From: Hericium rajendrae
Lineage: Eukaryota > Basidiomycota > Agaricomycetes > Russulales > Hericiaceae
Reading direction: 5' to 3'
DNA length: 64,000 nt
NCBI GenBank assembly: GCA_033439255.1
Contig: CM065879.1
Coordinates: forward strand, 3,106,501 to 3,170,500
Positions 1 to 64,000 of this stretch are shown piece by piece. Under the pieces are notes generated by a model. The model made no database searches. It was given only the letters and a program-made list of their open reading frames with translations, and had not been told where the DNA came from. Each line of letters opens with the position of its first letter. Position 1 is the stretch's first letter. A program made the position numbers and the translations under genes.

Positions 1-826
1 TTCTGCTAAGTCAGCGTAACTGAAATCAACTCACAATGGTGAATCTATCCCAAAAAGAATTCTCAGTATTTGATAGAGCTGCAAAGATCGTACACACTCA
101 CCCTTGTTCCTTCAGAACATTCAATACAGACAGGTTGGACGCCAGGTACCCGTCGAAGTTGTGTAATATCCGAGCGGAAATACAGGCGCGTAAGCTCCGT
201 CTTTCTGTCCGACAGGTCTCGCAAGCAATGCGCCGGTGCGCATGTCAAATTTAGTAACAGAGCCGATGTCGGATGGAAGCGAGGGCAGATAGACCAACTC
301 AGTGGTAGCATTGAAAGTCTGATTTCCCAAGGATGCCGAACAGCTGACAGTGTAAGGCTCGGTACGAGGAGTGAGGAACGACAATGAAAATGGAGGGACG
401 TCGTGCCGTTAAGCCCGACGCTGCCATTTGCAAGTGGAGTGCCGTCAATGCTGGCAGAAACCTCGAGAACGGGTGTCGCGGAGTCAAGTACAGATGGGAT
501 TGAGACGGGACTCGCGCCTTCGATGTGGCTGTACCGGACAAGTGCGTCCACAAGAATCTCCGCTGAGGAAGACTCGTCTTCTGGCAAGTAAGGCTTGAGA
601 GCAGGCGTGCAGCGAAGCGCAAGAAGCGGCTCAGAGGAGGACGGCGGAAAGGTGAACTCTCCACCAGGCGGGACGACGGGTTGGTTCGCCATATAAACTT
701 TACCGCACCTGCATTCGTCACGATCAGAACGAATGTCAAACACCCGAGAAATCCACATTACCATGTTTGGGCACCTGCCAATGGCAGCAAGAGTAGTGAG
801 CTGACTATTGTGAGTTGCAGGTGCAT
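1..826 (-). CDS. Secreted glycoside-hydrolase-like protein, N-terminal part (partial at left edge)
   Basis: The start is the ATG at 824-826. It opens a signal peptide (MHLQLTIVSSLLLLPLAGA) followed by QTWCGKVYMANQPVVPPGG, an N-terminus I associate with secreted basidiomycete proteins carrying a glycoside-hydrolase-like domain. A phase-2 intron lies at 709-761 (GTAATG...TGCAG) and splits the Trp codon of TWCGK. Further on, FPLGYY and FDGYLASNLSVL mark the beginning of the catalytic-type domain. A GTGAGT donor near 102 and an acceptor near 46 allow continuation as GFTI before the sequence leaves the window. Two one-base frame breaks are visible, near 387-392 (a CC run) and near 146-150 (an AA run); both look like homopolymer miscounts. 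The domain name is recalled family knowledge and the substrate is unknown. The gene could be a pseudogene if the breaks are real. Confidence 0.6.
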
Positions 827-2507
827 GGTTTCGTGGGGAAGGATGTTGATCAGCTTACCGTCTCTATCGAGTCGTCCCTCCCAATTATACCCTGCAGAAC
901 AAAAGTACGCATGTGCTCGCGATGACCGTTGCGCATGACGATCCTCTATCACTGACGAACGTTGAACACAGCGAGCTATCCGAGAACAGTGGAATCATGC
1001 GGTCAGGAATCCTCGGAAGGCATCGAATACGGATAACCGGATATAGAAGGAAATCAGGTGGTAGACACGCTGTCGAGCAAGGAATAGACGAGATGGGTAG
1101 AGGAAAGATCTTATCTCAGCGATGAAAATTGAACAGCAGAGAGCGTTAAGGATGAGCGTAAAGTCTGTGTGAATACGCTTTGCATCCGCTCGAGTTCCTT
1201 GTCGAGCAGGTTTATCTGTTACAAGAATAGCAATCAACAGGCGCCCTTGTCCTTGAAAACAGAGATAACGAGTGCATCGATCCTGTTGACACGTGCAACA
1301 AGCCTGCAGCGGCGGCCGATATACTCAGACTGGGCTGCGTGCGTCACCCTGCCGGGTCAAGGTAGTAGCCCTGTACTCGTAGACTGAAGATATCCATGCT
1401 AAAGAAGCAAAAGCTGTAGTGCTCGTCAGTGAGGATTTGAATGGTTTAGTCAAAACGCACCAAAGACATGGTCGACGCGTGCAGTCACCACGTTCGCGGA
1501 CGGTCCGATGAGGATAAGTGTTCATCATCCAAGAGGCGCTCTTGTGCGTATTGTACACCCTGGGTGTATGGAACCACCTTACCTGATGACTCACTGGTAG
1601 ATAAGGGCGAGTCTTGTCTGGTCATATATTTTGTGCTGGTCAGGTCAGCATGCGCCAGCAACGATGGGTGCAATTGGCGACCGCTAGGATTTCACGAGGA
1701 GCATTATCGACAAGCTGTCATAACGTTCCCCGCTGTTGATCTCGTTAGCAAAGATAGTCATTCCATACCATCAAAAGCAAGATCTCAGACCAAGTACGCC
1801 CATGGTTTAAAGATAAAATAAGATCTTTGGTCTGCAGTTGAGGAGGAGGTCATGACGGTCAAGACAAAAAGAATCGTAAACGCGTCATGTCACGGTCACA
1901 TGCGGGCAGCTTGTTGCCGCGACCGTTCGCGACTTGCAGCTCGTCTTCTGTTGGCAACTCACAAACTCTCGTCACCGGGCCTCATCCTTGCTGCCAGTGC
2001 TAAGGCTATGAAATCGCATCTCTCATCCAGGAAGAGAATAGTTACAAAGAATAGGTCATCCGTTCTGACGCGCTGAGATGGATTGGTGAGTGAAAATGGC
2101 TTGAAACGTTTGCACTTTACCAATCTTGTGAACTAAGCCCTCGGACCCACGTTATAATAATCCTGTTTCCCCTCACTGATATCCAGGCTATCACAGAGCT
2201 GCAGCAGTCAGTATTTCCGCCTTGTCCTTGTCGCAACGCCGCTCGCCCATGCGCCGGCACTTCCCCGCTACGCCTGGCCAGAATCGTGTGAAGGGATGGC
2301 CAAGATGGTCGACACCACGATCACCTGCTTCACATCTACAGCACATCTCGCTCATCGGCTGAATAGAATAAGTACCAGCAAGCATTCCCAGTGCTGCGAT
2401 TTGTCGAGATATTGGAGGTCCGGTGCCACGCGCCCAGTTCCGTCTCGAACGCCGTGTGCGAACCGCCCGCTGTCTCGCCCCGCGCTGCTCTCAGGCTCCG
2501 ACATACA
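827..2507. other. Intergenic, no gene seen
   Basis: This is the upstream region of the left-edge gene (-) and of the dioxygenase (+). Only short, unrelated open frames occur, without splice-consistent extension or a recognisable domain. Confidence 0.6.
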
Positions 2508-2513
2508 TATAAG
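2508..2513 (+). promoter_or_regulatory. TATA box of the dioxygenase gene
   Basis: TATAAG lies 60-65 bases before the ATG at 2573, a normal position for a basidiomycete TATA element with a short leader. Confidence 0.45.
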
Positions 2514-2572
2514 ACCCTTGTCGGCGTAAAGCATCTCTGACAGTGACATCTGCCATACTCGTCATCCCCACC

Positions 2573-3890
2573 ATGGCAAGCGAATCGCAAATGAAGAACC
2601 CCCTCCTTGTGGGCAAGGCCATCCGCGCGCAGCTCGAGCACGAGATCCCCAAAGACCTGCCGCTCGAGCGCGACTTCCACGTACGCCGCGTCTCCATCTT
2701 ATCCCGTCGCTCACAGCGTTGACCCTGCCGCAGGAACACACCGACTACACGATCACGGACCACGTCAACCAGCTGCACAAGCAGCTCGCCCCGGACCCGC
2801 GCACGCTGCAGCTCTTCACATCGCTCGTGAACCACCTGCACGCCTTCTGCCGCGAGACGAAGCCGACGCACAGCGAGTGGCGGACGACGGTCGAGTTCCT
2901 CACGCGCGCGGGCAAGGAGAGCACGGACTTCAAGAACGAGTTCGTGCTCCTCAGCGACTGCCTCGGCGTCAGCGCGCTGCTCGACGAGCTCAACCACCCC
3001 AAGCCCGAGGTGCGCGTCATTCGTTCTGCCCCGCATGCTGATCGGGTGCATCTGATTGGCTGGCGCCTTGCTGATTGATGGCGTGGGTAGGGGTGCACGG
3101 ATAGCTGCGAGGAAGGACCATTTTATACGACCGATGCGCCGGAGAAGCCCTCAGGGCTCTTCTATCGCGGGCCCGAATACCGTCGGCGAGCCGCTTTTCT
3201 TCAAAGCGACGGTAAAGAACACGAAGGGCGAGGGCATCCCTGGCGTCAAGGCTGAGATTGTACGCCCGGTCACAGTAGTGCGATTATGTTTGCTGATGCG
3301 TGTGCGTAGTGGCAAGCGGACGGAGATGGCATCTACGACGTGCAGTACCCGGGACGCACTGAGGCCAACGACCGCGCACGCATCGTGGCGGAGCCCTCCG
3401 GTGACTTCAACTATCGTGGCAAGCTGCCCACGGCATACGGTATTGTGCGTTTTTTTCCGTCGGAACTGGATCAAAGCGTTTTCACTGAACCGTGGCTAGC
3501 CTGATGACGGCCCCATCGGCGACATGCTGCGTGCCCTCGGGCGGCACCCGCATCGTTCTTCCCATATCCACTTCATGGTCACCGCCCCCGGCTACGACGA
3601 GTATGTGTCTTCTTGCCAATCGCATCGCGATCTAATCACAATCTCCCCGCGATGCGTATAGCTTGACAAGCGCGCTTTATCCGTCGCACTCGCCGTTCCT
3701 CGGCACGGACCCCGTGTTCGCGACGAAGAAGTCGCTCGTGTGCCAGCTGCGCGAGGAGACGGACCCGGCGGAATGGAAGAAGATGGGCTTCAAAGAGGGC
3801 GAGGTCGACACGGGCCGCGTGTGGGTGTGGACGTACGACTTCGTGCTGCCGACGATCCAGGAGGTGGAGGACCTGAAGCGCAGGCTTTGA
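2573..3890 (+). CDS. Intradiol ring-cleavage dioxygenase (catechol/hydroxyquinol 1,2-dioxygenase family)
   Basis: A non-haem Fe(III) enzyme that opens catechol- or hydroxyquinol-type rings between the two hydroxyls, in aromatic catabolism. The N-terminal dimerisation domain is visible ([35 protein letters not shown]). The catalytic beta-domain follows ([16 protein letters not shown], then [37 protein letters not shown]). The expected iron ligands are all present: Tyr of GIYDVQ, Tyr of TAYGIP and both His of HIHF, with the usual Arg just before. There is no signal peptide, so it is probably cytosolic. Introns lie at about 2681-2733, 3010-3090, 3259-3309, 3445-3501 and 3600-3661. Residues EKPSG and SSIAGP are one frame apart at about 3160-3164 in a GGG run; dropping one G restores family spacing, so I read it as a sequence error or very recent mutation. 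Substrate preference cannot be fixed by eye. Confidence 0.9.
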
Positions 3891-4384
3891 TTTGCATCAC
3901 GCACAGATATCACGGTTCCATTCTGATTGTACGATAGGGGTGCCTAGACGACGCAAACAGCTATTGTTCCTCGTTTATCACGGTGGCTAGGCTGCGAAGC
4001 CGCGCAACATCACTGTCAAAGCGTAGCGGCGCGACACGTGCGGGCACAAAGGCGCGCATGATGGCGACGCGCCCGTTATGGCTGTAGGCTCTTGTATTCC
4101 AAACCTTATTGTCCAGAGAGCACAGCCGCCGAACACTGTATAAATACCGCCAGCCTCCCTGATGCGCTCCTCAGTTGGCCTCCCTCAGGGAGTGTCCGGC
4201 TCAGGCGAACGTATTTCAACAGAGGAGCTGCTGCCGAACCCGCCCTCGTGCGCTAGTACGCGTGCGCTCCTGCTGGCGCGTCTTTAGAACCTAAACCCGT
4301 GGCGTTGGGTGTAAACCGCTAAAATGGGGGGGATGGGGGGAGGGGGTGTCTGTCCTGGGGATGGGGGCAGACATCGAAGACGAG
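3891..4384. other. Intergenic with a possible promoter
   Basis: No conserved protein is seen. A TATA-like TATAAATA lies at about 4139-4146, and a G-rich stretch at 4324-4372 leads into the exon-intron repeat that follows. An ATG at 4361 opens a short exon (MGADIEDE) ending exactly at the first GTGTGTGGC donor-like site, so a small or decayed gene may start here. Confidence 0.3.
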
Positions 4385-4985
4385 GTGTGTGGCCCACTTA
4401 CCTTCTCTTCCTCGTCGTATCGTCTCTTCTCCCATTCTTCGCCCCGCCCGCCGCACAGCTCGCCACGCTACACCGCGCCCTCATTCTTATACTTTACTCA
4501 CCGCTGGTCTCGTCTCATACCTTAAAAGATCGCAACGCTGACGACTGTTTTTCAGAACTTCAAGCCAAACAAGCCGGCAAGACAAAACATAAAAAAAGGT
4601 GTGTGGCATACCTTGTGTTCATCCTCGTCGCGCCCTCCCCGCCATTCCTTGAGCCTGCCCGCCACTTTCCCTCAACATTCACTCGTTTCTGGCATCGTGC
4701 CTAGTGCTGCTGACCCTGCTCTTCAGGACCTATAAATTTTGGCAAGACCATTAGCTCGAGTATTCGAGCAGCACAAAAAATAAAACGGACAGGTGTGTGG
4801 CGTATTCTCTGCTCCTTCTCATCGTACCCATTCTCCGCTCACTGCCCGCTGCACCGCCCTCTCCCGTTCTTCACTCGTTCCTGGCACCATAATCCATGCT
4901 GATGGCTGATCTTCAGGATTATAAAATTCCTACGAAGAAAAGGCTCAAATACGATATTTGGGCGGCGCGCGCGATAACGCAGAAT
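4385..4985 (+). repeat. Three tandem exon-intron-like units
   Basis: Three intron-like segments, 4385-4555, 4599-4726 and 4793-4916, each begin GTGTGTGGC and end TTCAG. They share pyrimidine-rich interiors and a common 'ttcactcgtt.ctggca' stretch in the last two. The pieces between and after them (4556-4598, 4727-4792, 4917-4985) also resemble each other. In translation, SSIRAAQKIKRT matches YDIWAARAITQN at about every second position. The simplest reading is a tandem duplication of an exon plus its intron inside a small gene. The third exon is out of phase with the second as written, so the gene may be decayed or miscalled by one base. No known family was recognised. Confidence 0.45.
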
Positions 4986-7880
4986 GTGAGTGACATCTCT
5001 CGCTACCTTTCCTCCCACCGTCGCTGATGTGCACATCATCCTAGTCCTACGGATGAAGAACAGAACACAATAATACAAATGAAACTGATCAATGGCGAAT
5101 GGACCTAGTACGCACCTCTCCCCTCTCGCACCACAAAAAAAATGACGGGGCTGGCACACGAGATGCAGCCTGACCGCATGTCCACGTCGTGCGCGCCGCT
5201 CGGTGAGCGGTGGCGCGCGGGGCGGACATCGGCGAGGGTATGCGCGCGGCTGGCTTCTTGGGTTGTGGGTGGTATTCGCTTCGTGAGCTTTGGAGCGTTG
5301 GCTCGATGGTTCGGAGTCGCGTGGATGGATGCGGCGTTGACCAATGATGGGGTGCAGATTTGCAAGTGGATGTGGATTGTGACGGGGCGGATCGCCGGCG
5401 ACCTTACTCACCTGGCTTGATGGGAGGGCATCGCGCGCAGACCTTATCCAGTTCCTTCTGACCAGACAGGACGCGCGCGCCCAACGTTTGTGCGCTACTG
5501 GCCGGAAGTGCCTTCGCGCCACCTCCACCGGCGGAGCCCCTGTAACAGGTTGGCTTCCGAGTTTCCCCACACCCACGCTGCGCAGGAGGGGGACTACGTC
5601 CGCGTGCCGGCGCCGGGGAGGAAGGCGGCAGTTTCGGTGGACGGTACTGATCGAGGCGATAAGTGCACGGCTGAAGGGTGGATACCACTGCGCGTCGAGC
5701 CTAAATTTCAGGACAGAATAATGGAGGGAAATTTGAATTTTTAGGGACTTTCGGGCGAATGTCGGGTCAGGTCGAGATCGGGCGATTGTCCTCAGACCAA
5801 TAATTGAATTTGATCACGTCATATCGCTGACTATGAGGGACATGACTTCGACGCGTCGAATTTCTCTAAGTCGCGACTGCCTGCCTGCGCCACTTAGATC
5901 CTTTCCTCCTCCCTTCCTCCTCCCCTCCTGCGCATGTGAGGTGACTATATGCTATCTTTCTCGCTCTCGTAAAGATTACTTATATACTCACATACTTTAC
6001 TAAAGATCCCGCTTTTCTACAGTACCCATGAGCTCGAGCAAACTGCAATACTGCCCTTGTACGGCTTGCTCGATATACGAGCCCCCTCGGCCCAAATACT
6101 GCGTACAATCTACAATCATTACGCTCGAGATCGCAGCAATGCCGAACTAGCACGATCAAGGGCATCAAGGGTACGCGTGCTGAAGCAGAAGGACAGCTCG
6201 AAGCCGGGTATCCAGCGAAACGTCGCTGCATATGTATGATAACTAGTGTCTATGATACCGTGTACGTTTCTGACTTCTCTATCATTGAAGCAGCATGTGG
6301 AAGACAAGGGAGAACAATACTCCTCGCCAAATGGTGACGATATGAACGAGGCTGGTAAGTCCATCCTTCAGCAGTCCCGCGCCGCTCGTCTTGCTCATCT
6401 GCGCGCCCTGTTATACAGGCGCTCGTTTCGGCAGAGAGTTTTTCGGAGATGGGGCAAGATGATCATCCAGTGCTGTCGAGTGCAATTTGGAGGACATGCT
6501 GCATGGTACGTGGGCTGTTGAGACTGCTGTTTTTCGTGCTCACAGATAGCTCTGTAGATGAGGAACGGGTGAGAAATATCCCAGCGTCTGACCCATATAA
6601 CCAGTATCTCAGCTTCGCTTTCGCTCGATCCCCTTCCCAGTTGTCCACCTCGATGACGTACTATTATCGTATCACTATTGATGAGTTTATTCTACCGCGC
6701 TCTGTGGTTTCAGCTCCCAAAGGGCATCTGTTTTGCCTTTTAAATTTCTTGCTGAGAAGCATAGTTACAAGCCTCGTGTGTATCTAGCGCGCGGCGCGCT
6801 ACCTGCTGCGATTATGCAAATGTCGAATACAATGCATTCTCGATTTATTGAGCATTTAAAGCGATTTTATATATATGAAACGAAGCAGCAGGGGCGCGGG
6901 CAGGTGGTCCTCCATGGACACAATGCCTTGATAATGCGGGTGAAATTCGGAACCACAAGCGACTTTCAAGCGCTTTGTCCCGGAAATGTCCGGAAGGATT
7001 AATTCGTTGAAAACCAAACTTTTTGGCGATTTTCCCTCCCAAAAAATCTGGGTCGACGCGCAGTGTACGTACGGGGTGAAGGCCGGTGGAGAGATCGTCG
7101 AAATGAATTGTTTACATTGTGCTATGACTGTACTTGCAGACATGACATAAAAGTTCTGTGAGGGAGTGTCGATGCGCTGTCAATGAATGTCGTCAAGTCA
7201 TCGCTGCGGGAGGTGAGCGGCATCGACGTGGCGGATGACCCATACGGAGGCCTCTCGGCGGAGGTTCTCGGGGCTGCAAGTTGAAACGGCGACCGGCGGC
7301 GCCGTACCGCATGTCCTCCAGCGAAAGAAAAGAAAAAGAAAGGATTTCTGCACATTCAGGCTCGTTCGATGGAGCCATGAAGGTTGTGGGTAGTCCCTAG
7401 CATAATAGCGGCTGTCAACCGACCGAGCTGAAAGTTGCAAATGATCATAAACAGGTCAAAAAGAGAGATCTAATCAATTTGAAAATGCAATATTAGTATG
7501 CGTGGAAACGGATTTCCAAACATCGACGACTCGTCCGAAGGGGCGAGCCTTTTGCACTGTGACACCATTCGTCTCTGAGCTCGTGCATACTCTCTAGCGG
7601 CCCACGTCCTTGAACTAGAGCACAATACGCTCAGCGGCCCAGTATTCGTGTGCGCAGACACCGCAATTCGTCTTTACGTGACGGGTATGTCCTAGTGCGA
7701 CTATCTCGCGATCAGCCATTAACCACTTTCTCCGGTTTTGCGAAAGTAGCACACCCCATCTTGCACGTCGGACAGAGACCACTGCTCGGACAGAGAGTCC
7801 ACTGATCTGATACAAGCTACTCGCTGCACCCACACGCACCCACGCACCCACGCAGACCGCGTCTGCCGACTCTCGAGACC
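4986..7880. other. Gene-poor region, no convincing gene
   Basis: Several open frames exist on both strands (for example 4839-5576 on minus and 5490-5744 on plus), but none carries a recognisable domain. Splice-like signals occur around 6350-6560 (GTAAGT...ACAG, then GTACGTG...CACAG), so a short or decayed gene is possible there. The last ~200 bases are the leader and promoter of NST1. Confidence 0.4.
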
Positions 7881-10800
7881 ATGGCTGCAACCAAAGCGCA
7901 GAAAGCCAAAGAACCCATCCGCACCGCGCCCGTGCCCATGCCCGCGCCTCCGCCTGCCGTAGACCCTGCGAACGGGAAGAAGAAAAAGAAGAAAAAAGGA
8001 AAGGGCAAGGCCACACCGGACGACGGCAGCGACTTCCCGACCTCCCCACCGCTCCCCATCCCCCCGCTCTCCGCCTTTGGCTCCCCGCCGGGCACGACAC
8101 CGCACACGACGGCGCCAGCGGCGCAGAACGGCGGCGCGACGGTGCACTCGATGACGCAGGCGGAGGTGAACGCGGCGGCGCAGGCCGCGCAGGCGGAGCT
8201 GCTCGCGACGGCGAACGAGCTGTACCGGCGCATGGACGCGGACCCGGGCGGGCTCGGCATGGGCGGGGGCGGGATCGCGGCGGACGAGGAGTACTGGGCG
8301 TCGCTGCCGGAGAACATCCGCACGTTCGTGCGCGACGCGTACGGGCAGATGCAGGCGGGCACGGGCGCAGGCGCAGGCACGGACGCGCGGGGGCCGGGCG
8401 GGGTCAAGGCGCAGACGATGTATGCGATAGCGCAGCAGCTCGTGCGGACGGGCGTCGAGGCGGGCGGGGGGCGGGTTGGGGTGAACGGGGATTTGAAGGG
8501 CGTGGGCGTCGGGGTGGAGGTCGGAGTCGAGGTCGCGGTGGGCGGGTGGCCGGGACACATGCAGCTGCCGGTGGACCCGTCGGTGTTCTCGGAGACGGCG
8601 TTCCAGATGGCGATGGAGCAGGCGGCGGCGGCGGCGGGCGGGCTGTCGTTGGACAAGCGTCGGCGCGTGGGTCGGCATGACTGGGGGCGGCGCGACGGGG
8701 CCGGGCCCGGGGCAGCCGCCGCGAGGCCCGTTGCCACTGCCAGAGGAGGTGGTGCTGGTGGATGAATACGGCGTGCCGTATGGGCAGGATGAGGAGGACG
8801 AGTACTACAGCGAGGATGAGGTGGACGAGAACGTCGACGACGACGTCGAGGACGGCGGGGGCGGGCCGCGGATGCCGGCGGCGGGGCGGGGAGCGGAGAC
8901 GAAAAAGAAAAACAAGAAAAACAAGAAAAAGCGGGGAGTGGGCCCGGCGGTGGCGCCGGAGAGCGGGCCGAAGAGTCGCACGGGTCCGGAGGCGAGGACG
9001 ACTGATTTCGCGACCGCGAACGGAACGATGAAAGCGACCGCCATGCCCAGGACGACTCCCCCGACGCCGACGACAACGACCACCACACCCGCACCCGCAC
9101 CGCCTCCTCATCGCGCGCTGCAGGAAAACTCCCCATGAGCTACGCTCACAACCCGCCCCCTCCCCTTGCTTCTGCAACGACGACGACGACTGCTGCCACC
9201 ACCGGCGCTGCAAAGACCGCGACCCCGCCCCCGCCCAGGACTGCCCGTGCAGCATCCAAGGCACCGCTGCCGCCTCACGCCTACCCGCACAACCATCCGC
9301 ATCATCACCCATCGCCGCCGTCGTCGAACGCCTCCGTGCCGACAAAGCATCGACCGCCGGCAAATCATGCGCATCAGCACCCGCACGCGCACCAGACACA
9401 GTCGCAGCAGCCGGGGAACGGCGGGACTGCACACAAGGCAAGCAAGATCTGGAGCACGAACTCGTCGGAGGAGCGGGAACGCATCAAGGAGTTCTGGCTC
9501 GGGCTCGGGGAGGAGGAGCGACGGAATCTGGTAAAGGTGGAGAAGGAGGCCGTGCTGAAAAAGATGAAGGAGCAGCAGAAACACAGCTGCAGCTGCGCGG
9601 TGTGCGGCAGGAAGCGGTTTGTGTCTCCTTTGTGCGTGGAAAATTTTTCGCTGACGTTGTCGTCGTCGTCCTCGCTGCCCGCCGCCCCGCCCCCGCCCCG
9701 CCCCGTCCGCGCGCGTTCAAGCAGAAATGCGATTGAAGAAGAGCTCGAGGTACTGTACGATGCTTATTACGAGGAGCTAGAACAGTACGCGAACTACCAG
9801 CAGCGCTACGTGTCCTCCGGCGGCACCCTCCCTCCTCCTCCCGGCCCGGGCCCATTCCCAGGCAGCGTCGAGCTCGACAAGAATGGCACGCCCGTCGGCG
9901 CGCAGCGCCCCGTTTCCACCGCCGCCGCACAAGCGCGCACTCAGGCCCCCGCACACCCGAATGCGAAGCATGCGCAGCAGCCGGCAGTCATGACCAATGG
10001 GCGCAAGCCGCCGGGGACGGGCAAGCAGCATCCGGAGAGCGAGTTCGAGGATGAGGAGGGCGACGAGGAGGAGTATGAAGAGGAGGAGGAATACGAGGAG
10101 GATGAGGACGAAGACGAAGAAGACGAGGAGGACGAGGAGGAGCCGGAGCTCGAGGAGGACGAGGACGCCAAGCAGCGCGGCCGCAGGCCAAATGGACAGC
10201 AGCAGGCTCGAAGAGGCCGCCCGCCGCCGAATGGCAAGCCTAATGGCCGCGACGGCGGGGTCAACTTCGGGAACAGCCTCGCAGTGACTGGTGAGTAGCA
10301 TCTATGCGCGCGATGGCACGATGACTGATGCTGTGAGCAGGTAACATCCTGACCGTCGCGGACGATCTCCTCAAGAACGATGGACAGAAGTTCTTGGAGA
10401 TGATGGAGCAGCTTGCAGAGCGCAGGATGCAGCGCGAAGAGGAGGCGACGCAGGATGTGGAGGATGAGAGCGACGAAGATGACGACGAGGATGGGGACGA
10501 GGACGAGGATGATGAGGACGACGAGGACGACGAAGAGGACGAGGAGGAAGAAGAGGTGCGGTTTTCCCCTTTCGGTCGTGTGACATGCTGACTTGGGTGA
10601 TCTAGCCTCTGACGGAGGAGCAAAAGATGGAGGAGGGCAAGAAAATGTTCTCTATCTTCGCTGCGCGCATGTTCGAGCAGCGTGTCCTTCAGGCCTACCG
10701 CGAGAAGGTAGCGCAAGAACGTCAGCTGCAGCTGCTCCGCGAACTCGAGGACGAGGACAAGGCGTCCAAAGAGCGCGAGGCTCGCAAGGCGAAGGAGAAC

Positions 10801-12456
10801 CAGAAGAAGAAGGACAAGAAGCGGTACGTGGTTTTTGCGTCTATCTGTGCTTTCATCGTCTGACTTCTGGCGCACAGGCTGCAAAAGCAGGCCAAGGAAG
10901 AAGAGCGCGCGCAGAAGGCGGCAGAGAAGGCGGCAGAAGAGGCGGCAGAGAAGGCGAAACAGGCCAAGCTCGAAGAGCAGCAACGCAAGAAGCGCGAGGA
11001 GGACCGTCTCCGGCGCGAAGCGCAACGCAAGGCCGCCGAGGAGGAGAAGGCGCGCAAGGACGAAGAGCGTCGAAAGCGCCTCGCCGAGGAGAAGGAGCGA
11101 GAGGCCGAGCGAGAACGCAAGCGCAAGGAGCGCGAGGACCGTCTCAAGGCTGAGCGCAGGGAAAGGAAGAGAAAGAGCGCAAGCTCAAGGAGGAGCGCGA
11201 AGCCAAGGCGGCTGCGGAGCGTGCAGCTGCCAAAAAGGAGCAGCAGGAGAGGGAACGTGAGGAGCGCGAACGCAAGGCAGCGAAGGAGAAGGAGGAGAAA
11301 GAGGTGCGCGAACGGGTGGTGCGCGAGCAGCAGCAGCAACGAGCTGCGGCCGCCGCAGCCAAGGCCAATGCTCGCCAGCCCACCTCTCCGCGCAATGCGA
11401 CCGCCTCTGGCTCGAACTCTCGCTCGCCGAACCATGTCGCACCCAAGAAGATCCTCAACAAGCCGACGCCTGCTCCCCTTGCGACCCCTGTGCCCATCCA
11501 GGCCTCATCGCGCGTGCCCTCGAACCAATCGCAGCAGTCTCAGCAATCGCAACCTTCGTTCCTGCCTCAGCAGCAGCAACAGCAGCAGCCTTCTCGCCCG
11601 CAGATCGTGGCAGCCACGCCTGGTCCTGCGCTGCCTATGACGCCTGCGCCGCAGATGGCGCACATGCAGCCGTCGATGTACTCCCCAGGCAGCCTCCCGC
11701 CTTCGGCGATGTCACCTCACAGATTTCCTCCTGGCCCGCCCAGCGCGCCCTTCGGCAACTTCGGTCCTGGTCCCGGTCCATCGATGCCCGGCCCGCCCCC
11801 ATTGGCGCCTTCAGCGTTGCCGCCCAACTTTGGCCGCCCAAATGCAGTCGGCTTCGATACCGCCTTCGCGCGCGGCGAAGCCTGCGTTTTCACGAGGCCT
11901 CGCGCCGCCTGCACCCATCGGGCCCCCGTCCAAAGGCCCGCAGAACACACTGCTCGGCTCGCCGCCGCCGCCTGCAAACCTCGCGCCTGGCTCTGGTCGC
12001 CGTTCCTCCGTGCATGACTCTGGCCCCGTCGCGCCCATCGCTCGTCCCCTCGCGCCCATCGCGCGCCCGCCGACCGTAGGCGAGGGCTCCGGTTCAGCAG
12101 GCGCCTCGCCCGTGCGGAGATCGCCCAGTCCAAAGGGCGTGCTTGGTTCGTCGGCGCTCGCCGCGGACGACGACGAGTTCGTCTCGGACCCTGCGCCCGG
12201 CCGCCGCTCCGTCGCGCAGGGCGCTGCGCCCGGCTGGGGCCTTGGATTCGGCAGCCCGCGCAGCGCGGAGGGCGCGGGGATGCGCGCGCCGTGGGGCGCG
12301 CCTGGGTTTGGGACGCCGCGCCCGCCGCCGATTGGCAGCCCCATGTGGGGCGGGGCGAGCGCGCCGGACCCGCAGTGGCACCCGTCGTCGACGCATTATT
12401 TGAACAGCCCGTTTGTGACGCATAATGCGTCGCCTGCGCCGCATAACGGTAATTAA
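7881..12456 (+). CDS. NST1: Stress response protein NST1
   Basis: NST1 is a fungal protein linked to salt and stress tolerance and to cytoplasmic mRNA-granule factors. Domains in order: a Lys-rich N-terminus ([11 protein letters not shown]); an Ala/Gly-rich region with [40 protein letters not shown] with the [10 protein letters not shown] Cys cluster at about 9440-9616; a long Asp/Glu tract (10045-10170 and 10459-10555); the hallmark [20 protein letters not shown] with [18 protein letters not shown] after it; a long charged coiled coil; a Gln/Pro-rich low-complexity C-terminus. Introns lie at 8667-8715, about 8950-9050 (ends uncertain), 9617-9724, 10291-10340, 10556-10605 and 10824-10877. One-base frame breaks occur near 11156-11162 (AAA run) and near 11858-11875; frames on both sides match NST1 character, so the gene is probably intact in the organism. 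Confidence 0.9.
11568..11590 (+). repeat. CAG/CAA microsatellite (poly-Gln) in NST1
   Basis: A run of CAG and CAA codons encodes seven or more Gln in the low-complexity tail of NST1. Such runs are prone to length change. Confidence 0.7.
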
Positions 12457-13007
12457 TTCGTTTTGTTGCATCTTGCGCTACTATCCGTGCTGCTTCATCC
12501 GCAATACCTAGCATTCGTTTTCTTTCTGTTCTGTTCCTGTTCCATTGTTTACATACTGCACGTACGACACTAACACATTGAATGACGAGATGTTTGAGAT
12601 CAGAAGTAATTAGTAAGTGCTGCGTGATGATAAGCTATGATCGTTGGCTCGATGCGGTGGGTGATTGTTGACAGGTAAGAAAAATCTTCCTCGCAACAAT
12701 CTCACATGCATGAAGAATAAATCGAACTCGCGGCGGGTCGACGGCAGCGACCCAGATTCCCACTACCTCATGAATGATTTTTTTTAGTGTCCTGGACAAA
12801 TCATGGAGGAGACGTCTGGAGGCGTACATGCACGACGAACGGAACATGAGCGGAATGGGCCACGTGTTCGGAACGGAGGTGCTGCGCTTCAGGCGACGGG
12901 CGTCGGGGACGCGACATTCATTCCTTCCTCCACATAGCCTGCATACCCTCCTCCACGACATCATCCTCGGGGTAGGCAAAGGGCACATTTCACTCTGGTA
13001 GACGTCT
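12457..13007. other. Intergenic between NST1 and NEO1
   Basis: No gene is seen. It holds the NST1 3' end and the NEO1 promoter, both genes reading rightward. Confidence 0.6.
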
Positions 13008-16000
13008 ATGTCTGAGATCCCCCTGCACACTTTTGGATCACACCGCAACACGAGGGCTGGATACGCGCGCATTAACGACTCTGAACCACACGACGGCGAC
13101 GGCAGCGGCAGTCCCACGAACGGCTCTGCCATGTCGCCAATAACGAATATAGCCGCCTCTGCAGCCTCGGCATCTGCGAGAACCAATTACAGGAAGGGGA
13201 AGCGGAGAGAGGTGTTTGATGCTGAGCCGGAGGAGGAGGCGATTCTGCTCGGAGGCGGCGAGCTGGAAGGCGAGTACCCTCAACCAGAGGACGAAGGGAG
13301 GCGGGAAAGAAGAGAACAGAGCATCGCATCGGAGGTCAGTCAACGCCTTTGGCCGTCTACGTTCCACTTATCTCGAGTAGCGGTCGTCAATATTGCGGAG
13401 AGGGCGGTCGACCAAGGACCAATCCCGCACGGTCCACTTTCGACCCCCAGATAAACTTCGACATCGCTTTCCCCCGAATATTGTGCGCAACCAAAAGTAC
13501 AATGTCGTCACCTTCCTCCCCATCGTGCTCTACGAGCAATTCAAATACTTCTTCAACCTCTATTTCCTCCTTGTCGCCCTATCACAGTTCATACCCGCCC
13601 TGAAGATCGGCTTCCTTGCGACATACATCGCCCCCCTCGCATTTGTCCTACTGGTGACCATCGGCAAGGAAGCATACGACGACTACAAGCGTAATCTGCG
13701 CGACCGCGAAGCCAATTCGCAGCAATACCAGATTCTCGAGCCCCCCGACTCAAACGTGCATGACGTCGAGGAAAATGCCGCCATCACGCGTTCGGTGCCT
13801 TCGTCCTCGCTTCGCGTTGGCGATTTCATTATACTGCACAAGAACCAGCGCGTTCCCGCCGACATCGTCCTTCTGCGGACGTCAGACGCATCAGGCACCT
13901 GCTTCATCCGGACGGACCAGCTGGACGGCGAGACGGACTGGAAACTGCGCGTTGCTGTGCCGTCCGCACAGGAGCTGCACTCAGACGCGGAGCTGCTGTC
14001 TCTCGATGCCGAGATCTACGGTGCGAGGCCTAGCTCTCTCTGATTTATGCACACAAGCTGATTCATTCATTAGCTGACGCGCCGATCAAGGACATTCACA
14101 CTTTCATAGGCACATTTACCGTCAATTCATCTCGCTCGCAGTCATTGGACGATGTGCCCATGCAGCAGGTGCCTGCCGTCGAGCCTCTCACCGCGGAGAA
14201 CGTCTTGTGGGCGAACACGGTTCTGGCTGCAGGCACCGCCGTGGGCTTCATCGTGTATACGGGCCCCGAGACACGCGCGGTCATGAACACGAGCCATCCG
14301 AAGACCAAAGTCGGGTTGTTAGATGAGGAGATCAACAGGCTTGCGAAGGTAAGTTTTATTCATGAAAATTGGGAGCTTCACGCGTCATGCAGTTATATGG
14401 CGGCAGATTCTGTGCGCCGTCACGTTCGCGCTGTCTGTCGCGCTCGTCGCGCTAAACGGCTTCCGCGGCCTGTGGTACATCTACGTCTTCCGCTTCCTCA
14501 TCCTTTCTCGTCCATCATCCCGATCAGGTGCGTGGATAGCTGACCTCTGCAGTCTCGTTCTTAACGCCGTATGCAGTCTGCGTGTCAATCTCGATATGGG
14601 CAAGACGGTGTACGCGCACCAGATCATGAATGATAGCGAGATCCCAGGGACGATCGTGCGCACGAGCACGCTGCCGGAAGAGCTGGGCCGCATTGAGTAC
14701 CTTCTGAGTGACAAGACGGGTACCCTGACGCAGAACGGTATGTCTGATGCGCTTTCAGTGCGAGAATGACGTGCCGACGAAGAATGATATAGAAATGGAG
14801 ATGAAGAAGCTGCATATGGGAACGATGTCGTTCGGTGCGGATTCCATGGATGAAGTGTCGCTCCAGCTGGCCGCGGCGTTTGGCTCTTCAGGCGACCATG
14901 GTGCGGTGAACCCCTTCCATTTCTGCTGCCCTGTCTGATCTGTCGGTCGTATGCTCAGCTCGCAAAGGCTCGTTGGCCACCGGTGCCCAACTCGCTACTC
15001 GTGGGCATCGCGACATGTCGTCTCGCGTGCGGGACGTGGTGCTGAGCCTCGCGCTTTGTCACAACGTGAGCACATTTTTCGCTTCCCCATCTTCATGTAT
15101 TGAGCATGCGCGCATAGGTCACACCTGTCAAGAACGACGACGGCACCGTCACCTACCAAGCCTCCTCGCCCGACGAAGTCGCCATCGTAGCATGGACCGA
15201 ATCCGTCGGACTGCGGCTCACGTACCGCGACCGGACGCGCATGGAGCTGCAGGCGCCCACGGGCGCGACGCTCGTGTACGACATCCTCGACATCTTCCCG
15301 TTCACGTCCGAGTCGAAGCGCATGGGCATCGTCGTGCGCGACACGCAGTCCGGCGAGATCAGCTTCCTGCAGAAGGGCGCGGACGTCGTCATGGCGCGCA
15401 TCGTGCAGCGGAACGACTGGCTCGACGAGGAGACGGCGAACATGGCGCGCGAGGGCCTGCGCACGCTCGTCATGGCGCGGCGCAAGCTGGTCGAGGCCGC
15501 GTATGCGGACTTTAGGCAGCGCTATCATGAGGCGAGCGTGCGGCACGAGGGGCGGAATGAGGCGATGGCGCAGGTCGTGGCGGAGTGTTTGGAGCGGGAG
15601 CTGGAGTTACTTGGGCTGACGGGCGTGGAGGATAAGTTGCAGGACGACGTAAAGTCGACGCTGGAGCTTCTTCGGAATGCGGGCATCAAGATCTGGATGC
15701 TTACTGGTGACAAGATTGAGACGGCCACGGTCATCGCTATGTCCACGAAGCTGGTTGCGAGGAACCAGTATATTCACCAAATCGCGAAATGTGGGTACAA
15801 ATTGCTCTCTTTGGCACCTGTACTCAGAGTTACTTATAGTGAAGTCATCTGATCAAGCTCGAGATGAACTTGATTTCCTGCAGAATAAGCTGGACTGCTG
15901 TCTGGTCATCGACGGCGAATCCTTGCAGGTAAGGAGTTGATGTATGCGCTGGTAATACGTACTTGACTTTGTCTGCAGTTGTGCCTAAATCAATTCAAGA

Positions 16001-17162
16001 ACGAGTTCATCGAAATTACCACCAAGTTGTCTGCAGTAGTTGCTTGTCGCTGCTCGCCGACACAGAAAGCAGACGTAGCGCGGCTCATCCGCAGTTATAC
16101 GAAGAAGCGAGTATGCTGCATTGGTGATGGCGGTAACGACGTGAGCATGATCCAGGCCGCCGACGTTGGTCAGTCATAAAATCCATAGGCGCACTAGTCA
16201 TTACTCATTTAGAACCTCAGGTGTTGGCATCGTCGGCAAGGAAGGAAAACAAGCCTCACTCGCCGCCGACTTCTCCGTCACACAATTCAGCCATCTCACC
16301 AAGCTTCTCCTCTGGCACGGGCGCAACTCCTACCGGCGCTCTGCCAAGCTCGCACAATTCGTCATCCACCGCGGTCTCATCATCTCCGTCATGCAGGCCG
16401 TGTTCTCGTCTATATTCTACTTTGCTCCGATCGCATTATACCAGGGCTGGCTCATGGTTGGATATGCCACGCTTTATACGATGGCACCTGTATTCTCGCT
16501 GGTGCTTGACCGTGATGTCAACGAGGACCTCGCACTTTTATACCCCGAATTATACAAAGAACTCACGAAGGTATGTGCAGCATTCTTCCTTCTGGCTTGC
16601 ACTCACGTGAACTTTTTTCCCAGGGCCGCGCTTTATCCTACAAGACTTTCTTCATGTGGTTAATGATCAGCGTCTACCAAGGTAATCCGCCGCCTGACTA
16701 TGTCCACACCAACTAAGACACTACACAGGTGCTGCAATCATGATCATGTCGCTGGTTCTCTTCGAGACCGAATTCCTTAACATCGTCGCCATCTCATTTA
16801 CGGCTCTTATTCTTAACGAACTCATTATGGTTGCCCTGGAAGTCACGATCTGGTACGTGCTTCCGCCCGCACGTCCCCTCCACGCTAACGCACCGCAGGC
16901 ATATTTATATGGTGATCTCGGAGATTGTCACGCTGCTGATCTACGCCGTCAGCATGGTATTCCTGCCCGAATATTTCGGTAAGCGGTTCGTCTGCGCTCA
17001 TCGTCGACTGTTGCTCAATGGTTGGCAGACATGGCGTTTGTGACGTCGCCACCGTTTGCGTGGAAGGTGACGGTCATTGTGGCGATCAGTGCGCTGCCGC
17101 TGTATATAATCAAGCTCATCAAGAGCAGAGTAGCACCCGCCGCGTCGAGTAAATTGTTGTAG
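13008..17162 (+). CDS. NEO1: P4-ATPase phospholipid flippase, NEO1/ATP9A-like
   Basis: An ATP-driven flippase of Golgi/endosome membranes that moves aminophospholipids to the cytosolic leaflet. Visible landmarks are VVRNQKYN-type entry ([18 protein letters not shown]), the first hairpin ([20 protein letters not shown]), the actuator motif DGETDWKLR, the phosphorylation site [10 protein letters not shown], the nucleotide-binding SSPDEVAIV and [10 protein letters not shown], the hinge [16 protein letters not shown], and [33 protein letters not shown] and [17 protein letters not shown] are the NEO1 subtype signature. Fifteen exons; introns at 13335-13380, 14021-14073, 14349-14406, 14528-14576, 14738-14792, 14901-14958, 15066-15117, 15791-15839, 15929-15978, 16169-16220, 16571-16623, 16682-16728, 16853-16898 and 16979-17028. 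One base is missing in a TTT run at about 14503-14506 (LILFSSIIPIS). NEO1 acts without a Cdc50 partner in yeast; that is family knowledge. Confidence 0.95.
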
Positions 17163-17548
17163 CTTATCATCATGCAGCATTTTGCTTCTGATTTGAAACA
17201 TCTTCGTCCAGTGTGTCGTCGTCTTGTTTGAAGGTAAGCACCGAAACCGAAGAGGAGCAGAAAGGGAGAGGCATATTCAAAGTTGAGAGCTGCTCATGGA
17301 TACGCGCGTATGCATCCTGTCTATTGCGAATTGATCCCGTAGCATCCAGGCATATCTCAGACATAGGCGTTTACAAGATTGGGACACGGAGAAGAAAGGG
17401 TGCAGGTGAATGTCGGAGGCAGAGGTGTAATCGCGGCGTCGGAATCGATACGCAGCACTTCTGTTCCGAACACGCTGCCCGTCTTGTCCTTGTTCGTCGT
17501 AAAGGTCCATGGCATTAATACTATGTCTCCAAGGCATTTGAAAAATAA
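17163..17548. other. Intergenic, NEO1 3' end to tRNA
   Basis: No gene is seen; short open frames on both strands lack any recognisable domain. Confidence 0.55.
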
Positions 17549-17619
17549 GCATTAATGGGGTAGTGGTAACCTGGGTCGTTGCCATCGACCCGCCGGGAGT
17601 TCGATTCTCTCTTAATGCA
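17549..17619 (+). tRNA. tRNA-Gly (anticodon GCC)
   Basis: A 71-nt cloverleaf. The acceptor stem GCATTAA pairs fully with TTAATGC. The D-arm contains TAGTGGTAA. The anticodon stem GGTCG/CGACC encloses loop TTGCCAT, giving anticodon GCC. The T-arm GGGAG-TTCGATT-CTCTC has one G-U pair, and the discriminator is A. There is no intron. The B box matches GGNGTTCGANTC with one weak position. It lies between the convergent NEO1 and MFS genes. Confidence 0.92.
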
Positions 17620-17627
17620 TAGCTGAT

Positions 17628-17825
17628 CTAAGATTGGCAGTTTTTGCCTTTGTAGACTTGGTTCTTAAATAATTCTTCGAATTCGTCTTGCACGACGAGC
17701 TCTTGGAAATTATTTGATGCGGGAGATATAGATGCTGGGTCTACTTCCAGCAAGACATATCCTTCAGCTTCAGCCTCTGGAGTCTGGGGTCTGGGTCTGA
17801 AGGTTTGAAGTCCGACTGGCTGCAT
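17628..17825 (-). CDS. Small acidic open frame, unknown
   Basis: A 65-codon frame with an acidic composition (GYVLLEVDPAS, LVVQDEFEELFKNQ) that looks less random than its neighbours. It could be the last exon of a short gene, since an acceptor-like CAG lies just upstream of the ATG. No family was recognised and no upstream exon was found. It ends 3 bases past the tRNA. Confidence 0.2.
   Translation of the reverse strand: MQPVGLQTFRPRPQTPEAEAEGYVLLEVDPASISPASNNFQELVVQDEFEELFKNQVYKGKNCQS
17641..17645 (+). terminator. RNA polymerase III terminator of tRNA-Gly
   Basis: The first run of five T downstream of the tRNA begins 22 bases after its 3' end. Confidence 0.6.
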
Positions 17826-18003
17826 TCACCACAAGTCTAGTCTGGTGTAAGTATCTACATTCCATACATTTGTACGGTATTGTCGCCATCTAGATATATA
17901 GGTCAATGATCAGATGTCATGGAGTACTATTTACCGTGCTGTTCAAACAGACAATCCAGCACGCATGCTTCGTAAGAGCGGAAAGCCAAAGACTCTGGAC
18001 GAC

Positions 18004-20317
18004 TCAGTAACGATGCCCACCGGCACTGAGCGGCACACACTCATCCGAGGCCTGCCCATAGCCAGGACGCGATACCTTCGACTCAACCGTCCCTGCCAGC
18101 TCGACGGCCTCCGCAGGTGGCGTCACATCCGTGTCAGGTATGTCCGACAAGAAGAATGTCGCGACCGCAGCGACGACCGCCCAGGGCACAAGCGAGATGA
18201 AGCTCCACCGCACGCCGTTGCGGAACGCGTTCTTGACGAACTCTTGCAGCTGCGGCGAAAGCGCGGCGATGCTGTTGACGGAGGAGAGGTCCGAGTTGCT
18301 CGCGGAGAAGGCGAGCGAGGCGGCCTGGTCGGCGGAGATCGCGCCGGAGCGGACAAGGGAGGTCACGTAGGAGGATACTTTGGCGTTCAGCACCGCGCCG
18401 CACTGAGCAAGGCCGATGGTGCCTCCGAGGGAACGGAACTATGGTGATGTGAGTGCAGAGGATATGGATTGAATCGAGTGAACGTACAAAGAGGGTGAGG
18501 GAAATGACCGCGGAGATACGGTTTGCGGGCTGCGATAGCCGAGCTTGTGTTGAGAGCGGCCCGATGGACATACCGATACCGATACCGGACATGGCCATGA
18601 ATCTGTACGTGTCCTCAGAATATATCCAAGCAGCAGGTAAGTATTACTAACCCGTTGACCTGATCCTGGTTATTTTGATCCAAAGCCATAGAGATGAGGC
18701 CGAGTGACGCCGCCATGATGACACTGCCGAGCATGACAGCATATTTCGGATGAAAAAAAGTCAATAACGGTCCACTATAATTTTGAGAAATGCAGCATAC
18801 CTGACGGAGATACTTGACGATGTAGATTGCGGTATATGTGCCACCACCCTATGCATTCTATCAGCACATAAATCACTTTGAATGTTGAATAGTCTCACCA
18901 GACCAGGCGCAAGATATAAGAGCTGTGCGCCAGCATCTGTCGCGGAACGGCCGCTGACGATTGTCATGAAGATCGACACAAAGTAGAACATGACGAGCAT
19001 GACCATGCCAGATACGAAGGAGCCGGCTTGCACGGCGAAGACGTCATACGAACGGAAGATGTCCAGAAGCAATATCGGCTCGGCCCACAACACTCGATAA
19101 CCACTGGGCAACGGCGAGGTCTGCTCTCGTTCCAGCACCCACTCCCAGAGGATGCATCCGGCGAAGAGGACAGCGCCGAGCACGAAGCTGACGATGACCT
19201 TGACGTTGCTCCAGTCTCCGGTGGAGCCCCAGCTCAGGGCGAGGAGGACGAGGACGCCGGCGGCGACAAAGAAGGCGACGCCGATCCAGTCGAGGCGGAG
19301 CAGGTTGTCCAGCATGGTCTCGTTCGCAAATGGTCCCCGCGGTGGTTCGTCGGCCACCTTCTTCAAGTGCTTGCGAAGAAGGAAGAACGATAGGGCCATT
19401 CCGAGCACAGTGCATGGTAGACTGTTCAAAATTGATGAGCCTCCGCGCAGAATAAGTTAGTCGATACTCACTTGATCGCGAACACCCAGCGGAAGGAAAC
19501 CGAAGTGAGCGCGCCACCAAGGACTGGTCCGACTACATGACCGACAGTGTAAAGGAGGGACAACATGGATGTTTGCCAGTTGTTATCGTTGAGCGAATTG
19601 GAATCCGCCAAAATTACTCGAACGACCTGTTTTGAAATCAGCAACAAACCTAATGCAGGGGAGTCGGAAAGCTTACGGCTGTCATTCCTGCAGCACCGAT
19701 CCCTGCGATTCCGCGACCGGCGAGGAGCGAGGGCATGTTCGGTGCTCCGGTGCTGAGTGCGCTTCCGACCAGGAAGAAAAGCAGCGAGAGCTGGAGTCCA
19801 AAGTGTCGTCCATAGATATCTGCGATGGATGCGAACAACGGCAGGAACACCGTGGAAGTAAGCAGATAGATGGTTCCGATCCAACTGTTTGCGGGTCAGA
19901 CAAAGAGCGAAGAAGTTTAAATTAACATCGCGTGGCGTTACCTCTGTAAATCAAGTCTGCCGAATTGGGACTACATTTTATGTCAGTCGTGCATGCTAAT
20001 TTTCAGACGGACATGGACTCACGGCAATGTGAGGTTGTGCGGTGGCAACGACTGTCGTAGGAGCATTAATTTAAGAACTGTTTTATAAGAAAAAGGCTTA
20101 CTGGTGTAGTCGAGTGTTTCCAGAAACACGGGAATCAACAGACCGCCCATGAGGGTGGCCCTCCATCGCCAGTCAATGGGAGAGTCGCCATCGGCGCGCT
20201 GCTCTTCGATATCGTTACGTCCCCGAAACAATTTTTTACCGCGTTCGAACATGAAGCCGTCGTGAGGAAAATCAGGGTAAGGAGGAGGGTCAACGAGCCA
20301 GTCGTCAGTGCTGAGTT
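18004..20317 (-). CDS. Major facilitator superfamily transporter, DHA2-like
   Basis: A proton-coupled plasma-membrane exporter of the drug:H+ antiporter type; the substrate cannot be read from sequence. An acidic N-tail (ELSTDDWLVDPPPYPDFP) leads to WRWRATLMGGLLIPVFLETL, the first membrane segment, then DYTIVATAQPHIA, typical of TM1 in this group. SWIGTIYLLTSTVF and ADIYGRHFG are the TM2-TM3 loop signature. TVGHVVGPVLGGAL is the motif-C-like segment of antiporters. Many hydrophobic stretches follow, ending in ISLVPWAVVAAVATFF and a polar tail. About nine introns of 45-65 nt are seen (for example 20051-20103 and 19975-20024 approximately). The true start is uncertain: the frame enters through an acceptor at 20318 or starts at the ATG at 20250-20252. 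The conserved tail upstream of that ATG favours a short unseen first exon. Confidence 0.85.
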
Positions 20318-22384
20318 CTGGGGACAAGCCAAAACCGCAAGGCTGCCTTTTAAACAACAGAAAGCGACTTGACACGGCTCAGAGACCATCTCGCGTCTGC
20401 AAACAAAGGCAGAGCAGGATGAATCCATCAAGATTGAATGTCCGAGCGCCATGGGCGCCGAGTGAAGAAGCTGCAGGATCGCCACCAGGCACTTGCACCT
20501 TTCCTTGTAAGGAAAATGTCGTCGTTCGAGGAAGGCGTCGCCACTGCGGGCCATCGCGTTCCATCTGCGTCCACCGTTACCCAGCCGGCTGCGCATGGAC
20601 GAGCTCACCCACCCCAAGCACGGCAATCTTCTCTGCGAACAATATCATTGGATAGCACGTACCAATGACACAGGCCCTCTGATGCACGTCAATCGAAATG
20701 TCGCGGCTATGAGCCTAGGGGTATCTCACCATGTTTATGGCTTATGCCTGGGTCCATGTAAATTCTACCTCCCCATGTCACTGAGCCATGTATCTCCTTC
20801 AAGCCACACATGAAGTGACGGAGTCGAAGGAAGCTTCCGCAGAGAAGGGGTGCCGAATATCCAGCTCAAGCTCGCTCTTTACTTGGATTGTCTGAGATTC
20901 TTTGAAAACGATCAGTGGAAAATCTTTGGGGAATAAACATGCTTAGCACCGATGCGCTAGAAGACCACTCACAGCATCGAGGTCAAAGGACTCACCGATG
21001 AGCGTATCTCCTGCTCCACCAGTTTATTTCTGGCCGACCATCGTATTGGCTCCGGCAAACTACTATACCTGCCATGTTGGGTGAAATCTCCGGACGGATG
21101 TGATCAATCACCGACTATCGTTTAGCATCATTTCCAGGAATCTGGTGCGTCTCCAGCGTTGTGACGCTCGAGTTTGAGGCATCATACGTTCCATGGCGAT
21201 CCTGATCTGATGTTACACTGTCAGGGAGTAGACTGGTTCATACGTTGAAGAGCTGATGGGCAAGCATAAAATTTTACGGCTATAAGGGCAGGCTACTGTA
21301 CTAAACAATTGTTTTGATTGGGTCGGCTCAAAACTTTGAGAAGCGATTGTCTCACCTATGCCTTATCGCAAAGTATTGCGCGCTCATCCAGTTCAGTCAT
21401 GCAGGTCATGCATAGCGCTCCGGCTCGAACTTGGCGAAGTCGTGTATTAAATAACAAACGTTCCGCATGGCGCGGCTTGGATGTGCATCGCTGGACGGTG
21501 CTTCGTGACGCGCAAAGGCTAAATTAAATCCTGCAATCAGCACAACAGATGTGTCTGACTTACGGTTCGTCTCTATACCCTCAAATGGCCACAGCAAAGT
21601 GAGAGCGACAGCTAAAATGCGAGTATGGATCAGGATGTAATCATGGATATTGATGTTACAAAAAATCACATCAACGATTGCTTCGCAGAATGGGATCGTT
21701 CTGCGCTCCTTCAAGAGATTATAGAATCAGTAAGCACAGTAAGCACAAGTAAGCATGTTGAACACTCCTCCGACAGCTGTGGTTGGGGGAAGCAGACTGG
21801 ATTCAGTGTCCTATCAAAATCTTTAGATACCCTTTCCACCGTCTGGGTACGATGTGCATCGACGCTTTATTTATTACGCCTGCCTGGCATGACTAAACAC
21901 AATGAACGAGGTGCTGGCACTTTCTATACCATTGTCTTGCGGCATATGCTGAGTGCAGCTCGAATGGCATCGACAGGGTCGTTACTGCTAATATAGAAGC
22001 TGCCACAGACTACCACGCACCTTCCACAAAATCGTGTACGCCCACTGCCAACGTCTTCCGAAGTGCTGCCAAATAGATTGATTTATGGAGTGACATCAGA
22101 TATAGAAGGCTTGACCGAACGGAAAAACACCTCCTGTGACATGTTATTCGAGCCGCCAGTGCAGCTACGTGAATGAGCGTAGGTGGATCTAGGTTGCAGG
22201 AAGACGGTTAGCAAGTTTGCGGACTCGGCGGAGTGGATGGTCGAGTCATCCCAAAAAGGAAATTCCACGTGTTCTGTTCCGTTCCGTCGACACTCCGACA
22301 GTCAGCGGTGGCGCGACGCCGTCGACGTCTGTAGCGACCACCACCATCATCTGCTAGCATCTCACTCTTTTGCTCTTTGTTCCA
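20318..22384. other. Intergenic, about 2 kb, no gene recognised
   Basis: This is the head-to-head space between the MFS gene (-) and CEF1 (+). Open frames such as 20135-20626 (-) and 21625-21996 (+) have no recognisable domain. The missing first exon of the MFS gene may lie within the left 300 bases. Confidence 0.5.
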
Positions 22385-25220
<2,836 letters not shown>

Positions 25221-26529
25221 ATGTTGAGTGTATTCTGATACTATTTGCTTGTTTCTTTCTACACTGAATTTGTCATTATCGTTGAACTCAGTGTTATACT
25301 ACTACACTGCCGGTCTATTTGTGTTCCTTCCTTCGTCCTCACGCACGGTTTCAGGGCGATGACGGTACGTGTGCTGACTCTGCGATGAGCGTTGAAACGA
25401 GATCGGGCGTCATCGCAGAATGGTTTGACTGTCTTATCCCTCCGCTCATGTCTGTATGGATATTGGACTCGAGCGCTCCGTCATCATTCCACTGCACTGA
25501 CTTGTCGGGATATGGCAGGCTTTATTATCTCCTAATTGTTCTCAGCTTCCCCAATGAGTGTTTCAAACCTTGCCTGCTTCATCATGGGACCTCGTCATGC
25601 GCGGAAGGCCTCCATGCTCTGGTTTGATTTTCCTTTTCAGTTGCTCTACGTTTTCTTTGGGCTGGTCGCCCCTGGATCATGTTACAGACATCAATTCCTC
25701 TGATCCGTCTGGGTATGCTGCGCTACGGCGCATGAGCGGATGAGCAATCGCGATGCCGCTCACTGTAAGAGATCATGACTGTTTTCGGCGTTTCCCCTGA
25801 ACACAACTCGGTTATATTCGACCAAGACACCTCGACAAAGCACGATGCACCGTTAGGCACGTCTGGACAATCTGCTCAATCAAAGCTCAAACGACACGAA
25901 TCTGTAGATGCAAACTCGTTTCTGGGTCTGTTCTGACCTTCTGTCGAGTCGACGATGCCGGATGCTCTATGTCGCATATCTATGCGTAGAACGTGAAACC
26001 CGACAGCTCTTCCTCCGGAAATGCAACGTACCTGGCGATCTGCAGATACAGTTTAAACATGCTCGCGGAAAGGAACGGAAGCCGTCGACGGCGGGTTTCC
26101 TGGGCTGATTCCTTTGATCCCGCTCACTCTCTTATTGTTAAGCGGAGATTCGGCGCTGCGAAGCAGAACGGTAGGCCGAATGTTTCGATGTGCTGTATTG
26201 CTCGCGCTTCTGACTTATTGTGTTGCAGCGATGTGCCTTGGAGTGAGCTCGAGATCTTCTCGTGCGGAAACCGATACGATGCTGCAGCCGCGTATGGCTA
26301 GGCACTTCTTATTGTTTTCCTGCCGTCTGGCCCTGCATGTCTCTCCGTCGGCTCACATTCGCACTTACGACACAGTGACGATATCCGAATTCATGGCACT
26401 CGATTTAGCAGCGCTGTGAATATATAAACCCACCAGTCGCTCCATTCTCCTCAGGTCCTCGCATTCTTCACTCCATCGAGAGCAAAGCCCAAGCTACCTC
26501 TTCTATCCCCACACATCCTCATCTCTGAA
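25221..26529. other. Spacer between CEF1 and pheromone precursor A
   Basis: About 1.3 kb shared with 36235-37562 in copy B. Short open frames on both copies do not keep reading frame between copies, which argues against coding. The right end is the pheromone-gene promoter. Confidence 0.6.
26421..26428 (+). promoter_or_regulatory. TATA box of pheromone precursor A
   Basis: TATATAAA lies about 105 bases before the ATG at 26530, followed by a pyrimidine-rich leader. The same arrangement stands before copy B. Confidence 0.55.
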
Positions 26530-26652
26530 ATGGACTCCTTCAACACCATCGTCGCGACCCTCTTTTCTGACGTCGCCGTCGACGCCATCCCCAGTGTCCC
26601 CGTCGAGGCCGAGTCCAGCGGCAGTGGCGGCGAGTCCTACTGCATCATCGCC
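26530..26652 (+). CDS. Mating-type-like lipopeptide pheromone precursor, copy A (stop displaced)
   Basis: Codons 1-41 read like a basidiomycete pheromone precursor: start MDSF, a short Val/Ala-rich leader, then an acidic Gly/Ser stretch and a C-terminal CaaX box (GGESYCIIA). Family knowledge: the Cys is farnesylated, the last three residues removed, the end methylated, and the leader cut off to give a secreted peptide of roughly 9-14 residues. In this copy the codon after CIIA is TTA and the frame runs on to 26832, which would bury the CaaX box. One T fewer in 'GCCTTAATGG' would give GCC TAA, and homopolymer miscounts are common in this sequence, so copy A may be intact. Otherwise it is a dead precursor. 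The 41 codons match copy B apart from the two residues after the Cys. Confidence 0.75.
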
Positions 26653-26655
26653 TTA

Positions 26656-27249
26656 ATGGCCGACTCAACTTTATCTCATGACCGTTCGTACCGTTGCTTC
26701 GCAGGGATGAATTTGGCCACTGACATCATTTGCCCTTCCGTAGACCACGCTATATCTCAGCCGCGGATTCGTTTTACTTGTTGGAAGGATGGGAAGGCAC
26801 ATTCCGTGGTTGTTTGGAACATTTTGATTTAGTTTATTGCGCGGATGGCGCACACTTCGTATTCGTTCTTCGTTTTCGCTCGGTTTCGTGCTGATTGTAT
26901 GGAATACTGTATTATATTGAATTCATCGTCTAAGGATGACTTACAAGCGCAGAAAACGAAGCAAGAGAGCTGCTTGGTAAACTCATGATCACTGTCCCGC
27001 GCCTGCCCGTACAAGACCAGAGACGAGGTCACTCGCAGTCGAATGCCAGAGCTATAATATATTTTCGATTGCAATATGAACAAAGCCCGTCGTGAAATAT
27101 CGAGGGGACAGTAACTCGTGCGCGTGAAGGCTCGCCTCCTGTCCTCTCGTCTCGGTCTTCAGTTTCTTCGGACCGTGGAGGGTGGAAGACGGCGGGGACT
27201 CCATGGCAGCAGGGCCATCAATATACATAGCCGCGATGACTTCGGCCAG
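26656..27249. other. 3' region between pheromone A and FunK1 gene 1
   Basis: Pheromone 3' UTR and the tail of the convergent FunK1 gene. Antisense to 27130-27249 lies a decayed extension of the kinase C-terminus past its stop (GPKKLKTE in frame on minus). Confidence 0.6.
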
Positions 27250-30197
27250 TCATGCCTCCCATGGATGGATGTCTGTTGCGATTGATGCATTCTGCTGGAG
27301 TTCCTCTCTCCGTCGTGTCAATTCCTTCTCCATCGCATCGCGTGCGAGCTTCTCGGCCTCTATCGGAGATCCCTGCGATATCCTCGTGATCTCGTCGTCA
27401 AGCATGGCCAGGACCTCTTGATGAATAGTCCCCTGTACGAAGTCGTCGTATGCATAGAATCCGAGACGAAGGATCTTCCACCACCTGGACAACAGGGGCT
27501 TCAGTCTTTCAAAGTACGGGTGAAAGTGGTCCATGATCAGAGTGTCGAAATCATCGGGCTGCTGGAACAGCTTGCGCTTGTTTGTCGTGAGCGTGATGTC
27601 ATCGTCTGAGTCAAAAAGACAGTAGACAATAACGTGTAGGGCCTGTGTCCGCGGATCCGTAGGGTCCTGCATGCATAGTTCGTCTCGTCTTCCGCCTCCG
27701 GGCCCTTTTCGGGTGAGGCATAGATAGACAAGAACCCAAAAAAAGGATTCCAGGTCATGGATGGCACTGTGAAATGCTTGAGTACCGATGCAATCTGTCC
27801 TTCTTCTTGTTTCGATGCCGCTGTACATCTGCGTTGATAATACTTCATAGCTCATGAAGGCCTTGGTACCCTGGAGACATTATTAACGTGCGTCAAGGAT
27901 CGGTCAAATGTAGAAGATTTACAGTCGGTCTACCGACACCAGCCTGACGGTCAGCCCAAAATGGTGGTGGGGTCTGTGCAAAATCACATTGTTAACAGAT
28001 GGGGTCATGAGGTTCAACATCGCAAATGCTCACCTCGGCATTTGGCTCATAAAGATGCAAGTCATCCTTTGTGATCTATGGAATGCAAAATGAGATGTTG
28101 ACGAGCTGTTTGCTCAGCAATTTGCGCACCAGGCCCTCGTGTGTCTTGGGGAAAATCTGTAGAACCTTTTCGACATACGTGACTGCATGTCCCGGTTTCA
28201 AGTTGAAGCGACGAAGGATAAGCACAGCCAAAGAGGAGTCCACCTGGGCAATGCGGAAAAGCCGAAGAACGTCCATGAATGCCCTAATTTGTTCATCAGG
28301 AACATTCAAGGATGAGTATTGGATTCTCTTCTCTGTCTGCTTGGCGTAGTCAAGATCGATGAGACAACCAAATGTGTTGTGGGCAGGATCGCTACAGTTG
28401 TGCTGGTAACATATCAGGATATTGCCGGTGCTGATGTCGCGATGGACGACTCCGCGAAAATACAAGTCTCGATGTCCTATGTTATAGGCAGATGATGAGT
28501 CACGACCACCTAGGCCTAGAGTGGCACACTTACCCTCAATAGCATCCCGAATGACGGTTATAAGCTCCAAAAGATCCTTGAAGAACTTGATAGGCCAACC
28601 GACTGTCCTCATGAGGGTGCGCGTCAGGACGCGCGTGGTGCAGGGTTGCGCCGTAAAGGCATGGCGCTCTTCCGTAGCTATGACGGGAACGGATTGCTCT
28701 GCCGATTTCGTCTCGTCGAGCTCCGAAGCCTTCCTCTTATTGTCAACTTCAGTCACATTAGCGAATATACTGTCTGTAAATGGTTGAAGCTGTAATCCCT
28801 GACGAAGAGATGAGGTTTCATCTTTCACGTCTGTCTCCCCGTCCTTGACCCCCATGTCCACGGAGCGAATGATATCGCATACGTGTGGCGTTGGAGACGT
28901 CAAAGCGGCGCAGAAGTCCGCCTCTTTGGTTGACCTCTCCATACGCCAGGCTTGCTTGAGTACATATTGCTATAGTCATTCGGGTCAAAACAGAGAGCAT
29001 ACATCAACACAGATAGACGACTCACCTCTGATGATGCCTCGGATTGTCCCATCTCCACAACTGCCCACACAAGCGTCGCTCGATCAGACATTGCGGCAGC
29101 CCTTGAAGTGCTCAGGGTCCGCACGGTAACGTACCACTTCCCAGTAGTCGAATCATCATTTTCTGGTACCAGAATGGCCCACTTAGTTTGATAAACGGTT
29201 GAGTTGTAGTCACCGAGGGTTATATCGTGGTCGGTAGAGAAGTGACGTGTCCGCGTTTTCGGACGATAGATCATCATGCTACTATCCCACCCGAGCTTCG
29301 ACGGAGGTAAACAAGAGAACGCCATGATGACCTGCACAAACTTCCTCGCGTCCTAGACATACGGATGAGTCAGAGCTGAGCTCTGTAAAAAGAATGCGTG
29401 ATTATACGCACAGTATATATGTCAATGGGTGTTGCCATTCCAAGAAGGCCAGACCGGTCGCAGAACCAGACAGAGAGCTTGGATTTGCAGAGCAGGAGGC
29501 CAAGGGCGAAGCGTCTGTCGAGCTGTTCTTGCAAGACATGTCGAAGATACCTGCATAACTGATTAACGCCACTCTTTATATTCTCTTGATCGTCCTTGGG
29601 TTTCATCTCCACAGGCGCTAGAACGCGGAGCCACCAAATACTGCATTTTTGCGCAAGTTCTTTGGTCTTTAAATATTCAGTAGGACTATTGAAATATCTG
29701 AAAATATGACATACTAGTTCATCCTTCTCTTCCTCCGACTTGCATGCGACTATCTTATCCATGAGCACCTTCGTCGTGCGGTCCAGGTCACGTAAGGACT
29801 GGGCATTGTCGTTACCCAGCATCATTGCTACATCTGGACGAGTCCCTGAGGAAAGTTCATTGCGGGACTTGGGCGCGTCGTCAGGGCGAGCTAACCAATA
29901 TGCATGGTCAACTTCGAGCTTGATCCCAAGGGCTCTGCAAGCATCCACTACGGCATTGGCCGCGTTCACGAATGACAGATAAAAATCCTTCTCTTTCGTC
30001 ACGTCGGAAGAAGTAAAGTTCCAAGAGGGTGAGTGCGTATCAAGATACTGCAGAACTGAGTCCACGTGAGCGGAATCGACAGGTAGGATGCGACTGAGGA
30101 AGGTGTTCGTGTCGGCAACGTAGGCATTGTTGTTGAGCTCTTCTTGTACCATCTTTGCCACGTCCTCGACTAAAGCCTTCTTCTGCGTAGCCTGCAT
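27250..30197 (-). CDS. FunK1-type fungal protein kinase, gene 1
   Basis: FunK1 kinases (Pkinase_fungal) form an expanded family of Agaricomycetes with no settled role. Order of parts: helical N-domain (KKALVEDVAKMVQEELNNNA, then SVWFCDRSGLLG); an adjacent beta-rich region (FVQVIMAFSCLPPSKLGWD); the N-lobe with LKQAWRM and TRVLTRTLMRTVGWPI; the catalytic loop VVHRDISTGNILI (HRD...N kept); the metal loop LIDLDYAK, with DLD in place of DFG; GTKAFMSYEVL; AIHDLESFFWVLVYLCL, the FunK1 signature. About nine introns, for example 29353-29411; the one at 29667-29714 is 48 nt without a stop. The first ATG is at 30195-30197, but an upstream exon as in gene 2 is possible. The protein ends at HPWEA, about 35 residues shorter than gene 2. 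Confidence 0.88.
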
Positions 30198-30748
30198 CGT
30201 AAACGAGGATTTGGTACCTGTTTCAGCTCGTAGTCAGTGTTGCTATATTGATCGTTATGTGCAGGAACTTCGGGAGTCGTGGCAGAGAAGAAAAACGCAC
30301 ATAACAAATAAGCTTAAACCCTGGAACAGACCATTTATACCAAGCCTGGGATCCGAAGCTCTATCTGATTCTCCTGGAAGGGCAAGATTGTTGCGGCCAA
30401 CACGAGGCTGGCGTACACGGCCCCGGTTTGTCTGAGTTCAAGCTACTTAGCTTCAAGACTTGACGAGCGTCCATTATTCAACTCGGCCATCGGCATCTTC
30501 CGTGCACTGTTCGGCAAATCGCGGTCGGACAGAACGATTGAAGTCGAGCATACGGGGCCGAGGGGAAACAAAGGAGCAAAGTGGACGGCTTGACAATAAT
30601 CTGTACTCGCATTGACAAGAGCAACTATGAGCCGCGATGAATCCATTCGGCATGCACAACAGACCAGGATGCACGTCCACTTAAAGTGTGCAACGAAGCG
30701 GTGGCCATATGAACGATGTTTATTCCGAGTCCTGCGCTATTCGAGTAT
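30198..30748. other. Intergenic between FunK1 genes 1 and 2
   Basis: Promoter side of gene 1 and 3' side of gene 2. A segment near 30465-30535 (GCCATCGGCATCTTCCGTGC within it) recurs upstream of the other two FunK1 genes, so the three promoters are related. Confidence 0.6.
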
Positions 30749-33700
30749 CTACTCATGAAGCCTGGCCTCTGCCTCTGTCTTTAGTTTCTTCGTACCTTGT
30801 GGAGTCGGAGTCGTCGGTACGTCCATAACGGCAGAGCCATCATACATCCCTGCGTACGAAACAGCTCTGGCCGGCGACTCCTCCCACGGATGGATGTCTC
30901 TTGCAATCGACATATTCTGCTCGAGATCCAGTCTCCGCCGTGCCAACTCCTTCTCCATCGCATCACTCGCCTGCTCCTCGGCATGTGTTGGGTATCCTTC
31001 CGAAATGTTCTTCACCTCTTCGTTTAGTATGTCGAGGACTTGCTGGTGAATAGTCCCGTGCATGACATCGTCATACGCATAGAATCCAAGGCGAAGGATC
31101 TTCCACCATGCGGACAACAGGGGCTTCAGTCTTTCGAAATACGGGTGGAAGTGGCTCATGATCAGATCTTCAAAATCGTCGGGCTTCTCGAACAGTCTTT
31201 TCTTGTTCCTCGTGAGTGTCCTGTCGTCATCGGAATCAAAGAGGCAGTAGACAATGACGTGCAATGCCTGTGCACGTTTCTCAGTAGGATTCCGAGTGCA
31301 TAATTCCTCTCGTCTTGCGCCTCCGGGGCCCTTTCTGGTGAGACATAGATAAACAAGGACCCAGAAGAAGGATTCGAGATCATGGATGGCACTGTGACTC
31401 TGGGTGCTGTCAGCAATAAGGCCTTGCTTCTTGGCAGCCCCAACGGTGTATGCGTCACCAGATAATACTTCGCAGCTCATGAAGGCTTTCGTACCCTGAA
31501 AAAATTATCAATACTGGAGAAGGTTAAATCAGAAATTCAATACTTACCGTCCGTCTTCCGCTACCAGCCTGACGATCGTGCCAGGAAGGTGGTGCACTCT
31601 ATAGAGATATCAATCAACATACTGATACTATCTGCGTTATGAATGCTTACATTAGTATTTGGCTGGTATTGAAGACGGAGGTCAACTTTCGAGATCTAAG
31701 GGGGACATTAAATTATATCGATCAGCATGACGGCTCATATGCGTACCTGCTCCCTCGGGGTATCAGGGTAGATATCTAGAAGATGTTCCACATAAAAATT
31801 GACACGACGACCATCCTTGAAACGACGAAGCAGGTCTGTAGCCAGACCGTCATCAATCTGAAGTCCATGCATCCAACCGAGCAGGGAAACAGCAATTGAG
31901 ACGTCAGCGCTCTTGACTGCGGACACAGGAAAATTGATCCTCTTCGCTGTTCTCTTCGCGTAATCGAGGTCAATGAGACAGCCAATTGTGCGGCCGTCAT
32001 CTGTGAGACATATCAAGATATTGCCTGTGCTGATATCGCGGTGGATAACTCCGTCAAAATAGAGATCGCGGTGTCCTATATAACAAGCGATTCGAACATT
32101 GAGTCGCAAGTATTGATAGTCAAGAAGACACTTACCCTGGACAGCATCACGAATGACAGTTATAAGCTCCGAAATGTCCTTGAAGAACTTGATAGGCCAA
32201 CCGACTGTCCTCATGAGGGTGCGCGTCAAAACCCGGGCGGTGTATAGTGATTCGCTCTGTGTTGCATAGATATGTTCAGGCTCCGTAGATTTAACATGGA
32301 CATTTTTCTCTTCTTCCTTCGTTTCATCGCGCTCTGATGCCTTTCTCTTGTTGCCAGCGTCAGTCGCAACAGCAAACGCGCTTTCCGCAAATACTTGAAG
32401 CGTTAGCCCCTGCCGAACAAGCGACGTCTCGTCTTTCATTTCCATCTGGCCATCTTTGACTCTGATGTCCACGGAGCAGATGATATCACAAACATTTGGG
32501 GCCGGGGACGTCAAAGCGGTGCGAAAATCTGCCTCTTGCGGTGACCTGACCATACGCCAGGCTTGTTTCAGTACATATTGCTGTAGTTATTTAGGTTAGA
32601 ACAGAACACTTATACCGACACAGATAAACTTGCCTCCGGTGATGAATCGCTTCGGTCCATCTCCACGACTGTCCAGACAATCGTGGCTCGACCAGACATT
32701 ACCGCAGCCCTCACAGTGCTCAGGGCGCGCACGGTGATGTACCATTTCCCTGTGGCTGAATCGTCTTTCTCCGGCACCAGAATGGCCCACTTAGTGCGAT
32801 AGATAGTTGACTCAAAGTCGCCGATGGTGACACCACGGTCGGTAGAGAAATGACGTGTCCGCGTATCGAGACGATAGATCATCATGCTTCGATCCCACCC
32901 AAGCTTCGATGGATGGAGACAAGACAACGCCATGATGACCTGCACAAACTTCCTCGGATCCTGGGACAAGCGATGGTCAGGGTCGATGACATGGAAAGGA
33001 GATCTACTTCAACGTACCGTATGAATGTCGATTGGCGTCGCCGTTCCAAGAAGGCCAGAACGGTCGCAGAACCAGACAGAAAGCTTGGATTTGCAGACCA
33101 GGAGACCAAGGGCGAAGCGTCTGTCGAGCTGTTCTCGCAGGACCTGTCGAAGATACCTGCATAGCTGATCGACGCCGATCTTCCTATTCTCCAGATCATC
33201 CTTGGGCTTCATTTCCACGGGCACGAGGACACGGAGCCACCAAACGCTACATTTCTCCGCAAGCTCCTTAGACTTCAGAACAATTAATATGATTAAGTAT
33301 TTGAAGACGACGGCGAGACGCACCAATTTAGCCTTCTCTTCTGTCGACTGACACGCGACTATCTTGTCCATGAGCACCTTCGTCGCATTGTCCAAGTCGA
33401 GCAAGGACTGGACGTCGTCGTTCCCCAGCACCATTGCCACATCCGGACGGATAAGCGGAGCAAATTCGTCGCGGGATCTGGGCGCATCATCAGGGCGAGC
33501 GATCCAGTAGGCATGGTCGATTTCGAGCTTGATCCTGAGGGCTCTGCACTCGTCCATTACAGCTGCGGCGGTATCTACAAATGGCTGATAGAGGTCCTTC
33601 TCTTTCGTCGGGCTAGGCGGCACGGAGTTCCAAGAGGGCGAGAACCTATTAAGATGTCGGAGAACTGAAGCTACATGAGTGGAATCGACAGGTAGCACGC

Positions 33701-33893
33701 GGTTGAGAAAGGCGTCCGTGTCCGCGACGTAAGCGTTGTTGCTGAGCTCTTCTTGCACCATTTTTGCCACGTCTTCGACCAGTGCCTTCTGCTGCGTAGC
33801 TCCCATAGTAATCGAGGCTTTAACTCCTGAGTCGGATCGTACCCTAGAAGAGGAGTCTTCAGCATCATACCGGGGGCCTTGAGAGTCAGACAT
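30749..33893 (-). CDS. FunK1-type fungal protein kinase, gene 2
   Basis: The most complete of the three paralogues. The start is the ATG at 33891-33893 (MSDSQGPRYDAEDSSSRVR), then ATQQKALVEDVAKMVQEEL. Other parts match gene 1: SVWFCDRSGLLGTATPIDIH, FVQVIMALSCLHPSKLGWD, LKQAWRMVRSPQEADF, TRVLTRTLMRTVGWPIKFF, VIHRDISTGNILI, CLIDLDYAKRTAKRI, GTKAFMSCEVLSGDAYT and AIHDLESFFWVLVYLCL. The catalytic HRD...N motif is present; the DFG position reads DLD. The C-terminal tail is full length, with a basic KKLKTEAEARLHE end that resembles a nuclear-localisation patch (inference). Introns sit at the same places as in gene 1. Genes 1 and 2 are tandem in the same orientation, about 550 bases apart. Confidence 0.9.
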
Positions 33894-34506
33894 CTCGATG
33901 GTAAAATCGAACGCACAAAGGTATGCCCGCACTTATAGGAGAACTTGCATCCGATAAGGTTGTTTAATCTATCTGATTTCGACCTACTGGGAAAGGGCAG
34001 GTCGTTGCGCGGGGCACGAGGCTGGCGCACGGCTGCTTTGTTCAAGTTCTGAATCTCTCAATGAGCGCCGCATGTTCGACGAGTCTGCCATCGGCATCTT
34101 CCGTGCACCATCCGGCAAGGCGCGTCCAGGCAGATCTGAGATCTGAGGGAAGGCGGCAGCCCACTGGCAGCCCACGAAAGAACGCGTCCGTATCGACGAC
34201 TTGGACATCGTTGCACATTGAGCTCTTCGTCCGGCATATCCTCCGTCATGTCGTCGACAAACTTTCCACGTACTACTACAGCCAGCATTCTGATAGCAAA
34301 GGAGGTTTGATCGTGTCCCCGCCACCCTAATAGCGGGTCTTATTCGAGACTGACCACCGACGTTTGGCAGAAAATTTCATACATCGCGCAGCAGGCACGA
34401 TTTTCTCAACAATTGAGATGTTTCGTCTCGCGAACGGCCTATTCGAGGCTGCCCGCGGCGGCGGAGCCCTTGCTCGGCTTCAGAGTATTTATTGACTGCG
34501 AACTGA
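33894..34506. other. FunK1 gene 2 promoter and duplication junction
   Basis: Bases 34060-34150 match the region upstream of FunK1 gene 3 (about 41455-41550). From about 34150 to 34506 the sequence has no match in the window. The junction to CEF1-derived DNA lies at 34506/34507. Confidence 0.65.
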
Positions 34507-36234
34507 CTGCGCCGTCTGGAGAATAAGTGGAAGCCCGAGGAGGAAGAGGCCGAGCGAAAGAAGCGTCAGCGCCGCGGCAAGAACGGCGAGAATGGCTCCA
34601 CGAAACCAAGTTTGTGGCCGCTCGCGAAGCCCAGATCCAGAAGCTCAAGGAGGCAGACTCCATTGGGCGCAGGAGCAAGTTGGTTTTGCCCACGGCCCAA
34701 GTCAGCGAGAAGGAGCTAGAAGTGATTGCAAAAATTGGACGGGCGGGGGAAAATGCGAGGGCGTTGACAGACCAGGAGGGTCCCAGTGGGCAGCTGCTTG
34801 GATCATACTCAGAGTTGGAAAGGGCAAAGGTAGCAAGGACACCACGGAATGCTGCACAATGTACGTGTCACAACACCCAATCATAATCTGTCACTGACTT
34901 TCTCTCCAGAGGACAACGTTATGATGGAAGCACGCAACTTGCGCAACATGACGGCTGCACAGACACTACTTCTCGGTGAAGAGAACACGCCGATGCATGT
35001 TACCAACGGAGGGACTGGCTTCGAGGGTGCCACCTCTCAGCATCAAGTCGCATTCACACCCAATCCTCTGGCGACGGCCCGGGGTATGCTTGCACCTGGC
35101 GCGACTCCGCGAATTGGCGCTACTCCCGGGACGAAGGGCGAAGTTCCGTACCGCACGCCCATGAACGACAGCCTCAGTCTCAACGTAGCCGAGGGCGCTG
35201 CACTGATGGACGTGACGCCGCGAGGACGCAATCGCATATCACCTGCTGCGCGGACTCTCAAGGCGGCCTTCACGACTCTGCCAAAGCCAGAGAACAATTT
35301 CGAGCTGCTAGTCCCTGAAGAGGAAGAAGAGGAGGCCGTCGAGGGTGCTGTGTTGTCTGAAGAGGATGCAGCTGAACGAGACGCGCGGTTGAAGCGGAGG
35401 CGCGAGGAATAAGAACGACTGGCGCTCGTACGGCGGTCCCAGGCTGTTCAGCTTACCCTTCCGCAACCAGCGAATGTTGATATCCAACAGCCACTCCAGG
35501 ATCTGAGTCTCGCGCCCGCCACTGAGGAAGGGCAGGTGCAGAAGCTGGTCGACATCGAGCTCGCGCGCCTCCTGCAGCACGATTCGCTTGTCCACCCACT
35601 CCCTGGGCATCCGTGAAGGACGACATGCATCGCGAGCTTTCGACCACGCTTGGATTCCCCGACGTACCTGCCGAGCAGGTCAAGGACGGCCTAGTCTCGC
35701 TCGCTAAGGAAGACGTCGCCGACGACTCAACCTCCTGGGCGCACTTCAGGCAGAATCTCGCGTTCGACGTGTCGACGCGCCGCTGGGTGAACGCCGCGGA
35801 TCTGAGCGCAGAGCAGCGGCACGCCGGCAACGCGGCGCTCCTGAGGGACACGATGGCGAAGGAGGCGAAGGTGGAGAAGAAGCTCGGCGTCACGCTCGGC
35901 GGGTACGTCAACCGTGCGCGCGAGAAAGTGAAGACGTTCGCGGGCGCGTGCAATGCACGGCAGCAGGCGCATATCGACCTGGAGAGCTTCGCGCGGCTGC
36001 GGTCGAACGAGGAAGCGGCGGCCCGGCGCGCGTGGCGTCGCTAAGTAGGAGGTCGAGAAGCTGGGGACAAGGGAGCGGTCGCTGCCGCTGTATGCGGAGC
36101 TGGGGAGCGAGAAGAGGGAGGCGGAGGGGAGGGTTGCAGTGCTGGAGAGCGGGTCATGCCAGGGGCGGAGGCGCTGAGTGAGGCGGCCTTGGCTGAGGAG
36201 GAAGGCATGGAGGGCGTGGAGGTTGCGACGTAGA
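34507..36234 (+). pseudogene. CEF1/CDC5 3'-fragment pseudogene
   Basis: A duplicate of CEF1 from LRRLENK onward, without the Myb repeats, start codon or promoter. The first part still reads well ([33 protein letters not shown]), and the intron near 34861-34910 is kept. Decay is plain: an in-frame TAA at 35410-35412 where the parent has CAA, a gap of about 55 bases near 35609 that removes the TSQAGG segment, further small gaps and frame changes, and loss of coiled-coil residues. It keeps GGG at about 36132, which shows the frame expected at the matching place in the parent gene. It is unlikely to make a working splicing factor. Confidence 0.92.
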
Positions 36235-37453
36235 TATTGAGTGTATTTTGATATTATTTGCTTGTTTCTTTCTACGCTGAAGTTTGTCATTATCGTTGGA
36301 TTCAGTGCATTACATAGTTACACTAGTACACTGGCGGCCTATCTGTGTTCCCTTCTTTCATTTATGCGTGTTTTCTGGAGACGACGGTACGTATGCTGAC
36401 CGACCCTACATTGATAATTGGAACGAGATCAGGCGTCATCGCGGAATGGTTGGACTGCCTTTCCCTTCGACGCTCATGTCTGCATGGACATTGGACTTGA
36501 GCGCTCTTTCATCATTCTACTCCACTGAGCTGTCAGGATATGGTAGGCTTATTCTCTCAATTGTTCCCAGCTTCTCCAGCGGGTGATAAAGCCTTGCCCA
36601 CTTCAACATGCGACCTCATCGTGTGCGTAAGGCTTCCGTGCTCTGGATGGATTTTCCTTGTCAATTACTCTGCTTTCTTTCTGGGCTGTTGCCCCCTGAA
36701 TCATGTTACAGACATCAACTTTGATCCTTCTGGACCCAGCTAGGGTGCACAAGCACATGCGCGGTTGCGATGCCGCTCCCTGTACGGGAACATGACTGTT
36801 TCTCGGCGCTTCCCTTGGAACACAAACCAATCGTACTCGACCAAGACAACTCGACAAAGCATGACTCACCGTTAGGCACGTCTGGACCACCTGCTCAACC
36901 AATGCTCAATTGCACGCAAACTATAGATGCAAATTTGTTCTTGCGTCTGTTCTGACCTGGCGAAGCGACCGGCACTGGTCCTTGACCCCGGATGCTCTAT
37001 GTCGCATATCTATGCGCATAGAACGTGAAACCCGACTGCTCTTCCTCTGGAAGTGTAACGTACCTGGCGATCTGCAGATACAGTTTAAACGTGCTCGCGG
37101 AAAGGAATGGAAGCCATCAGCGACGGGTTTCCTGGGCTGATTCGTTTGATCCCACTCACTCTCTTATTGTCAAGCGGAGAGTCGGCGCTACGAAGCAGAA
37201 CGGTGGGCCGAATGTTTCGATGTACTGTATTGCCCTCGCTTCTGATTTATTGTATTGCAGCGATGTGCCTGGGAGTGGGCTCGATATCTTCTCGCGCGGA
37301 AACCGATACGATGCTGCTGCTGCGATGGCTAGGCACTTCTTATTGTTTTCCCACCGCCTGGCCCTGCATGTCTCTCCGGCAGCTCACATTCGCATGTACG
37401 ACACAGTGACGATATCCGCCTTCATGGCACTCGATTTAGAGGCGCTGTGAATA
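36235..37453. other. Spacer between CEF1 fragment and pheromone precursor B
   Basis: The counterpart of 25221-26420. No conserved coding frame; differences between copies fall without codon periodicity as far as can be judged by eye. Confidence 0.6.
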
Positions 37454-37461
37454 TATATAAA
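37454..37461 (+). promoter_or_regulatory. TATA box of pheromone precursor B
   Basis: TATATAAA lies about 100 bases before the ATG at 37563, preceded by one extra TA repeat compared with copy A. Confidence 0.55.
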
Positions 37462-37562
37462 CCCACCAGTCGCTCCATTCTCCTCAGGTCCTCGCATTCT
37501 TCACTCCATCGAGAGCAAAGCCCAAGCTACCTCTTCTATCTTTGCACATCCTCATCTCTGAA

Positions 37563-37688
37563 ATGGACTCCTTCAACACCATCGTTGCGACCCTCTTCTC
37601 TGACGTTGCCGTCGACGCCATCCCCAGTGTCCCCGTCGAGGCCGAATCCAGCGGTAGCGGCGGCGAGTCCTACTGCGTCGTCGCCTAA
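37563..37688 (+). CDS. Mating-type-like lipopeptide pheromone precursor, copy B (intact)
   Basis: A complete 41-residue precursor without introns: start MDSF, leader NTIVATLFSDVAVDAIPSV, then PVEAESSGSGGESYCVVA and TAA. A C-terminal CaaX box (CVVA) after Tyr, the MDSF start and the small size are together characteristic of homobasidiomycete B-locus pheromone precursors. Family knowledge: farnesylation at the Cys, removal of VVA, carboxymethylation, and N-terminal cutting near an acidic pair, here most likely within EAES, to release a short secreted peptide recognised by a STE3-type receptor. It was not obvious as a gene because of its length. No receptor gene is seen nearby, so it may be a non-mating-locus paralogue or the edge of a B-type locus. 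Confidence 0.85.
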   Translation: MDSFNTIVATLFSDVAVDAIPSVPVEAESSGSGGESYCVVA

Positions 37689-38280
37689 GGGCCGACACGT
37701 CTCGACTTCATGACCGTTCGTACTGGTGCCTCGCGGGAATTAATTTCTGCCACTGACATCATTTGCCCTTCCGTAGACCACGCTGTATCTCAGCCGCGGA
37801 TTCGTTTTACTTGTTGGAAGGATGGGGAGGCACATTCCGTGGCTGTTTGGAACATTTTGATCTAGTTTATTGCGCGGATGGCGCCCACTTCGTTTTCGTT
37901 TTCGTTCTTCGTTTTCGCTCGGTTTCGTGCTAATTGTATGGAACACTGTATCATATTGAATTCATCGTCTAAGGATGACTTACAAGCGCGGAAAACGAAG
38001 CAAGAGAGCTGCTTGATAAACTCATGATCACTGTCCCGCGCCTGCTCGTACAAGATCAGAGACGAGGTCACTCGCAGTCGAGTGCCAGAGCTATAATGCA
38101 TTTTTGATTACAATGTAAACAAAGCCCGTCGTGGGATATCGAGGGGACAGTAACTCATGCGCGTGAAGGCTCGCCTCTTGTCTCGGTCTTCAGTTTCTTC
38201 GGACTGTGGAGGGTGGAAGACGGCGGGGACTCCATGGCAGCAGGGCGATCAATATACATAGCCGCGATGACTTCGGCCAG
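37689..38280. other. 3' region between pheromone B and FunK1 gene 3
   Basis: The counterpart of 26656-27249. It includes the decayed antisense extension of the kinase tail. No other gene is seen. Confidence 0.6.
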
Positions 38281-41200
38281 TCATGCCTCCCATGGATGGA
38301 TGTCTCTTGCGATTGATGCATTCTGCTGGAGTTCCTCTCTCCGTCGTGCCAATTCCTTCTCCATCGCATTGCGTGCGAGCTTCTCGGCCTCTATCGGAGA
38401 TCCCTGCGATATCCTCGTGATCTCATCGTCAAGCATGGCGAGGACCTCTTGATGAATGGTCCCCTGTACGAAGTCGTCGTATGCATAGAATCTGAGGCGT
38501 AGGATCTTCCACCATCTGGACAACAGGGGCTTCAGCCTTTCAAAGTACGGGTGAAAGTGGCCCATGATAAGGGTGTCGAAATCATCAGGTGATTGGAACA
38601 GCTTGTGCTTGTTTGTCGTGAGCGTGATGTCATCGTCCGAATCAAAAAGACAGTAGACAATAACGTGTAGGGCCTGTGCCCGCGGATCCGTAGGGTCCCG
38701 CATGCATAGTTCGTCTCGTCTTGCGCCTCCGGGCCCTTTTCGGGTGAGGCATAGATAGACAAGAACCCAAAAAAAGGATTCCAGGTCGTGGATAGCACTG
38801 TGACATGCTTGAGTACCGATGCAATCCGTTCTTGTTTTGATGCCGCTGTACATCTCCCTTGATAATACTTCATAGCTCATGAAGGCCCTGGTACCCTGGA
38901 GACATCATTAACGTGCGTCAAGGATCGGTCAAATGCAGAAGATTTACAGTCGGTCTACCGACACCAGCCTGACGGTCAGCCCAAAACGGTGGTGGGGTCT
39001 GTGCAAAATCACATTGTTAACAGATGGGGTCATGAGGTTCAACATCGCACAAATGCTCACCTCGGCATTTGGCTCATAAAGATGCAAGTCATCCTTTGTG
39101 ATCTATGGAATGCAAAATGAGATGTTGACGAGCTGTTTGCTCAGCAATTTGCGCACCAGGCCCTCGTGTGTCTTGGGGAAAATCTCTAGAATCTTTTCGA
39201 CATACGTGACTGCATGTCCCAGTTTCAAGTTGAAGCGACGAAGGATAAGCACAGCCAAAGAGGAGTCCACCTGGGCAATGCCGAAAACCGGAAGAATGTC
39301 CGTGAATGCCCTAATTTGTTCATCAGGGACATCCAAGGATGAGTATTGGATTCTCTTCTCCGTCTGCTTGGCGTAGTCAAGATCGATGAGACAGCCAAAA
39401 TAGGCGGGATCACTACAGTTGTGCTGGTAACATATCAGGATATTGCCTGTGCTGATGTCGCGATGGACGACTCCGTGAAAATACAAGTCACAATGTCCTA
39501 TGTTGCAGGCAAATGATGAGTTACAACCACCTAGGTCTAGAGTGGCACACTTACCTCGGATAGCATCCCGAATGACGGTTATAAGCTCCAAAAGGTCCTT
39601 GAAGAACTTGATAGGCCAACCGTGGGTTCGCATGAGAGTGCGCGTCAGGATGCGCATGGTGCAGGGTTGTGCTGTAAAGGCGTGACGGCCCTCCGTAGCT
39701 ATGACGGGAACGGATTGCTCGGCCGATTTCGTCTCGTCGAGCTCCGAAGCGTTCTCATTGCCAACTTCAGTCGCATTAGCGAATCTACTGTCTGTAAATG
39801 GTTGAAGCTGTAATCCCTGACGAAGAGACGAGGTTTCATCTTTCACGTCTGTCTCCCCGTCCTTGACCCCCATGTCCACGGAGCGAATGATATCGCATAC
39901 GTGTGGTGTTGGAGACGTCAAAGCGGCACGGAAGTCTGCCTCTTTGGTTGACCTCTCCATACGCCAGGCTTGCTTGAGTACATATTGCTATAGTCATTCG
40001 GGTCAAAACAGAGAGCGTACATCAACACAGATAGACGACTCGCCTCTGATGATGCCTCGGATTGTCCCATCTCCACAACTGCCCACACAAGCGTCGCTCG
40101 ATCAGACATTGCGGCAGCCCTTGAAGTGCTCAGGGCCCGCACGGTAACATACCACTTCCCAGTGGTCAAATCATCGTCTTCTGGAACTAGAATGGCCCAT
40201 TGAGTGTGATGGATGGTTGAGTCGTAGTCACTGAGGGTTATATCGCGGTCGGTAGAGAAGTGACATGTCTGCGTTGTCGGACGATAGATCATCATGCTTC
40301 TATCCCACCCGAGCTTCGACGGAGGTAAACAAGAGAACGCCATGACGACCTGCACAAACCTCCTCGGATCCTGCGACAAGTGATGGTCAGGGCCGATGAC
40401 AAGGAAAGGAAATCTACTTCGACGCACCGTATGAATGTCAATTGGCGTCGCCGTTCCAAGAAGGCCAGAACGGTCGCAGAACCAGACAGAAAGCTTGGAT
40501 TTGCAGACTAAGAGACCAAGGGCGAAGCGTCTGTCGAGCTGTTCTCGCAACACCTGTCGAAGATGCCTGCATAACTGATCGACGCCGATCTTCCGATTCT
40601 CCAGATCATCCTTAGGCTTCATTTCCACGGGTGCGACGACACGGAGCCACCAAACGCTGCATTTCTCCGCGAGCTCCTTGGACTTCAAAACAATTAGTAT
40701 GATTATTTAAAGACGATGGCGAGACGTACCAATTTAGCCTTCTCTTCTGTCGACTGACACGCAACTATCTTGTCCATGAGCACCTTCGTCGCATTGTCCA
40801 AGTCGAACAAGGACTGGACATCGTCGTTCCCCAGCACCATTGCCACATCTGGACGAATAAGCGGAGCAAACTCGTCGCGGGATCTGGGCGCGTCATCAGG
40901 GCGAGCTATCCAGTAGGCATGGTCGATTTCGAGCTTGATCTTGAGGGCTCTGCATGCGTCCACTACAGCTGCGGCAGTATCTACAAATGGCTGATAAAGG
41001 TCCTTCTCTTTCGTTGGGCTGGATGGCACAGAGTCCCAGGAGGGCGAGAACGTATTAAGATACTGGAGGACTGAATCCACGTGAGTGGAATCGACAGGCA
41101 GGACGCGGCTGAGAAAGGCGTCCGTGTCGGCGACGTAGGCGTTGCTGCTAAGCTCTTCTTGCACCATTTTTGCCACGTCTTCGACCAGTGCCTTCTACTG

Positions 41201-41291
41201 CGTAGCTCCCTAGGTAATTGAGGGCTTAACGCCTGAGTCGGACCGTACCCTAGAAGAGGAATCTTCAGCATCATTCCGTGGAGTCTTGAAA
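38281..41291 (-). pseudogene. FunK1-type fungal protein kinase, gene 3 (mosaic, 5' end damaged)
   Basis: The catalytic part is preserved: VVHRDISTGNILI, CLIDLDYAKQTEKRI, GTRAFMSYEVL-type start and AIHDLESFFWVLVYLCL, ending at HPWEA like gene 1. The 5' part up to about 40375 is closest to gene 2 (CSVWWLRV, KPKDDLENRKIGVDQLCR, TPIDIHT and the following intron), and the rest is closest to gene 1, so the gene is a mosaic. The first coding stretch is broken: the start near 41289 leads into a frame change, and the frame matching gene 2 has TAG codons where gene 2 has Met (SIT) and Gln (ATQ). An internal ATG at 41164-41166 (MVQEELSSNAYVAD) could still start a shorter kinase. I call it a pseudogene with low certainty. 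Confidence 0.7.
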
Positions 41292-41713
41292 GTCAGACAT
41301 CTCGATATAAAGTCGAAAAATAAATTAGACCCACACTTATAGGAGAGTTTGCATTCGATACGATGGTCCATCTGATTTCGACCTGCTGAAGAATGGCAGG
41401 TCGTTGCGCGGAGCACGAGGCTAGAAACGAGGCTAGTGCAAGGCTGCTTTGTCTGAGATCTGAACCTCTCGACGAGCGCCCATTGTTCAACGAGTCTGCC
41501 ATCGGCATCTTCCGTGCACCATTCGGCAAGGTGCGGCCCAGCAGATCTGAGTGCTTGGACGAATCGAATCGACTTGGAAATCGTTGTTGAGTTCTTCGTC
41601 CAGCATCTTCGTCACGTCGTCGACAGTCTTTCCACGACTGATTCATCTCGCGCATTCAAATCAAAAGACGAAAATAATATATTATGCCGACTTCTACTGA
41701 TCTACAGAGTCCC
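41292..41713. other. FunK1 gene 3 promoter and BiP 3' flank
   Basis: Bases 41455-41550 match the upstream regions of the other FunK1 genes. No gene is seen. Confidence 0.6.
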
Positions 41714-42920
41714 TTACAGCTCGTCATGGGAGTGGAACGGCTCCTGCTCGTCATCCGGCCCCGGCTCGTAGCTCGACCCCGAGCCACCATACAACTTCGC
41801 CGTAATGGGGTTCACAACAGCCTGCACCTCGCTCAGCTTCTCCTCGAGCTCCGCCGCGGTGGCAGTCGCGCCCTCGCCCTCGACCCAGTCGGTCGTCTCC
41901 TTCGTGAGCGCGAGGAGCGTCTTCTTGTCCTCGTCGCTGATCTTCGTGCCCATGCCCTCCGGGTCCGCAAGCTGCGTCTTGATCCCGAACACGAACGACG
42001 ACAGCGAGTTGAGCGCCTCGATGCGCTGGCGCGCCGCGTCGTCCTCCGACGCGAAGTCTTCTGCCTCCTTGATCATGCGCTCAATCTCGTCCTTCGACAG
42101 ACGGCCCTTCTCGTTCGTGATCGTGATGCTCTCCGACTTGCCCGTGCCCTTGTCGGCCGCGGCGACCTTCATGATGCCGTTCGCGTCGACCTCAAACGTG
42201 ACCTCGATCTGGGGAACGCCGCGGGGTGCGGGGGGGATGCCGGTGAGCTCGAACTTGCCGAGATGGTTGTTGTCCTTCGTCATCGCGCGCTCGCCCTCAT
42301 AAACCTGGATGAGCACAGTGGGCTGGTTGTCCGCCGCGGTCGAGAAGATCTGCGACTTGCGGGTGGGGATAACGGTGTTGCGGGGGATGAGCTTGGTGAA
42401 GACACCGCCGGTGGTCTCGATACCGAGCGTGAGCGGGCAGACATCGACAAGGACGACGTCCTCAGTGCCGGCCTCACCAGAGAGGATACCACCCTGGACA
42501 GCCGCACCGTAGGCGACGGCCTCGTCGGGGTTGATGCCCTTCGAGGGCTCTTTGCCGAAGTACTCCTTCAGGAGCTGCTGGACCTTGGGGATACGGGTGG
42601 AACCACCGACAAGGACGACCTCATCAACATCGTCCTTCTTGACGTTCGCGTCCTTGAGCACCTGCTCGACGGGTTTGAGCGTCTTGCGGAAGAGGTCCAT
42701 GTTGAGCTCCTCGAACTTGGCACGGGTGAGCGTCTCGGAGAAGTCGTTGCCGTTCTCGAACGATTCAATCTCAATGCGGGTGCTCTGCTGGGACGAAAGC
42801 GTGCGCTTGGCCTTCTCGACCTCACGCTTCAGCTTGCCCATTGCCTTGTTGTTCTTGCTCGCGTCGACACCCGTCTTCTTCTTGTACTGCTTGGCAAGGT
42901 AGTCGATAACACGGTTGTCA

Positions 42921-42959
<39 letters not shown>

Positions 42960-43893
42960 AAGACCTCGAAGACACCGTCGTCGATGGAAAGAAGGGAGAC
43001 ATCGAAAGTTCCACCACCGAGATCGTAGACGATGATCTGCGACTCGCCACCCTTCTTGTCAAGACCGTAGGCGATGGCTGCGGCAGTGGGCTCGTTGATG
43101 ATACGGAGGACATTGAGGCCAGCGATAGTGCCGGCGTCCTTGGTGGCCTGACGCTGGGCGTCGTTGAAGTAGGCGGGGACAGTGACGACAGCGTGGGTAA
43201 CCTTCTGGCCGAGGTAAGCCTCGGCAGTCTCCTTCATTTTCGTCAGAACCATGGCGGAGATCTCCTCAGGAGTCTGCAAGCAAAGGTAAGCAGCAACTCG
43301 CACAGGAATTCAAGAGATGACGCACAAAGTCGCGGAGCTCGCCCTTGTGTTGCACCTGGATAACGGGCTTCCCGCCCTTGTCTGTGACCTTGAATGGCCA
43401 GTGCTTCATGTCGCGCTGAACCTCAGGCTCGTCAGCTCTGCGGCCGATCAAACGCTTTGCGTCGAACACGGTGTTCTCAGGATTCGAATGGTATGCGTTC
43501 TTGGCGCTGTCACCAATACTAGAAGACAAAGATGAGATACAGACCTACGACAGAAGAAAAGGACACCTACAGTCGTTCATTTTCGTCAAAGGCAACCCAT
43601 GAGGGGGTAATGCGATGGCCTTGGTCGTTGGTGATAATCTCAACACGTCCACCTTTTGCGACACCGACACACGAGTATGTAGTACCCAAATCTAGAGAGC
43701 ATGGTTAGGCATCAAGTGGTACTAGGCAGCGATGCTACGTACCAATACCAATCACGGTGCCGTACTCAGACTTGTTCGAGGCATCTGCGCTGACAGCAGG
43801 GGGACAAAGGAGAATGAGAGCCAAGAAGAGGAAGAAAGCGAAAGAAAGGCCCGTGACTAGACGGCCAGCGGTTGTCCGCGTCGGACGAGACAT
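41714..43893 (-). CDS. KAR2: ER Hsp70 chaperone BiP/Kar2
   Basis: The lumenal Hsp70 that binds unfolded proteins, drives translocation with Sec63 and holds the unfolded-protein sensor. The start ATG at 43891-43893 opens a signal peptide (hydrophobic [20 protein letters not shown]) cut before [14 protein letters not shown]. The nucleotide-binding domain shows [76 protein letters not shown] and [15 protein letters not shown]. The substrate domain shows [20 protein letters not shown]. It ends in the ER-retrieval signal HDEL, followed by TAA at 41714-41716. Introns lie at 43691-43741, 43519-43570 and 43274-43325, all in the N-terminal fifth. The frame is intact throughout. It lies beside, and outside, the duplicated accessory block. 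Confidence 0.98.
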
Positions 43894-43951
43894 GGCGGGA
43901 GAGAGAAAGAGGTGGTCGTGAAGTGTGGTAGATGATGGAGGAAGACAACGA

Positions 43952-43959
43952 ATTTATAT
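43952..43959 (-). promoter_or_regulatory. TATA box of KAR2/BiP
   Basis: ATATAAAT on the minus strand lies about 60 bases before the BiP ATG. Confidence 0.55.
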
Positions 43960-43987
43960 GTTACCGCCGCCAGGAGCGTCGCTAGTG

Positions 43988-44009
43988 CCACGTCGACCAA
44001 GCCACGTCA
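43988..44009 (-). promoter_or_regulatory. Two UPRE-like Hac1/XBP1 sites upstream of KAR2/BiP
   Basis: On the minus strand TGACGTGG at 44002-44009 is the exact core bound by XBP1/Hac1-type bZIP factors, and CGACGTGG at 43988-43995 is a near match 6 bases downstream. They lie 95-116 bases before the ATG, which fits induction by the unfolded-protein response. A weaker GGACGTGT lies near 44038-44046. Confidence 0.55.
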
Positions 44010-44049
44010 CGCATACCGATCCTTTCTCACGCTACACCGACACGTCCTC

Positions 44050-45761
44050 CCATCTCTCTGCTCCCCATCTTTGTCCCGTCACGCGCAACTTTTCTGTTGC
44101 TTGTCTCCGCGAGCTCGACATTTCGAATATTCCTCGACCATCTGGTGCATGTCGTACGTGGCTGTCAAGACCATATGCCGCCGTCCAGCTCGTGCTGACA
44201 TATATCCTTGGCGGGCTCGCTGATCGTCAGCTAGTACCGAGTTTCATGTTTATGTATCCCGCTCGTGATATTCCATCTCATTGCATCATGATCATCGGGC
44301 GCCATCCATGTATAGATGAGTGCATTCTGATTCTTGGATCCTCAGCCTCAGATATCGACCCTCAAGTCATCCTAAATGCAGGTCTAAGGCTCTCGAATGT
44401 CCCAGAAAAGGTCAGATCTAGTCTCCAGATGGCAGATGCTGACTGAAATGGCTCAGGATCCTAGTTGCGGACATCCCTGGACCCTTGGACATCCCTGCCC
44501 ATTTCGGGTCCAATGTGCAGTCAGTTGAATACCAAAGCCAGGTCCGATCCTGCGGTGGAGACGGATGAAGAGTGGTACTGGACCAAATTAGCCGGCCTCG
44601 GTGTTGAATGAATTCATGCCTTCGAAATGCACCGCGTTTCGCCCTCGAGCTCCTTGCATGCATGTCGCTGATGAAAGTCCTTTTCGTCGTACAGTAAAGC
44701 CATGCTCCGCCCATTTTTGTTTTGAACGGTTGGCATCCGAGTTGCCGTGCGGACGGGCCATTACCCGGAGCGCATATATTATTCAGAGTTCCTCACTCCT
44801 CGTCTTTCGCGATCGCTCTGATCTTTATGCAACGATGCTACAGCTTTAATGCAGCAGTCCTCCTTGCCTTCCAACCTATGTCAAATCAGACTCCAGGCCG
44901 ATATCCAAGCATTTTCCAACCACCGCAAGCTAAGTTTATCGTCTCGTTGCGTGTGCGTGTCTCCATCAGATATTTGCGCTGCCTCTCCAGGTCATGTTGC
45001 GCTGGTTGCATTCATAGACAACATCCCTCCTGTTCCGAGCGTGATGATGCGGCACATCGCACTCAGGGCTTCGGACACACATGACGGTCTCCGCGTGGAC
45101 CCACACAATATCTTCGAGATCCACTGTCCTTGTGTCCGGTCATTCGCCAAATAGCTTCGGAAGGCATATCACGATCTGGTCCCTGCAATGCTTTCCCCCA
45201 TGCCAAGTCTACTCATGTCGAGATCCCATACCTCGCATCGTTGGACAAAAGTGCCAGAGCTTCGCTCGCTTCCATAGGTCTGGTCCACTACGGTATACGT
45301 ACCTCGTGTTTCTTCTCGAATGCTCATGAGGCGGGCATGCAGCCTCAAGGCTCGTCTGCTGATTTTGGATGGCCTGCCTGGGCTGAGGGCTTTGCCTCGA
45401 GGCTTGCGCTTTCGATTTGCACTTCAGCTCTCGACTACACGTTGTTCACGAACTCTATTGGTTCCGTAGCTTATCTTTTCCATCCCGTGGAGCTGTCCGT
45501 TAAATTTGCCGAGCACCATTTTACGCTGAATACCGATGACAAGGCCTTTCCATGATAAGAGCGATGTGCGTTCAAGATTGAGCATAGTGACAATGTTTCC
45601 CCGCGGTGGAAGCCAAAACACCCGTAACGGACGGAGGACATTGGGGTGCACGTGACCACTATGTATGTAAATTACCGCGCGCAGGGGAGGTCAGCCCCTC
45701 TACTTGTTCCGCACCCACGACCATCACCGTCAGCCAGCACTACCTCCACCTTGCCCACACC
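44050..45761. other. Intergenic between BiP and NAA30
   Basis: About 1.7 kb between divergent genes. An open frame at 45130-45555 (+) has no recognisable domain or homologue that I know. No RNA gene was seen. Confidence 0.5.
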
Positions 45762-46729
45762 ATGGAAGACATCATCTACCGTCCATATAGCGGCGAGTCC
45801 GATCTGCAGCACATCATTACGCTCGTTCAGAACGAGCTCAGCGAGCCGTACGTCGTGTACACGTACCGATATTTCCTGCACCAATGGTAACGTCGATTCA
45901 AGCAGCATGCTGACTCTCGCCCACAGCGCACTAACGCCCCACCCTTTTCTCTTCTAGGCCCCATCTCTCCTTCCTCGTGAGTGTTTCGCGTGCGCTTTGT
46001 CGGGTCCGGCTCAAGCGCGCGGGGCGCACAGGCATATCCCTCCGCGGACGCGACGGTCCCCGTCGGCGTCATCGTGTGCAAGCAGAGTCTACACCGCGAG
46101 CGCACGAACCGCGGCTACATCGCGATGCTCAGCGTGTCCAAGACCTGGCGCAAGCGCGGCATCGGTGCGTCCGTGCCTCCTATCCATGTGGCCCCGCTCA
46201 TCGGTCCGCAACCGTGTTTCCCCGCTCGTCCTGGCGCGTTGTTGTCGCGTTGTTGTCGTGTTGTGGGTGTTTTGCCGATCTGGTCTCGTGCGTGGCGGGA
46301 CGAACGTGCTCAGCAAGCGCCCTTGTGCGTCATGCCATCGGCGTGATGAAGGCAGACGGGGTCGAAGAGGTGCGTCCTCCATCTTCTTTCAAGAACAATC
46401 ATTGTATGTTCATGCGATCGCTGCAGGTGGTTCTTGAGACCGAGCACGACAACGCGGCTGCACTCGCGCTGTACGCCTCCCTCGGCTTCGTGCGCGAGAA
46501 GCGCCTCTTCCGCTTCTACCTCAACGGCAAGGACGCCTTCCGCCTCGTTCTGTCCGTCGATGGTGTGCCCGAAAAGGCATTGAACGATAGCGACAGCGAC
46601 GACGGCCGCGCCGAATACGAGGACGTCTCGGGCCTCGCGCGGCTGCAGCGGCGCGTCGCGAACCTGCGCGCGAGCCGCATGGTCGCGATGTGGCCGTCCG
46701 ACGACAACGATCGCGAATCCGGGCGGTGA
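45762..46729 (+). CDS. NAA30: N-alpha-acetyltransferase 30 (NatC catalytic subunit)
   Basis: A GNAT-fold enzyme (yeast Mak3) that acetylates N-termini beginning Met plus a hydrophobic residue, on ribosome-associated NatC. The start [18 protein letters not shown] is followed by [20 protein letters not shown], the hallmark substrate segment. [17 protein letters not shown] and the acetyl-CoA loop RKRGIASALV come next, then [20 protein letters not shown] and [20 protein letters not shown]. An acidic, Arg-rich C-terminal extension ([14 protein letters not shown]) is longer than in yeast. Introns lie at 45887-45957, 45977-46031, 46165-46313 and 46370-46426; the second exon is only 19 bases. The frame is intact across all junctions. 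Confidence 0.93.
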
Positions 46730-47172
46730 GCGCCAGCGGTGCGTGTCTGCCGCTCTGATTGGGTTTTATCTGGCTTTTGTGTTTTGGTCCCGTCGATCGC
46801 ATCCTCTGTAACTGTTGTATTAGTGTCGTTTGCCCGTCTCCCCACTCACATACGATAGGTATACCAATATATACCCGCAGTACTTGTACCATTACTAGTG
46901 CTTGTTGGTGTTAGCCACTCGATAATGAACATATTTTATTCTGCAGGGTGGTTCGTAGTATCATCAAATCCTTTTGCCCGCGAGGTGCGTGCACTCAATG
47001 ACCTACTCTACTTTCCAGAGTTGTCTTTGCCAGCTGCCTCTTTCCATGGTCCAAACGTCTTTCCCCTCTGTTTTCATCGCAGTCTAACTATGTCTGTACC
47101 AGCGTACTCCCCTCTCTTTTCTCCAGACCCACAGCGGGATGGACGTTCTGGTCTTGGGGTACAGGAAGGGAG
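46730..47172. other. Intergenic after NAA30
   Basis: NAA30 3' UTR and spacer up to the dispersed inverted repeat. No gene is seen. Confidence 0.6.
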
Positions 47173-47920
47173 GCACGTGATCCCTGGCAGCCGCACATGA
47201 TGCGCGACGCGCGACGCGTCCTTGTTGGTCGCATTCCAACTCTCCAGGCAAACCTTATTCACATCCAGCGTGACCGCCGCCCAGGATCGTATAAATACCC
47301 CTCGTCTTTCTGCCAGCCTCCTCACCCCCCTTCCCTCTTCCCCCCTCCCTCAAGTGCTACCTCTTTCCCCCTCCCGCTATCGAGTGCGAGGAGTGCTGTA
47401 TGTCTCTCGCTGGACTCGTCGCTGGCATTGAAAGCTGACTGGTGTCTCTTCCTCCTAGCCGACGCGCCCACTCGGCGGAGGGGAGGCTTCGGGCTGCGGG
47501 ATGCGGCCCATGCATGGTCCGCCCCGTCCTTCCTCTATCTCCTGCTCGCATGTCTCTGCCGCCGTTTCTCTTGGTTACAGGGACCCGTCAAGTACAAAAT
47601 TCAAGGTCAAACAGTTTATCAAGTCCACGCACAAAATACTTTAAGACCACGGGATGGATGGTACGGGCGGTGGGAGGGTGGGAGGCTTTTTCCCTACGGG
47701 GTTTTTTAATGCTCCCCATTCGATGATCACCAGCGTTGGGTGGTGGGTGATCTATGTGTGCGTCCTTATCCTCAAGGTATGTCTATTAGTTGCTCAATCA
47801 TCCTCGCTTGTACTAAATCTTGCGGGAAGGCGTGTCGACTACTGTTTTAGGGGTTACGTTACATTTATTTTTATTGCGCAATTACCATATGGTTCGGGTT
47901 TTCGGGAGCTTCTACGTGTG
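47173..47920 (+). repeat. Dispersed repeat, plus-strand copy (pairs with 59080-59830)
   Basis: About 750 bases that recur in opposite orientation at 59080-59830. The unit has gene-like order: a CACGTG-like start, a TATA box (GTATAAATACC near 47290), a C/T-rich leader, an intron-like segment (GTATGTC...CTCCTAG, about 47398-47458), then an open stretch ending GRWEGGRLFPYGVF and stop. In the two copies the last 40 codons differ mostly by like-for-like residues (Val/Ile, Tyr/Phe, Leu/Val). The family is unknown. No terminal repeats or target-site duplication could be fixed by eye. Confidence 0.75.
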
Positions 47921-48075
47921 ATGGTTTCCCGGGACCCCAGCAGTTCTGATAAGTCTGTGTGCGGTACTAAACCTCGGCTTGGAGGTAACGATGAGCAGTA
48001 ACCATCGAGACTGAAAAACCTGGTGCTTGTCACCAGTTTGCATTTGGTCAAGCCGACTTGGTCTTGACTTGTGCC
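47921..48075. other. Short spacer before polyamine oxidase 3' end
   Basis: Nothing recognisable. Confidence 0.5.
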
Positions 48076-49902
48076 CTAATTGAACACATACGGCGCCGCG
48101 TTGCGAACCTGCTCTACATGCGGCAGTCCCGGGCACCCGCCGTTCGCGATGCAATCCGCCACGCTATGGCCCGTCGCCTCTCCTTCAAAATATGCCCCAT
48201 GCAGAAAGCCTGGCAATGTCAATCAGCCCATCCACACCGCTCACCATTCTCAGACGCACCAAAGTACTTCTGACTCATCGCCTCCCCGGTAAACCACAGC
48301 CGCGTCTGCAGCGTCGCCCTCAAGTTCTTATGGTGGTCGCTCACGAAGCTGGAAGGCCAGTTGCTGTAGCTGCCTCTATACAGCGGGTCGCTGAACCACC
48401 GCGGGAAGTAGAACGCCTCGGGCTCGGGGATCGTGATGTTTGGGTACATCGCGCGCAGGACGCCGAGCATCTCTTCTTTGACCTGAGAGTCCGGGAGGGC
48501 TTCGATGCGTTGGGAGTAGTCGCCCTGCGGGAACGTCAGCAATTGCTGATGTGCGTGGGTGAATACTGACGGTCACGGTGACGAAGACGATGCCCGAGTC
48601 GGGGAAGAAGCCGGCGATGTCCAGGCTCTGCCAGACTGGATACCGTCCGCGCTCTCGGTCAGCATAAAGAGCGAACTGATCCGCTCGTGAATACGAAGTT
48701 CATCGATTCAGAACGGAAAAAATTTGACCTGTGTATCAAACCAGAATTTCTTAGGAAATTGCAGGAAGATCTTAGTGTAAGTCGCCTGTTCCTTCATCAG
48801 TGGGACTATAAACTGAAAGGCTGATCGAATCATACCATCGTCATACTTTCGATCGCCTCGACTTTCCAGGAAGGGAGAGCCGGCTCGAACTCAACATCGT
48901 CATTCTGTAGCACACCAAGGCTGAAGGTCATGATCGCGTAGTCCGCGCTCAGAGTCGTGCCGTTGACCAGCTTCACCGTCACGCCGTCTTGCGAGTACTT
49001 GACCGACTTAACAGTGGCATTCAGCACGAGCTGTTCTTCACGCAGAAATTCGGCTGCTTCGGCCTTGATGAGGTGCGCGAATCCGCGCTGGTCGATCGAA
49101 AGCAGGTTGCCGTCGGAGAAGCCGCCTTGGTCGGGGTCGTACGTGAAGTTGTTGGCCTATGCCCATGGACAGAAAATGAGCGAGTTCGCGCTTGGAGTGG
49201 GGAACACGCACCCAAGAAGACGCTATCCAAGATGTTTGCTCCGGCGTCTGCGCATATTCCCAGTCGAACATGTAATATTCCGACGCGAGCTGCTGGGCCG
49301 TCTTCGGCTTCACACCGATCATCGAGTACCCCGTTCGCGATGTGGCATCGACCAAACGATCCGGCACGCGTCCACCTACCCAAAAACGATCAGTCTCGAA
49401 TAATGCACGCATATGCCTCCCTACCTCCCACCACAGTCAAACTCGCATACGCGTCAATCGCGTCGTTGAACGTGTCCAGATAGTCCACAGGGCCAGTATA
49501 ATCATACGTCGCTGTCCACACCCAATCAGCACACCTACAATACACCAAAATCGCAAAACGCACTCATGCTTCCATAATAATCGCTGACCCGCGTCGCGAG
49601 CCCGTGCTTCCGCGCAAGCACATACACCGGGTTCGCGGGCCCGCCTCCCGTCTGTGTGCCCTGGATCCAGTTCGCGCCGAGCTCGAGCACGGCGCCGCCG
49701 AACGCGAACGCGCGCATGCGCCCGCCGAGCTCCGTGCGCGCTTCGATGATCTTGAAGCTGTGGATCCCCCGCGCGTGCAGGCTGCGCGCGGCGAGCACGC
49801 CTGCGACGCCGCCGCCGAGGATGAGGACGGAGGCGTCTTTGGGACGGCGGAGGCGGCGGCGGCGCCGCAGGCGAAGAGCAGGAGGGCGAGGTGGGAGAGC
49901 AT
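48076..49902 (-). CDS. Secreted flavin amine oxidase (polyamine-oxidase type)
   Basis: An FAD enzyme oxidising polyamines or related amines, releasing hydrogen peroxide. The ATG at 49900-49902 opens a signal peptide (MLSHLALLLFACGAAAASA). The Rossmann FAD motif is VLILGGGVAGVLAARSLHA, then IIEARTELGGRMRAF, GANWIQGTQTGGGPANPVY. The central part includes YYMFDWEYAQTPEQTSW, GFSDGNLLSIDQRGFAHLI and YAIMTFSLGVLQND; then FPKKFWF, YFPRWFSDPLYRGSYSNWP. The C-terminus is LWFTGEAMSQKYFG, then LHGAYFEGEATGHSVADCI, the FAD-covering motif. The last intron is near 48206-48253; the stop is TAG at 48076-48078. Eight or more introns. One base appears missing in an AAA run at about 49844-49847 (AVPKDASVL), right after the signal peptide; all other joins are in frame. 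Confidence 0.9.
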
Positions 49903-50754
49903 GGGTGTCCGGGATGGCGGACGGTGACCACGCTCCATTGACTTATAGATTTATGCATATATCAGAGTGAAGACTTCGGAGACCGCCTCGACGATCCGCG
50001 AGACGTGTGGTGTCTGATGTGAGTTCATCACATGAGGAATTCAAAGCAGATAAGGCAGAAGACGGTCTTGATAACGGTTGAACGCTTTCGTTATGTGCGA
50101 AACCCATATGGAACGCTGATTCTGATTCTGAGCACGTCCGCCTGATGGCCAGAGCAAGGTTCAGGATTGGCGAGGTCGGGTCCAAAGAAGTCGACAGCTG
50201 CAATTGTGGCGTACGAAAGAACCATCAGCGTGTGCTGAGTTACGAATAACTGTTTCACTGAATGCTTACAGACGAGAATGCAGGGGAGACGCGCATCCGA
50301 TGGATCCCCGACGTACTGACAGAGATGCCAGAGGCGGCGCATTTTCAATAAGACTTGATGTGTCCAAATGTCGCTTCTCCGTGACCATCATGACACCGGA
50401 CTTTGGTCGTTATCACCGCACGCTGCAAAAGTAATTTCTTGATATGTATCCCTGTATGCTGCCAGCCGTCCATGCACGTCAGGCGCGCTCGATGGGCGTT
50501 GTGTGCAAGGCCCGAGCGCGATTTATTGCGACAAAGAGTGAATTGAGAACGGATTTCGCGCCTGCGAATCGATCCACTTCGCGCCATCAAACGACAGAAA
50601 CAAGTTTCTTCTATTCTTTGGTGTTTCCGTCTCTATTGAGCACAGTTCAACTTATAATTTCTAAATCTTCTACATCTTCGATCTGGAACACAGTCAGGAC
50701 GACCCAATATAGAACCGGAAGTAAATACTTACTCCATCGCTTTCTCGATCCTTA
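49903..50754. other. Intergenic, no gene seen
   Basis: Promoter of the amine oxidase and 3' flank of the ARMT1-like gene. No conserved frame was found. Confidence 0.55.
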
Positions 50755-52948
50755 TTACGGCTTCGCCGGCAAGAACGACACCAGTGCATACCTACATGCA
50801 AATCAACCCACGCACGAAGAACAACTCAGAAGACAGCTTACTTGCCGCTGACGCGCCACTTCTCCCCGCGCGCGTCCAGCGCGTCTGCAACATCCTGCGG
50901 CACACCGACTACGACATCCGCCTTGTTCGTGCGCAGGCTGAGCAGTGGGAAGGCGCCCGCGAGCGGGCCTGTATGCGTGTGATGTCGGCTATCATGGATA
51001 GGCAACGAGGGAAAGGGACGTACCAACAGCAGTCTCAAACGGCGTCATGACGGGCCATTTCACATCACCAGTCAGCTTGCGATAACTAGCCCAACGCATC
51101 AGCGCGCACATCAGCACCACACAGCCCACTCACTTCAAATCGCCCTGCACCACCGCACCGCTGCATCAGCGCATACGCTCAATAAATCGCACAACGAAGC
51201 GCACCTTGAACACCACGAGCCCGCTCTCGCGCAGCGCAGCCCACACCTCCGGCCCCCGCGCGCGCATGTCCCAGTACGGCCACGGCGCGGTCCAGAACTG
51301 CGCCGCGGGGCGCGGGGCACCGAGCGAACTGTCGGGCGGGACGGAGAGCGCGAACGTGCCGTCGGCAAGGTAGCGCTGCCAGCGGCCGACGAGCGCGCGG
51401 AGGTGCGCCTGCTCGTGCGCTTGGGTGGGAGAGGTGGACGGCGGGAAGAAGTCGGGCGAGAGGAGGGAGGCGGGGGTCGAGGCGAAGTCGGGGGGCGTGA
51501 CGTCGGAGACGAACCATGGGATTAGCTTTGGGCTGCGGGGGATGAGTGGGTGAGTGGGAAGGGGAGGGACAGGGCGTACTGGAAGACGACGCGCGAGACG
51601 TAGGGCGTGTATGTTACGAGGAAGTCGGCGAAGACGAAATCTGTGAAGAGCTGGTTTGGTGCAGGTGGTCAAGGCGCGTTCGGAGCGCGAGGCGTGCTGT
51701 GCGCACTTCGAAACCGGCTGTGGAGAAGTAGGCGCGTCAAAACCTGGCCGGTTAGAAAACGAGGGGGAGATTTACCGTTGTCCAAGACGAAATCTACTCT
51801 GCCGTTGCGCAGCGTCTTGACGTGTTCCCACGCCGGGCTTTGGTCGTCCTTGAGGATGAACTCTTTCCGCGCTTGCTGGGCGTCCCTGCCGACTGTCTGT
51901 AGGTGCTGGATATCTTCATGCGACATATGAGTGAGCAGCGACAGATCCTGCGATCAATTTTCAGAGCTGATATGGTTTTTATAATTATAGTCATTTACGG
52001 TGGCATTTCCCCTGCAGTCAACGTGAGCGGTCGCGCGTGAAGTGTGAGACGGGATAACTACCATAAACACATCTGGATCATCTCGCGAAAGATGACCTCG
52101 AGCTTATCTGGGTCAGACTCAAGCTCGGCTTTCTCTTCCTCGAGCTCGTGCATCGTAATGGCGAGCTCTGGGAATCAATAGATCAGAATGGATTGATATT
52201 CAGAGACATTGCGCGCATACTATATATCGCTGTTCCGCTCGCCTGGAACGTCTTTTGTTTCTGCGCTAAAAATGGATCGTAATCGCGCCAGTGCTTCGTC
52301 TTGGTGACATATGAGCGGAGAAATCGATACCTGAGCGAAGATGAGGACATATCAATCCCAAAAAAATGGCAGAAAATCTTACAGGTAACACCTAGTATCT
52401 GAGAATGAGCATGGGCTTATTAGAGACATAAGTAAGACGCGTACTCGGCGTACAGCCACGGCGCAGTGAACCAGGTATTCCTCTTGTCTTCAGCAAGGCG
52501 CGCGAGTTCTTCATTGTATTCATCAACGAGGGGTTCTCCATCCTCTTCAATCGGCCTGCACACCAGATCAACATCGCAGATATGGTACAATGCACAAGCC
52601 ATGCATACTCAAGGGATGGTCCCTTCCCATCTGATACTTGAGCTTACTGATCCTTTCGATGAGACCTTTACCTTCCTCGATCTTCTCCGCTGCTTGCTCT
52701 CCGGGTTGGACGGAGAGCTCATGGTTCAGATTGTAGACGCTGTCTATGATGCCGGTTAAGATGACAGGCCATCGCTTCACGACGGTCTCGTAACTTGAGT
52801 AAAATGAGAATAAATTTGAAGGAGTCAGGCGAGAACACGCACGAGAATCTGGAGATGGGATCAGTTAAGTTCTGGAGTATGATTTGGATGCTTACCCTTC
52901 CTTGTCAGTAGGATCATACGGAGGGTGCGGGGGATTGAACACCGACAT
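50755..52948 (-). CDS. ARMT1/DUF89-family damage-control phosphatase
   Basis: A metal-dependent phosphatase family that hydrolyses damaged sugar phosphates; human ARMT1 was also described as a carboxyl methyltransferase. The start at 52948 gives MSVFNPPHPPYDPTDKE, then YETVVKRWPVILTGIIDSVY. The core holds RVDFVLDN (the conserved DN pair that binds metal), then PKLIPWFVSDVTPPDF. The C-terminal part has VVFKVR-type or KGDLK joins with a DLNYRK-like segment, PLAGAFPLLSLRTNKADVVVG and GEKWRVSGK. The last exon adds YALVSFLPAKP with stop TAA at 50755-50757, after a 48-base intron that removes an apparent stop at 50838. More than ten introns, one of which defines a 6-base microexon at 52843-52848. 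It lies tail-to-head behind BolA, about 330 bases apart. Confidence 0.88.
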
Positions 52949-53278
52949 CGCGTCTCCGACTTTGAACAACGATCTAGACGTCGGTGTGATCGAGAGCTGC
53001 GGATGCGGGGTAACTGTCGGGACCCTAGATCGAGGTTAAGGCTTCCTCGACCTTATCGACAACGACCACCAATTTTCTCAATACTGCACTCATCCGTTCA
53101 TCAGAATAATGCGAATAATTATCGTCGTTGATGAAGAAGACTCGTCGTATTACAGCTTCCCCGTCACGAGCTCATCAATTTATCATACACCTTCTGACAA
53201 CAGTAGAAAACATAAGCACAGAACCGAGACCGGTCCAGATGATACAGAAACAATCCGTGAGATCGCCCGGTGCCACGA
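52949..53278. other. Spacer between BolA and the ARMT1-like gene
   Basis: 330 bases; promoter of the ARMT1-like gene and 3' UTR of BolA. No gene is seen. Confidence 0.6.
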
Positions 53279-53717
53279 CTATCCTTTTGCCTTCTGCGCT
53301 TCCCATTGCTCTGGTGTCAATGTTCTCTACAACCTAGTTGAGCACGCATATCCCACGGCACATAACAAAGCATTCAGAAAGGACATGCGTACCTGAGTAA
53401 AAGCATGAATCGCCGCGATCTCGTTCTTCAGCACTTCGTTCACTGCATCACGATCAAAATCAACACCAGGGGAACAAGATCAGAACATGCATACCCATTC
53501 GATGCCTCGCCAATGTCGTTTTTCCTGCAAATACCTACATAATGACAATCAGTCCGCGCGACTCCTCAGGGCCTCGAGGCCGAGACCGCCGTACCTCGCT
53601 GACGATGAGTACCGCATACTTGTCCCCGCACCCGCTCGACTCGTCGATAATTTCGAGATGGGTCACAGGGATGCTAGCGCGAATGGCAGCCTCCAAATCG
53701 GACGATGTGACAGGCAT
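53279..53717 (-). CDS. BolA-like protein (BOL2/Fra2 type)
   Basis: A small alpha/beta protein that pairs with monothiol glutaredoxins to bind [2Fe-2S] clusters and take part in cytosolic iron sensing. Four exons encode about 86 residues. MPVTSSDLEAAIRASIPVTH is followed by IDESSGCGDKYAVLIVSE, VFAGKTTLARHRMVNEVL, KNEIAAIHAFTQ, and RTLTPEQWEAQKAKG with stop TAG at 53279-53281. The conserved Cys of SSGCGDK and the invariant His of RHRMVNE, both cluster-related, are present. Introns are short with GTACGG, GTATGC and GTACGC donors. There is no mitochondrial presequence, which favours the cytosolic BOL2 form over BOL1/BOL3. Confidence 0.93.
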
Positions 53718-54018
53718 AGGATCTGTTAGCGATATTGACTGAAATTAGAGGCGAGCGGAGGGCTGGTTCGCGCAGAACAAGTTGATCTGATAAGATACGC
53801 GTCCGCTATTTGTACCCGGGCGCCTACCCAGGTGCTACTGCCTGCGTCGCCGACGACGCTAGGCACGGTGAGCAGCTGCGATGTCACTAAGCCTGATAGC
53901 ACTATAAAGCGACGATACCCACAAGTTCTTGCCTTTGCAGGGAATCGCTCTCCACAGCCGTGCGATACTCATCGCCCGCTCTCAAGCACCGTGTCCATCC
54001 GGTTTCGCTGCAGCCACG
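53718..54018. promoter_or_regulatory. Bidirectional promoter between BolA and the amidohydrolase
   Basis: Only 301 bases separate two divergent start codons. A TATA-like CTATAAAG at 53902-53909 faces the amidohydrolase. Confidence 0.5.
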
Positions 54019-55474
54019 ATGGCCTCCGAAACACTCAAACGCGTCTGTTTCTTCCACCCGGCCATCGACAACCACGCACACCCGCTTCTCACCGTGGCAA
54101 ACCGTGCGGCCGTCCCGTTTGAGGGGCTCGTCTCCGAGGCCGAAGGCGCCGCCCTTTCCGACGCGCCGACGACCCTCGCGTGCTTCCGCGCGACCGCGGA
54201 CCTCGCCGCGCTCTTTGGTCTCCCGCCCGACACCATCTGGGACAGCATCAAGGCGCACCGCGCGCAGCTGCCGTATGACGAGCTCTGCAGGCTGAGCTTC
54301 GGCCGCGCGCGCATTCAGTGCGTCCTGCTCGACGACGGGCTCGGCGGCGTCGAGACGCTCTGCGAGCCCTACCGCTGGCACGACCAGTTCACCGCGAGCG
54401 CCGCGAAGCGCATCGTGCGCGTCGAGGTCGTCGCGCAGGTGCGGCCGCCCAGCATGCGCAGTTCGCCCACACTGATGCTAACGCCGCGCGCAGGACATCC
54501 TCCAGGACTTGTTCGCGCAGCATGCGGCGCAGGAGGCGCAGGAGGTGCCTCAGCTCGCGGCGCCATTCCGCGAGCGCCTCGTTGCCGCGCTCACCGCCGC
54601 CGCGCACGACGCGGAGGTCGTCGGATTCAAGTCCGTCGCGTGCTACCGAACGGGCCTCGACATCTCACCGGATGCCTGCAGCGACGACGAGCTCGCGGGC
54701 GCGCTGGCCCCGGTGTGGGCCCGCTTCCGCGAGAGCAGCACCAATATCCGTCTCGCGGAGAAGGTCGTGAACGACTTTGTCGTACGCACGACGCTCGAGA
54801 TTGCACGCGCGTGCTCGAAGCCAGGTCCGTATTCTATCTACATCCACCTGGGCGTTCCCACCACACCTCCATTCCGCCCGTTGCATCTAGTGCAGTTCCA
54901 CACGGGCCTCGGCGACGCCGACATCGCGCTCGCGCGCTCAAGCCCCGCGCACATGCAGCCGCTGCTCGCCAAATACACCGACACGCGCATCGTGCTGCTG
55001 CACTCCTCCTACCCGTACACGCGCGACGCGGGCTACCTCGCGGCGGTGTACGCGAATGTGTACCTCGACTTTGGCGAGGTGTTTCCGTTCCTGGCGGCGC
55101 ATGGGCAGGAGGCGGTGGTGCGGCAGGTGCTCGAGCTCGCGCCGACGAATAAGATTATGTGGTCCAGTACGTGTCTCTCGTGCTTCGCTGGTGCTGTTGT
55201 CTTATGCTGGGTTTGTACCAGCCGATGGGCATTGGTGGCCCGAGTCGTTTTACCTCGGCACACAGCAGGCGCGCGAGGCGCTGTACAAAGTGCGTATCGA
55301 AGGTGTGCGGGCGCCCTGCTGAGCTGTTGTTGCTAGGTTCTGGAAGAATTTGTGCAGGCCCACCACCTTAGCGAGAAGCAGGCCATCCAGGTCGCGAAGA
55401 GCGCGCTGTTCGACAATGCGAATCGGGTGTATAATCTCGGTCTGACGGCGGACATGAAGTATCTCGACGAGTAA
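54019..55474 (+). CDS. FluG-type amidohydrolase (amidohydrolase 2 family)
   Basis: A TIM-barrel metal hydrolase resembling the N-terminal half of fungal FluG, here without the glutamine-synthetase half. The start ATG at 54019 (MASETLKRVCFFHPAIDNHA) contains the HxH metal motif in DNHAHPLL. Next come GLPPDTIWDSIKAHRAQLPY, the lid region VLLDDGLGGVETL, FKSVACYRTGLDI, VQFHTGLGDADIALARSSP, VLLHSSYPYTRDAGYLAAVY, VYLDFGEVFPF and STDGHWWPESFYLGT, all in the expected order. Introns lie at 54439-54493, 54825-54890, 55167-55221 and 55290-55336. The stop is TAA at 55472-55474 and the frame is intact. The substrate is unknown; relatives include decarboxylases and amidases. Confidence 0.85.
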
Positions 55475-56340
55475 TGCGAAACGCAGAAGTGTATTGATAG
55501 GCAGGGTGCGCAAACTGGCCCTTTGTTGTAACTGGACAGAAGTTAATCAACGAGTTTACATCGTCAAACTCGCGTTATTGCGATGAACTGGCCGGGACGA
55601 CTGTGGACCGTATCAAAGTCAGCAACACAGATAAAGCTGAGCTGATCACAATGCTTTTGCAGATAGACGCTGATTCTTCGGGCTTCAATCGCACCGGTAT
55701 TCATATTCAATCCTTACGGCGCCGGTATCTCCATATCTGCAAGCCAGAATATTTTGGCGTACGTCATGATAGGACATCGGTGTGTAGTGCTGTGAAATAT
55801 TGACCAGCGCTTCATGATGCAAGGCCGCGAGACCCTGATCCAGCGTTCACACATGATATGATGTGTTCGTGGATCCTACTGACAGCTTTCCATGAAAACC
55901 GTAGCATCAAAGCTCCGGTGCGTCCTTCGATGATGCAGCTCAGACTTCCTGTTTAACCAACGCTGGTGCACCTCCGTATATAACGGCAGCCCGATCCCAT
56001 GGTCTTCCTCCACTTCATATCTAATCGCGGCTGTCACGGCCGTATGGCACCGATCCCTCATTTCGTTATCGTCCCCCCGACCCCGGCTTATCATCGTCGA
56101 AAGGAACCGCCAGGCCCCGCACCTGATAAGGATGACCGCCTCTCCAGCCAGCCCGTGACCGGTCTCCAGGCTTCTTCGCCCGCCAGTGAGGCCCCCTTAT
56201 AACACGTCCCCTTGGCGCATGGGGCATTCTCTCGCCCACGACCGCTGAGCTTCCCACCTCTCTTTCTTCTCTTCGGCTACTGCGCCGAGACGTAACAGCG
56301 TCACGTGTACGAATTATAGCATAGACGTTGAAGTTATAGG
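55475..56340. other. Intergenic, promoter of the APC permease
   Basis: No gene is seen. TATATAAC at about 55977-55984 is a possible core promoter element. Confidence 0.5.
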
Positions 56341-58695
56341 ATGCCGTCCGATAGCATCACGGTGGAGAAGCGGCGCGCGCAGATCGAGACTGCGGATGCA
56401 GAGTTGCTCGCGACGCTCGGCTACAAGCAGGAGTTCCAGCGTGCGTTCACGCCGCTCGAGGTACGTTCCCCCGTCCGCATATGGTGTCTGCAAAGCCGCT
56501 AATGGAGCTGCAGGTGTTTGGTATCGCCTTCAGCATCATCGGGCTCCTTCCTTCCATTGCGTATGTGCGCAGCCTTCTCGGTGGAATTTGTGGTGCTGAT
56601 CGTATTGACGCCAGTTCTGTTCTGTTCTACTCCGTGCCGTATGGAGGCGCTGCGTCCATGGTCTGGGGTGTGCGTCGTGATCCATTTAGCTCGCCTTGAT
56701 GATTGACTTGCTAATTTGACGCTCCAGTGGGCAGTTGCCAGCGTCTTTATCCTCTTCGTAGGGATGTCCATGGCCGAGCTCGCCTCGGCCGCACCCACAT
56801 CCGGTGGTGTGCGTTCTTCCCATCGCTATACCCAATCCGCGTTGATACTCATATGTTACTATCTACAGCTCTACTTCTGGACACACTCCCTGTCCTCCCC
56901 ACGCTGGAGAAACCTGCTCGCATGGATCGTCGGCTGTAAGTCCCTTCTGCTCGTGTCTGGCCCGGCGCTGATAACCCGTAGATGCAAACACGATCGGCTC
57001 CATCGCGTCCGTTGCGTCCATCGACTGGGGCGCTGCTGTCCAGGTCACCGCCGCCGCGAGCATCGGCTCCGACGCGACCTTTATCGCGACGCAGGGACAG
57101 ACATAGTGCGTCCTTTCCGCACCTGCACTTCCACGCCTAATTGGGTATTTTCTTTCGCAGTGGGGTGTTCGTAGGGATAGTCATCACGCATGCGATCTTA
57201 TGTTGCCTCGGCACGCGCGTGCTTGCGCGCCTGCAGAGCGTCTACGTCGCGCTGAACATACTGTGAGAGTGCTACTTCGTATCATGAACGTGTCCTGACG
57301 CAATTGTAGGCTTTGTCTTGCCGTGATCGTTGCACTCCCTGCAGCGACCCCAAAAGAACAGCGCAACAGCGCAGCGTACGCTTTCGGCAACTTTACGAAT
57401 CGTATGTCCTCGTGCTGCTCTTGTAACGCTATTCTGACTGAGTGTTCTCGCAGTTGAGGACTGGCCGAGCGGCTTCACCTTCATCTACAGCTTCGTCGCG
57501 CCGCTCTGGACTATTTGTGCGTTGACCCGACATCACGACGCAATCTTCGAATAATGTTTCTTCAGGCTCATTCGATTCGAGCGTTCACATCAGCGAAGAG
57601 GCCTCCAACGCCGCGACGGCGGTCCCGTATGCCATCGTCTGGGCCATCGCGATCGCCGGCATCCTCGGTTGGGGTACGTCCCAACTTTGCTTTCAGTAAC
57701 GCGTACCTTGACAATGACCGACAGCTATCAACGTTACCCTCGCATTCTGCATGGGCACGGATCTGGACGCGATCATGAACAGTCCGGCTGGGCAGCCGAT
57801 GGCGCAGATCTTCCTGAACAGCTTCGGAAAGAACGGCACGCTCGCAATCTGGTCGTTCATCGTGATGGTGCAGTAAGTCCATCCATGTTCAGAGTCGTAC
57901 CTCGCCTCTCACTTCCAAGTTTCCCAGATACATGATGGGATCCAGCATGGTGCGCAGCTAACGCCCTTTCCACTTAGCACTGCCTGCTTACCTGTTTACC
58001 TACCTACCCACAGCTGCTCGCCGCCTCGCGCCAGTCCTTCGCCTTCGCGCGCGATGGCGCCCTGCCGTTCTCCGACTGGCTCTACCGCATGAACGGGTAC
58101 ACCAAGACGCCGGTGAACACCGTCTTCTTCGTCGCCGCGGGCTCGCTCGCGCTGGGCCTGCTCTCGTTCGCAGGCGAGACAGCGATAAACGCGATCTTCA
58201 CGATGTCGATCACCGCGCTGTACATCGCGTACAGCATCCCCATCGTCGCGCGCTGGGTCTGGCGCAAGGAGAACGGTTTCCGCGCCGGCCCGTTCTCGCT
58301 CGGCGTCTTCGTGAGTGCACCCCCCCATGTTCCCGTCCGTTTCATTGGCTGACATGCGCATTGAGCAGAGCTTCCCGGTCGCGCTGACCGCGGTGCTGTG
58401 GATGGGCTTCATGTCCGTCATATTCTGCTTCCCGGCGTCGGCGCAGACGGACGCGCCGGACATGAACTACAGCGTCGTTGTGCTCGGCGGCGTCATGATC
58501 CTCTCTGTCGCGTGGTATTACTTCCCCGTCTACGGCGGGGTGCACTGGTTCACGGGGCCCGTCACCACCATCGACGGCCCAGAGGGAACCGACGCGCACA
58601 CGGACCGGTCGCCCACGCCTGTGGGCGCGAAGAGCGAAAAGGGCAGCATGGAGAAGAACAGAGTGGAGGAGGACGTTGTGCCTGTGGATCAGTGA
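56341..58695 (+). CDS. APC-family amino-acid/GABA-type permease
   Basis: A plasma- or organelle-membrane amino-acid/polyamine/choline transporter of the ACT subgroup (yeast Uga4/Hnm1-like). The start is MPSDSITVEKRRAQIETAD, followed by LATLGYKQEFQRAFTPLE, a standard N-terminal tail of the group. TM1 is VFGIAFSIIGLLPSIA, then VPYGGAASMVWGWAVA and ELASAAPTSGGLYFW, the consensus TM1-TM3 stretch. Later parts include SGFTFIYSFVAPLWTI, EEASNAATAVPYAIVWAI (the conserved EE.. NA motif), and RQSFAFARDGALPFS, another family hallmark. Twelve or so hydrophobic segments, an acidic C-tail (VEEDVVPVDQ). About ten introns of 45-60 nt. The stop is TGA at 58693-58695 and the frame is intact. Substrate specificity is not readable. 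Confidence 0.92.
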
Positions 58696-59079
58696 TTGTG
58701 GTCCTGGGCTGTTCCAAAGGTACCGCGAGGGATGTACATCAAAATGAATTATGAATGATTAGACAAGATGAAGACAATGGAGCAAGTGCATGCATTGACC
58801 TGGTGTAGATGCTTTCGCTATCCACAGTCCAGCACAATGAATAAATATTTTCTTCGAACAAAACGGTGCAAGGATATAGTGTCTCTTTCGAAAATATGCA
58901 ATGCGTTCCCGCTCCGGGTCCAAATCGCAGTTGCTTTCAAAATGATACCGTACGTATAGCCTCCAGGGAGAAGTTCAACAGATGGTATCGTTCATTGTAC
59001 ACTCATGTGCCTAATGGCGACTGCTCAAGCACTCATCGTTGAAACTTAGTAGATTGGGCACCATCACACAGGATTATTA
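58696..59079. other. Intergenic after the permease
   Basis: 3' UTR and spacer; nothing recognisable. Confidence 0.6.
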
Positions 59080-59830
59080 CACGCTTGGAAGCTCTCGAAA
59101 ACTCGAATTATATAGTAATTTCGCAATAAAAATAAGTATAACGTAACATCCCGCCGAAAGAGTGGTCGATACGCCTTTCAGCCGGGTTCAGCACAGCTGA
59201 GAATGATCATCCAATAAAAAGACATACCTTGTAGAATAATGCTGCTGGCATGGATCATCCACCACACAACGCTGGTGATCATCGAATGGGGAGCATTAAA
59301 AAACCCCGTGGGGAAAAAGCCTCCCACCCTCCCACCGCCCGTACCGTCCGCCCTGCATTGAAGTATTTTGCGCGTGGATTTGAAAAAGTATTTGATCTTG
59401 AACCTTGTACTTGGTGGGTCCCTGTAACGAAGAAGAACGCGGAAGGGACATGCGACGAAGAAACAAGAGAAAGGACAGGGCGGACCGTGCATAGGCCGCA
59501 TCCCGCAGCCCGAAGCCCCCCTCCGCCGAGTGGGCGCGTCGTCTAGGAGGAACAGACACCAGTCAGCTTTCGATGCCAGCAACGAGTCCAGTGAAATGAC
59601 ATACAGCACTCCTCGCACTCGATAGCGGGAGGGGGAAGGAGGTAGAACTGGAGGGAGGGGGAAGAGGGAAGGGGAATGAAGAGGCTGGCAGACAGATGAG
59701 GGGTATTTATACGATCCTGGGCGGCGGTCACGCTGAAAGTGAATAAGGTTTGCCTGGAAGAGTTTGGAATGCGACCAACAAGGACGCGTCGCGCGTCGCG
59801 GGTCATGTGCGCCTGCCATGGAGTCACGTG
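59080..59830 (-). repeat. Dispersed repeat, minus-strand copy (pairs with 47173-47920)
   Basis: Inverted relative to the first copy, with the same order of TATA box (near 59700-59711), C/T-rich leader, intron-like segment and terminal open frame ending GRWEGGRLFPHGVF and stop. The sequences align over their whole length with scattered substitutions and a few small gaps. The copies are about 12 kb apart. Confidence 0.75.
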
Positions 59831-60380
59831 CATACCTTTGACCTCAGGACCGTTACCAGGACCAGGACGTCTATCCCGCCTTAGGCTGGAAAGGCACACA
59901 AGTAAGTATTCTCAAAGGGATGTATAGGCGTCGAAAGCGAAGGAATATTGTGTCTGAAATATGGGAGGCGGCGGCTGGCAAAGATATCGGTGTTTTAAGG
60001 TGGGCCATTGACGCATGAGTCGGGAGTCTGGGACCCGATGTGGTGAGATAACAGTATGAACTGAGGAAGAACGCACCCGTCAATTGAAAGGTATGGTAAC
60101 ATAAGACCCGTCAGAGTGAAGAAGTGTCAATTTGAACTCGCGTATGTACCGTACATACTTATAGGAATGTCCGACCTCAATAAGTCCGAAGATGTAAGCG
60201 AGCGGAAGTGGACTGCGTGGACCGCGTCTGTAGACATGATATCCCATGAATATGGTCATCCATGGTACCGCCTATATTGACCGTTGTCTCACGATAGCTT
60301 GTGCCTGCAGCAATGCAACGTGAACATATCGTCTAGACGTGCCGAACAATACGACGTAGACTTGATCCATCGACTTTTGG
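59831..60380. other. Intergenic, no gene seen
   Basis: 3' flank of the membrane-protein gene; open frames are short and unremarkable. Confidence 0.55.
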
Positions 60381-62549
60381 CTATGAGAATTCCGAGGCAG
60401 ATCGGTCCGAGGGAAGGACGGGAAGACTGATCCGATGAGTGTTTTCTTCATCCGCCTTGGACCAGCCCTTCTGGTCCTCGTGGTAAAAGACATCCGGTTC
60501 GAAATCCATGCTCTTGAGAGAGTGCTCCGTGAACACTATGACACGGTATGAGATGCCGCAAGAAGAGTAAGGCAAGGGACACGTACGATATTGAGCGAAG
60601 CCTTGGCCAAAATGGTATTGGCAGATACCTCCTAAAATGACGCTGGAGATGATCAAAAAGAACGAGAACATCGTCATGCACGCGAAGAAAGGCCAGTCTG
60701 ACCACAGGAAGCGATACACCATCGAGTAGAAGATGAACGACCAGCCACCGACAAATATGGCCGCAATGATGTAGAACGGAATCAAAGGCAACCTCTTCTC
60801 CCGGCGGATGGAGAACCACCCCTGAATTTGTGATATCAGTGACAATCAGCTGGAGAGATAGATGAGACGTACGGAACTGATCCAAGGGAGGAGCATCTTC
60901 AAAGTAAAACGGTTAATCAAAAGACGGAAGGGGTATGTGACTTTCATTTGACGCACCACGATGGTGAAGATGTACGCTGCCAACTCAACGGGCGTGTGAT
61001 ATGACAGCTTCGCAATGAACCCATGCAAGACTTGATCGATCCATAGACTCGAGGCTGCTGTCAGGAAGAACATGGCCAATTGTAGACAAACGAAGACACC
61101 CAGAAAGTACTTCGATCCATAGCGACAAGCGTCAGTCGATGCACGGACAACGCTCGGACAATAAGACATACGCGGTAAATTCGGGTGACATTTTTGGGCG
61201 CGCCGGCACGGCTGAATGTCACCGCATTGTACAACTGTGAGGAAGGTGAGGAACACGCTTTATCAAGTGTCGTCACGCGTTGCTCACCTTGAGTAGTTGC
61301 CACGACAAAGCAGCAAAGATGACCCATGCCACGCAATGTAGAACAAGATCTGTGATCTGTTCCATGAAGTAACAGGGAAAAGTTCAGATAATGAGTATCG
61401 GAACAGGACTCAAACATTACCTGTAAAGCCATTCGTGTCCTGAAGTAGGGTGTGAATATATCCAGGTTACACGGCGTGTCCGGGTTCTCAATGATATGTT
61501 GTACCCTATCTCTGATGTTCTCGTTTCGCCACACTGAGTAAATCGACCATCCTGAAGCGATTCCACGGCCGATCAGAAGAGCCCAGCTGTCGTCCATCGA
61601 GAATCGGTGAGCAATATCAGGAGAGGGATAGGATTGCGCACATATGAGGGGGAGATTCCTGTACGATCTAAAATGCGAAGTTCAGTCAAGCCAGAGTTTA
61701 CGTACTTATATCTTGACTCACAGCAAAAACCGAGAGAGCGAAAAACCAAAATTGAGAAGCGATCAGTGTGTACTGCTCTCGCTCAAAATAAAGCAACCTG
61801 GATTTGATGAATATTTGGACAGATGGATGAAGAAATTCCGTGCACTCACTGTCCATTCGGAAAGAGAAGTGTACGCGTGCACTGTGGGCTGAGCTGAACG
61901 AAATTGGCGGGGTTCGAGCCTTGCTCAATGATAACGTTGTTCCCAGAAGACCCTGGCGAACCGCGCACAATGACATCTGACGCAGGTGTCACGCCTTCTA
62001 TGAACCAATCTGCCTGGGGAACAGATGTGTTGTTTGAATTTGGAACGCTACAGTCAGTCAGTAGGGCGACATACTATTCGTTCGCTAGATCCCGCCTTTC
62101 TTTGGAATCAGCAGCGATCCAAGATTGAGATGTACCAAACCTACCCGTTTGAAGCCTGGAGGGATAACGGTATTTGTCTGACCCTCAGTAAAGAAGGGCA
62201 CACATGAATTGGCGACGACGACATTGTTGCACAGTTGTATACTATAGTTGCCATGACGTCCCGTATACTGTACGAAGTTCGTTTGGTTGATACCCGCCTG
62301 GTGGACAACATTTGAAAGGAAAGAGCTCCATTCGGCATCCAGTGACGCGAGGAAAGACTGCATGATCGCCTGCGAGAAGCAAAACACAAATGCGAAGATA
62401 AAGAAGAGCGACGTGACCCGCGTGAGGGTGATTCGAAGGTACTGGAAGGAAAGTCAACTTGCAGCAAAGAATGAATATTACGATCATGCTTTAATGACAC
62501 GTACCACAGCTCTCACGTTCACCCATATCTTGCCGCTCACGCTTAACAT
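60381..62549 (-). CDS. Multi-pass membrane protein of unknown function
   Basis: The start ATG at 62547-62549 gives MLSVSGKIWVNVRAV, then, after an intron, YLRITLTRVTSLFFIFAFVF, a first membrane segment. A large loop follows with possible N-glycosylation sites (NQTN, NYS) and several Cys (QLCNNVVVANSCVPFF, QLSPQCTRTLL), likely extracytoplasmic. Further hydrophobic segments are LVLHCVAWVIFAALSWQLL, FVCLQLAMFFLTAASSLWI, FYIIAAIFVGGWSFIFYSM and MFSFFLIISSVILGGI. The cytosolic tail is acidic, ending SLPVLPSDRSASEFS, with stop TAG at 60381-60383. About ten short introns. I recognise no named family; it looks like a conserved agaricomycete hypothetical protein. It has too few clear membrane segments and the wrong motifs to be a STE3 receptor. 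Confidence 0.7.
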
Positions 62550-63750
62550 AGTACGTATAATGGGAGGGGTCTAGCTCAGCTAGAGGATTAGAAAAGAATG
62601 ACGGACGCCTAGCGTCAAAGGGGGAGGACTAGATAGATGTCCGCGCTACGTGCTTGTTCCATCAATGGCTTTATGTAGGCAGACGAAGGACCGCGGATTG
62701 CTTCGTTGCCAGGAGCCTTGAGAAATTTACTGACATGGGTTGACATCTGGTGGCGGAGTTGATAAGTATGGTTAATTAGGCTCTGACGCCCATCACCAGA
62801 AGCTTCCGATTAGCTTCCGATTCACAGAAAGGGTGCGGCCCATCCCAGAGTAGCCTTTTGTTGATCATTCAGCTTAACGCTTTCCCCGAATGTAACAAGC
62901 GTATAGCCGGAATCGTGCCTACATTGTTACATCTTTTGTAATCAGCGTAAACGCGGCGTTGCTGAGTGCATATCCGGCGAGCATAGACGATTCAAGGCGG
63001 GCAATTCTCGCACCTGGCTTGAATGTCTCGTGTCCCATCGGCCGACGTGGTTACAGAACAAAGTTCCTTCTCGCGCATTTGCCCCACGCCACCAAACATC
63101 ACAGAATGCTCGGCCATCTCGGAGATTAATGCTGAGTACGCCTGATGCCAGAACTTGCAAGTTGCAGCGCTTCACTGCCAAGCGAATGTTCTGGCCTTCC
63201 ATTACGCCTACACGGCCAATAAGCCTGCGGAACCGAGTCGCCGACGAGGGTGTCCTATCAACAAGGGCATGGGAACATCGATGTACATCAGACTGACCCT
63301 TCATGCTGGTCCGTTCCTTTGCCCTCAAGGGCGACTCCCGAGATGATCATCATCTCATCATTTGCTAGATGCCAACTTCTCCTGCCCTTGTGAGTTGAAA
63401 CCCATTGTCCACAAAACGATTCTGACGATGCCGTTGAAGTTGCTGTTCCGTGCTAGCCAACCCTAGAATGAACCGGTTTTGTTCTCAATGCAGCTGTGGA
63501 CTGACGATAAATAGACCACACAGAGCGCTTTAAGAGAAAGTGACAGTTGAGTCTGTGCATGGCTGGGTCACCGGCAGCGCTCAAGAACGTAGAACGTAAG
63601 TTTCTTTCTTCCCCGGTTCGGGCATGAATTTCAAATGTCCGAGGACCATGAAGATCTAATCTTATCTCAAACCTGTTTCATCCGAGGCTAGCCTTAAGAC
63701 GCTCCCGGTCTCGAGTAACTACTCGGAGCGACTCTATTACGGGACTTGTC
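62550..63750. other. Intergenic, no gene recognised
   Basis: Head-to-head space between the membrane-protein gene and the right-edge gene. An open frame at 62942-63328 (-) has no recognisable domain. Confidence 0.5.
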
Positions 63751-64000
63751 ATGCTTTACAGACGTATCCAGTGCTCTACAAAGACCATTCGTCGTCACCT
63801 TCATACGTCTTCTGTATCGCAGAATACTGCCCAGACTTTGATCACGCAAAAGATCGTAGGCGCGCGGCAGGAAACCGACAATGTCCGGGAACTCGATACT
63901 CTTCTCAAGGCTGTCAGTGAGTCTTCGTTTCCCTCAGCCGTATTCGATACGAAAGTATCGCGTGCTCATCATTCGTAATTTGTAGAGAAGAGAGTAGAGC
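63751..64000 (+). CDS. Probable mitochondrial protein, first exon(s), partial at right edge
   Basis: The ATG at 63751 opens MLYRRIQCSTKTIRRHLHTS, an Arg-rich, acid-free start typical of a mitochondrial presequence. NVRELDTLLKA follows. A donor GTGAGT at 63917 and an acceptor ending TTTGTAG at 63985 remove an apparent stop and continue as KKRVE to the window end. No domain is reached, so the function is unknown. Confidence 0.5.

Follow-up and report, generated by a model that had tools for sequence, protein, structure and literature searches.

Positions 37563 to 37688 of the Hericium rajendrae window (the whole 64-kb stretch analysed, C2:3106501-3170500, from an assembly of 46.77 Mb in 19 contigs) very probably hold a genuine, previously missed gene of very small size that encodes a lipid-tagged signalling peptide. 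The gene is also very probably a member of a small, scattered family of mushroom 'pheromone-like' genes located far from the mating locus. More specifically, we consider it likely that the ORF is genuinely protein-coding, that its product is a farnesylated peptide like those of basidiomycete pheromones, and that it belongs to a dispersed, glycine-rich, non-mating-type 'pheromone-like' subfamily. Passages of a published study (PMC5473757) note that annotation pipelines often miss pheromone precursor genes.

The precursor frame and its flanking signals

The features that make up the proposed gene are as follows.

37454 to 37461, plus strand: TATA box TATATAAA, its first base 109 bases upstream of the ATG
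37563 to 37688, plus strand: intact precursor coding sequence, 41 amino acids followed by TAA, with CVVA as its CaaX box
37716 to 37776, plus strand: predicted 3'UTR intron of 61 bases (GTTCGT ... CTGAC ... TAG), from pattern only, starting 28 bases past the stop

The frame translates as MDSFNTIVATLFSDVAVDAIPSVPVEAESSGSGGESYCVVA, then TAA. The initial annotation had described a mating pheromone precursor of 41 residues at this place, and its coordinates, MDSF start, CVVA end and TAA stop all stand on re-reading the sequence and translation. The cysteine of CVVA is Cys38, and the predicted lipid-modified core is SGSGGESYC or SSGSGGESYC if maturation follows the pathway of the family. The frame has the general form of a lipopeptide precursor, namely a short ORF with an MD-x-F start and a C-terminal CaaX box. 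When this form was expressed as a rule (an ATG-GAY-NNN-TTY start, a frame of 30-75 amino acids, and an end of C-[VILATM]-[VIL]-x), a single match was obtained across both strands of the 64 kb, and none in 100 dinucleotide-preserving shuffles.

A TATA box belonging to the gene had been placed about 100 bases upstream, and TATATAAA is indeed found there. The gene had also been called intronless, which is correct for the coding part; in the 3'UTR, the 61-base intron is predicted. Counting the two window copies of the gene separately, though they are not independent, 6 of 12 loci have a TATAWA at a distance of 106-113 bases upstream of the ATG (for a 9-base slot, the expectation is 0.004 per locus), and in 8 of 12 the motif occurs anywhere within 250 bases upstream of the ATG. 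Counted in the same manner, predicted 3'UTR intron signals are present at 9 of the 12 loci versus 5.8% of 20,000 random places, by a rule that was fixed only once the sequences had been inspected (donor, branch and acceptor signals, a length of 48-110 bases, and a start no more than 60 bases past the stop). For the copy at 26530 described below, the start was counted from the place aligned to its lost stop. The intron is absent by this rule at C2:4195, C2:4207 and C8:855 kb. Since the signals are also seen in four of the five core genes of the B locus, a 3'UTR intron is not specific to the dispersed pheromone-like class. The element ACAAAG/CTTTGT, which we take to be the pheromone response promoter element, was found in one of 12 upstream regions of 400 bases each, and thus lends no support.

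A tandem twin and dispersed relatives

A genome search revealed a second copy of the gene within the window, at 26530-26652 (codons 1-41), with 95% amino acid identity and the end CIIA. After CIIA, the frame extends for 59 residues, to 100 in all. Since the stop has been lost, the CaaX box is no longer C-terminal and, judging from the sequence, the product should no longer be prenylated. Either natural loss or a mistake in the assembly may account for the missing stop. The two pheromone frames are offset by 11.03 kb and each is embedded in a copy of a larger duplicated unit.

23399 to 30191, no strand assigned: first copy of the unit, comprising the 3' part of CEF1, the pheromone copy and a fungal kinase (self-comparison and Pfam)
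26530 to 26832, plus strand: tandem paralogue with lost stop, a frame of 100 amino acids whose CaaX box is no longer C-terminal
34506 to 41206, no strand assigned: second copy of the unit, which holds the 37563 gene and has a truncated CEF1 part (self-comparison and Pfam)
34849 to 35412, plus strand: CEF1 fragment, Myb_Cef, 187 amino acids, profile positions 1-114 of 230 (Pfam)
39103 to 40688, minus strand: fungal kinase frames, Pkinase_fungal, PF17667 (Pfam)

Self-comparison of the two units gives 94.0% identity over the first 1.1 kb and 87.3% over the remainder. The neighbours originally reported for the gene, a CEF1 (Myb_Cef) fragment upstream and a Pkinase_fungal gene downstream on the opposite strand, are both recovered with Pfam; PF17667 is presumably the 'FunK1' kinase of that report. 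The CEF1 frame that accompanies the 26530 copy is longer, covering positions 1-228 of the 230 in Myb_Cef, with Myb-like frames recognised by eye upstream. Given that CEF1 is fuller near 26530 and is only a 187-residue fragment near 37563, the intact gene probably sits in the derived copy of the unit. A diverged third copy of the kinase segment (72-81% identity) lies between the units at 30756-34140, such that 27138-41206 contains three PF17667 copies, one pair of them within the 87%-alike segment. Among the literature matches listed for a link between this kinase family and pheromones, none mentions FunK1, and the joint presence of kinase and pheromone in one unit looks like passive co-duplication. 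As far as the literature was compared, the tandem unit with its CaaX-less twin is particular to this genome.

The two copies also permit an examination of how the frame has changed. Of the 123 coding sites, 8 differ between them: six are synonymous third-position changes and two are V-to-I changes, both at the two aliphatic positions of the CaaX box. A neutral simulation using the transition share of the flanks (147 of 220 substitutions) produced a mean of 5.5 amino acid changes, with P=0.0087 for two or fewer. The pattern points to selection on the protein. Codons 1-38 carry six synonymous and zero non-synonymous changes (P=0.00037, for a split picked post hoc with the data already seen). Divergence is 6.5% in the coding sequence, compared with 5.4% in the 150 bases before it, 13.9% in the 1000 bases before, 11.4% in the 150 bases after and 6.9% in the 600 bases after. 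The coding sequence overall is therefore not more conserved than its surroundings, and only the kind of changes argues for coding.

Beyond the tandem pair, similar frames occur elsewhere in the genome. At least seven loci, a lower bound from the loose first look of the genome search, share the ending G-S-G-G-x-x-x-C-a-a-[AT]. Four of these are intact (37563, C2:4195, C8:855 and C8:941 kb) and three are broken (26530, C2:3845 and C2:3104 kb). Those on C8 and the two frame-broken loci on C2 are listed here; the member at C2:4195 kb is described with the B locus.

C8:941 kb: MDSFTSE...SGSGGYSYCIVA, intact
C8:855 kb: MDSFCTA...CGSGGHCYCIIT, intact
C2:3845 kb: end GGSGGESYCIVA, MDSF start and CaaX end in different frames
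C2:3104 kb, about 2.2 kb before the window: end GGSGGHSMCIVA, MDSF start and CaaX end in different frames

Assembly error may be the source of the broken loci. Programmed frameshifting at C2:3845 and C2:3104 kb was set aside, as the shifts needed would be of opposite sense. Protein matches of the 37563 precursor to its kin are weak (E=0.0015 for C8:941, 0.013 for C2:3845, 0.014 for C2:4195 and 0.49 for C2:3104), and the group rests on these taken jointly, on a DNA match between 37563 and C2:3845 (E=2e-9), and on a link between C2:4195 and C8:941 (E=5e-7). A degenerate DNA core pattern, present in 15 of the 57 loci compared, reaches six of the seven places of the group, missing C2:3104, and matches none of the five core genes at the B locus. 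When the classical B-locus precursors were used as queries, four of the five (not that at 4207.5 kb) matched only B-locus genes, and for this reason dispersal looks like a property of the G-S-G-G subgroup. The initial annotation had named, as one of two refuting conditions, a lack of similar frames in related species at this or other loci; as regards other loci, this is contradicted within the present genome, which contains six further related ones. A link of the C8 members to the A locus was also considered and rejected, because the ten matches obtained with homeodomains fall on C1, C3, C10, C14 and C16 and none on C8. Three homeodomain matches fall within 1.2 kb at C1:1011790-1012921, which is a possible HD region.

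Two other parts of the window merit brief mention. The plus-strand ORF at 41684-43363 scores as 'NAD-specific glutamate dehydrogenase' (PF10712), and the minus-strand frame at 41714-43303 is HSP70 (PF00012, E=1.5e-216); the former match is the antisense of HSP70 and constitutes an annotation trap. An inverted repeat of approximately 800 bases (47134-47920 and 59080-59879, 84% identity) contains ORFs at 47197-47709 and 59178-59819 that gave no Pfam match at 0.001.

The B locus and the marks of a mating pheromone

A search with the STE3 profile (PF02076) yielded 18 exon matches that were grouped into five genes at C2:4205.7, 4211.8, 4214.9, 4248.8 and 4252.4 kb; the search scored ten first-look candidates, and distant receptors could be missed. 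Among those candidates, none falls in the 64-kb window and all 18 matches lie at C2:4205-4253 kb. This agrees with the earlier remark that no recognisable STE3 gene stands beside the precursor, as the nearest match is on the same contig at a distance of about 1.06 Mb. The 37563 gene is thus without the linkage to STE3 in the B locus that is associated with B mating pheromones. Over the matched pieces, receptors 1 and 3 are 50% identical and receptors 2 and 5 are 48% identical, compared with 24-33% for the eight other pairs. Passages of PMC4101180 describe five receptors in Phanerochaete chrysosporium, three of them clustered in the equivalent of the B locus and two of the non-mating type.

A scan of 100 kb (C2:4180-4280 kb) returned 40 rows of CaaX-ended frames, nested starts included, from which six genes with an MD-x-[FV] start were retained. 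The others were discarded on visual inspection; these included frames with a CaaX end close to receptors 4 and 5, such as a 99-residue MDAS...CCFA at C2:4239.6 kb. Five classical precursors, at 4207.5, 4208.9, 4213.5, 4217.5 and 4218.7 kb, are interspersed with the first three receptors or follow them closely. The sixth, MDSFTNE...GGSGGYSYCVVA, is at C2:4195.5 kb, 10 kb before the first receptor. The 4180-4280 kb scan listed no MD-x-[FV]-start frame beside receptors 4 and 5. A Copia-type retrotransposon with an open frame of 1661 codons occupies C2:4189070-4194052 on the minus strand, about 1.5 kb from this outermost precursor of the B region.

The B-locus precursors (C2:4207-4219 kb) and the PF08015 family have an MD start, an acidic leader and an A-ending CaaX box in common with the 37563 precursor. 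Unlike it, the B-locus precursors have STE3 genes around them, contain an [ED]H dipeptide and exceed the Pfam cut-off. The PF08015 model (Fungal mating-type pheromone) has a cut-off of 22 bits, and in a scan that left out the two frame-broken loci, all five core B-locus precursors scored above it. The 37563 precursor reached 14.0 bits and its twin at 26530 reached 13.7, both below the cut-off, and the remaining group members scored 22.7 (C8:941, which passes), 19.1 (C8:855) and 15.5 (C2:4195). PMC8305134 lists ER, DR, EH, NH, EE and DE as charged maturation dipeptides. None of these is found 9-15 residues before the cysteine in the 37563 precursor, which has E28-S29. In an alignment by eye, the five core precursors have EH or DH at the dipeptide place; the residues there are ED at C2:4195, C2:3845 and C2:3104, EA and ET on C8, and ES in 37563 and its twin, with Glu at the aligned position in 11 of the 12 loci and Asp in one. 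The claim that the gene has the full design of a mating pheromone precursor was therefore overstated. The precursor is plainly of the same kind, yet without two of the formal marks. What does hold is the broader proposal of a lipopeptide pheromone-type precursor away from STE3, which the results bear out.

Comparison with known systems, competing explanations and a possible role

Dispersed pheromone-like genes have already been published, contrary to the novelty that the initial annotation implied. The class is known, and it is the position that is particular to this genome, as far as the literature was compared. In A. bisporus, there are likewise short MDS/AF...CaaX precursors located apart from receptors and in several similar copies. 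The pheromone-like consensus quoted in section 15 of PMC8305134 is GGGSGNGAYC or GGGSGNNAYC, the latter from L. bicolor, and the G-rich core of the 37563 precursor resembles it by eye, in a comparison with the quoted consensus. The A. bisporus core is GGGSGNxAYC and that found here is xGSGGxSYC, both being glycine-rich. The same section reports a 3'UTR intron by EST in three of four A. bisporus pheromone-like genes, whereas the intron here is predicted. Furthermore, A. bisporus has a bipolar system in which the PR locus is scattered, whereas in H. rajendrae a compact cluster of receptors and pheromones persists on the same contig, and 37563 does not have the internal charged motif that every A. 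bisporus precursor is said to contain.

Passages of PMC4101180 describe seven precursors in Pycnoporus cinnabarinus, four of which are mutually similar and presumed to be non-mating-type. To the extent described there, both species mix very distinct B-type precursors with a mutually similar, presumably non-mating-type group; map positions and a tandem duplication are known for H. rajendrae, whereas those passages give no positions for the P. cinnabarinus genes. The excerpted text of PMC12387193 reports php-s1 of Pleurotus ostreatus PC80, a pheromone-like gene that, similar to the 26530 paralogue, is without a C-terminal CaaX box; php-s1 adjoins a receptor in the B locus, unlike the 26530 paralogue.

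Several other explanations for the gene must be weighed. The 'non-mating or relocated' pheromone of the initial annotation combines two options, of which the non-mating one is the better. A relocated but still active B-mating pheromone, which would activate one of the mating-type receptors in either a compatible partner or its own strain, would fit the presence of the gene on the contig of the B locus, the position of an intact relative (C2:4195521) only 10 kb from the first receptor, and a basic architecture matching that of the B-locus precursors. However, the gene is about 1.06 Mb from the receptors and is presumably inherited largely separately from them, its group has several copies on two contigs with a near-uniform core, in contrast to the diversity of the core B-locus precursors, and ES stands where all five core precursors have [ED]H. 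We consequently judge this explanation to be quite unlikely. Because of this distance and the presumed recombination, and because its peptide group is near-uniform and multi-copy, B mating specificity is unlikely to reside in the 37563 gene.

It is also unlikely that the gene is a relic, that is, a duplicated and disused pheromone gene whose frame has not yet been broken. Such decay is seen in three of the seven group members (the stop lost at 26530, and the frame breaks at C2:3845 and C2:3104), the neighbouring CEF1 copy is a fragment, and the coding sequence overall is conserved no more than its flanks. Nevertheless, the frame, CaaX box, TATA box and predicted 3'UTR intron are all intact at 37563, the broken loci may be assembly errors, and the copies differ almost only synonymously, although such selection may predate the loss in the 26530 copy. 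The frame is short and falls below the Pfam cut-off, as might a chance small ORF with a CaaX-like end, but this explanation is highly improbable and was rejected on the basis of the 100 shuffles, none of which matched the ORF rule. It is further opposed by the six related loci, the substitution pattern, and the promoter spacing and 3'UTR intron signals that the loci have in common.

With a dispersed, non-mating-type pheromone-like gene as the preferred explanation, the precursor would be translated from a short transcript that is driven by the TATA box and bears an intron in its 3'UTR. Cys38 of CVVA would be farnesylated, VVA removed and the cysteine carboxymethylated, following the general pathway outlined in PMC8305134. 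Cleavage of the acidic leader near Glu28 would leave an exported peptide of approximately 9-10 residues, SGSGGESYC plus the lipid, which would act on an STE3-type receptor. It seems more likely that this peptide would convey the same message in every strain, for self-sensing, hyphal growth or fruiting, perhaps (and here we are guessing) via the pair of STE3-like receptors at C2:4248-4253 kb, beside which no precursor gene is recognisable. Non-mating STE3-like receptors are common in mushrooms and have no known ligands according to passages of PMC8161036 and PMC8305134, and the former describes those of S. commune as orphans with proposed roles in self-sensing. A bolder and fairly unlikely extension is that the dispersed GSGG lipopeptides supply a second channel of signalling, apart from mating, that is read by the receptors at C2:4248-4253 kb, with the 37563 gene and its CaaX-less twin serving as a natural on/off pair of ligand genes.

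Precursors of the G-S-G-G class escape the Pfam cut-off, which only one of the four intact members passes, and searches with their own kin find them. The four intact candidate ligands, together with the tandem twin that lacks a prenylation box, provide a short list of peptides for five receptors in one species.
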